DNA from: Deltaproteobacteria bacterium RIFCSPHIGHO2_02_FULL_40_28
GTDB lineage: Bacteria; UBA10199; 2-12-FULL-40-28
Length of the DNA stretch: 38,904 nucleotides
Reading direction: 5' to 3'
NCBI GenBank assembly: GCA_001798135.1
Contig: MGRJ01000003.1
Span: 1 to 38,904 of the forward strand
A program made the translations under genes and the position numbers. This document shows, in pieces, positions 1 to 38,904 of this stretch (positions within the stretch are counted from its first letter, which is position 1; every line of letters starts with the position of its first letter). The notes beneath the pieces were generated by a model. That model was not told where the DNA came from and did not search any database. It was given only the letters and a program-made list of their open reading frames with translations.

Positions 1-44
1 ATCGTTCTTCCATTGATATTTGATTGTATTTGGATCCCATTGCA

Positions 45-503
45 TCACTTTATACAAAAAGTGTTGCACTTCGTTTGTGAATTTAGGCTATCAAGCCAAT
101 CTCTTAAAACACCAAAGGCCTGGGCATAGGCATTGTAAGCCTCTTGAAAATAATTTTGTTCGTGAAAATCGAGAGCTGCTTGAAACAAAAGAAAAACATC
201 TTGAAGAGGAGTTAATGCAAGAGTGGAATCTAAATCTTCAACAGAAAATTCAGGCGGAATATCAGCTAATGGTCTTACACTTCTTTCTACACTGGGGCCT
301 GTAGCACCTCCCGTTATTGCTTGCAGCTCACGTGCTTGCGTGAGCAAAAAACGCATGTCAGCTTCAGAAACTTGGCCTGTAAGGGTTAGACGAATAGCTT
401 CTGGCGAAGTTGTACGTAGGTAGGCAAGGGCTTGAAATGTGCCCGTAACAGTATCCACTGCTTCCATCAGAATTGTAAAAGCACGATCTGCATCAATAGC
501 CAT
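45..503 (-). CDS. Hypothetical protein, about 152 aa
   Basis: I do not recognise a family. The start is well supported: an ATG preceded by AGGAG at 5-nt spacing. No signal peptide or membrane segment is visible, so the product is probably cytoplasmic. The C-terminal third (residues about 100-140) is rich in aromatic and Ala residues in an amphipathic pattern resembling a single TPR-like helical pair, with residues such as FQAALDFHEQNYFQEAYNAY. The N-terminal part looks helical too. It is divergent from the lipoprotein gene at 597. Its opening (MAIDADRAF) resembles in style the short unprocessed N-termini of the large proteins at 2596-6948 and 36124-38739, but I see no real homology. Coding is likely from the ribosome binding site and composition; function is unknown. 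Confidence 0.6.
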   Translation of the reverse strand: MAIDADRAFTILMEAVDTVTGTFQALAYLRTTSPEAIRLTLTGQVSEADMRFLLTQARELQAITGGATGPSVERSVRPLADIPPEFSVEDLDSTLALTPLQDVFLLFQAALDFHEQNYFQEAYNAYAQAFGVLRDWLDSLNSQTKCNTFCIK

Positions 504-541
504 AAAACTCCTATAAACAGGACCTTATCGGAAAACCATCT

Positions 542-569
542 AAAAAGTTGCGAAAGATAACAACTTTTT
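542..569. other. Inverted repeat in a divergent intergenic region
   Basis: The arms AAAAAGTTG (542-550) and CAACTTTTT (561-569) are perfect complements around a 10-nt loop. It looks like a low-GC terminator, but no plus-strand gene precedes it inside the window, and it lies between two divergently oriented genes. It may be an operator or may be chance in AT-rich DNA. Confidence 0.3.
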
Positions 570-596
570 TCAAATTTTGCCGAAAATAAGAGAGAG

Positions 597-863
597 ATGA
601 AAAGACTTGCTTTTTCAATATTGATCCTCCTTTTTTTAGGGCTTGACGCTTGTGGGGTAGAAGATAGGGCCTATGATCGCACTCAAAGTGAGGAAGGAGA
701 TGGTTCAGATGGATCAGCTGAGGGAAGCGAATCAGAATGTGAAACTAACCAGTTTTTAACAGCTGATTGTGTAGAATCTGAAAGTAGCAATAGTGCAGCC
801 TTAACCACCGAAAATTCAGAAAATTCCGAAGAATCTAACCCAGAAGAAAATCCAGAAGAATAA
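597..863 (+). CDS. Small acidic predicted lipoprotein, 88 aa
   Basis: The N-terminus has a short positive region (MKR), a hydrophobic stretch (residues 4-16) and a lipobox-like LDAC with Cys at about residue 19, so export and lipidation by signal peptidase II are likely. The mature part is very acidic and low in complexity, rich in Ser, Glu, Asp and Asn, and ends in a tandem NPEENPEE. One Cys pair (ECETNQFLTADC) could form a disulfide. A GAGAGAG sequence just before the ATG could be the ribosome binding site. The -2 position of the lipobox is Asp, which is unusual. No family is recognised; such tails often act as surface spacers, which is inference. Confidence 0.6.
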   Translation: MKRLAFSILILLFLGLDACGVEDRAYDRTQSEEGDGSDGSAEGSESECETNQFLTADCVESESSNSAALTTENSENSEESNPEENPEE

Positions 864-964
864 AAAAAATATTATTGATACCCCCTAGTTTTTGTGACAA
901 AAAGAACGAATAACACGCGACCACTAGTGTGATGTAACAAAACAACAAAAAAAGGAAAAGGCTT

Positions 965-1405
965 ATGAAAAAAATTGCAGTTTTTTTATGTGTATCGGTT
1001 CTGTGGTTGTTACCCCTCATTGCTTTGGCACTACCACCTCTAACAGCTGGAAACATTGATACAGGAAGGGCTGACATCAAGGTTTGGGGAGTGGCAGCCA
1101 CTGGTTCCTCTCGCGATGGGAGCACAACCGGACAAGAGGGAAGTTTTGAGATACAAAGGGCAACCACCTATCAGGATGGAAAGATATGCCATAATTTTGG
1201 TTCAGCCTGTTATTGTGGAACCACAAAATACTGGATCACTCCTTCAACCATGAGTCGCTGGAAATTTTATGTCCCCAGCAATGATGGCACAGTTGCTTGT
1301 CCAGCAGGTGTTTCTCCCACAGGAGACGCAGACATCACATCTGGCCAAAGGGAAAGAACGCCAAGAGATCAAATCAGAAAGGCTCGCACCATACCTACAC
1401 GTTAA
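965..1405 (+). CDS. Small secreted protein, 146 aa, unknown function
   Basis: A clear Sec signal peptide is visible (MKK followed by a hydrophobic core to about residue 22, with an ALA-LP type cleavage region). The ribosome binding site AAGGAAAAGG lies a few bases upstream. The mature protein has four Cys residues at the centre and C-terminal half (CHNFGSACYC and one before PAG), suggesting disulfides in the periplasm or outside the cell. The tail (RERTPRDQIRKARTIPTR) is basic and probably disordered. It is on the same strand as the lipoprotein gene, 101 nt downstream. I recognise no domain. Confidence 0.6.
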   Translation: MKKIAVFLCVSVLWLLPLIALALPPLTAGNIDTGRADIKVWGVAATGSSRDGSTTGQEGSFEIQRATTYQDGKICHNFGSACYCGTTKYWITPSTMSRWKFYVPSNDGTVACPAGVSPTGDADITSGQRERTPRDQIRKARTIPTR

Positions 1406-1434
1406 GATTGTTTTTTGATACACCCTCTGAAAAA

Positions 1435-2061
1435 CTATGGCAAGACGAGTGAGTGGGACAATCTTATAAAATTATTTCGACATTCTTTCCAATTAAAAGG
1501 TTCTAACATCCTCGGCATGGGTTCTTTTTCTGCATCATCAAAATACGTAAGGCTCTTGAGAATGTGATATGTATTGCCGCGCTCTTTCCCGTATTTCTTG
1601 GGTATCAAGTTCAACAAATCCTGCAAACGATAACCGTGTCTCAAAATCGTCTGGAGGTCAATAAAGTCCTTGCGACTTCCTCGGCTCGATATGGCAATAA
1701 GCTTCATCAGGGCAATATCCTGAATATTAGCCAGAAAAAAAATAGGATATTCCACAGTTTTAAAAATAAAAGGATCTACCACGCAGAAAAAAGAAATTTT
1801 AACCCCCTCCATAAAAATGGTGAGAGTGTGCTCGTCCTCCTGCAGTGTTCTGTAGGAGGAAATTTTTTTTAAATCGGGGTGAAGTCGTTGAACATTAAAC
1901 TTATCAGTCCTAAAAAAATCAAAATCTTCGGAAAGTCGATGGCCTAGCTGTAGGGCTAAGCCTGTTCCTCCAGCCAGAATCCAATCTGTAAAATCGAAAC
2001 ATGACTTTTTAGCTTTCTCTAATAAAATCTTACTCCCCTTTGGAAGGACCTTTTCATGCAT
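1435..2061 (-). CDS. Nucleotidyltransferase toxin of the AbiEii/AbiGii (DUF1814) type
   Basis: The 208-aa product has the signature of AbiEii-family nucleotidyltransferases: residues 31-50 contain GGTGLALQLGHR followed by S-E-D-F-D, giving the GGT-x-LA and paired Asp of the NTase fold. A later motif (DIALMKLIAISSRGSRKDFIDL) matches the conserved Lys/Asp region of the family. Known members transfer nucleotides to RNA and serve as toxins of type IV-like toxin-antitoxin or abortive-infection pairs. I chose the ATG at 2061 because AAGGTG lies upstream at suitable spacing and because the 40 codons before it belong to the preceding gene read in another frame. The start lies 43 nt inside the 3' end of the HTH gene, so translation is probably coupled. 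The NTase assignment is strong; toxin activity is inferred. Confidence 0.8.
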   Translation of the reverse strand: MHEKVLPKGSKILLEKAKKSCFDFTDWILAGGTGLALQLGHRLSEDFDFFRTDKFNVQRLHPDLKKISSYRTLQEDEHTLTIFMEGVKISFFCVVDPFIFKTVEYPIFFLANIQDIALMKLIAISSRGSRKDFIDLQTILRHGYRLQDLLNLIPKKYGKERGNTYHILKSLTYFDDAEKEPMPRMLEPFNWKECRNNFIRLSHSLVLP

Positions 2062-2534
2062 GGCACACCTTCTCTTTCTAAAATATTCAACCAAAATTGT
2101 TTTGTCTTGATTGATTGAAATCGACACAGGGACACATGATTTAAAAATACTTGTCTTCCATAAAAATGGATCAACGTCCAAACATCCATCAGTGTTCCAA
2201 ACTCGATCACCCGTTCAACTATCCATATAGGATTTTTCATCAAGTGATGTTTGTTAATTTTCTGATCCCAAAACAGATATTTTATTTGGTTGATAACCCG
2301 TGTCGCCCCCACAACCGATAACGAAGTTGACAGAGCTTTCAATTGAATAACCACCTCACAACCCATGGCTGTACAAATTTTGTTCAATGTTGCAATTTCA
2401 AATCGCCCCCACCCATTTTCATACCGAGATAAAGCTGATACAGATGTATTGGCCTTTAACGCTAATTGTGAAAGCGATAATCCTTTACCAAGACGCAATT
2501 TTCTAAGGGTTGCCGAAAGATGATATTCATCCAT
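2019..2534 (-). CDS. XRE-type HTH protein, predicted antitoxin and autorepressor
   Basis: The N-terminal 60 residues form an XRE/Cro-type helix-turn-helix (LRKLRLGKGLSLSQLALKA, then SVSALSRYENG). The C-terminal half carries a pattern of LFWD, then I-V-E-R-V-I-E-F-G, then a W and FYG, then FW near the end. I recognise this as the DUF6922-like region often encoded just before AbiEii-type toxins; that family name is from memory. It overlaps the toxin gene by 43 nt. Two in-frame ATGs exist. The first (2549) lies inside the predicted -10 box, so the second (2534) is preferred. No Shine-Dalgarno sequence precedes it. Regulation is probably by binding of its own HTH to the palindrome at 2541-2560. 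Confidence 0.75.
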   Translation of the reverse strand: MDEYHLSATLRKLRLGKGLSLSQLALKANTSVSALSRYENGWGRFEIATLNKICTAMGCEVVIQLKALSTSLSVVGATRVINQIKYLFWDQKINKHHLMKNPIWIVERVIEFGTLMDVWTLIHFYGRQVFLNHVSLCRFQSIKTKQFWLNILEREGVPCMKRSFQRGVRFY

Positions 2535-2540
2535 AGATGT

Positions 2541-2573
2541 TATTATCATATATGATAATAGTAATTTTTACAA
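2541..2573 (-). promoter_or_regulatory. Promoter with perfect 20-bp palindromic operator for the antitoxin-toxin pair
   Basis: Positions 2541-2560 are a perfect 20-bp palindrome (TATTATCATA joined to its complement). Read on the minus strand, a -35 TTGTAA (2573-2568), a 17-bp spacer and a -10 TATGAT (2550-2545) fit a sigma-70 promoter, with the -10 inside the palindrome. The expected transcription start is only a few bases before the ATG at 2534, so the mRNA would be leaderless or almost so. Binding of the HTH protein here would block RNA polymerase; that is inference. Confidence 0.6.
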
Positions 2574-2595
2574 TGTGATTTAATTTGAAAAATTT

Positions 2596-5500
2596 TTACT
2601 TAAAATATTCAAAAATAGAATTTGGATCCACTCCTGCTTCTCTAAGAGCTGCATCGTATTTGTAAGTGTCTTCTCTTTTCTCTTTGGCCTCCTTTTTTAA
2701 AAGCCTCAAAGCTGCAATGGCTTTTTCTCCCCCTATTTTACCCAAGGCTTCAATAGCGGCTCTTTTAATATCTGCATCATTTTCACGTGCACAGGTTGTC
2801 AGAGTTGAAACAGCCCTGTCATCCTTGATTTCCTTTAAAGCACGAATGGCACTTACCCGGTTGGCTTTATTGTTATTGATGTTGGCCACGTAAGTGCAAA
2901 GAGGTTCTACAGAGCTAGAATTTTTTGTGGAATAGAGGCTTGCGATGATGGCTGCTTCATTAGCAATACCGGCATGCCCAGAATTTAAAAGGCGATAAAA
3001 ACTAGACCAAACAACGAGATTGTCAGAATTTTTAAGCTCGTCTATAAAAATTCTATTTCGATCTAATCTTGGCTGCGCTTCCATAAGCTCACAAATTTTT
3101 TGCAAAGTACTCGTTTTGTTTCGTTTAAGCAATTCCTCACAAACTTTTTGAATCACTTGTGCATCACCAGCTCCTTCGAGAATTACTAACAAATCTGCAT
3201 CTGAAATATCGGGAAGCATGGTCCGATTATTTACCCTAACAATAGATTCCAGTGGCTCTGCATCGCCTTCTGATTTTTGAATAGCCAAGTGAAGAAGCGC
3301 AGGATACTCCGGGCTTCCAGACTCTTTTAAAATCAAAAGAACACTCACAAATAAATCTTTCTCGCCATCTTGAATGACTTTTTTGAGGATGGGGATGGCT
3401 CTGTCATTTCCCACAAGTTTGGGGAGGTACCAAAGAAGGGATCTGCGTTCTGGGGATTTTGGATCTGAAACCTCTTTGAGAATGAAGGCTAAAAAGTCAG
3501 GATGTTTTTCAATTAAGCCTTTCAGATACTCCAAACCATCTGTTTCATTATGACCTGCACCCCCATAGCGAGGAATACAAAGAGCAACAACGATGCCCAA
3601 ACGAACAACTTTATCCTCCCCTGGATTGAGTAAAATGGGTTCCAATGAGGAAGCCACTGAACCAACGGGGGTTCCTCGATTACTGGTTATGGTTCCTGCG
3701 GAAAAGGATGTGTCTAAAAGGAATTCCAATGTCTTTATCCTGAGCTCTTGCGGGTTTTCAGGATTCCCTAAAATATTCTGATAAACAGAAGTAAAATCCA
3801 TTCGGGGAAGTCTCTCATCATTTTTGTTTGCATCTAAGGCAGCTAACCTCACTTCTAAATTCTCACTTGTGTCCATGGCAAGAGTACTCACTAAATCTTG
3901 TTCTGCTATTCCAAGAAAAAATAAATTTGATCTTAATTGAGGATTTTCAGATTGGTTTTTTAAAATGGCTTCAACACTCCTCTGCAAAGAAATTTTAAGT
4001 TTTGGATCGGCTTGTGGATTCTTATTGATCATTTCCTTCAAGGCACCTGCAGCGTCAACTCTCACATCGATATTTTCATTAGGATCATTTAAAAAATTCA
4101 AAAAGGCAGTTCCTAATTTTGTAAGCGTTGCTTGATCCAAAGAAAGCCCACCTAAAAAATTTATGGCAGATCCTCTAACAAGAGGATTATCACTTCTATC
4201 TCGAGCTATTTTTGTCAAAGTTTCAACCACAAGAGAAACTTGATCTGGAGGGAGTAAATATTCCAGCTCCCAAATTAATTTGGAACGAAGATCAGGGTTG
4301 CTTTTTTTATCAGCAATAACAACAAGGGCTGCTTGGGTAAATTTTCTTGGATAATCACTTAAAGTTTCCTCAAAAAGATGGCATTTCCAATTGATATCCC
4401 GCAAAAAATAATAAATTTTAATTTTTGCCTCATCACTTAAAGTTGGAGAACTTAAAGCTGCCAAGCTTGCATCAATTAATCCCATGGAATTAAAACGTTC
4501 ATATTCTCGTACAAACTCTGCTTTTTTTAAGGCCCATTGATCGGCCTCCTTTTCCTTGTTGGGAAAGGGGGTAAGGCCAGGGAAAACCAAAAACACACTT
4601 AATAATTTTTCTTTAAAATCGTTTTTTTCTGATGGGTCTTGGAGAATGGCAACTATAACAGAAACATTGGCCTTCATCGTCATCAAAGCCCTAGCTGCTG
4701 CAAGCCTAAAACCTTCTGAATTTGATTTATCTTTTAAAATGGCTGTTAAAAAACTTTGTGCTTGTGTTGGATTAAGTGAAAACGCTGTAAGTAAAAGCCC
4801 CATTTCTTTTATGTTGGTAGGTTCTGATGTGTTACTAAAAAGACTTTGGCCGAGAGTTCCCAATTTTGTTTTTTGATCATCTGTGTAAAATTTGCTGTGT
4901 GTAACCAGAGATTCTGCAGCATTCATTCGTAAAATTGGATTTGTAGTACTATCCTGAAGAGTTGCAAATGCTTCTTCAAATGGAATATCGGGATTTTCTA
5001 CTCCAAACTGAATAGGCCAAAATTCGATATGCCTTGCTTTTGCTGCAGCTACAGCTTCTTCCCGTGTCCAACTTCTTCCTCTCAAGATCACCACATTTTC
5101 AGGATTATTAATTTCAAAATCAGTTAAAACAATAAGACGCTTCACCACAGTAGAACCTCGTGAAAGTTTGCGCTCATTAATCCACGCAAGTTTTTGGTCT
5201 CCTTCCATGGTAGTTCCCATGGTGTGCCACAGAGATTCAATGTAATAACCCTTCGTTTTAATAACATCAGAAGCTTGTTCTGCTGCCGTGCGAAGCTGTG
5301 CAATTAACTGAGCTTTAGAGGCTGGGTCGTTAAGGCTTGCGCGTGTGAAGGGAAGTAAAATGTGAGTGTTTGTATTTCCATACACCATCAACGCAATTTC
5401 AATAAAACCATTTGTTTGTACCTCGGCTAGCATTTGATCGATAATGGCTTCTGCATTTCCCACTGTTTCATCGGCGATAGAATCAGATACTGAATGCATG

Positions 5501-6948
5501 CTACCCGAACCATCAATACAAAAAGCCACTTGGTAAATGGTGGGTGGAGCCTCTGGGATGGTAAGACTTTCAAGAATGGGATTAATCGGGTTTTTCATTT
5601 CTTCAGGATGAGTTACTGCAATGGGCTGCCCACCTGTTTCTTGTGCTGTAGCTTTTAAACCATAAGAGTTGGTGTTTTCTGTTTGTGGAGTAATTACAAT
5701 AAGAGGTTTAACAAGAAGGCTTATTTCTTGGCTTACAACCCCACCCCGCCCGTCATCTACAGTAAAACGAAAACTAACAGTTTCTTCTTTTTCTACCTCT
5801 GGGGCTATAAAGCGTAAATTGATTTGATTTGGATTGATAAGATGAACCCAAGGCCCAGCCGTTTGCTCCCACGTTAATTGAAGCACATCATGGGGGTTTT
5901 TATCCGTAGCCGTGGCTTTTATGGTTACCGCATCCCCTTCAAAAACAGGCACGTGTGACTTGATGCTCGCTTCAGGAGCTTCATTGGCGTCTTCAATGAG
6001 GTAGTGAACATACCCCGTTCGATAATGCCCGTAGCGGTTACGAACAATAACCTCGAAGGTGATGTCTTCATCTTCAAAAACCTGCAAAGTTTCAAATTGT
6101 GGGTTAAAAACATTCCGCGAGGTAAGCCATTTAATTTTTGTTTCATTTCCTGCAACAATTTTCCATTCCACAGAGGGGTGAGCATCCAAGCCCGTAAAAG
6201 AATCTAGGGCCATATTTGTAATGGAACTTTGTTCTTCAACTTTTCCACCACCGGTAACCGAAATAGTAAAAGGGGTCGTTGCTTGTTCTATGCTGTAATA
6301 ACTTCCTTCATCCTTCCCTGTAACTGAATTGGTAATATCTAATTGCAGGCGTTCTACAAGCTCACGCCCTACAATAGTTTCATATTCTGGTAGAAGTTTT
6401 CCTGCAGCATCTGGTGGTTGCAAAGTCAACATACCGTTAGCAGGCATTGTTGCAGTCTTACCTCCTCTACGCATTAAAGGAGCTTCATTTAAACCATAGA
6501 GTTCCCCTTCAATTTCCACAGGGAGAATGGGAGTTAAAAAAAGAACTGCTTCCCGTGTCAGAGGTTTTTCATCATTGGGCACCAAAATTCCCTGATCATA
6601 GAGATGAGAGGCAATGGCATAAGCAGTATCAGTTACTTTTCGGGAAAGATCTGTTTCTCCAAATTGTTTTTGAAAATCCATCCAATTAGAGGGATCAATT
6701 CCTAAATAAACAAAAAATTCTTCCGAAATTTTTTCAGCTGTGGTGAGACTTAATTTTTCGTGAACATTCCTTAAGTAAGTTCGGATATTTTCTTCAACGC
6801 TAGAACCTGCGCTCACTAAATTTTCTGGAGCAACATAGCTTCTTGGTTCAAGTACCAAATGAAAAGACAAGCGCTCCGGATCAACTGTATCGAGCTCTTC
6901 ATCAAACAATAAACCCCCAACTGGGGGAATGCGCCCCGTATCAGCCAT
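2596..6948 (-). CDS. Giant protein: Ig/cadherin-like domain, vWA domain and HEAT-like repeats, about 1450 aa
   Basis: From the ATG at 6948, an N-terminal unassigned region (to about residue 320) is followed by an Ig/PKD-like segment (about 325-415, with FRFTVDDGRGGVVS near its end). Next is a von Willebrand A domain (about 470-640) with a MIDAS-like DGSGSMHS. The remaining 800 residues are mostly alpha-helical repeats of HEAT type, clearest at the C-terminus (RAAIEALGKIGGEKAIAALRLL). No signal peptide is seen; the vWA plus HEAT layout suggests a large protein-interaction scaffold. A longer frame starting at TTG 6984 exists but is less likely. It is transcribed toward the antitoxin gene, which begins 62 nt beyond its stop. 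Function is unknown; metal-dependent adhesion or complex assembly is the family-based guess. Confidence 0.75.
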   Translation of the reverse strand: MADTGRIPPVGGLLFDEELDTVDPERLSFHLVLEPRSYVAPENLVSAGSSVEENIRTYLRNVHEKLSLTTAEKISEEFFVYLGIDPSNWMDFQKQFGETDLSRKVTDTAYAIASHLYDQGILVPNDEKPLTREAVLFLTPILPVEIEGELYGLNEAPLMRRGGKTATMPANGMLTLQPPDAAGKLLPEYETIVGRELVERLQLDITNSVTGKDEGSYYSIEQATTPFTISVTGGGKVEEQSSITNMALDSFTGLDAHPSVEWKIVAGNETKIKWLTSRNVFNPQFETLQVFEDEDITFEVIVRNRYGHYRTGYVHYLIEDANEAPEASIKSHVPVFEGDAVTIKATATDKNPHDVLQLTWEQTAGPWVHLINPNQINLRFIAPEVEKEETVSFRFTVDDGRGGVVSQEISLLVKPLIVITPQTENTNSYGLKATAQETGGQPIAVTHPEEMKNPINPILESLTIPEAPPTIYQVAFCIDGSGSMHSVSDSIADETVGNAEAIIDQMLAEVQTNGFIEIALMVYGNTNTHILLPFTRASLNDPASKAQLIAQLRTAAEQASDVIKTKGYYIESLWHTMGTTMEGDQKLAWINERKLSRGSTVVKRLIVLTDFEINNPENVVILRGRSWTREEAVAAAKARHIEFWPIQFGVENPDIPFEEAFATLQDSTTNPILRMNAAESLVTHSKFYTDDQKTKLGTLGQSLFSNTSEPTNIKEMGLLLTAFSLNPTQAQSFLTAILKDKSNSEGFRLAAARALMTMKANVSVIVAILQDPSEKNDFKEKLLSVFLVFPGLTPFPNKEKEADQWALKKAEFVREYERFNSMGLIDASLAALSSPTLSDEAKIKIYYFLRDINWKCHLFEETLSDYPRKFTQAALVVIADKKSNPDLRSKLIWELEYLLPPDQVSLVVETLTKIARDRSDNPLVRGSAINFLGGLSLDQATLTKLGTAFLNFLNDPNENIDVRVDAAGALKEMINKNPQADPKLKISLQRSVEAILKNQSENPQLRSNLFFLGIAEQDLVSTLAMDTSENLEVRLAALDANKNDERLPRMDFTSVYQNILGNPENPQELRIKTLEFLLDTSFSAGTITSNRGTPVGSVASSLEPILLNPGEDKVVRLGIVVALCIPRYGGAGHNETDGLEYLKGLIEKHPDFLAFILKEVSDPKSPERRSLLWYLPKLVGNDRAIPILKKVIQDGEKDLFVSVLLILKESGSPEYPALLHLAIQKSEGDAEPLESIVRVNNRTMLPDISDADLLVILEGAGDAQVIQKVCEELLKRNKTSTLQKICELMEAQPRLDRNRIFIDELKNSDNLVVWSSFYRLLNSGHAGIANEAAIIASLYSTKNSSSVEPLCTYVANINNNKANRVSAIRALKEIKDDRAVSTLTTCARENDADIKRAAIEALGKIGGEKAIAALRLLKKEAKEKREDTYKYDAALREAGVDPNSIFEYFK

Positions 6949-7090
6949 AATGTAAGTGGATCTCCCAAGATAATGATAATGCAAGCCTTATGCCATGGAT
7001 TTAAATTATAACTATTTGATAATATTAAATAATTTTTGATTTAAAAATAAAAAAAGACATATTTTTGACGACCCTATCCTAAAAGGTAAT

Positions 7091-7160
7091 CGAGTTTTTT
7101 AACCACTAGTCAAAAAAACTAGTGATTTTATTTGACACCTATCAAAAAAACTCGTACCCT
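7091..7160 (+). promoter_or_regulatory. Promoter and operator-like repeat cluster of the first DUF4143 ATPase gene
   Basis: TTGACA (7132-7137), a 17-bp spacer and TACCCT (7155-7160) give a promoter whose start point falls at or beside the ATG at 7167. Around it are nested repeats: CACTAGT (7104-7110) and ACTAGTG (7118-7124) form a perfect 7-bp inverted repeat. CGAGTTTTTT (7091-7100) is the exact complement of AAAAAACTCG (7145-7154). The 11-mer TCAAAAAAACT occurs at 7110-7120 and again at 7142-7152, 32 bp apart. This looks like a multi-site operator. The -10 is weak. Confidence 0.5.
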
Positions 7161-7166
7161 TAAAAA

Positions 7167-8291
7167 ATGAAATCTCATCTTCGATATCTATTCCCCCAAA
7201 TTAAAAAAGATCTCCAAAAAAAAATGGTCTTTATTGGGGGGCCCCGGCAGGTCGGAAAAACCACACTCGCCCAGCAATTTATCAAAACAAATCAAACCCA
7301 AGCCTACCTCAATTGGGACAATGCCGATCATCGGGAATTAATTTTAAAAAGAGAATTACCCGATACCCCAATTTGGGTTTTTGATGAAATCCATAAATAC
7401 CGGGGGTGGAGAAATTATCTCAAAGGACTCTACGATGTAAAAAAAAATGAAAGAAAAATATTAGTAACAGGAAGCGCCAGACTTGATCTTTATAGAAGGG
7501 GTGGAGATTCACTCCAAGGACGGTATCATTACTTGCGGTTACACCCTCTTTCTGTTCCTGAATTAAAAATCACCCATCAAAAAGATTTTTTGGAACTTCT
7601 CAATTTAGGCGGATTTCCAGAACCATTCTGGGGTGGCAAAAAAGTAGAAGCTAAAAGATGGTCACGTGAATACAGACAGCGTTTTATTCACGAAGATTTA
7701 GCAAGCTTGGAACAAATTAACGATTTTGGAAATTTAGAACTGTTAATGCTGAGGCTTCCTCATCTTGTTGGCTCACCTCTTTCTATCAATGCTCTCCGTG
7801 AAGATTTACAATTGGCCCATAAAACAATAGCTAATTGGCTCACTATTTTTGAAAGGCTTTATTCTGTTTTCAGGCTTTCTCCGTATGGAAGTTCAAAAAT
7901 CAGGGCCGTTAAAAAAGAACAAAAACATTACCATTTTGATTGGAGTTTGGTTCTTAAAGAATCGTTTCGTTTTGAAAATTTGGTGGCCTGCCATTTACTT
8001 AAGTGGGTTCATTTTTTAGAAGACACACAAGGCAGGGAAATAGAGCTGAGATATTTTAAGGATGTCGATGGGCGAGAAGTTGATTTTATTGTTTTGGAAA
8101 ATGGTGTCCCCATGATGGCAGTTGAATGTAAATGGGATGATGATGAAATTGGCAAGGGGCTTCGGTTATTTAAAACACGTTACCCCGAATGTAAGGCTTG
8201 GCAAATTTCCGCTGTGGGGAAAAAACATTACGTGTCACCCCAAAACATTACTATTTGCCCAGCCCTTGTTTTTTTACGTGATTTTGTTTAA
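7167..8291 (+). CDS. AAA ATPase with DUF4143 nuclease-like C-terminal domain
   Basis: The 374-aa protein has a Walker A motif GGPRQVGKTT (residues 24-33) and a Walker B motif VFDEIHK (71-77), followed by TGSARLD and GRYHYLRLHPLS, typical of the AAA_14/DUF4143 family. A winged-helix-like middle section follows. The C-terminal domain has EVDF then VECK, the spaced Asp and E-x-K expected of a PD-(D/E)XK nuclease fold. The family is widespread and often multi-copy; its role is not established. A paralogue lies at 19240. No Shine-Dalgarno sequence precedes the ATG, consistent with the leaderless promoter described upstream. Its 3' end overlaps the convergent acyltransferase gene by 18 nt. Family assignment is firm; nuclease activity is inferred. 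Confidence 0.85.
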   Translation: MKSHLRYLFPQIKKDLQKKMVFIGGPRQVGKTTLAQQFIKTNQTQAYLNWDNADHRELILKRELPDTPIWVFDEIHKYRGWRNYLKGLYDVKKNERKILVTGSARLDLYRRGGDSLQGRYHYLRLHPLSVPELKITHQKDFLELLNLGGFPEPFWGGKKVEAKRWSREYRQRFIHEDLASLEQINDFGNLELLMLRLPHLVGSPLSINALREDLQLAHKTIANWLTIFERLYSVFRLSPYGSSKIRAVKKEQKHYHFDWSLVLKESFRFENLVACHLLKWVHFLEDTQGREIELRYFKDVDGREVDFIVLENGVPMMAVECKWDDDEIGKGLRLFKTRYPECKAWQISAVGKKHYVSPQNITICPALVFLRDFV

Positions 8292-11015
8292 TTCAATTGG
8301 CAAATCCGATTTTACGATAGATTCTGGTACTGATTTTAAAACATTCCATCCCAGAACAGATTGGAGGGTTTCTTCCCATCGATGCATTACTTCTTCATCA
8401 TAATGACGTGACACCAGATTATTTTCTAATTTACGAATAAGTCCCAAATCGATCATTACATCCACAGCATTACGAATATTCCAAGCAGTAAGAGCTTCCT
8501 CGTGCTTTAAGTCCCCTTTCATAAAAATGACCTCACCCTTCTCACGAATAGCAGCCTCTAATGTAGCACGAGGTATGGCTGTAAAAGAAATATGCTTGCA
8601 GTAAAGAAGAACAAGCCAGGTTGTTTCAAAAAAATTATCCAAAAGACTGCCAAAAAAATCAAGTATGCCAGAAGTATAAGCTTGATGATTTATTTTTAAC
8701 AAATCTCCTTCTACGCTCATTAAATTTTCTGATCCAAAAAAATCAACAATACGTTGCAAATGCTCATCTAAGCTGGTTCTTTGAGAAAAAGTAAAATCAT
8801 GACTCAAAAGAACACGTAAAGTTTCAAAAAAATTTTTGATTAAATTTAAAGCTATTGCATCTCCCTTGTGCATCAAAAGAACCTTACAAAAACAGCTTAA
8901 AGAAACAAAAAAGTGAACGGAATTATTTTTATGATAATCTAAAAGTGGTCTTTTATTATCTAAAATAACATAAAACTTTTCCTTAAAATCATTGAACACA
9001 GCAACAATACCTTCGCGCGCAAACCGAGAAAGAGCTTGTCTGGTGGCCCATTCTTGTTTTTGACGCACTAATGCAGAAAGATCAACTCCCTTGTGTGCCA
9101 AATAATGATGCAGGATCTCTACACGTTTTAAAATTTGATCCTCTGGTATTCCCTTCTTAGAGTACGATAATAGAGCTGTTGCAGCCAAAGCTGACGAGGT
9201 AACCACAGCCACCCGGTTAATATGGTAGGTGATTTGATAGGCAAAATCCCTTACTTCTTTTCTTAACTCCGAAACTGATTTTTCATGGGGCTTAATATTT
9301 TTTTGATCAAAAAATTCTTTGAGAGAAAGTGGTTCCGAAAAACGCAAAAAAACTTTCCCGTATTTTTTATTAAAAAATTTTCCTGCTTTAATTAACCCTC
9401 TTGCATCTTCTTTTTCTTTTTTAGTTCCCTTCATTTCAGTTAAATAACTTTTTGCTTCCATAATACGTTCGTAGTTGATGGCAATGGGAACAAAATAAAT
9501 ATCCTTGGTGGTGCCAGCTAAATAGGCATCCATCAACATAGAAAGAATTCCCATACGAGGTTTTAATAATTTGCCCGAACGCGAACGAGTGCCTTCAATA
9601 AAAAATTCAATAGAATGGCCTGCTTTAACCAAGTATCTCAAATAATAATTTAAAACCAATTTATAGAGTTTATTTCCTCCAAATTCACGACGAATAAAAA
9701 ACCCTCCAGCCTTTCTGATAAGCCTACCCACGGGCCAAAAACGCATATTAATGCCACCACACACATGCGGCATGGTGAGATCGTAATTGTAGAAAATGTA
9801 AGAAAGAAGCAAACCATCAATATGGCTTTTATGTGATGGCACCAACACAATCGGATTTTTACCTGCAACTGCTTTTACTTTGGCAAGCCCCTCTACGTCT
9901 AAATCAATTCCCTCGTAAATATTTTGGGTAAGCCAACGAATAAGCCAAACATAAACATCCACATAATTATAATTTACATCGGCTGCAATTTCATGAAAAT
10001 AGTGCTTTGCATCTTCCAAAGCTTTTTTGGCAGAGACTCCACTTTCTTGACAAAAAGCATTAAGATCTTCTTTAAATTTTGAATCTCTTAAAATTTTATC
10101 TAAAACTTCATGCCGAGGTTTTAATACAGGGCCTGTAATACTTTTTCTTTCAATACGAAGTTGATTGAGAAGAATAGTTTGTAACTTATGAGATAAAAGA
10201 TCGAGATCATCTTGAGGGTTATCACTGACAAACTTTTTTAAATCCATGGCCTCACCTAATTTAACCGTGGCCTGCCTGCGATAGGTTTTAAAAAATAAAG
10301 CCAGTTTTCGAAACATTCCTGGGTTAGATTTTTCACCAAAGAAAAGATCTATTAGAGTTTTATGGGCTTTTTCGGGATGACGATCGTACAAAAACTGCAG
10401 TGGAACTAAAAGCACTGGCTTATTTTGCTTAGCAACAGCTTTTAAAAGAGGTGTGATAAATTTTACTTCATCTTCTGAGGCTCCAAATAAAAACTCATGA
10501 TAAATTTTAAGATTAATGAGAATACTTTCTCCACGACCCAAAAGTTCTTCGATGTAACCACTGTCTAAGGGATCTTCTAAAAGCCCTTTGCGATAATAGT
10601 AATCAAGCCTTGCACCTAAGGCCCTGATAAAATCTGAAAGAGGTCTCCAAAAAATAGTTCTGGCTCCATTGGCAAATCGAGCCAGAGGAATTCCTTCCTT
10701 TAAAAACAAATGATTAAAAAAACTGTACTCAAGCTGTCCCCTGTTTTTCATCACATAAACCAGGGTTGCTTTTTGAGAGAGTTCTTTGAGTTGAGTGAGT
10801 TCTACAGAATCAATGCGTACGCGTTCAAAACCAGGCTTAAAAATATACTCATGCCACACGTTAAAGCGAGCAATCATGCCACTAAAGTAAAGATCTTTTG
10901 CAAAGGTTTGACGAAGGCGAGCAAAACTTTCTGGATAGTGCCTAGCTAAAAACGAGAAAAGGGGACGAAAAATTTCAGCAATAATTCTTAAAAATTGGTT
11001 GGTTCTTGTTTTCAC
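8274..11015 (-). CDS. plsB: Glycerol-3-phosphate 1-O-acyltransferase (PlsB type)
   Basis: The enzyme acylates glycerol-3-phosphate at position 1, the first step of phospholipid synthesis, at the inner membrane. The four acyltransferase blocks are visible: HKSHID (residues 395-400, catalytic His and Asp), GGFFIRR (437-443), FIEGTRSRSGK (472-482) and VPIAINYE (about 510). At 913 aa it is longer than E. coli PlsB (about 807 aa), with extended N- and C-terminal regions. The start is GTG at 11015, preceded by GGAGG at 4-nt spacing. That GTG overlaps the stop codon of the upstream flippase-like gene by 4 nt, so the two genes are an operon with coupled translation. Its end overlaps the DUF4143 gene on the other strand. 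Confidence 0.9.
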   Translation of the reverse strand: MKTRTNQFLRIIAEIFRPLFSFLARHYPESFARLRQTFAKDLYFSGMIARFNVWHEYIFKPGFERVRIDSVELTQLKELSQKATLVYVMKNRGQLEYSFFNHLFLKEGIPLARFANGARTIFWRPLSDFIRALGARLDYYYRKGLLEDPLDSGYIEELLGRGESILINLKIYHEFLFGASEDEVKFITPLLKAVAKQNKPVLLVPLQFLYDRHPEKAHKTLIDLFFGEKSNPGMFRKLALFFKTYRRQATVKLGEAMDLKKFVSDNPQDDLDLLSHKLQTILLNQLRIERKSITGPVLKPRHEVLDKILRDSKFKEDLNAFCQESGVSAKKALEDAKHYFHEIAADVNYNYVDVYVWLIRWLTQNIYEGIDLDVEGLAKVKAVAGKNPIVLVPSHKSHIDGLLLSYIFYNYDLTMPHVCGGINMRFWPVGRLIRKAGGFFIRREFGGNKLYKLVLNYYLRYLVKAGHSIEFFIEGTRSRSGKLLKPRMGILSMLMDAYLAGTTKDIYFVPIAINYERIMEAKSYLTEMKGTKKEKEDARGLIKAGKFFNKKYGKVFLRFSEPLSLKEFFDQKNIKPHEKSVSELRKEVRDFAYQITYHINRVAVVTSSALAATALLSYSKKGIPEDQILKRVEILHHYLAHKGVDLSALVRQKQEWATRQALSRFAREGIVAVFNDFKEKFYVILDNKRPLLDYHKNNSVHFFVSLSCFCKVLLMHKGDAIALNLIKNFFETLRVLLSHDFTFSQRTSLDEHLQRIVDFFGSENLMSVEGDLLKINHQAYTSGILDFFGSLLDNFFETTWLVLLYCKHISFTAIPRATLEAAIREKGEVIFMKGDLKHEEALTAWNIRNAVDVMIDLGLIRKLENNLVSRHYDEEVMHRWEETLQSVLGWNVLKSVPESIVKSDLPIELNKIT

Positions 11016-12022
11016 AAAACCTCCAAGGGAATTTCCTTTTCTGGATGCCTGTGCTTATAAAGTACTATAACAATCAAACCCACAAAAATCCAGAAAACGG
11101 TTCTTAAACGTCTCACCAACTGCAAGGCTACTCCAGCAACAGGTTCTAAATTTAAAAGGTGAAAAAGAGCTCCATAAGCTCCTTCTAAAACCCCTAAACT
11201 CCCAGGAACAAAAACGAAAACCATGTTCACCAAAACAGTGAGGGTAGCCAGGTAGAGAGAGTTAATAAGGCTTAAAGAAATCGCTAAAAAATGGCTAATC
11301 ATGTAAATTTCAAACACTCCCATCAGCCTGGCAGAAAAATGATAACCTAAAACCGTAAAAAAACGTTTACGATCATGACGATAAAACTGAGAAATGCGCT
11401 CATCAATTTCACCAATTTTTTCATCTAAAGCTTCTGAAAAAGGCTTTTTAACCCCTATTCTTTTCAATCCCTTGGCTAAAAAGAGAAAAATTCCACGATG
11501 TTGCCGATGAATCACCCACATAATCAGAAGAGCCATGCCCAAAGTTAAAAGAGGAAAAAGCATGTTCCAAGCGGGTGGCAGTTGGAGTTGGATAGTAGCT
11601 ACTAAAAGGCTGAAAAAAAGTAAAAGAAGGATGGCCAAAGATTGCATAGTTCGATCGAGTACAACAGACGCCGCTGAAAGAGTGGTGGGCATGCGGTTTT
11701 TAAGCATAAAAACCCTCACAGGATCCCCACCCATCCAGCTTATAGGAGTAAGGGTATTTACTGCCTCCCCAGCCAATCGAATCAAAAGAAGAGTAAAAAA
11801 TGATACATGTTCTTGAATTTCTTCAAGAATTTTATACCATCCACGAGTATGTGCCCAAAACCAAGTAAGTGGGAAAAAAAGGACAAAAATCACTTCATAG
11901 CCTAGGCGTTGAAAGGTTATTTTAAGGGAGGCATAGCCAAACTTATGGATGAGCCCAAATAAAAGATAAAGACCTAAAAAGAAAAAAAGAAGAGAGACTA
12001 ACTGAGGTAGTTTTTTTTTCAA
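11012..12022 (-). CDS. Multi-pass membrane protein, lysylphosphatidylglycerol synthetase TM-region/flippase-like family (UPF0104)
   Basis: The 336-aa product has about eight hydrophobic segments and the family signature around residues 85-110 (GEAVNTLTPISWMGGDPVR, then a basic loop). A second conserved region near the C-terminus reads PGSLGVLEGAYGALF. These match the UPF0104/TIGR00374 family, related to the membrane half of MprF, and such proteins are thought to move or modify lipids or glycolipids across the inner membrane. The start appears to be TTG at 12022, with AAGGGA about 7 nt upstream. It overlaps the PlsB gene by 4 nt, supporting a joint role in lipid metabolism. The exact substrate cannot be read from sequence. 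Confidence 0.8.
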   Translation of the reverse strand: MKKKLPQLVSLLFFFLGLYLLFGLIHKFGYASLKITFQRLGYEVIFVLFFPLTWFWAHTRGWYKILEEIQEHVSFFTLLLIRLAGEAVNTLTPISWMGGDPVRVFMLKNRMPTTLSAASVVLDRTMQSLAILLLLFFSLLVATIQLQLPPAWNMLFPLLTLGMALLIMWVIHRQHRGIFLFLAKGLKRIGVKKPFSEALDEKIGEIDERISQFYRHDRKRFFTVLGYHFSARLMGVFEIYMISHFLAISLSLINSLYLATLTVLVNMVFVFVPGSLGVLEGAYGALFHLLNLEPVAGVALQLVRRLRTVFWIFVGLIVIVLYKHRHPEKEIPLEVL

Positions 12023-12111
12023 AAATTTCCCTTATTTTTTAAAAAGTTGTAAAGAAATGAAAGGCTTACACACTTTTTAGGTTCTGTAAAGGGGTTTGAC
12101 AGCAGCCGTAC

Positions 12112-12143
12112 ATTCAAAACAGTACAAAGGTACTGTTTTGAAT
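12112..12143. other. Perfect 14-bp stem-loop in a divergent intergenic region
   Basis: Arms 12112-12125 (ATTCAAAACAGTAC) and 12130-12143 are exact complements around an AAAG loop. It lies between the divergent flippase-like and nucleotidyltransferase genes, so it is not a terminator for either. There is no U-tract. A palindromic operator or a structured leader of the downstream gene are the options. A TTGACA sits 10 nt upstream (12096-12101) without a good -10. Confidence 0.5.
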
Positions 12144-12180
12144 AGGCTGGCTGGATATCGCAGAATCTACCGGGTTTTAT

Positions 12181-12202
12181 AGATGGATTTGACAATCCAT
12201 CT
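12181..12202 (+). other. Second stem-loop in the leader of the nucleotidyltransferase gene
   Basis: AGATGGATT (12181-12189) pairs perfectly with AATCCATCT (12194-12202) around a TGAC loop. It ends 26 nt before the ATG at 12229. It overlaps a TTGACA hexamer (12189-12194), but the matching -10 position (TAGTCG) is poor. No Shine-Dalgarno sequence is seen before the gene. Confidence 0.4.
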
Positions 12203-12228
12203 TCTTTAACGTAGTCGTGTAAATCTAT

Positions 12229-13644
12229 ATGGTTCGATGTGCTCTTATTTTAGCTGCTGGAAATGGGTCTCGTCTTCAGCGGAGAGGGAATGATATACCT
12301 AAACCTCTTCGAGAGGTATGTGGACTGCCCTTGATCCACCGAACCATTCTTTCAGCTAAAAAAGCAGGGGTAACCCGTTTCGTGATTGTTGTGGGTTATA
12401 TGCAAGAAACTATCCGAGCTGCCTTAACCCAAGCCAATTTAGGAGTAACCATCGAATTTATTGAAAACAAAGATTGGAAAAAGTCCAATGGGGTTTCAGT
12501 TCTAGCAGCTAAGGATGTTCTTAAAGAAAACTTTTTCCTTTTGATGTCCGACCATGTTTTTGATTTTAAAATCCTCGAAAGATTTGGCAAGGCAGGGCTT
12601 GGCGCAGCAGATGCTAAATTAGCCATCGATTACCAAACCAGCAAGGTTTTTGATATTGAAGATGCCACCAAAGTGTTGGCAAATGAAGGCCAAATTCAAT
12701 CCATTGGAAAAAATATAGAAAAATATAATGCCATTGATACGGGTATTTTTTTGGTGAGTCCTGCCCTTTTTGACGCTTTAGGTTCCATCTATCAACAAAA
12801 GCAAAATTGTTCTCTATCGGAAGGAATTCAAGTATTAGCCAATCAGGGGAAAATGGGTACTTTTGATATTGAAGGGGGATTTTGGCAAGATGTAGACACC
12901 AAGCCCGCCTTAAAAGAGGCTCAAAAACAATTACTTAACGCCTGTCGCAAACCCAGCGATGGTTTTATCTCACGCCATATTAATCGCCCTATTTCTCTCT
13001 TTGTCAGCAGCTTATTGATGAAAACCCCCCTTTCAGCTAACCAAATTACGGCTCTTGTTTCGGTAATAGGGCTCTTTTCAGGTTATTGTGTTGCTAAGGG
13101 AGACTATTGGAATGTTGCAATTGGAGGTTTATTATTTAAATTATCTTCCATCTTAGATGGTTGTGATGGAGAAATTTCAAAATTAAAATTTTCAGAATCT
13201 AAATTGGGACAATGGCTTGATACTCTCTCGGATAACCTCACCTACATTGTTTTTATCATAGGTGTTGTTTTTGGTGTGGCCAATCGAGGCAATCCACACA
13301 TTGTGATTTTAGGAACCCTCACTCTTTTTGGTTTAGCCATGACTTTATTAATCATGTTTACTTATTTACTTCGCAACACAAATTCAGGCAGCCTCATTGC
13401 ACTCCAAAACGATTTTAAAAAACTCGATTCTCAAAGTAGTGTGAAAAAATTCTTTGGTAAAATTCAATTCATGATTAAAAGAGATTTTTTTGCTCTTGTT
13501 TTTTTCTGTTTAGCTCTTTTTAATCAACTTGAAGCTATTCTTTGGGCAATTCTTATTGGAACCAACTTGATTTGGATGGTTTTATTAAACACCAAAATGG
13601 GGCTTTTCCGCTCTGGATCTGTTATTCCCAAACATAACATTTAA
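12229..13644 (+). CDS. Bifunctional sugar/inositol-phosphate nucleotidyltransferase fused to CDP-alcohol phosphatidyltransferase
   Basis: The N-terminal domain (about 1-235) has the nucleotidyltransferase signature LAAGNGSRL with IPKPL (residues 8-27) and the metal site MSDHV (about 106-110). The segment KSNGVSVLAAK resembles archaeal inositol-1-phosphate cytidylyltransferase. The C-terminal domain is a membrane CDP-alcohol phosphatidyltransferase with DGCDGE (310-315), G327, D331 and D335, followed by several hydrophobic helices. The fusion order is that of the IPCT/DIPP synthase of Archaeoglobus, which makes CDP-inositol and joins it to a second inositol phosphate. Here the actual substrate is uncertain; a polar lipid headgroup is equally possible. 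It is followed after 15 nt by the radical SAM gene. No ribosome binding site is evident at the chosen ATG. Confidence 0.8.
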   Translation: MVRCALILAAGNGSRLQRRGNDIPKPLREVCGLPLIHRTILSAKKAGVTRFVIVVGYMQETIRAALTQANLGVTIEFIENKDWKKSNGVSVLAAKDVLKENFFLLMSDHVFDFKILERFGKAGLGAADAKLAIDYQTSKVFDIEDATKVLANEGQIQSIGKNIEKYNAIDTGIFLVSPALFDALGSIYQQKQNCSLSEGIQVLANQGKMGTFDIEGGFWQDVDTKPALKEAQKQLLNACRKPSDGFISRHINRPISLFVSSLLMKTPLSANQITALVSVIGLFSGYCVAKGDYWNVAIGGLLFKLSSILDGCDGEISKLKFSESKLGQWLDTLSDNLTYIVFIIGVVFGVANRGNPHIVILGTLTLFGLAMTLLIMFTYLLRNTNSGSLIALQNDFKKLDSQSSVKKFFGKIQFMIKRDFFALVFFCLALFNQLEAILWAILIGTNLIWMVLLNTKMGLFRSGSVIPKHNI

Positions 13645-13659
13645 CAACCCCTACACCCC

Positions 13660-14625
13660 ATGCCAACCCTACTAGACAACACGTTCAAACGTTTTATCAC
13701 AGGCACAACTCGTTATGCTGATATTTTAATTAATAACAGACCTGTGTTAGTTAATATGGAGGTTATTAAAAGTTGCAACGCCACTTGTCATTTTTGTGTT
13801 TGTTGGAAAATGGAAGCAGGACCAAGGTTAAGAGATTATGGCCCTGTAATTTCTAAAATAAAACCCATTGTAGTTTCTATTAATGGAGGTGAGCCTCTTT
13901 TACGCACTGACATTTTTGATATTGTAGCCCAGGTAAAGCCCCATACCATTTATACAAATATCATCACCAACGCGGGGCTTCTTACGTTAGATAAGGCAAA
14001 AAAATTACGAGAAAATGGACTCGATCAATTAACCATTTCACTTGATTATTTAGATGAACGTCACAACAAAGTGCGCGGCGTTCCTGATTTGGTTAATCAC
14101 ATTATGACTCTGGTGCCCCAGATTAAAAAAGAAGTTTTCGACAATGTGGTGTTTAACACCATCATCATGGATTCTAATTTGGATCAGGTTGTTGCCCTTG
14201 CCAAGCACGCCCATCAGATGGGTGTTAAAGTTTCGTTTAGTGCTTATTCTTCCAACAAAGCAGACAACGATAGCGAAGTGATTGGTGAGAATGATCAACA
14301 AAAGTTAAAAGATGTGATTGAAGAATTAAAAGAATTACGCCGCACACAAAAAAATATTCTTTCATCCGAATATTTTTTTGATCATGTCCCTATTTTTTTT
14401 GAACACGAAAAAATAGGTGGTTGTAAGGCGGGGCAACGCTGGGTAACGGTGACTCCCGATGGTTACATTCAACCTTGCTCCGAAACTGCACGCGTTTGCC
14501 ACTACACAGAATGGTCTCCCAACAAATTTGGGGACATCGCTTGTGATGTTTGTTGGTATGCGTGCCGAGCAGAATCTCAAGCTCCTGTAACGCCTAAGCG
14601 TCTTGTAGAGTGGATGACACGCTAA
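13660..14625 (+). CDS. Radical SAM protein with SPASM-like C-terminus
   Basis: The 321-aa product has the CNATCHFC motif (C39, C43, C46) that binds the [4Fe-4S] cluster cleaving S-adenosylmethionine, then SINGGEPLL (about 73-81) and a partial TIM-barrel. The C-terminal part has further Cys residues (GGCKAGQRW; PDGYIQPCSE; CDVCWYAC) as in SPASM or twitch extensions that hold an auxiliary cluster. The substrate is unknown. Its close spacing (15 nt) to the nucleotidyltransferase/phosphatidyltransferase gene suggests an operon and perhaps a lipid or headgroup modification. The ATG has no Shine-Dalgarno sequence. Its stop abuts the stop of the convergent gene with no spacer. Confidence 0.85.
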   Translation: MPTLLDNTFKRFITGTTRYADILINNRPVLVNMEVIKSCNATCHFCVCWKMEAGPRLRDYGPVISKIKPIVVSINGGEPLLRTDIFDIVAQVKPHTIYTNIITNAGLLTLDKAKKLRENGLDQLTISLDYLDERHNKVRGVPDLVNHIMTLVPQIKKEVFDNVVFNTIIMDSNLDQVVALAKHAHQMGVKVSFSAYSSNKADNDSEVIGENDQQKLKDVIEELKELRRTQKNILSSEYFFDHVPIFFEHEKIGGCKAGQRWVTVTPDGYIQPCSETARVCHYTEWSPNKFGDIACDVCWYACRAESQAPVTPKRLVEWMTR

Positions 14626-17600
14626 TTAAAACGACGAGCCAAACTGAAGATAAACAGTTCCATTGCGAAGATCGGTTCCTAAAAGGCTGTCTTCTAATCC
14701 CACAATTTGATCACGATTTAAAACAATAATGGCATAGCCCAAACGCGCTGTAACAGGAAGCCCATAGCCAATCACAAAATCACCTTTTAATTCACTTCCA
14801 ATACCTAAGAAAAAATTATCAAAAATATTTCCTCCCACCTTTGCATTTCTAGCCCACGAATCCCCATAATCACCAAAAAAAGCCATGTGAAGATGCCGTA
14901 AAAAAATGGGCCACGTTCCAATACCTCCATCTACAGTAACAAGGGGCAAACGATATTCGCCAGAAAAAAGCATGACTCGATCGCCCGAATAAGTAACTCC
15001 AGGAAGCCCCCGCAAAGGAAAAAGTCTGGCACTATAACCCGCAAGATTTCCTTCTCCAAAAGGTCCACCAAAACGGAAAGATCCACTAAACTCTTCATCT
15101 CCCCATACATAACCACCAGCGGCCCTTAAAGCTAAAACATGATGATTAGACCAGGGCATTTCCAAATAATAACGCAAATCTCCTGTAAACACTTTTTGTT
15201 CGTTTACCTGGGCCGAACCCAAAAGAGCATCAGTCACATCAAACATGAGTTTTAAATAAGGGCCTTCTTCTAAACCAATAGAATTGGGATAAGTCTTTGC
15301 AAAGTTAAATGTGTATGCCGTATGAATACCTGCATAATAATCCAGGTTAGGCAGTGAAAACCCACTGGGAATATCACTTAAATTATCTCTTTGTTCAAAA
15401 AAGTAGCTCATGGCTATGGCATGATGACCTGTAGCAAGTGAAATACCCGCGTATCCTTGCAGGCGTTGCTCAAAAAAGTCTTCGCTCACGCCATCATCAA
15501 ATAAATCTCCCCAGTTCACCGCATAACGAGACCCCCCAATGGTAAACGTGGGAGCATACCGCGTGTAAGAATAACTTCCTGCAGCTCCGATAAAACCAGC
15601 ATCCGAGCGATAGTTGGCTCCTGCAAACCAAGAATGACGATACATGGGATCGAACCGTCCAACAGACACGCCATACAAAAAAGCATCATCTAAAGTTGCA
15701 AAAGTAGGCACGATATAGCGTGGAATTAAAACTTGAGGAAAGGCATTATATTTTTTTGAACCTGGAATAAGATTCACACCTCTTTGGGGTACGGGATTAT
15801 CTTTGAGTTCATTTTCGTAACCCCCACTTGTTGTTTCTTTTAAATCCTTCATTTCAAAGCTGGAAGGTTGTGACTGGACAGGAACATGCTTTAAAGGAAC
15901 ATAGGCATCATCAACATCTCCCGCTGGATTAACTGTTCCTGATTCAAAATTGGTTAAAGAATTTGCTGATGCTAATGGCAAAGAAGTTATTGGTATTGAA
16001 GTGAGGGATGAAAAATAAGAATCAACTGAAGGTTCTCTCGGTAAATCTGGCAAAGATGCAGAAAAAGCTAAAGATTGGTTAATTTCAAAACTAGCATCAC
16101 CATAACGAGGCTCAAGTTGGGAAGTGCTTACCTTGTAAATGGCTGGCCCCTGGCTAGTGTAATATTTTGCATACAAAATCTTGCCATCTGCAGAAAGTGC
16201 AGGCTGATAAACACCTGTTAAAACATTGCTTACTTGTGTAGAAATTTGTTTAGCAACGTCATAACGATAAATATTTGGAATGCCACTTTTATCAGAAGAA
16301 TAATAAATATTTTGGCCATCATGTGACCAAATAGGATGATTATCCAAAGCTAAATCGTTTGTAATTTCCTTAACCACCTGCCCATCTTTAGTATACAAAA
16401 CCAGGTCTCTATTTTTTTCATGCAAGCGGCGCGACACTACAATGTATTTTCCATCTGGAGAAAAGCGAGGGTTAGAAAATTGCGTATACTTTGTGGCATC
16501 TGTTAAATAATAACCTACCTTATTTTTCCAATCATACACATACAGATTATCAGTACCCATCCAGGTTTTAACCATCACAATCCAACGATTTCCTCCATCT
16601 AATGGAGAAAAGTCAGGATCTGTTGCCCGCATAGAAAGTTTGGGATTTTTTTTATCATAAACCCGGCTTAGTTTTTGTTTATCGATATCGTAAACAAAAA
16701 TTTCAGCATAAGTGTCATATTTTTCTACTAAAGAAATTCCAGAAAAAGCCAACAACTTGCCTCCATCACGACTAAAAGCCATTTGTCCATAAACTCCGCG
16801 CTTTAAAACTGTAGGGGGGGCTCCAATTTTAGTGGTGAGAATCAATTGTGGATCTTCATCATTACCAACACGTGTATAAGCAGCGCCTACTCCCAAAGGG
16901 TGGGGTGTGTAATTTCCAAAAACATCTCTTTTATCTTTTAACTCAGTAACAAAAGGAGTTAATCCCTTCGAAGTTAAATCAGCTTTGAGCTGACTGTATT
17001 TTTGGGTGAGCTCTAGTTTCCAGTCTTGCCATAATTGATAAAAACTTTTGCCATAAATTTTTTTAGCTTTGTTATTTAAAGAAAAAAGCCAAAGACCAGA
17101 TGAATATTTTTCTGCATACTTTTGAATGGTGGGCTCGCCGTATTTTTTTCCCAGGTATTCAAAAAATTTTCCTCCCCAATAGTAGGAAGCATTACCAGCA
17201 GGCCAGGCAAGCCTTCCTGAATCAATTTCGTCAATCTGTGGAAATTGATTTTCTAAAACAGAATTGCGAATAATCATTTCAACATAGGCTGAATTATTAC
17301 GACCTATATCGGTATCATCTGATTCGGCCCATACAGCAATACCTTCACGCATCCATCCTGGAGTTAATCCATTGGGAGCCACAATTTTTCCAAATAAAAA
17401 ACGAAGAGGCTTTGCCCATCTATGGTTTTGATCAATATGCAGCATGTGTGTGTATTCGTGGGTAAATAAAAGTTTGAGATAGTTTTTATAACTATCCAAA
17501 GAGCTATCGGCATCGGGTGGGCTTACAAATAAAAGCATGTAATCGGCAGGAAGAACGGTGGTTAAACCATTAGCCATATCTGACTTATCTACAAGCACAA

Positions 17601-17838
17601 CATGGGTTCTTTCTTTAGGAACCCAATTAAATTTTTTTGCAAGCTCGTTATGCACAGGTTCAACAAGTTCAATCAAGTCACGAGCAACATCAGCGGCATT
17701 TTTTTCGTAGTGAATGTAGAAATGCGGAGTTTTAACCGTATAAACCTGGGTGGAAGGTTTATAAAAAGCAGCATGAGCAAAATTGGAGGCTAGAAAAAGT
17801 CCTCCAAGAGCCAGTGTTCGAATCAAAAACTTATGCAT
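14626..17838 (-). CDS. Outer-membrane protein: HExxH metallopeptidase, TolB-like propeller and C-terminal beta-barrel
   Basis: The 1070-aa protein begins with a signal peptide ending near AHA (residues 21-23). A gluzincin-type zinc motif HEYTH (127-131) with a downstream Glu in MREGIAVW (about 163-170) marks an M1/DUF-like peptidase domain. Residues about 300-600 contain PD40/TolB-type repeats (ISPDG-like units such as FSPDGKYIVVSRR and WSHDGQNIYYSS). The last 330 residues are strand-rich and look like a surface-antigen (D15-like) beta-barrel, ending in a terminal Phe as outer-membrane proteins do. The ATG is preceded by TGGGG at 5-nt spacing. It probably sits in the outer membrane with the peptidase and propeller in the periplasm or at the surface. 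Substrate unknown. Confidence 0.85.
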   Translation of the reverse strand: MHKFLIRTLALGGLFLASNFAHAAFYKPSTQVYTVKTPHFYIHYEKNAADVARDLIELVEPVHNELAKKFNWVPKERTHVVLVDKSDMANGLTTVLPADYMLLFVSPPDADSSLDSYKNYLKLLFTHEYTHMLHIDQNHRWAKPLRFLFGKIVAPNGLTPGWMREGIAVWAESDDTDIGRNNSAYVEMIIRNSVLENQFPQIDEIDSGRLAWPAGNASYYWGGKFFEYLGKKYGEPTIQKYAEKYSSGLWLFSLNNKAKKIYGKSFYQLWQDWKLELTQKYSQLKADLTSKGLTPFVTELKDKRDVFGNYTPHPLGVGAAYTRVGNDEDPQLILTTKIGAPPTVLKRGVYGQMAFSRDGGKLLAFSGISLVEKYDTYAEIFVYDIDKQKLSRVYDKKNPKLSMRATDPDFSPLDGGNRWIVMVKTWMGTDNLYVYDWKNKVGYYLTDATKYTQFSNPRFSPDGKYIVVSRRLHEKNRDLVLYTKDGQVVKEITNDLALDNHPIWSHDGQNIYYSSDKSGIPNIYRYDVAKQISTQVSNVLTGVYQPALSADGKILYAKYYTSQGPAIYKVSTSQLEPRYGDASFEINQSLAFSASLPDLPREPSVDSYFSSLTSIPITSLPLASANSLTNFESGTVNPAGDVDDAYVPLKHVPVQSQPSSFEMKDLKETTSGGYENELKDNPVPQRGVNLIPGSKKYNAFPQVLIPRYIVPTFATLDDAFLYGVSVGRFDPMYRHSWFAGANYRSDAGFIGAAGSYSYTRYAPTFTIGGSRYAVNWGDLFDDGVSEDFFEQRLQGYAGISLATGHHAIAMSYFFEQRDNLSDIPSGFSLPNLDYYAGIHTAYTFNFAKTYPNSIGLEEGPYLKLMFDVTDALLGSAQVNEQKVFTGDLRYYLEMPWSNHHVLALRAAGGYVWGDEEFSGSFRFGGPFGEGNLAGYSARLFPLRGLPGVTYSGDRVMLFSGEYRLPLVTVDGGIGTWPIFLRHLHMAFFGDYGDSWARNAKVGGNIFDNFFLGIGSELKGDFVIGYGLPVTARLGYAIIVLNRDQIVGLEDSLLGTDLRNGTVYLQFGSSF

Positions 17839-17992
17839 TAAACCCCAACGTTTTTTTAAAATTGATGAGCCTACAAAATCTTTTGGATTCTACATTATTT
17901 TAACTACCCACGCAAATTTTTTCTAATCAGAATAAGAACTTACAAGTCATTTCAAAGAAAAATGGAGGTTAACAAACCTGAATGAAAAATAT

Positions 17993-18083
17993 TCCCCTCT
18001 CCCCTTGGGGGAGAGGGTGCAGGGTGAGGGGTAATTCAAAATTTTCCCCCTCTCCCTAACCCTCCCCCTCAAGGGGGAGGGGA
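17993..18083. repeat. REP-like paired inverted repeat
   Basis: This fills the 318-nt gene-free stretch between 17839 and 18156. Two GC-rich hairpins of related sequence face each other. The first has stem CCCTCTCCCC (17995-18004) with GGGGAGAGGG (18008-18017); the second has CCCTCCCCC (18060-18068) with GGGGGAGGG (18073-18081). Between them, GTGCAGGGTGAGGGG and its approximate complement mirror one another. Such CCCTCTCCCC-type elements are common mobile intergenic repeats in many bacteria (general recollection). Nothing else is recognised in this gap. Confidence 0.7.
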
Positions 18084-18156
18084 TAAGATTGCAGGACCCG
18101 TTTTTCTTTGCAAAATTCGTTCAATCTAGTTAATTAAGAAATTCTTCGGAGGTTTT

Positions 18157-19077
18157 ATGATTCACAATGTGATTATTATTGGTTCGGGCCCAGCAGGGTT
18201 AACAGCAGCTATTTATGCAGCCCGCGCTAATTTAAAACCAGTGTTAATTGAAGGTTACCAATCGGGTGGTCAACTGATGATTACAACAGATGTTGAAAAC
18301 TATCCGGGATTTCCTAAGGGCGTTATGGGCCCAGAGCTTATGGGGCTTTGGAGGGCCCAAGCAGCCCGTTTTGGAACTGAGATTATTTCTAAAGATGTAA
18401 CTCATGTTGATTTTTCAAAATCTCCTTTTGAGGTTTTTGTAGGAAAAGATGTGTGGCAAGCTAAAACCGTTATTATTGCTACAGGGGCACAAGCTAAACT
18501 TTTAAACCTCCCTAACGAAATGCGGCTTATGGGTCGTGGGGTTTCTGCCTGTGCCACTTGTGATGGTGCTTTTTTCCGTGGTGAAAAACTGGCCCTGGTA
18601 GGCGGGGGAGATACAGCCATGGAAGAAGCTAATTTTCTCACCCGCTTTGCAACCGAGGTTGCTGTAATTCATCGAAGAGATACCTTAAAAGCTTCTAAAA
18701 TTATGCGAGATCGCGCCCTTAAAAATCCAAAAATTAAATTTGTATGGGATTCGGTGGTAGAAGATGTGTTGGGCGAAAATCAAGTGATAGGAGTTAAAAT
18801 TAAGAATTTAAAAACGGGGCAGTCTTCTACTTTAGATTGTGGAGGCTTATTTGTAGCCATTGGACATCAACCCAATACGCAACTTTTTAAAGATAAATTG
18901 GAAATGAAAAACGATTATATCATCACCAAAGATAAATCGAGCCTCACTAACGTTCCTGGGATTTTTGCTTGTGGTGACGTGCAAGATCATTATTACCGCC
19001 AAGCCGTTACAGCAGCGGGTTCTGGCTGCATGGCCGCCATCGATGCGGAACGTTATTTGGAAAGTTTAGGGCATTAA
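18157..19077 (+). CDS. trxB: Thioredoxin reductase
   Basis: This FAD flavoprotein passes electrons from NADPH to thioredoxin. The FAD-binding GSGPAGLTAAIYAAR is at residues 9-23, the redox-active CATC at 132-135 (in SACATCDGAFF), the NADPH-binding GGGDTAMEEA at about 148-157, and the C-terminal FAD motif GIFACGDVQD with the QAVTAAGSGCMAA segment follows. Its 306-aa length is normal for the low-molecular-weight family. The ATG follows GGAGG at 4-nt spacing. It appears to be a single gene; the inverted repeat at 19083 follows its stop. Cytoplasmic. High confidence. Confidence 0.96.
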   Translation: MIHNVIIIGSGPAGLTAAIYAARANLKPVLIEGYQSGGQLMITTDVENYPGFPKGVMGPELMGLWRAQAARFGTEIISKDVTHVDFSKSPFEVFVGKDVWQAKTVIIATGAQAKLLNLPNEMRLMGRGVSACATCDGAFFRGEKLALVGGGDTAMEEANFLTRFATEVAVIHRRDTLKASKIMRDRALKNPKIKFVWDSVVEDVLGENQVIGVKIKNLKTGQSSTLDCGGLFVAIGHQPNTQLFKDKLEMKNDYIITKDKSSLTNVPGIFACGDVQDHYYRQAVTAAGSGCMAAIDAERYLESLGH

Positions 19078-19082
19078 AAACT

Positions 19083-19113
19083 TGTAAAATAGAACTTAGA
19101 GCTCTATTTTACA
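19083..19113. other. 11-bp inverted repeat after trxB
   Basis: TGTAAAATAGA (19083-19093) and TCTATTTTACA (19103-19113) are exact complements with a 9-nt loop. It could end trxB transcription, but no U-tract follows. Its GTAAAAT core recurs in the palindrome at 19210-19237 and in a free half-site at 19128-19138, so a regulatory role is possible. Confidence 0.4.
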
Positions 19114-19203
19114 CATGTTCAAATTGCCGCGTAAAATGACCACATATGTATTTAAAATTTTTTAATCGAAAGAAAACACAGAAAGTTGCATATAATTTTG
19201 GTC

Positions 19204-19237
19204 TTGACATAACCCATTTTACGCGTAAAATGGGTTA
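19204..19237 (+). promoter_or_regulatory. Consensus promoter embedded in a perfect 28-bp palindrome
   Basis: A perfect -35 TTGACA (19204-19209), a 16-bp spacer and a near-consensus -10 TAAAAT (19226-19231) precede the ATG at 19240 by 8 bases, so the mRNA would start at or just before the start codon. Positions 19210-19237 are a perfect 28-bp palindrome centred on ACGCGT, covering the spacer and the -10. This is a strong operator candidate. A half-site CGCGTAAAATG also occurs at 19128-19138. Confidence 0.65.
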
Positions 19238-19239
19238 CT

Positions 19240-20445
19240 ATGGATCCAAAAAATATCTTCCACACCATTCAAAACTACTGGAATTCCCCCTCCTGGCTTC
19301 AAAAGCGCATGCTTTTTCTTTCCGGCCCTAGGCAGGTTGGTAAAACAACTCTGGTTACTTCCACTCTTTGCCCTTCAAAAGAATCTTATTTCAACTGGGA
19401 TAACCGAAAAATTCGCCTTGATTATCAAAAAGACCCCGAGTTCTTTACCAATTCACAATCAAAGTGGATTTGTTTTGACGAAATTCACAAACGCCCTCGG
19501 TGGAAAGATATCCTTAAGGGAATTTATGATTCGCAAAAAGACCGTTACCATTTTGTTATTACAGGAAGTGCAAAACTTGAAACTTTCAAAAAAAGTGGTG
19601 ATTCCCTGGTTGGCCGTTATTTTCACACTCATCTTTTTCCTCTCAATCTTCCTGATTTTCACAAAACAAATTTTCATCTTCCCAAAGACCCTTCTCAGCT
19701 TATCCAGGCGGCTAGCGACTTACATGACGCCACTGCAATGCCAGAGCTTCTAGCGTTGGGGGGATTTCCTGAACCTTTTTTTTCAGGTTCAGAATCATTT
19801 TGGAGGCGCTGGTCCATCCTGCATCATGATTTAATTTTAACTGAAGATCTGCGAGACCTTTCACGCATTACAGAAATCGACAAGGTTGAAACCCTTTTAG
19901 AAATACTCCATCCCTGTGCAGGGCAATTAATCAGCTACCGCAATCTGGCCACAGATTTAGAAACAACCCATGGCAGTATCCGCCGGTGGTTGGAAATGCT
20001 GGAAAAGCTCCAACTTGTTTTTTCAGTTCCTCCCTACTCTAAAAAAATTAGGCGGGCTTACAAACAGGATAAAAAATGGTACTTTATGGATTGGGGGGCC
20101 AGCACTAACAATTTGTTTGAAAACTACATCGCCGCTTCTCTTTTGCGCGCCACTACCTTGTACACAGACCGTTTTGGTGAAAAAATGACCCTCCATTTTG
20201 TGCGTACACACGATGGGGCCGAGGTTGATTTTTTAATCTGTAAGAATGGTCAGCCCTGGTTATTGGTGGAAGCAAAGGAGGGCGCTCCGGATATTTCACG
20301 TGCTGTTTACCGCTTTGTCGACGAACTTAAAGTTCCCTGCATCGTCGTCACAAAAAAAACAAATCTTTACAAAAAAATAAAATCACCTGGGAAACAGTCC
20401 ATTTATTCCATGAGTTGGGCTAAGTTTGGGCAGTTGTTGCCTTAA
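19240..20445 (+). CDS. AAA ATPase with DUF4143 nuclease-like C-terminal domain (second copy)
   Basis: This is a 401-aa paralogue of the product of 7167-8291. Walker A is SGPRQVGKTT (residues 28-37) and the Walker B-like ICFDEIHK follows at about 80; TGSAKLE and VGRYFHTHLFPLNLP match the same family. The C-terminal PD-(D/E)XK-like motif is AEVDF with a downstream VEAK. The winged-helix-like central part includes TTHGSIRRWLEMLEKL. The gene has no Shine-Dalgarno sequence and starts about 8 bases after a promoter -10, so it is probably translated from a leaderless mRNA under control of the 28-bp palindrome. It is followed by a small nucleotidyltransferase module on the same strand, with a 152-nt gap. 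Cellular role unknown. Confidence 0.85.
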   Translation: MDPKNIFHTIQNYWNSPSWLQKRMLFLSGPRQVGKTTLVTSTLCPSKESYFNWDNRKIRLDYQKDPEFFTNSQSKWICFDEIHKRPRWKDILKGIYDSQKDRYHFVITGSAKLETFKKSGDSLVGRYFHTHLFPLNLPDFHKTNFHLPKDPSQLIQAASDLHDATAMPELLALGGFPEPFFSGSESFWRRWSILHHDLILTEDLRDLSRITEIDKVETLLEILHPCAGQLISYRNLATDLETTHGSIRRWLEMLEKLQLVFSVPPYSKKIRRAYKQDKKWYFMDWGASTNNLFENYIAASLLRATTLYTDRFGEKMTLHFVRTHDGAEVDFLICKNGQPWLLVEAKEGAPDISRAVYRFVDELKVPCIVVTKKTNLYKKIKSPGKQSIYSMSWAKFGQLLP

Positions 20446-20597
20446 AATCACCTCCTTGGGATTGAAAATAATGTACGAGCTGGTGCAACCTTCCAAAAGC
20501 CAGTAAATTTGTTCCTCACGAGAATTAAGTAAAAGATCTCGGACATAGTCAAGTTTATTGGTTGTTTTTATTGATTAATTTTATTAGGATAAGAATA

Positions 20598-20810
20598 TTG
20601 AGACATCAAAATCAAAAAAAGGAGTGGTTGAATGATTTTCAAGCTTCCTTAAGGCGCCCCTTAAGAAAGCGCTGGAATTATAGTTTCATTCATACCTACA
20701 AACCAGTACTCGATGATGCTCCTTATCGTGTTTTCAACACGCTCGATGACTACCGTAAATGGTGCAAAAAAAACCTTCCTTCGTGGCTAGGCTATGGCCA
20801 AAAACTTTGA
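20598..20810 (+). CDS. Small protein paired with a nucleotidyltransferase, about 70 aa
   Basis: The product is small, basic and aromatic-rich, with a conserved-looking core: RRPLRKRWNY, PVLDDAPYRVF, then DDYRKWC and LPSWLGYG. I recall similar short proteins encoded ahead of stand-alone nucleotidyltransferases, but know no characterised member. The start is uncertain. TTG at 20598 has AGGA at 8-nt spacing and is preferred; TTG at 20628 has GGAG only 3 nt upstream, and the frame opens at TTG 20562. It overlaps the next gene by 17 nt, which points to coupled translation and a functional pair, possibly toxin-antitoxin-like. The 152 nt before it contain no gene I can recognise. Confidence 0.6.
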   Translation: MRHQNQKKEWLNDFQASLRRPLRKRWNYSFIHTYKPVLDDAPYRVFNTLDDYRKWCKKNLPSWLGYGQKL

Positions 20811-21267
20811 ATTCAAACAAGCAGAAAAGGTTAGGGATACCTTTAAGAAATATCATGTACGCTACTTATTTTTGGGCAAATCTGGCGCCATTATTTTAGG
20901 GTATCCGGATACAACTCAAGATGCGGATGTTTTTATCGAAAAAACTGCCGAAAATGGAAAGGCCCTTGTAAAGGCACTTAAAAAAATCGGCTTCAAACTT
21001 AATAAAATCGTAGAACAAGAAATTATTAGAGGAAAGGATTTTATTCAATTAAGAAATGGGCCCTTTGATCTTGATTTAATTTTTGCTCCTGATGGAATTG
21101 ATAGCTTTCAAAAAGCATGGTCCAGACACATTGAGATATCTGGATTTTTTGTTTGTCATATAGATGACATTATTCGAAGCAAAGAAAAATCCAATCGAGT
21201 TAAAGATCGTGAAAGTCTCCCTCGCCTAAAAGCTTTTCGTGATTTTTGGATAAAACAAAAGTTGTAG
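20794..21267 (+). CDS. Stand-alone nucleotidyltransferase-fold protein (DUF6036-like)
   Basis: The 157-aa protein has the minimal nucleotidyltransferase signature: LGKSGAIILGYPDTTQDADVFIE (about residues 27-49), here with the paired Asp at 44 and 46, and a third acidic site in PFDLDLIFAP. It continues with a DIIRSKEKSNRVKDRESLPRL motif that resembles the Lys/Asp region of AbiEii-type enzymes. This argues for an active transferase, of the class often found in toxin-antitoxin or defence gene pairs. The ATG lies within the 3' end of the 70-aa gene, with no clear ribosome binding site of its own. Substrate unknown. Confidence 0.75.
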   Translation: MAKNFEFKQAEKVRDTFKKYHVRYLFLGKSGAIILGYPDTTQDADVFIEKTAENGKALVKALKKIGFKLNKIVEQEIIRGKDFIQLRNGPFDLDLIFAPDGIDSFQKAWSRHIEISGFFVCHIDDIIRSKEKSNRVKDRESLPRLKAFRDFWIKQKL

Positions 21268-21297
21268 CAAGTAAAAAAATAATATAAATTGCTGTTA

Positions 21298-22329
21298 ATG
21301 TTCATTAAAAACACGGCTCTTGCCTTTTTTTTAACCTGTTTTTTTATCGCCCCTTCCCAGGCCTCCATTAAACACGTTCAAAACAAAGAACCCAGAGGGC
21401 CCTTTCAAGCCAGAAATCAAAACCCCCTTTTTCTCACCATGATTAATCAACCGCTAGATCGTGTTACCAGTTTAGAAAAAGGGAAGTATCAATTTTCTGT
21501 CGATACCACCTTTTCAAATCTGTTCGAACGTAATCTGGTAACTAGTGGTGTGGGTATTGACCTTGATATGGAACTGGTTCGTTCCGCCCTGCAATTTTCC
21601 TACGGCATTAACAATCATCTGGAAGCGGGAATCGAAATCCCCTTTCTTAATTTTTCTGGTGGATTTCTAGATGCCTTTGTTGGGGGCTACCATGATGCTC
21701 TTGGTCTTCCGGATGGAGGAAGAAGCACCGTTGATAATGGGCGTTATTCGTACCGCGTCACAAGAAATGGGGCTACCATCTACCAAGTAAATTCCCTCGG
21801 TTTGGGCTTAAGTGATTTTATTTTATGGGACAAATTTAAAATCTTTGATGAAACAAAAGTAAGGCCCGCTATTGGAGTTAAAACTTCATTAAAACTTCCA
21901 ACGGGCCAGGCTGAAAAAGGAACAGGCAACAATAAGGTGGATGTTGCTTTTTCTATTCTTGCAGAAAAAAGTTTGAGCCGCTGGCATTTCTATACCCAGC
22001 TTGGAGTAGCTGCCTTTGGCACTCCTCCTGATTTGCAAGATGTAACTCGTCATGGAGCTATGTTGTATGGCCAGGCTGTTGAATTTAATTTTTCTAATCG
22101 TATTTCCCTGATTGCTCAAATTAACGGGCAAACTTCTCCTTTTAGAGACACAAGCGTACCCGAACTTACAAAAACAGCTCTTGATTTAAATATTGGAATT
22201 AAAGGGGATGTACCCTTAAAAAAGGGCTTCCATTCTTTTTTCTATGAAGTTACTTTTTCAGAAGATCCCATTTCAAATGGTCCCTCAGTTGATTTTTCAA
22301 CCTATGTGCGGATGGGATTTACAAAATAA
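21298..22329 (+). CDS. Outer-membrane DUF3187-like protein
   Basis: A signal peptide is visible (MFIKNTALAFFLTCFFIA, cleavage near SQA). The mature sequence begins with PRGPFQARNQNPLFL, a motif I associate with DUF3187 proteins, which are strand-rich and predicted to form an outer-membrane channel or barrel. Alternating hydrophobic strands continue to the end (FSTYVRMGF). The ATG at 21298 is preferred over the TTG at 21289, as it gives a normal signal peptide; neither has a strong ribosome binding site. Its stop is one base from the end of the convergent ssb gene. Function beyond outer-membrane location is unknown. Confidence 0.75.
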   Translation: MFIKNTALAFFLTCFFIAPSQASIKHVQNKEPRGPFQARNQNPLFLTMINQPLDRVTSLEKGKYQFSVDTTFSNLFERNLVTSGVGIDLDMELVRSALQFSYGINNHLEAGIEIPFLNFSGGFLDAFVGGYHDALGLPDGGRSTVDNGRYSYRVTRNGATIYQVNSLGLGLSDFILWDKFKIFDETKVRPAIGVKTSLKLPTGQAEKGTGNNKVDVAFSILAEKSLSRWHFYTQLGVAAFGTPPDLQDVTRHGAMLYGQAVEFNFSNRISLIAQINGQTSPFRDTSVPELTKTALDLNIGIKGDVPLKKGFHSFFYEVTFSEDPISNGPSVDFSTYVRMGFTK

Positions 22330-22330
22330 T

Positions 22331-22789
22331 TTAAAATGGAATATCATCCTCAGCGGTATTAAATGAGGGAGGCCCATCCTCTGCAGAAGCAGCAGCAGCA
22401 GCAACAGCACCACCTGCTGGTACAAAGCTGGTTTCTTGTGGTTTAGTAGCACCCCTCTCTCCTCCCGAACCTAAAAATTGTACTGTTTGCGCCACAATTT
22501 CAGTGGTGTATCGAGGCTGACCATCTTTTTCCCATTTACGGGTTTGCAAACGGCCTTCCACATAAACAGGGCGTCCCTTGTAGAGATATTCACGGCAAAG
22601 TTCAGCCAACTTGCCCCATACCACCACTCGATGCCACTCAGTGCGTTCTTCAGGTTGGCCCGATTTATTCGTCCATTTCTCGTTTGTTGCAAGAGTGAGG
22701 GTTCCTACAGCTTGTCCGCCTTGAGTATAGCGAATTTCAGGATCCCCTCCTAAGTTTCCAATCAAAATTACCTTATTAACACTGGCCAT
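22331..22789 (-). CDS. ssb: Single-stranded DNA-binding protein
   Basis: The 152-aa product has the SSB OB-fold from residue 1 to about 105 ([45 protein letters not shown]), a short Gly/Ala-rich linker and the acidic tail ending DDIPF that recruits replication and repair partners. It acts as a tetramer covering ssDNA during replication, recombination and repair. The ATG follows GGGAGG at 5-nt spacing. It is 45 nt downstream of the TPR lipoprotein gene on the same strand, so they may be co-transcribed. Confidence 0.96.
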
Positions 22790-22834
22790 AAATACCTCCC
22801 TCTTTCTCTTCGCTATGGAATGCCCTCTTGTTTG

Positions 22835-23521
22835 TCAACTCCGTTTTTCCGACCTTTTAAGACCCTCTTGGATTTGTTCGCTATTTTCTTTCTGATGGGA
22901 CGTGAGATTTACAATTTTTGCATAATCTTCTTGAAGAGATTTAAAATAGGTTTTGGCTTCCTCATACTTTCCTTCTTCTAAAAGAACTTGGGCCCACAAA
23001 AGCCTATTTTCCAGATCAAACGAATCAACATCCAAAGCTGCTCTAGCATAATGTTTGGCACGTTCACTATCTTTTACAATGCTATTTTTAGAAAGTGCAA
23101 AGGAAGGAACTTTAAGATAAATATTTCCCAAAACACGATAAGCTCCCCCCGCTTCAAAGCGAGGGTCAAGGCTTACAGACTTTTCACAATCGGCGATAAT
23201 TTCTTTTAATCCACCTTGGTAGCCCAAACCTTTTACTTTGTAATAAAGACCTGTGTTAACAGCTCGATAATAATAACAAGCTGCAGAATCTGGAAAAGAA
23301 TGAATGCACCTGTTGGCCCATAAAATTCCTTTTTTGGCATATTCCATTTTTTTCTGAGGGATGGGTTCATTCATCGAGTCTTCTGAAGCCTTTTGAGAAG
23401 CATAGGCTAAATTTTCTATTTTCCAAGTATCACACTGGGCGGGAGGTTTAAGCGAATCCTTTAAAGTAGCTTGGCAGGAAATAAGAAATAATAAAAAACC
23501 AATTTCCAATTTACATTTCAT
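22835..23521 (-). CDS. TPR-containing predicted lipoprotein
   Basis: The start at 23521 gives a good lipoprotein signal: MKCK, a hydrophobic run, then the lipobox LISC with Cys at about residue 16. AGGGG lies 5 nt before it. The mature protein carries tetratricopeptide-like repeats (DSAACYYYRAVNTGLYY; EKSVSLDPRFEAGGAYRVLGNIYL; ARAALDVDSFDLENRLLWAQVLLEEGKYEEAKTYF). The first part resembles the TatT component family of TRAP-associated lipoproteins, but this is tentative. It probably sits on the periplasmic side of a membrane and binds partner proteins. Downstream of it is ssb. Confidence 0.7.
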   Translation of the reverse strand: MKCKLEIGFLLFLISCQATLKDSLKPPAQCDTWKIENLAYASQKASEDSMNEPIPQKKMEYAKKGILWANRCIHSFPDSAACYYYRAVNTGLYYKVKGLGYQGGLKEIIADCEKSVSLDPRFEAGGAYRVLGNIYLKVPSFALSKNSIVKDSERAKHYARAALDVDSFDLENRLLWAQVLLEEGKYEEAKTYFKSLQEDYAKIVNLTSHQKENSEQIQEGLKRSEKRS

Positions 23522-23565
23522 GTGATCCCCTCTACCATGGCCCAAATAAAAAAACGAGGAACTTT

Positions 23566-24936
23566 ACGAAAAACACCATTGCAATCATACTCGCTGCTGG
23601 AATCGGCAAAAGGATGAAAAGCACCAAACCTAAGGTGCTCCACGAAGTAGGTGGCATTCCTTTGATTTGGCATCCATTGAGGCTTTGCCAAGAATTAAAA
23701 ATAAAAGAAGCTTATGTCGTCATTAGCCCTTTCCTTAAAAAACTAACTCTCCCAAAAAATATTTCAGTCAAAACAACTTTGGTAGAACAAAAAAAACCAT
23801 TGGGAACAGCTCATGCCGTGATGATGGCCTTAAAAAAAATAAAAAAGACTCAGGGGGATATTTTGATCTTAAATGGTGACACCCCTTTAATTAAGAAAGA
23901 AAGCATTGGTCAATTATTTCTGGAAAGAAAAAGACTTGCTTCTCCTTTTGGTTTTCTTTCTTCTCTTTTTCATAATCCTGCCGGGCTTGGACGTGTCATG
24001 CGCCATACGGGCGGGTTGGTTTCACAAATTGTTGAAGCTAAAGATGCCACTCCCTTCCAACTCCAAACCCATGAAATTAATGCTGGGGTGTATTCGGCAA
24101 ATCTATCTTTCTTAAAAAATAATATCAAAGGGGTAAAAACAAAAAATAAACAAAAAGAATATTACTTAACCGATTTAGTTCAGGCTGCAACTCACAAAAA
24201 CCTTGATGTGGTTGCCATTCCTATTCATGAAACAGAAGCCATTGGAATTAATACCCAACAAGAATTAGCAAAAGCCAACCAACTCTTTTTTTCAAGAGAG
24301 ATTACAAAAAAAATGGAAGAAGGTGTTAGTTTTATCCATCCAGAATCTGTGGTCATCGAAAATAATGTAACCATTGCACCTGGCACCAAAATTTACGGCC
24401 CCTGTTTTTTAGGGCAGGGAAATCACATCGGAAAAAATTGCATCATTGAGCAGGGTTGCCAAATCCATAATTCCCAAATTGAAGAAGGAGTGCATATCAA
24501 AGCATTTAGTTATGTAACCAATGCCTCTATCGGTTCTCAAACCATCATTGGCCCCTTTGCTCATTTAAGACCACAAACAAAACTAGGAGCCCATGTAAAG
24601 GTAGGAAATTTTGTGGAAATTAAAAAAAGCATCGTTGATCGTAATTCGAAAATTAATCACTTAAGTTATATTGGTGATGCTTTTATTGGAAAACGCGTTA
24701 ACATTGGAGCCGGAACTATTACTTGTAACTATGATGGAATTAAAAAATATCAAACCATTTTAAAAGATGATGTCTTTGTAGGAAGTAGCACGCAATTTGT
24801 AGCCCCTGTCACCATTGGCGCGGGTGCTTTTATTGGAGCAGGATCCACCATTACCAAAAATGTTGAATCCCAAAGCTTGGCTTTATCCCGTACACAACAA
24901 AAACAAATCAAACATTGGGTTAAAAAGAAAAGGTAA
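23566..24936 (+). CDS. glmU: Bifunctional GlmU (UDP-GlcNAc pyrophosphorylase / glucosamine-1-phosphate acetyltransferase), probable ACG start
   Basis: The protein makes UDP-GlcNAc for peptidoglycan and LPS. The N-terminal uridyltransferase shows LAAGIGKRM, TKPKVLHEVGG, LGTAHAV and NGDTPL. The C-terminal half is a left-handed beta-helix of hexapeptide repeats with GNFVEIK, NHLSYIGDA and AGTITCNYDG. The first in-frame ATG (23614) would delete LAAGIGKR, a conserved nucleotide-binding loop. Upstream the frame is open back to a stop at 23482-23484 but has no ATG, GTG or TTG. GAGGA (23556-23560) lies 5 nt before an in-frame ACG at 23566, which would give KNTIAIILAAG and 456 aa, the usual length. 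An out-of-frame ATG at 23537 followed by an A7 run (23548-23554) could alternatively join by -1 slippage. Divergent from the TPR lipoprotein gene. Confidence 0.85.
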   Translation, partial: TKNTIAIILAAGIGKRMKSTKPKVLHEVGGIPLIWHPLRLCQELKIKEAYVVISPFLKKLTLPKNISVKTTLVEQKKPLGTAHAVMMALKKIKKTQGDILILNGDTPLIKKESIGQLFLERKRLASPFGFLSSLFHNPAGLGRVMRHTGGLVSQIVEAKDATPFQLQTHEINAGVYSANLSFLKNNIKGVKTKNKQKEYYLTDLVQAATHKNLDVVAIPIHETEAIGINTQQELAKANQLFFSREITKKMEEGVSFIHPESVVIENNVTIAPGTKIYGPCFLGQGNHIGKNCIIEQGCQIHNSQIEEGVHIKAFSYVTNASIGSQTIIGPFAHLRPQTKLGAHVKVGNFVEIKKSIVDRNSKINHLSYIGDAFIGKRVNIGAGTITCNYDGIKKYQTILKDDVFVGSSTQFVAPVTIGAGAFIGAGSTITKNVESQSLALSRTQQKQIKHWVKKKR

Positions 24937-25068
24937 TAAGGTGTGCTTAAAAGGTGCATCAGTATTTATTTTGACGTCTTTAATTTGGACACTCTGTTTT
25001 TTATAAAAAAATCATATCCAATATCAATTATTTAGATGTTTATTCTCATTTGATATGAGGCATATTTT

Positions 25069-26694
25069 TTGCATTCTCATGAAAGGATGCTGTCCAAACG
25101 TTTAATCATGCTCATGGGGATGTTGCTCCCTTTTCTACTTTCAGGATTTTTATCACAGGCCTTTGGATCAGGCACTTCTATTGTTGAATCAGCTTCTTGT
25201 TCCTCATTTAATTTAGGTGGCAATGTGAGTGGAGATAGTGGAGATAGTACCTCCTCTACCGCCTTAGATAGTAGCTACCCGGTTGATATTCCCATCCCCT
25301 TGGCTAAGGGTCAAAATGGTGTGGAACCTTCTTCCTTGCACATTAGTGGAAGCTCTTCAATCAATTCAACACTCACGATAGAAAGTTTAATGGCAACAAC
25401 AAATGTGACTCTGGCTGGCGAAACCATTGATGCTACCTCCGGGGCAACTGTTGCGTTAGTGGAAGACGGTGCTGTAACTCAAACAACTACAACAACTGCT
25501 GGTGGATCTTTCCAATTCTCTATTACCAGCATTGGCAGCGCGGGTGCTTTAGTAGTATGTACTGATGGAGCCTGTGAAACGGGAAGCGAACCAATTCTCT
25601 TTTTAGTGGAAAATGATGCAGAGGCAGGAGTGGTGCTTCATGTATTTACTTCTAATATCAGCGCGGACATCAGTGATTCAAGCTTAGCTTATACCATCGT
25701 AAATTCCCTTAGTAACAATGGAGTCGACTTTGTAATTCCACTGACAAAGCTTTCAGAAAATACACCCTTCTTAGGACGCCAATCTTTATCGGGTGGAACT
25801 TTGGAAGTGATAGAAGAGCTGGATGAGTTTATTGTAAAATTTCTGCATTATTTTCCTCAAGTCGATGAAACAATCGGCATTCATGAAAAAATCGATACCA
25901 TCATATCAATTGATGATGATTTTAATACAACGGTGAGTGACAGCGAAACATTTCCAAATCGACAAAACGTAGATATTTCATTAGATGGTCAATACCGAAT
26001 GGTTGCTCACTATCAAGACCCTTCTAGCCCACAAACTTCTGTCATGATGGTTGGCATCTCAAAAATTGGAACAGGTCAAAAAAACGGGATTATCCCAGCA
26101 GGTGAAACCAATAACATCAACACTCTTGAACCAGTATTTTTAGGCGATGAACTTCATATGGCCGTGATTAAAAATTACAAAGATGGTACATCAGCCTTGC
26201 AACATTATATTCTGTCTTCATTATCAGGTAATGCCTCTATTCTTACACCCACTGTTGCTACTTGGGCTACTTCATCAAACAGAATGGGTAATTTAGTTCA
26301 TCATTTAGCTACCGACAACCTTATTTTTCGCTGTGAAAACAACCAAGGGCTTGCTGAATTATGCGTTTATACTATGGCCAGCCAAACCTTAGTAACACGT
26401 GTGCCAAATAAGATGATTAATAAATTTCATGTTTCCGAAACAGCTAATCTTGTGGTGATGGAGGTTGATGTAAACAATGATGATTTAAATGGAGATGACA
26501 CAGATGATACCAATGCACGAATAGCAAGCTGGGATGATAATTACCTTTATCTCCTTGATCTAAATACTAACCTAGTATCTCCTCTACGCAAGGGATTAAC
26601 TCCAACCTTTCATCCCACCAATAGTAATATTATTACCCACACGGGGTTTATCAATGGAACTATTCAGCTTGGTATTATCAACCGTGCCAATTAA
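25069..26694 (+). CDS. Secreted protein with CarboxypepD-like and propeller-like regions
   Basis: The 541-aa frame begins at TTG 25069 (GAGG 8 nt upstream); an ATG at 25087 has AAAGG immediately before it, so the start is uncertain. A hydrophobic export signal follows (MLMGMLLPFLLSGFLSQAFG). A Ser/Thr/Gly-rich region comes next. Residues about 110-180 look like a carboxypeptidase-regulatory or SdrD-type domain (GETIDATSGATVALVEDG; TTTTAGGSFQFSI), and the C-terminal half has WD40/PD40-like segments (DISLDGQYRMVAHYQD; TPTFHPTNSNIITHTGF). Probably periplasmic or surface-exposed. Its stop overlaps the stop of the convergent ppsR gene. No enzyme motif is seen. Confidence 0.65.
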   Translation: MHSHERMLSKRLIMLMGMLLPFLLSGFLSQAFGSGTSIVESASCSSFNLGGNVSGDSGDSTSSTALDSSYPVDIPIPLAKGQNGVEPSSLHISGSSSINSTLTIESLMATTNVTLAGETIDATSGATVALVEDGAVTQTTTTTAGGSFQFSITSIGSAGALVVCTDGACETGSEPILFLVENDAEAGVVLHVFTSNISADISDSSLAYTIVNSLSNNGVDFVIPLTKLSENTPFLGRQSLSGGTLEVIEELDEFIVKFLHYFPQVDETIGIHEKIDTIISIDDDFNTTVSDSETFPNRQNVDISLDGQYRMVAHYQDPSSPQTSVMMVGISKIGTGQKNGIIPAGETNNINTLEPVFLGDELHMAVIKNYKDGTSALQHYILSSLSGNASILTPTVATWATSSNRMGNLVHHLATDNLIFRCENNQGLAELCVYTMASQTLVTRVPNKMINKFHVSETANLVVMEVDVNNDDLNGDDTDDTNARIASWDDNYLYLLDLNTNLVSPLRKGLTPTFHPTNSNIITHTGFINGTIQLGIINRAN

Positions 26695-27515
26695 GGCATG
26701 AAATAAGAATCGTTAATAATTTCGCTAGCAATTTCTTCGATGGATTTACCCGTTACATCCACTACACGCACACCCAATGTTTGAAATAAATCATGTGCAA
26801 ATTTTAATTCGTTACCCACATATTCTTTTTGGGCATAATCCTCTGATGCGGGCCGTCCCATTTTTTTAAGACGTGTACTGCGAAAAGCAATTAATTTTTC
26901 CTCGGCAATGGTAAGCCCTACAATTTTTCTTCGATCAACCTCTGCTAATTTTTGGGGAACGGGAATTCCACTCATCACAGGCACATTAGCACAACGGTAC
27001 CCCTGATAAGCTAAATAAATAGAAAGAGGAGTTTTAGAGGTGCGAGAAACTCCAAGAAGAATAATATCGGCCTGGTTTAAGGTTTCCAGGCCCAACCCTT
27101 CATCATGACGCACGGTAAACTCAATGGCTTCAGTGCGAGTAAAGTAATCTCTAGCTGATTTGTATTGAAGCCCTGGTTCGGCACTAGGCAGTTTATGAAA
27201 ATAATGGGCAAGCATATCAAGAGCAGGTCCCATTACATCCATAGCTACCACTCCTGCTTTTTTAGCTTCATCAAGTACAACCTGCCTTAATTCATTAGAA
27301 ACCATGGTAAATAAAATAACAGCTTGTTTACCTCCCGCTTCAGAAATTAAAGAGCGAATTAAATCAGGAGTAGACACTCGGCTTTTACGTACAATTTTTA
27401 CTGAAATTTCTTCAAACTGCATGACTGCTGCTTTAGCCAAGTTATGGGCTAACCAACCCGTAGCATCAGAAACAGCATAAACATAAAAAACAGATTTTGC
27501 TTCATCGTTAACCAT
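26691..27515 (-). CDS. ppsR: Pyruvate, phosphate dikinase / PEP synthase regulatory protein
   Basis: The product belongs to the PSRP (DUF299) family: bifunctional ADP-dependent kinase and Pi-dependent pyrophosphorylase that inactivates and reactivates PPDK or PEP synthase at the phosphate-carrying site. Visible signatures are YAVSDATGWLAHNLAKA at the N-terminus, GVSRTSKTPLSIYLA (the P-loop-like motif) and SRT / KKMGRP in the second half. The start is the ATG at 27515, with GAGG at 5-nt spacing; a GTG two codons earlier (27521) is possible. It begins 7 nt after the rmuC stop, so the two are co-transcribed. The target enzyme is not in this window. Confidence 0.9.
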   Translation of the reverse strand: MVNDEAKSVFYVYAVSDATGWLAHNLAKAAVMQFEEISVKIVRKSRVSTPDLIRSLISEAGGKQAVILFTMVSNELRQVVLDEAKKAGVVAMDVMGPALDMLAHYFHKLPSAEPGLQYKSARDYFTRTEAIEFTVRHDEGLGLETLNQADIILLGVSRTSKTPLSIYLAYQGYRCANVPVMSGIPVPQKLAEVDRRKIVGLTIAEEKLIAFRSTRLKKMGRPASEDYAQKEYVGNELKFAHDLFQTLGVRVVDVTGKSIEEIASEIINDSYFMP

Positions 27516-27522
27516 TGACACC

Positions 27523-28641
27523 TCAATGTTTTGGAATATTAATCAAGTTTGATTCAGTTGTGTCTGACTGCAAAATAAGACCTTGATCTTCTCCTATGCG
27601 ATCTAGCCTATCTTCAACACGTGCCAAGCGCTTCTCAGCCGTTTGGTAACTAGATGACAAATTTCCTAAATGAAACCCCATTTTTTCAAACTCACCTCTA
27701 AATTTTTCAAGATCAGTTACCATTTGACGAAGAAAAGTAGCCATGTGAAGAAAATCTTTTTGTACCTTCTGACCTTTTAAAGCAATCATTAAAGCTCCCA
27801 AGTAAGCATAAAAACTATTGGGTGAAACAGGAATCACTCTTTTAGACAGCGCATACAAGTGAAGCGACGTGGCTTCTAAAGCTTGGTCATCTCTCACAAT
27901 CACTTCGTAATAAACATTTTCAGCTGGAATATACATAAAAGCAAAATCGAGAGTGTTTTCTTCTGGTAAAATATATTTTTTAGCAATGCTATCAATATGC
28001 TTTTTAACATCACCCACAAAAGTTTTTTTGGCTAAAGATTTATTTTTTTCTCCAGTGGCTTCCATCATTCTTCTAAAATTTTCGAGGGGAAATTTACTAT
28101 CAATACAAATCAGTTGTTCTCCTAATTTAATCACAGCATCTACTTTATCGTTAGTTTTAAAGGTATATTGAAGTTCAAAACAATCTCTGGGAAGCATTTC
28201 AGAAATGAGAAGTTCCAAAAGATGCTCTCCAAAACCACCTCGCATTTTGGGATGACGCAAAATTTGTTCCAGGGCCACTAAATCTTTGCCTACAGCAAAT
28301 ATTTTTTCATTGGCCTCTCCCAATTGTCCTAAACGAAAGTTAAGATCTTTTTGGAGTTCACCCCAAAAACGTCCGGCATTATCTAAACGCTCATTAAATT
28401 GACGACCAGCCTCTGCTGAAACCTGGGAAGAGGCATTAAGACGATCATCAACAGTTTTAGCAAATTGGAAAAGTTGAGAATTCACAGATTGCATCAGGGC
28501 ATCAAATCTTTGCCCCAAAACCAAAAAATGTTGGGCTTCATTTTCTGGTTTTTTTGAACGCAGTTGAAACCAAAAAACTAAAAAAAAGACAACTTGAAGA
28601 ACTAGCAATCCCCCTAAAATTAAAACAAGGTTGTAAGACAT
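27523..28641 (-). CDS. rmuC: RmuC-family DNA recombination protein
   Basis: The 372-aa protein has an N-terminal membrane anchor (residues about 5-27), a long coiled-coil region (about 40-120), then the RmuC core: LRHPKMRGGFGEHLLELLI, VDAVIKL, IDSKFPLENFRR, FAFMYIPAENVYYEVI and VSPNSFYAYLGAL. The core is a PD-(D/E)XK-like nuclease fold (VDAV plus IDSK), thought to act on DNA recombination intermediates; the biochemical role is poorly known. The ATG has no Shine-Dalgarno sequence; a TTGACA / TAGTAT promoter close upstream suggests a very short leader. It is upstream of ppsR in a two-gene operon and divergent from tig. Confidence 0.9.
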   Translation of the reverse strand: MSYNLVLILGGLLVLQVVFFLVFWFQLRSKKPENEAQHFLVLGQRFDALMQSVNSQLFQFAKTVDDRLNASSQVSAEAGRQFNERLDNAGRFWGELQKDLNFRLGQLGEANEKIFAVGKDLVALEQILRHPKMRGGFGEHLLELLISEMLPRDCFELQYTFKTNDKVDAVIKLGEQLICIDSKFPLENFRRMMEATGEKNKSLAKKTFVGDVKKHIDSIAKKYILPEENTLDFAFMYIPAENVYYEVIVRDDQALEATSLHLYALSKRVIPVSPNSFYAYLGALMIALKGQKVQKDFLHMATFLRQMVTDLEKFRGEFEKMGFHLGNLSSSYQTAEKRLARVEDRLDRIGEDQGLILQSDTTESNLINIPKH

Positions 28642-28650
28642 ATTTTGTTT

Positions 28651-28680
28651 ATACTAGAATGAAGAGATGGCCCTTGTCAA
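28651..28680 (-). promoter_or_regulatory. Predicted promoter of rmuC-ppsR
   Basis: On the minus strand, TTGACA (28680-28675), an 18-bp spacer and TAGTAT (28656-28651) precede the rmuC ATG (28641) by 9 bases. The expected start point is about 3 nt before the ATG, so this transcript would also be nearly leaderless. On the plus strand the same bases include a weaker TTGTCA hexamer facing tig. Confidence 0.45.
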
Positions 28681-28721
28681 AGTTTATACGGCGAGCTATT
28701 TGATCATTGGAAGGAGAAATC

Positions 28722-29921
28722 ATGAAAGTAAATGTAAAAAACTTGAGTGCTACCAAAAAAAAACTTACCATCGATAACACTAAAGAAGAAGTTAATCATG
28801 CTTTTAATCATGCCATCAAACGTATAGGACAAAAAGCAACTATCAAAGGTTTTAGAAAAGGGAAAATTCCCCCTCAGGTTTTAGAACAATATTACGGACA
28901 TGACATTCACCTTGAAAGTTTAAATCATTTAGTTGATCATTATCTTCCAGAGGCTTTTAAAGAAAATAAGATTACTCCACTCCTGCGTCCTAAACTCGAT
29001 CTTGCCCCTCTTGAAAAAAATAAAGCTTACACCTACCATGTAGAAATTGAAGTAAAACCAGCAATTGAAATTCCTGATTACAAAAAGGTGCAAATCAACA
29101 AAAAGAAAATTATCATTGATGAAAAAGAAATAACTAAGGAATTAATACGCCTCCAAGATTCTAAAGCCATTCTCAAACCAGCACCCGAGATGACAACTCT
29201 GGGAGATGGACTTGTTGCCACCATCGATTTTGATGGCACCATCGACGGCAAACCCTTTAAGGGCGGTGCTGGGAAAGGTGTGCTGTTAGAATATGGTAAA
29301 GGACAATTTTTGAAAGATTTCGAAAGTGGCCTTAAAGGTTCCAAAAAAGGCGATTCTAAAACCATTGATGTGCTTTTCCCCGAAGATTATTTTCAACCCG
29401 AACTCAAAGGGGAAAAAGCTCAGTTTAATGTAGCAGTTAAAGATGTTCATCAAAAAGAATTGCCTCCTCTTGATGACGAATTAGCTAAAGATATGGGAAA
29501 AGAAACTTTAGAGGCGCTTAAAAAAGAAATTTCGGATCACCTCATAAAACAAAAAGAAACTACAGCTCGCCAAGAATATGCCAAAGAAGCCATGGAATTT
29601 TTAATGAAACAAATTAAAGTAGAAGTACCAGAAGGACTTTTAAAAATGGAAATAGATCAAAACAAGAAAAGTAAGGAACAAGCCGAAAAAGATATTTGCA
29701 GTCAATTCATTTTGCAAACCATTGCAGAAAAAGAATCTATTAAAGTGGCCCCGCAAGAAGTGGAGGCTCGTTTTCAGTATTTATCACGTCTTTACAGACA
29801 GCCGGTAAATACCATCAAACAATATTATTCACAAAATCAACTCATCCCTCAGTTGTATGCTCAACTCACTATGGAGAAAACTCTTGATTTTGTAGTCGAC
29901 AACGCTACACTCAAGGAATAA
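28722..29921 (+). CDS. tig: Trigger factor
   Basis: The 399-aa ribosome-associated chaperone and peptidyl-prolyl isomerase assists nascent chains. The ribosome-docking region carries [11 protein letters not shown] (signature GFRxGKxP). The FKBP-type PPIase domain spans about 150-235 ([34 protein letters not shown]), and the helical C-terminal arms follow. The ATG at 28722 has AAGGAG at 6-nt spacing; the TTG at 28707 lies before this site and is rejected. It leads the classical tig-clpP-clpX-lon cluster, with 22 nt to clpP. Confidence 0.95.
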
Positions 29922-29943
29922 CTCCAAACTTAAAAAAAACATC

Positions 29944-30570
29944 ATGACAAAAATAATTGCACCTCATTCTAATTTAATTCCGATGGTTATCGAAAACACG
30001 CACCGGGGAGAGCGGGCCTACGATATTTATTCCAGGCTTTTAAAAGACCGCATCATTTTTATTGGCACCGGGATAGACGATAATCTAGCTAACCTCATTA
30101 TTGCCCAACTGCTCTTTTTAGAATCAGACGATCCAGAAAAAGATATTTTTATGTACATTCATTCTCCAGGCGGATCAGTAACAGCTGGTTTGGCTATTTA
30201 TGACACAATGCAGTATATCCGGCCCGATGTAGCTACCTTTTGTCTAGGTCAAGCAGCTAGCATGGGGGCTTTGCTTTTGGCCGCTGGAGCCATAGGAAAG
30301 CGCTATTGCTTGCCTCATGCACGTATCATGATCCACCAGCCTATGGGTGGAGTTCAGGGCCAGGCCACCGATATTGACATTCAGGCACGTGAAATTTTAC
30401 GTCTTAAAGAAGAATTAAATCAAATTTTAGTTAAACACACCAAACAACTAACCAAAAAAATCCAAAACGATACCGAGCGCGACTATTTTATGTCTGGACC
30501 AGAAGCCAAAGAATATGGAATAATAGATGAAGTAGTGGAATACCGCGTCAAAGACAAAAAGTCGAAATAG
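29944..30570 (+). CDS. clpP: ATP-dependent Clp protease proteolytic subunit
   Basis: The 208-aa serine protease forms the 14-subunit chamber that degrades proteins unfolded by ClpX or ClpA. The catalytic triad is visible: Ser106 in [11 protein letters not shown], His131 in [10 protein letters not shown] and Asp180 in TERDYFMS. The oxyanion and substrate loop [17 protein letters not shown] precedes them. The ATG lacks a clear Shine-Dalgarno sequence and may depend on coupling with tig. clpX follows after 57 nt. A usual cytoplasmic enzyme. Confidence 0.96.
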
Positions 30571-30627
30571 GCCACACCCTTGAAACGCTAAGATCTCCTA
30601 GGGGTAGGCAAGTGAAGCGAGGTTACC

Positions 30628-31884
30628 TTGGCTAAAAGTTACAATGATCAAATGAATCTTTCTTGTTCCTTTTGTGGTAAATCGCAAAGGGAAGTTAAAA
30701 AACTCATTGCTGGGCCAACGGTTTATATTTGTGATGAGTGTATTGATCTTTGCAATGACATCATTGCTGAAGAAACTTTAAAGCAAGAACGTCTTAAAGC
30801 AAAATCTTCTATCCCTAAACCCAAAGAAATTAAAACCATTTTGGATGAATATGTGGTTGGACAAGAACATGCAAAAAAAGTTCTTTCTGTTGCTGTACAT
30901 AATCACTACAAACGCATCGAGGTAAGGAGCATTGGTGGAACTCCTGAAGTTGAATTACAAAAATCCAATATCCTTCTCATTGGTCCAACGGGCTCAGGCA
31001 AAACTCTTTTGGCCCAAACACTTGCCCGCATTCTTAATGTTCCATTCACTATTGTAGATGCAACAACACTTACAGAAGCGGGCTATGTAGGTGAAGATGT
31101 CGAAAATATTATTTTAAATCTCTTGCAAGCTGCTGATTTCGACAAAGCTAAAGCTGAAAGAGGCATAGTTTATATCGACGAAATCGATAAAATTTCACGT
31201 AAATCTGAAAATCCATCCATCACCCGTGATGTGTCAGGTGAAGGCGTACAACAGGCCTTGCTTAAAATTATCGAGGGCACCGTTGCCAATGTCCCTCCCA
31301 AGGGTGGAAGAAAACATCCACAACAAGATTTTATCCAGGTTGATACCAGCAATATTCTGTTTATTTGTGGTGGTGCTTTTTGCGACTTAGAAAATATTAT
31401 CGAAAAACGTTTAAATCAAAAAACCATGGGTTTTGGAGCTGACATTAAAAACCGTCATGAGAAAAAAATTGGCGAGATTTTACGTGATGTGCAAACAGAA
31501 GATTTACTCAAGTTTGGTTTAATTCCAGAATTTGTAGGACGCCTTCCTGTGATTGCCACTCTCAGTGAATTAGATGAAAAAGCCTTAATCGATATTTTAA
31601 TTAAACCAAAAAATGCCATTACAAAACAATATCAAAAACTGTTTGATTTCGAAAAAGTAAAACTAGCCTTTACTGGGCCAGCCTTAGAAGCTGTAGCAAA
31701 AGAGGCTTTAAAGAAAAAATCGGGTGCACGGGGTTTACGCTCTATCCTTGAAAACGTGATGCTCGATATTATGTATGAGATTCCTTCACAGGATAATGTA
31801 GAAGAAATTATCATCAGCGATGAGTGCGTGCTCAAAAAAACTGCTCCCATTATTGTTTATCAAAAGCGAGCAGAATCTGCATAA
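30628..31884 (+). CDS. clpX: ATP-dependent Clp protease ATP-binding subunit ClpX
   Basis: ClpX is the AAA+ unfoldase that feeds substrates into ClpP. Zinc-binding Cys pairs are at residues 13/16 and 35/38. Walker A GPTGSGKT is at 119-126; Walker B reads VYIDEIDK. The pore loop GYVGEDV and the RKH-containing GGRKHPQQ are present. The loop that docks into ClpP reads MGF (in [10 protein letters not shown]) rather than IGF as in E. coli. The start is TTG at 30628, supported by GAGG at 5-nt spacing; this is a rare start for clpX but the protein then has its normal 418-residue length. Lon follows from its own promoter. Confidence 0.95.
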
Positions 31885-31901
31885 ATTATCCTCTATTTAC
31901 C

Positions 31902-31929
31902 TTGACAAGAACACTACACAGTTTACTAT
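31902..31929 (+). promoter_or_regulatory. Predicted promoter of lon
   Basis: TTGACA (31902-31907), a 16-bp spacer and TACTAT (31924-31929) lie 25-52 bases before the lon ATG. The predicted start point is near 31936, leaving a normal leader with GAGG as ribosome binding site. This allows lon to be expressed apart from clpPX. Confidence 0.5.
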
Positions 31930-31953
31930 TAAGATAAGAATTCGAGGTGTTTA

Positions 31954-34413
31954 ATGGACGAGCATTCACAAGTTCCCGTACCTAAAATTGTAAAACAAGT
32001 TCCTCTTCTTCCTTTAAGAGATATTATTATTTTTCCTCACATGGTGGTTCCTTTGTTTGTAGGACGTGAAAAATCCATCAATGCGCTGGAAGAGGCCATG
32101 AACAACGAAAAAGATGTTCTTTTGGTTTCCCAAATCAACGCCAAAACAAATGATCCAAAGCCAGATGATATTTACAAAATGGGCACTTTGGGTACCATTA
32201 TTCAACTGTTAAGGCTTCCAGATGGTACGGTAAAAGTTTTGGTAGAAGGAAAAAAACGCGCTAGAATTTTAAATTACCTTTCATTTGAACATTCTTTTTT
32301 GGTGGAGGCTGAAGAAATTGTTGAAGATCGTTCTATGAATATCGAGGTTGAAGCCTTGATGCGTTCTATTAAAACCACATTTGAAACTTATGTGAAACTT
32401 AACAAAAGGATTCCTCCTGAAATGCTGGCCTCGGTTTCTGTCATTGATGATCCTGCTCGTTTAGCAGATACCATTGTGGCTCATTTACATTTAAAACTTC
32501 CAGATAAACAAAAAATCCTGGAAATTGAATCCCCCAAAGAGCGTCTTGAAAAACTTTATTCCCTCATGCAGGGCGAAATTGAAATTCTTCAAGTAGAAAA
32601 GAAAATACGGACACGCGTCAAAAAGCAGATGGAAAAAACTCAGAAGGAGTACTACTTAAACGAACAAATGCAAGCCATTCAGAAAGAATTAGGCGAGCGC
32701 GACGAATTTAAAAGTGAAATCCAAGAACTTGAAGACAAATTAAAAAAGAAACAAATGTCTGAGGAAGCTCAAGACAAGGTGAAAAAAGAAATTAAGAAAC
32801 TCAAAATGATGTCACCCATGTCGGCAGAAGCAACCGTTGTTAGAAATTACATCGACTGGGTACTTTCTCTTCCTTGGAGTGATCACACCGAAGAAAACCA
32901 TTCCATCAAAGAAGCCGATCGCATTTTGGAAGAAGACCATTATGGTTTAGAAAAAGCTAAAGAACGCATCATCGAATATCTTTCTGTCCATAAATTGGTG
33001 GGTAAAATGAAGGGCCCTATTTTATGTTTTGTTGGTCCTCCAGGAGTTGGAAAAACTTCGCTTGGCAAATCCATTGCCAGAGCTACCAATCGCAAATTTG
33101 TACGTCTTTCTCTTGGTGGTGTGCGCGATGAAGCCGAAATTCGTGGTCATCGCAGAACTTACATTGGAGCGCTTCCTGGAAAAATCATCCAATCCCTCAA
33201 AAAAGCAGGCTCAAGTAATCCTGTTTTTTTGTTGGATGAAATCGACAAAATGAGCATGGATTTTAGGGGTGATCCTTCCAGTGCTTTGTTAGAGGTATTA
33301 GATCCTGAACAAAATAATACTTTTAATGATCACTATCTGGATATGGATTATGATCTTTCTGATATTTTGTTTATCACCACAGCCAACACGTTGCAGTCTA
33401 TTCCCATGCCTCTCCAAGACCGCATGGAGATTATTCGTATTCCTGGTTATACCGAGTATGAAAAACTAGCTATTGCCAAAAAATATCTCATTAAAAAAGA
33501 AATGACAGCCAATGGCCTCAATGACAATCATATTTTGTTAACTGAAGCTTCTATTCGTATGATCATTAGGCGTTACACGCGAGAAGCTGGGGTTAGAAAC
33601 TTAGAACGTGAAATTGCTGCTGTTTGCCGCAAGGTAGCCAAAGAAGTAGCAGAAAAAGGAGATGCCTTTAAAAAGGTAACGGTTTCTGCTCGTGCCATTG
33701 CAAAATTTTTGGGGATACCCAAATTCCGTTTTGGAATGAAGGAAGAAAAAGATGAAGTGGGTATTACTACGGGGTTGGCCTGGACCGAGGTAGGAGGTGA
33801 ACTTCTTTCTATCGAAGTAACAGTGCTTCCTGGGAAAGGAAAACTTATCATTACAGGAAAACTGGGCGATGTGATGCAAGAATCAGCTCAGGCAGCCATG
33901 AGCTATGTGCGTTCTCGGGCTTTGCAGTTTGATCTCGATAAAGATTTCTATCAAAAAGTAGATATTCACATTCACGTTCCTGAAGGAGCCATTCCTAAAG
34001 ATGGTCCTTCTGCGGGCATTACGATGGCTACTTCCATTGTTTCGGCCCTGCTTCGTATTCCCGTTAAAAAAGAAGTAGCCATGACGGGTGAAATTACTTT
34101 GCGTGGCAAAGTTTTACCCATTGGTGGCTTAAAAGAAAAACTTTTAGCAGCCCATCGTGGGCAAATTAAAACGGTAGTGATTCCCAAAGAAAATGAAAAA
34201 GATTTGAAGGAAGTTCCTCCTAAAATTAAAAATGCCCTTAAAATCTTTTGTGCCGAGCATTTAGATGATGTTTTAAAGCATGCTCTTAATTTACCAAATC
34301 CAGAGCGTATTTTTAGAAAAAAGGATATTAATTTGGTAATGGAAGAAATTTATCTCAAAAAGGAAATACCACCGGTTAAAGCAAAAGAAGAAGAAATTAT
34401 AGCTCACCATTAA
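31954..34413 (+). CDS. lon: ATP-dependent protease La (Lon)
   Basis: The 819-aa protein has the LonN substrate-binding region ([23 protein letters not shown]), a coiled-coil linker, the AAA+ module with [13 protein letters not shown] (Walker A) and FLLDEIDKM (Walker B), and the protease domain with the Ser-Lys dyad in [10 protein letters not shown] and [10 protein letters not shown]. It degrades misfolded and regulatory proteins in the cytoplasm. The ATG follows GAGG at 6-nt spacing. It closes the tig-clpP-clpX-lon cluster. No strong terminator follows; a hairpin 57 nt beyond the stop lacks a U-tract. Confidence 0.97.
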
Positions 34414-34469
34414 GTTTTCAAAAAACGGTTGGCTTTTCAACTACCATTCAGTAGAAATGTTTTTTTGTT

Positions 34470-34489
34470 GGGGCTGTGCAAACAGCCCC
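34470..34489. repeat. Hairpin of the GTAGGGGC repeat type after lon
   Basis: GGGGCTGT (34470-34477), a GCAA tetraloop and ACAGCCCC (34482-34489) form a perfect 8-bp hairpin. Read on the minus strand it continues the motif GTACAGGGGC, resembling the GTAGGGGC repeats at 35661 and 36059. It may weakly terminate lon, but no U-tract follows. Confidence 0.5.
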
Positions 34490-34491
34490 TG

Positions 34492-34615
34492 TACCTTTCG
34501 AGCGGGGGCGTAGTTCAGTTGTTCCGCCTCAGGCGGACCAGTAAGCAATGAACGCCATTGGCGTTCTAACCAACCAGAGGTGGTTGGTGGTAAGTTTTTT
34601 GAAAAGTTTCTCATT
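34492..34615. repeat. Partial tRNA-Asp duplication with palindromic filler
   Basis: Positions 34492-34521 repeat exactly the 30 bases at 34616-34645, which include 12 bases before tRNA-Asp and its first 18 bases. The sequence then diverges into a chain of hairpins (TCCGCC-TCA-GGCGGA; AACGCC-ATT-GGCGTT; ACCAACC with GGTTGGT). Positions 34560-34574 are the exact complement of tRNA-Asp bases 34642-34656. This is a pseudo-tRNA fragment with a foldback, not a functional gene. Confidence 0.7.
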
Positions 34616-34627
34616 TACCTTTCGAGC

Positions 34628-34701
34628 GGGGGCGTAGTTCAGTTGGTTAGAACGCCTGCCTGTCACGCAGGAGGTCGCGAGTTCGAGTCTCGTCGCTCCC
34701 G
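34628..34701 (+). tRNA. tRNA-Asp (GTC)
   Basis: A complete cloverleaf of 74 nt: acceptor GGGGGCG (34628-34634) pairs with CGCTCCC (34694-34700) with one G-U; D-arm; anticodon stem CCTGC/GCAGG with loop CTGTCAC, anticodon GTC; T-arm GCGAG-TTCGAGT-CTCGT; discriminator G. CCA is not encoded. Confidence 0.95.
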
Positions 34702-34730
34702 CTGGGAAGGTAAAAAAATAATGGTTTTTC

Positions 34731-34880
34731 AGAAATTCCCAAAAATGGCCCAGATGCAAGGCCCTCACGAGGGTCCGACCGAGGCGTACTTAAATGTACG
34801 CCGCAGGGAGTGACCCGAAGTGAGAAACGAAGCCCCGAAGGGGTCCCCTTGGGACAGATGGGTTATTTTTGGGAATTTCT
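34731..34880. repeat. 150-bp palindromic element with 16-bp terminal inverted repeats
   Basis: Arms 34731-34746 (AGAAATTCCCAAAAAT) and 34865-34880 are perfect complements. Inside is a GC-rich core with further hairpins, the clearest being GGCGTAC (34783-34789) with GTACGCC (34796-34802). The right arm ends 2 nt before tRNA-Val. The layout is that of a miniature inverted-repeat element or a structured RNA in the tRNA transcript. Similar cores containing GCGTACTTAA occur near tRNAs in deltaproteobacteria as far as I recall. Confidence 0.65.
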
Positions 34881-34882
34881 CA

Positions 34883-34954
34883 GGGCGTTTAGCTCAGCGG
34901 TAGAGCGCTGCCCTTACAAGGCAGATGTCACAGGTTCAAATCCTGTAGCGCCCA
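34883..34954 (+). tRNA. tRNA-Val (TAC)
   Basis: A complete 72-nt cloverleaf: acceptor GGGCGTT pairs with AGCGCCC (one U-G); D-arm GCTC/GAGC; anticodon stem CTGCC/GGCAG with loop CTTACAA, anticodon TAC; T-arm ACAGG-TTCAAAT-CCTGT; discriminator A. CCA is not encoded. Confidence 0.95.
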
Positions 34955-34967
34955 CACACCCTTTCTT

Positions 34968-35438
34968 TTAAGCAGCCATAAATTCTGCGCCTTCGGCAGT
35001 CATGCCACTTACTGGAGGAACTGAGACAGAAGCATCTACAGTAGAGGTAGCACTGCTTGAGGCTTCAACTAGTGCAGTTGTAGCATCTGTTGCTACGGGC
35101 TGCTCAGTTGCAACTGGCTCGGTGCTTGTAGGAGTAGGGCTAGATCCTTTATTACCAGTAATACTTCCTGGGTTTGTTATTTCCATAGCCTGAAGAAGTG
35201 GCCCAATAATAGGAACAGCACCCAAAGCAATAACTCCAAGCCATTGCCCTGCATCCATCTCTCCCATAGATCCAAAAAAATCGGAATCTTCTGAAGGCGT
35301 TGCCGTAGTGCTTGCGGCACTTGTGGCACCTGCAGTACTCGTAGTACCTGAAGTGCTTGAGGGAGCTGTTTCGACACTTGAGGGAGCCGAACTCACTTGC
35401 GCAGTTTCTGATGTATTTGCGGTTGTACTTGTTTCCAT
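34968..35438 (-). CDS. Ser/Thr/Ala-rich protein with a central hydrophobic segment, 156 aa
   Basis: The start at 35438 (METSTTANTS) is chosen because AAGGAG lies about 7 nt before it; an in-frame TTG or ATG further up has no such support. Residues 1-55 are low-complexity Ser, Thr and Ala. A short acidic stretch (EDSDFFGSMGEMD) precedes one hydrophobic segment (GQWLGVIALGAVPIIGPLL), after which another Ser/Thr/Pro/Val-rich tail follows. There is no N-terminal signal peptide. The design resembles a bitopic surface or secretion-substrate protein, but no family is recognised. It is convergent with tRNA-Val and divergent from the secreted gene at 35610. Confidence 0.6.
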   Translation of the reverse strand: METSTTANTSETAQVSSAPSSVETAPSSTSGTTSTAGATSAASTTATPSEDSDFFGSMGEMDAGQWLGVIALGAVPIIGPLLQAMEITNPGSITGNKGSSPTPTSTEPVATEQPVATDATTALVEASSSATSTVDASVSVPPVSGMTAEGAEFMAA

Positions 35439-35609
35439 AAAATTCTCCTTTTTGTTACAAATCTCCCACCCAACACTTGTATTATCGGAAAAATACCCCT
35501 TGTAAGTTGTGATGGGGAGCCCTCCCCCCCAATATTTATAAAAACATAATAATTTCAAATGGTTAAAAAAATATTGGTCAAAATCTTCAAATAGGATAGA
35601 GTTTATTTT

Positions 35610-36062
35610 ATGAAAAAAATGGTTTTCATTTGGATTTTATGTAGTTTCTTTCCTTTTAAAGTAGGGGCAGGTTCCAAACCTGCCCATGAAGCCCTTTTAA
35701 AAGTAAACCCTACCCAGCTTTTTGTAAAAGAAGACAGGGATCTTGTTTTTGAAGCAAAAGTGCCGGTAGAAAAAAAACAAAATGTGAATTTAGCAGAAAT
35801 AAATTCTACAACACAAATTGTTAAATTTCATTGGGCTATGAATGATGAGGGAATTTTGGGAGATCTTAAAAAAGGGGATGGAATTTTTAGTCGCAAGGTG
35901 GAGTTTAAAGAAAAAAGACCTCAAACTTTGATGTTTGGAATTTATTTTGGAAATGATGTTCCTGCAAAAATCGAAGATAAAACAAGAACAGCAGAAGTTT
36001 CAATTATTCAACGCCCCAATTTTATTGAATTGGTTAAACAGACTTTTTCGAAAATCATGTAG
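35610..36062 (+). CDS. Small secreted protein with a repeat-derived mature N-terminus, 150 aa
   Basis: A signal peptide is visible (MKKMVFIWILCSFFPF, then KVGAG). A strand-rich segment near residues 78-100 (AMNDEGILGDLKKGDGIFSRKVEF) resembles repeats of exported Ig-like or choice-of-anchor domains, where a DGxxGD-gDGiys pattern is typical. Two features are odd. Bases 35661-35685, covering the codons for VGAGSKPAH, are a perfect REP-like inverted repeat. The stop codon TAG (36060-36062) is the start of another GTAGGGGC-type repeat, so the present C-terminus may be set by insertion. No good ribosome binding site is seen at 5-10 nt. Confidence 0.6.
   Translation: MKKMVFIWILCSFFPFKVGAGSKPAHEALLKVNPTQLFVKEDRDLVFEAKVPVEKKQNVNLAEINSTTQIVKFHWAMNDEGILGDLKKGDGIFSRKVEFKEKRPQTLMFGIYFGNDVPAKIEDKTRTAEVSIIQRPNFIELVKQTFSKIM
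35661..35685. repeat. GTAGGGGC-type inverted repeat inside a coding sequence
   Basis: GGGCAGGTT (35665-35673), loop CCA and AACCTGCCC (35677-35685) are perfect arms, preceded by GTAG. The repeat lies in frame within the signal-peptide boundary of the 35610 gene and adds about nine residues. Confidence 0.65.
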
Positions 36063-36114
36063 GGGCAACCCCCCGTGGTTGCCCGCTCGGGCGGCCACAG
36101 GGGGCCGCCCCTAC
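36059..36114. repeat. Two-hairpin GTAGGGGC-GCCCCTAC repeat between convergent genes
   Basis: The element starts GTAGGGGC (36059-36066) and ends GCCCCTAC (36107-36114), exact complements. Inside are GGGCAACC with GGTTGCCC and GGGCGGCC with GGCCGCCC. It lies between two converging genes, 10 nt from the stop of the malic-enzyme-like gene, so it may also act as a two-way transcription end. Confidence 0.7.
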
Positions 36115-36123
36115 GTAGAAATT

Positions 36124-38739
36124 TTATGCATGCGCCACCATTTCAACCATACGAGCTGACCTGGCCATAGTACTAACTTTTGGCCTTGCAAGCCAAAGTG
36201 TATATTCTACTATATCATCTCTTCCCGATGTTGCTTGTTCTTCCACCCACTCTACATCACCTTCATCAATGACATCCCCTTCATCTACAGCTTCAGAAAC
36301 TTCCAATGGGGCTTGATCTACCTCAAGAGGCAAGGGCATAGTATGGTACTCATCACCAGGGCTTACATTGCTTCTTGCCCCTGATAATCCAGCATCCCCC
36401 TCACCACCTGAAGGGGCACCGCCAGCAGGGCTTCCATTTCTACGAGCAATGTACCAATTCAGTTCATCAATATCAGCGATTGCTTCAGGAACAAAAGAAG
36501 TAACTAAACGCACAACTGCATCATCTCTAAAAATTCCAAGGTTATTGGGTTCACTGACATTCAGTTGACGCCGTAAAAGGGCCAAAGAAAGAGCCAGCTC
36601 GGGACTAATGGAAAAAAGCCATAAAATAATTCCCATTTCCTGAACAGCTACAGCAGCAGATAAAGATTCTGCATCGGCCTTTTGCACTCCAAGTAAATGA
36701 GTGCGATTGGTTTCCAGCACATCCGTTAAAGCACGTGGATTAAAAACAGAACCTATAAAAAGATCCTGATAATTAGATGGCGTGAGTCCTAAAGCTGGTA
36801 GAATTCTTTCAAAAATATTTCCTCTAATTTCGGGAGCAACGTAGTAGTAGGCAATATCTGGCCTATTCCAAAAGAAAGGGGCATAGCGTTCTTTAAATTT
36901 AGCTCTCAAATGTCGTTCTGCATTGGCTTCAGATTCTTGTCGTAAACGAAGAACTTCAATTTCTCTCAAAGCTAATTCCTCATCTAAAAAGATCTGGAAT
37001 TCATCAGGAGTTGTAGACCCTGCTAAAAGTGAAGCCCCTGAAACTAAAGCTGCCATAGCTACAGCTCCTGCTTCTTCTTTAATAAGCCGAGTATCAGTGG
37101 GCATGGGCACTAAACGGTTAATACTATAATTCTCATTCTTTTTAGCGGTGCGATGAATTCCCCAAGCAGCGGCCGTTGTCATAGAGGCATTCACTTGATT
37201 GGCATGAGCTAACATAGAACCCAAACCAATGTATCCAAAGGCTGTAAAATTATTCACTGTGTTTTCGTAGATTTGATTTCCGCTTCCATAAATGGCATCG
37301 GAGCGAATAGCACGCAATTGTTCTGGAGTAATGCCAGGATCGGGATTGGTTAAAGCTAAAACGAGGGGGTTATCATTTAAACGTTCTATTACGCTGGCAA
37401 AATCTCTTCCTCCATTTCGAGTTACCGTTTCTACTGCTCCCAAATTAATAACAGCATCAACTCCTCTGGGATATTCTAAAAATGTATCGACAGTTGTGCC
37501 AGAAGGAATAACACGACTCATTTCAACTTTAAAATCATCGGAGGCAATATCGGTGCGGCCCTGGTGAAGAGGCCCTTTACTATCCAAAACAAGGATATCT
37601 TCTTTATCCACACCCAAATCCACCAACGCCTGATAAACACCCATGGCTCCTGCACCCGCTCCATAAATAATCACACGGGTTCCCTTCAGAGGGGCTGAAG
37701 AACCTTTCATGCGATTTGTCAGGTCTGCCCAGGAAAGGGTGGCTGCTGCAGCAATCACACCAGTACCCTGCAAATCATCTGACCACACAACTCCACGCAT
37801 ATCTTTCTTTTCTTTGAGGTATCCCAAAATAAGAGGCAAATCTTTTCCTTGCGCGTCTTCTACGTTAAAAAAACTATAATCGTGGCGCATTTCATAAACA
37901 TGGCGAGCAAAATTATAAGCATGATACTTTCTCACTTCATCATTGGTTAAACGAGTAAGCCTTGCTTCTAAAGTATTTCTTTGCCCAGGATGAAGGGGCT
38001 CATGCCTTGTATTGGTTAAATACCGATTGGTATCTTCAATAAGAGCTTGGATAATAGCCGATCGTTCAGTTTCTCCCAAGGCTATACTGCCTCTATCCAA
38101 ATCAAGCGGAACCAAAGCTGTTGCAAGCTTATTAAGTCTCGTACGAAGATAGCCCTGTTGTCTTGGGTCAAGTGGCGTATTGAGAGTTTCAACTCCCACC
38201 ACATAATCCATTAAGTTTTGCACTTGTGCTTGAACTAATTCTACTTCTTGATGACGTTCTACTCGCGTGGGAACAGTTCTGGGTTCGGTATTAACCCCTG
38301 CTGTCCATAAAAAGTAAGCGGCCTTGCCAATCATAATGGGACCTGCAGTTCCAGCCAAACGTGTACCATCTAATAAGGGCATCTCCCCCAAGCCTAAAAC
38401 AGCTGTTGCGGGAGTTGCCACAACGGCGCGATACCACTTACCCGTAGCCATATCCATAAAGGCTCTTTGAATTTCTGGATCATCAGCATGAAATTCACGT
38501 GCCCTCTCTACAACAGCAGCACCCCCCGGAGAATAAAAAATGGGGCCATTGAGTGGAGCTAAAAGAGAGCGTCCTAAAAGATGCCCAATGTAAGCTGATT
38601 GCCTTTCAGCTTCAGCATAAAAAGATAATTCCCGAAGTGAAATACCGCCTTCTTTTCTTCTTAATCTATTGAAATTGTTAGTATCAGGTAATTGATACCG
38701 AGGTAAGGCAGAAATATCTGTAGAACCTAAATTGGCCAT
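36124..38739 (-). CDS. Oversized malic-enzyme-like protein, 871 aa
   Basis: The protein resembles NAD(P)-dependent malic enzyme, which decarboxylates malate to pyruvate. Visible matches: GPIFYSPGGAAVVE (substrate Tyr region), TAVLGLGEMP and MIGKAAYF (catalytic Lys region), FFNVED and VWSDDLQGTG (metal acids), YGAGAGAMGVYQALVDLG and VLDSKGPL (nucleotide-binding), and LALTNPDPGITPEQ with VNNFTAFGYIG. About 110 extra residues separate the Lys and metal sites, and about 280 extra residues follow the catalytic core. That C-terminal part is helical, then acidic and low-complexity, and is not the phosphotransacetylase tail of MaeB. The ATG is preceded by GGA. Activity is likely but untested; the extension is unknown. 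Confidence 0.75.
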   Translation of the reverse strand: MANLGSTDISALPRYQLPDTNNFNRLRRKEGGISLRELSFYAEAERQSAYIGHLLGRSLLAPLNGPIFYSPGGAAVVERAREFHADDPEIQRAFMDMATGKWYRAVVATPATAVLGLGEMPLLDGTRLAGTAGPIMIGKAAYFLWTAGVNTEPRTVPTRVERHQEVELVQAQVQNLMDYVVGVETLNTPLDPRQQGYLRTRLNKLATALVPLDLDRGSIALGETERSAIIQALIEDTNRYLTNTRHEPLHPGQRNTLEARLTRLTNDEVRKYHAYNFARHVYEMRHDYSFFNVEDAQGKDLPLILGYLKEKKDMRGVVWSDDLQGTGVIAAAATLSWADLTNRMKGSSAPLKGTRVIIYGAGAGAMGVYQALVDLGVDKEDILVLDSKGPLHQGRTDIASDDFKVEMSRVIPSGTTVDTFLEYPRGVDAVINLGAVETVTRNGGRDFASVIERLNDNPLVLALTNPDPGITPEQLRAIRSDAIYGSGNQIYENTVNNFTAFGYIGLGSMLAHANQVNASMTTAAAWGIHRTAKKNENYSINRLVPMPTDTRLIKEEAGAVAMAALVSGASLLAGSTTPDEFQIFLDEELALREIEVLRLRQESEANAERHLRAKFKERYAPFFWNRPDIAYYYVAPEIRGNIFERILPALGLTPSNYQDLFIGSVFNPRALTDVLETNRTHLLGVQKADAESLSAAVAVQEMGIILWLFSISPELALSLALLRRQLNVSEPNNLGIFRDDAVVRLVTSFVPEAIADIDELNWYIARRNGSPAGGAPSGGEGDAGLSGARSNVSPGDEYHTMPLPLEVDQAPLEVSEAVDEGDVIDEGDVEWVEEQATSGRDDIVEYTLWLARPKVSTMARSARMVEMVAHA

Positions 38740-38815
38740 AAATTTCCATAGCTGTCTGATCCCTTTTCGGGATCCCTATGATGAGCTTAGAGATATGGCA
38801 AGAAAAATTAAAAAT

Positions 38816-38904
38816 TGTGTCACAAACATTAGATATGTCCTGGTCATAAACAATTAAAGATGTCCGCTTTAAGGGGATAGGTAATGTCATGGAGGAATGG
38901 ATAA
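38816..38904 (+). mobile_element. Probable left end of an IS21-family insertion sequence
   Basis: Repeats typical of IS21 ends are visible: AGATATGTCC (38831-38840) and AAAGATGTCC (38856-38865), after a TGTGTCACA that could be the tip. They are followed by a ribosome binding site and an ORF start. The element runs off the window, so the boundary and family are tentative. Confidence 0.4.
38889..38904 (+). CDS. Start of a possible IS21 transposase gene, truncated by window end
   Basis: Only the first codons are in the window: ATG GAG GAA TGG ATA, giving MEEWI. AGG lies 7 nt upstream. An IstA-type transposase would fit the repeats just before it, but five codons cannot prove this. Confidence 0.3.

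Follow-up and report, generated by a model that had tools for sequence, protein, structure and literature searches.

ACG as the probable start codon of glmU and pyrG in an uncultured bacterium

RESULTS AND DISCUSSION

Two essential proteins of the uncultured Deltaproteobacteria bacterium RIFCSPHIGHO2_02_FULL_40_28, the cell-wall enzyme GlmU and the CTP synthase PyrG, are probably started at ACG. Judging from the DNA, we consider it likely that a real T-to-C change turned the ATG of glmU into ACG with GlmU still starting at that codon, and that pyrG has undergone the same kind of change. The window analyzed here comprises 38,904 nucleotides of contig MGRJ01000003.1, and the genome carrying it (G000) is a fragmented draft of 2.16 Mb in 31 contigs, with 100% completeness.

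Organization of the glmU 5' end

The glmU frame, read directly from the sequence, is open from 23485 to 24933, between a preceding TAA (23482-23484) and the terminal TAA (24934-24936) (Table 1). The description given earlier by a sequence-only reading was borne out when the sequence was reread, with all coordinates correct: no ATG, GTG or TTG occurs in frame between the upstream stop and the ATG at 23614, this ATG encodes the M of the conserved LAAGIGKRM (LAAGxGxRM motif), GAGGA stands 5 nt 5' of the in-frame ACG, and both the A7 run and the out-of-frame ATG are present. The same reading had expected a GlmU of normal length, 456 aa, from the ACG, and this product matched the profile of the bifunctional enzyme, NCBIfam TIGR01173, almost end to end (506 bits; cut-off, 366.85; profile positions 3-450 of 452). 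A protein begun at ATG 23614 matches only from profile position 14 onward and lacks the LAAGxG loop; the LAAGxGxRM loop lies inside the product only with a translation start upstream of 23614, for instance at ACG.

Table 1 Features of the glmU locus (positions in the window)
Feature	Position	Strand	Remarks
Divergent gene, predicted lipoprotein/TPR-like	22835..23521	-	ATG 23521-23519; SD about 23527-23532
Weak promoter-like match TTTACA-17-TACCAT	23510..23538	+	9/12; consensus match only
ATG out of the glmU frame	23537..23539	+	C/T-rich, SD-less upstream; overlaps -10-like hexamer
A7 run	23548..23554	+	Phased A AAA AAA for a -1 shift from ATG 23537
GAGGA, Shine-Dalgarno (SD)-like	23556..23560	+	Spacer ACTTT (5 nt) to ACG
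glmU, only copy in genome	23566..24936	+	456 codons from ACG, then stop TAA
ACG, homologous start position	23566..23568	+	8 codons 5' of LAAG
First in-frame ATG, within LAAGIGKRM	23614..23616	+	Conserved loop lost if translation starts here

The 3' end of the 16S rRNA carries CACCUCCUUU, the usual anti-SD sequence, and the spacing of 5-6 nt between GAGG(A) and ACG in glmU and pyrG is typical of this genome, where the mode is 4-7 nt. Moreover, the ribosome-binding region and leader of glmU were less folded than 199 of 200 shuffles, while the SD itself is short (a GAGG core), which counts against a start at ACG. The ATG and SD of the divergent gene leave just 44 nt to the glmU ACG. The promoter-like match, as a consensus match only, would start a transcript just 5' of GAGGA and thereby exclude ATG 23537.

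Homologous position and copy number of glmU

The 5' end of glmU was compared with those of seven order-level relatives (45-49% identity), the nearest of those compared, and of about 80 wider relatives. All seven start glmU with ATG, at 8, 8, 8, 8, 8, 9 and 7 codons before LAAG, and the wider relatives have, with one exception, a canonical start 5-14 codons before LAAG (mode, 7-8). This comparison, proposed as a check by the sequence-only reading, puts the ACG of the window at the same distance (8 codons) as five of the seven order-level ATGs, and the alignment sets the T encoded by ACG against the M of relatives, among them MKNHTAIVLAAG and MKNLSAIVLAAG. Since both position and alignment match the start of the relatives, the simplest view is that the ACG is the former start codon after a single-base change. 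A second intact glmU, the presence of which had been raised as an objection, was looked for across the 2.16-Mb assembly, and none was found; glmU is single-copy. Separately, the glmU of a Nitrospirae MAG (L029:2550) has no ATG, GTG or TTG at the usual distance before LAGG, with CTG 5 codons before LAGG.

A second case in pyrG

A scan of stretches of the same genome for coding signal 5' of the first canonical start, in which the coding bias was weak, brought up pyrG (CTP synthase) at G000:C9:61878 (L147:1878), where ACG closely follows GGGAGGA. The 5' region reads CTGGGAGGAAGTT-ACG-GTATCAACGGCTAAGACCACCAAGTTTATTTTTGTTACAGGTGG, and the SD and codon together read GGGAGGAAGTT-ACG. The first canonical codon, a TTG, lies 24 codons past the ACG, beyond the conserved VTGGVVSSLGKG. 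Among relatives of this pyrG (69-80% identity), six have an ATG start and one a TTG start; these lie 9-14 codons ahead of VTGGV, compared with 12 for the ACG. Like glmU, pyrG is single-copy, and GlmU and PyrG are both full-length, high-scoring members of their families. The non-canonical codon is conserved in neither gene, with relatives using ATG for glmU and ATG, or TTG in one, for pyrG.

Genome-wide survey

About 1.56 Mb (72%) of the genome was surveyed, with 544 genes whose start position could be predicted from homologues. Only glmU and pyrG (2/544) had an SD followed by ACG while lacking a canonical codon in the vicinity of the expected start. Listing of all GAGG-N4-8-ACG sites revealed no convincing third gene, and ACG was not enriched after SDs genome-wide; thus, ACG is no common start in this genome. 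The chance level of GAGG plus 4-8 nt plus ACG, taken from 272,785 codons in well-supported genes, is 7e-5 per codon, and at this rate an SD and ACG at the very codon where relatives start is no chance match. A reciprocal survey of the order relative G003 (497 genes, list judged by eye) gave no evident case resembling glmU or pyrG. In addition, infC of this genome (L129, G000:C15) appears to begin at ATT/AUU after AGGAGG-CAAT, the customary kind of start for an IF3 gene, indicating that a non-canonical start occurs elsewhere in the genome too.

Other candidates were dismissed, namely, prfB (G000:C15:27811), in which the lack of a proper in-frame start is expected from the RF2 programmed frameshift, a pilin gene with an out-of-frame leader at a homopolymer (T9), shadow ORFs on the opposite strand, and alignments trailing into non-coding sequence. 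In the type II/IV pilin-like gene (G000:C24:135663; L135:15663), the prepilin leader lies one base out of frame at the T9 run (MRNLQNKLFF / LSPGFTLLE), an offset attributable to slippage, a length variant or an error. A dispersed repeat with CCGAGGACTGTCTGACG and its complement was also observed upstream of several genes (G000:C10:14913, G000:C20:8487 and the G000:C15:11720 region).

Proposed initiation at ACG and alternative explanations

Among the options put forward by the sequence-only reading, a glmU start at ACG 23566 is now the best supported, given the homologous position, the normal SD spacing and the recurrence in pyrG. An ancestral ATG would have become ACG through a real T-to-C change, and GAGGA would position the 30S subunit within the unstructured leader. 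The fMet-tRNA would then pair with the two outer bases of ACG, the middle position being a C.A mismatch, and, as the initiator tRNA would read ACG weakly, full-length (f)Met-Lys-Asn-Thr-Ile GlmU would be made at a reduced rate, with (M)KNTIAIILAAGIGK as the expected N-terminal peptide. The pyrG start codon would have changed in the same manner. Both genes have U at -1, and glmU has A at +4; these bases could provide additional pairs with the anticodon loop of the tRNA. Counting against initiation at ACG, a reconstituted E. coli system showed IF3 to demand Watson-Crick pairing at the first two codon bases (PMC10158994), and the output of ACG in an E. coli reporter was about 0.1-1.5% of that of ATG (PMC6925171). 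Considering this stringency and this weakness, low output is expected unless the organism is more permissive, and its own IF3 sequence is ordinary by eye, which counts against special permissiveness.

It is unlikely that both genes truly start at ATG and that the ACGs arose from an assembly or sequencing error or from a rare variant taken as the consensus. In a draft fragmented into 31 contigs, one wrong base would account for each case; however, two independent T-to-C errors at start codons would be required, and the homology-anchored genes included just a single candidate for a broken gene. An upper bound of ~2e-4 errors per base gives 0.26 expected start losses and a P of about 0.03 for two or more, a rough figure that is post hoc to the second case and assumes ~900 bp per gene with most breaks visible, and this P precedes the requirement that both losses be ACG. 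Because the assembly shows almost no broken genes, two independent base-call errors are disfavored, and the ATG-to-ACG error considered in the sequence-only reading is weakened, with two start codons hit in a nearly unbroken assembly.

Initiation at another near-cognate codon, such as ATT 23578 in glmU (giving M-A-I-I-LAAG) or the GTA beside ACG in pyrG, appears still less probable. ATT is a known bacterial start (infC), and ATT 23578 is in frame, but 17 nt separate it from GAGGA, it would place just 4 residues ahead of LAAG, a number below that of any clear relative, and the codon at normal SD spacing is ACG in both genes.

A start at ATG 23537 with subsequent -1 slippage on the A7 run (or RNA polymerase slippage to A8) is improbable to a greater degree. 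Although the phase of the heptamer A AAA AAA suits such a shift, which would yield MAQIKKTRNFTKNTIAIILAAG, ATG 23537 is without an SD and, because it shares bases with the -10-like hexamer of the nearest promoter match, may not be transcribed at all. Moreover, the SD-like GAGGA is located 3' of the slip site, and the added residues are absent from relatives. In pyrG, there is neither an A-run or other homopolymer nor an upstream ATG able to feed the frame, and slippage is therefore unable to explain the second case. The A7 option has thus lost ground since it was raised, resting as it does on an SD-less ATG that overlaps the best nearby -10-like hexamer.

We find it hard to credit that glmU is decaying or is translated from ATG 23614 into a truncated protein: that ATG is the first canonical codon, but its use would remove the conserved LAAGxG loop, and the remainder of the gene is intact, with no further GlmU match in the genome.

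Equally far-fetched would be a remedy at the RNA level, either by the kind of C-to-U editing found in plant organelles, which would convert ACG to AUG, or by an altered initiator tRNA. We know of no bacterial mRNA C-to-U editing system, which counts against the former. Such ACG-to-AUG editing is common in chloroplasts (PMC9845219). In favor of an altered tRNA, this genome carries an interrupted initiator tRNA gene. No uninterrupted copy was found among the tRNA matches of G000, and the two halves of the gene are separated by about 650 nt (G000:C31:81854-81120), so the idea that the genome lacks an initiator tRNA was rejected. However, the same split layout occurs in G006 (G006:C91:20081-20823) and G007 (G007:C13:51670-52404), both of which start glmU and pyrG with ATG; consequently, the interruption is not by itself linked to the ACG starts. 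The initiator tRNA match is whole or nearly whole in G001-G004. In size and place, the interruption recalls the group I intron of cyanobacterial tRNA-fMet, and we take it to be a candidate intron of this kind in the anticodon loop. The tRNA matches of G000 included no tRNA-Asn (GTT), the gene for which may be interrupted like that of the initiator or be located in a gap.

Comparison with known non-canonical starts

ACG is not known to serve as a start codon in bacteria. No natural bacterial ACG start was found in the literature searched, the coverage of which lacks many papers, whereas AUU, AUC, AUA and GTC starts are documented (PMC13009471, PMC5472188). Among the closest parallels, infC, like glmU and pyrG, is essential in bacteria and has an SD followed by a non-canonical start, its AUU, AUC or AUA codon being selected against by IF3 (PMC5472188, PMC13009471). 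However, the mismatch of infC is at codon base 3 rather than base 2, and its starts are conserved and autoregulatory, whereas the relatives of glmU and pyrG have ATG or TTG. The GTC start of Streptomyces sigR is another rare non-canonical start, repressed by IF3 and experimentally shown to function (PMC5472188); it differs from AUG at the first and third bases with the base-2 pair kept, and sigR encodes a regulatory sigma factor, unlike the biosynthetic enzyme GlmU. In Staphylococcus aureus, ccpN (AUA) and cvfC1 (AUU) also use weak codons behind an SD, at about 10-30% of the AUG output (PMC13009471), but with an extended SD and conservation across species, in contrast to the short SD of glmU and a change so far confined to this genome. 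The same codon, ACG, starts genes in chloroplasts, animal viruses and eukaryotes; in plastids, however, it is often edited to AUG, and in eukaryotes it is reached by a scanning ribosome, unlike SD-directed bacterial initiation.

Implications

For annotation, gene finders limited to ATG, GTG and TTG would trim 16 residues, including the nucleotide-binding loop, from this GlmU. GlmU and PyrG both consume UTP, which may be a coincidence given two cases only, and we regard it as doubtful that ACG is a selected, stable start of this lineage that throttles the two enzymes through IF3-sensitive initiation. If this were true, the UTP branch point would be under control at the codon level, and bacteria would have a natural start codon mismatched at its second base. 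Two essential genes with natural ACG starts would add a middle-base-mismatched codon to the working starts of bacteria, and they would test how strict IF3 rejection is in vivo in bacteria only distantly related to E. coli.
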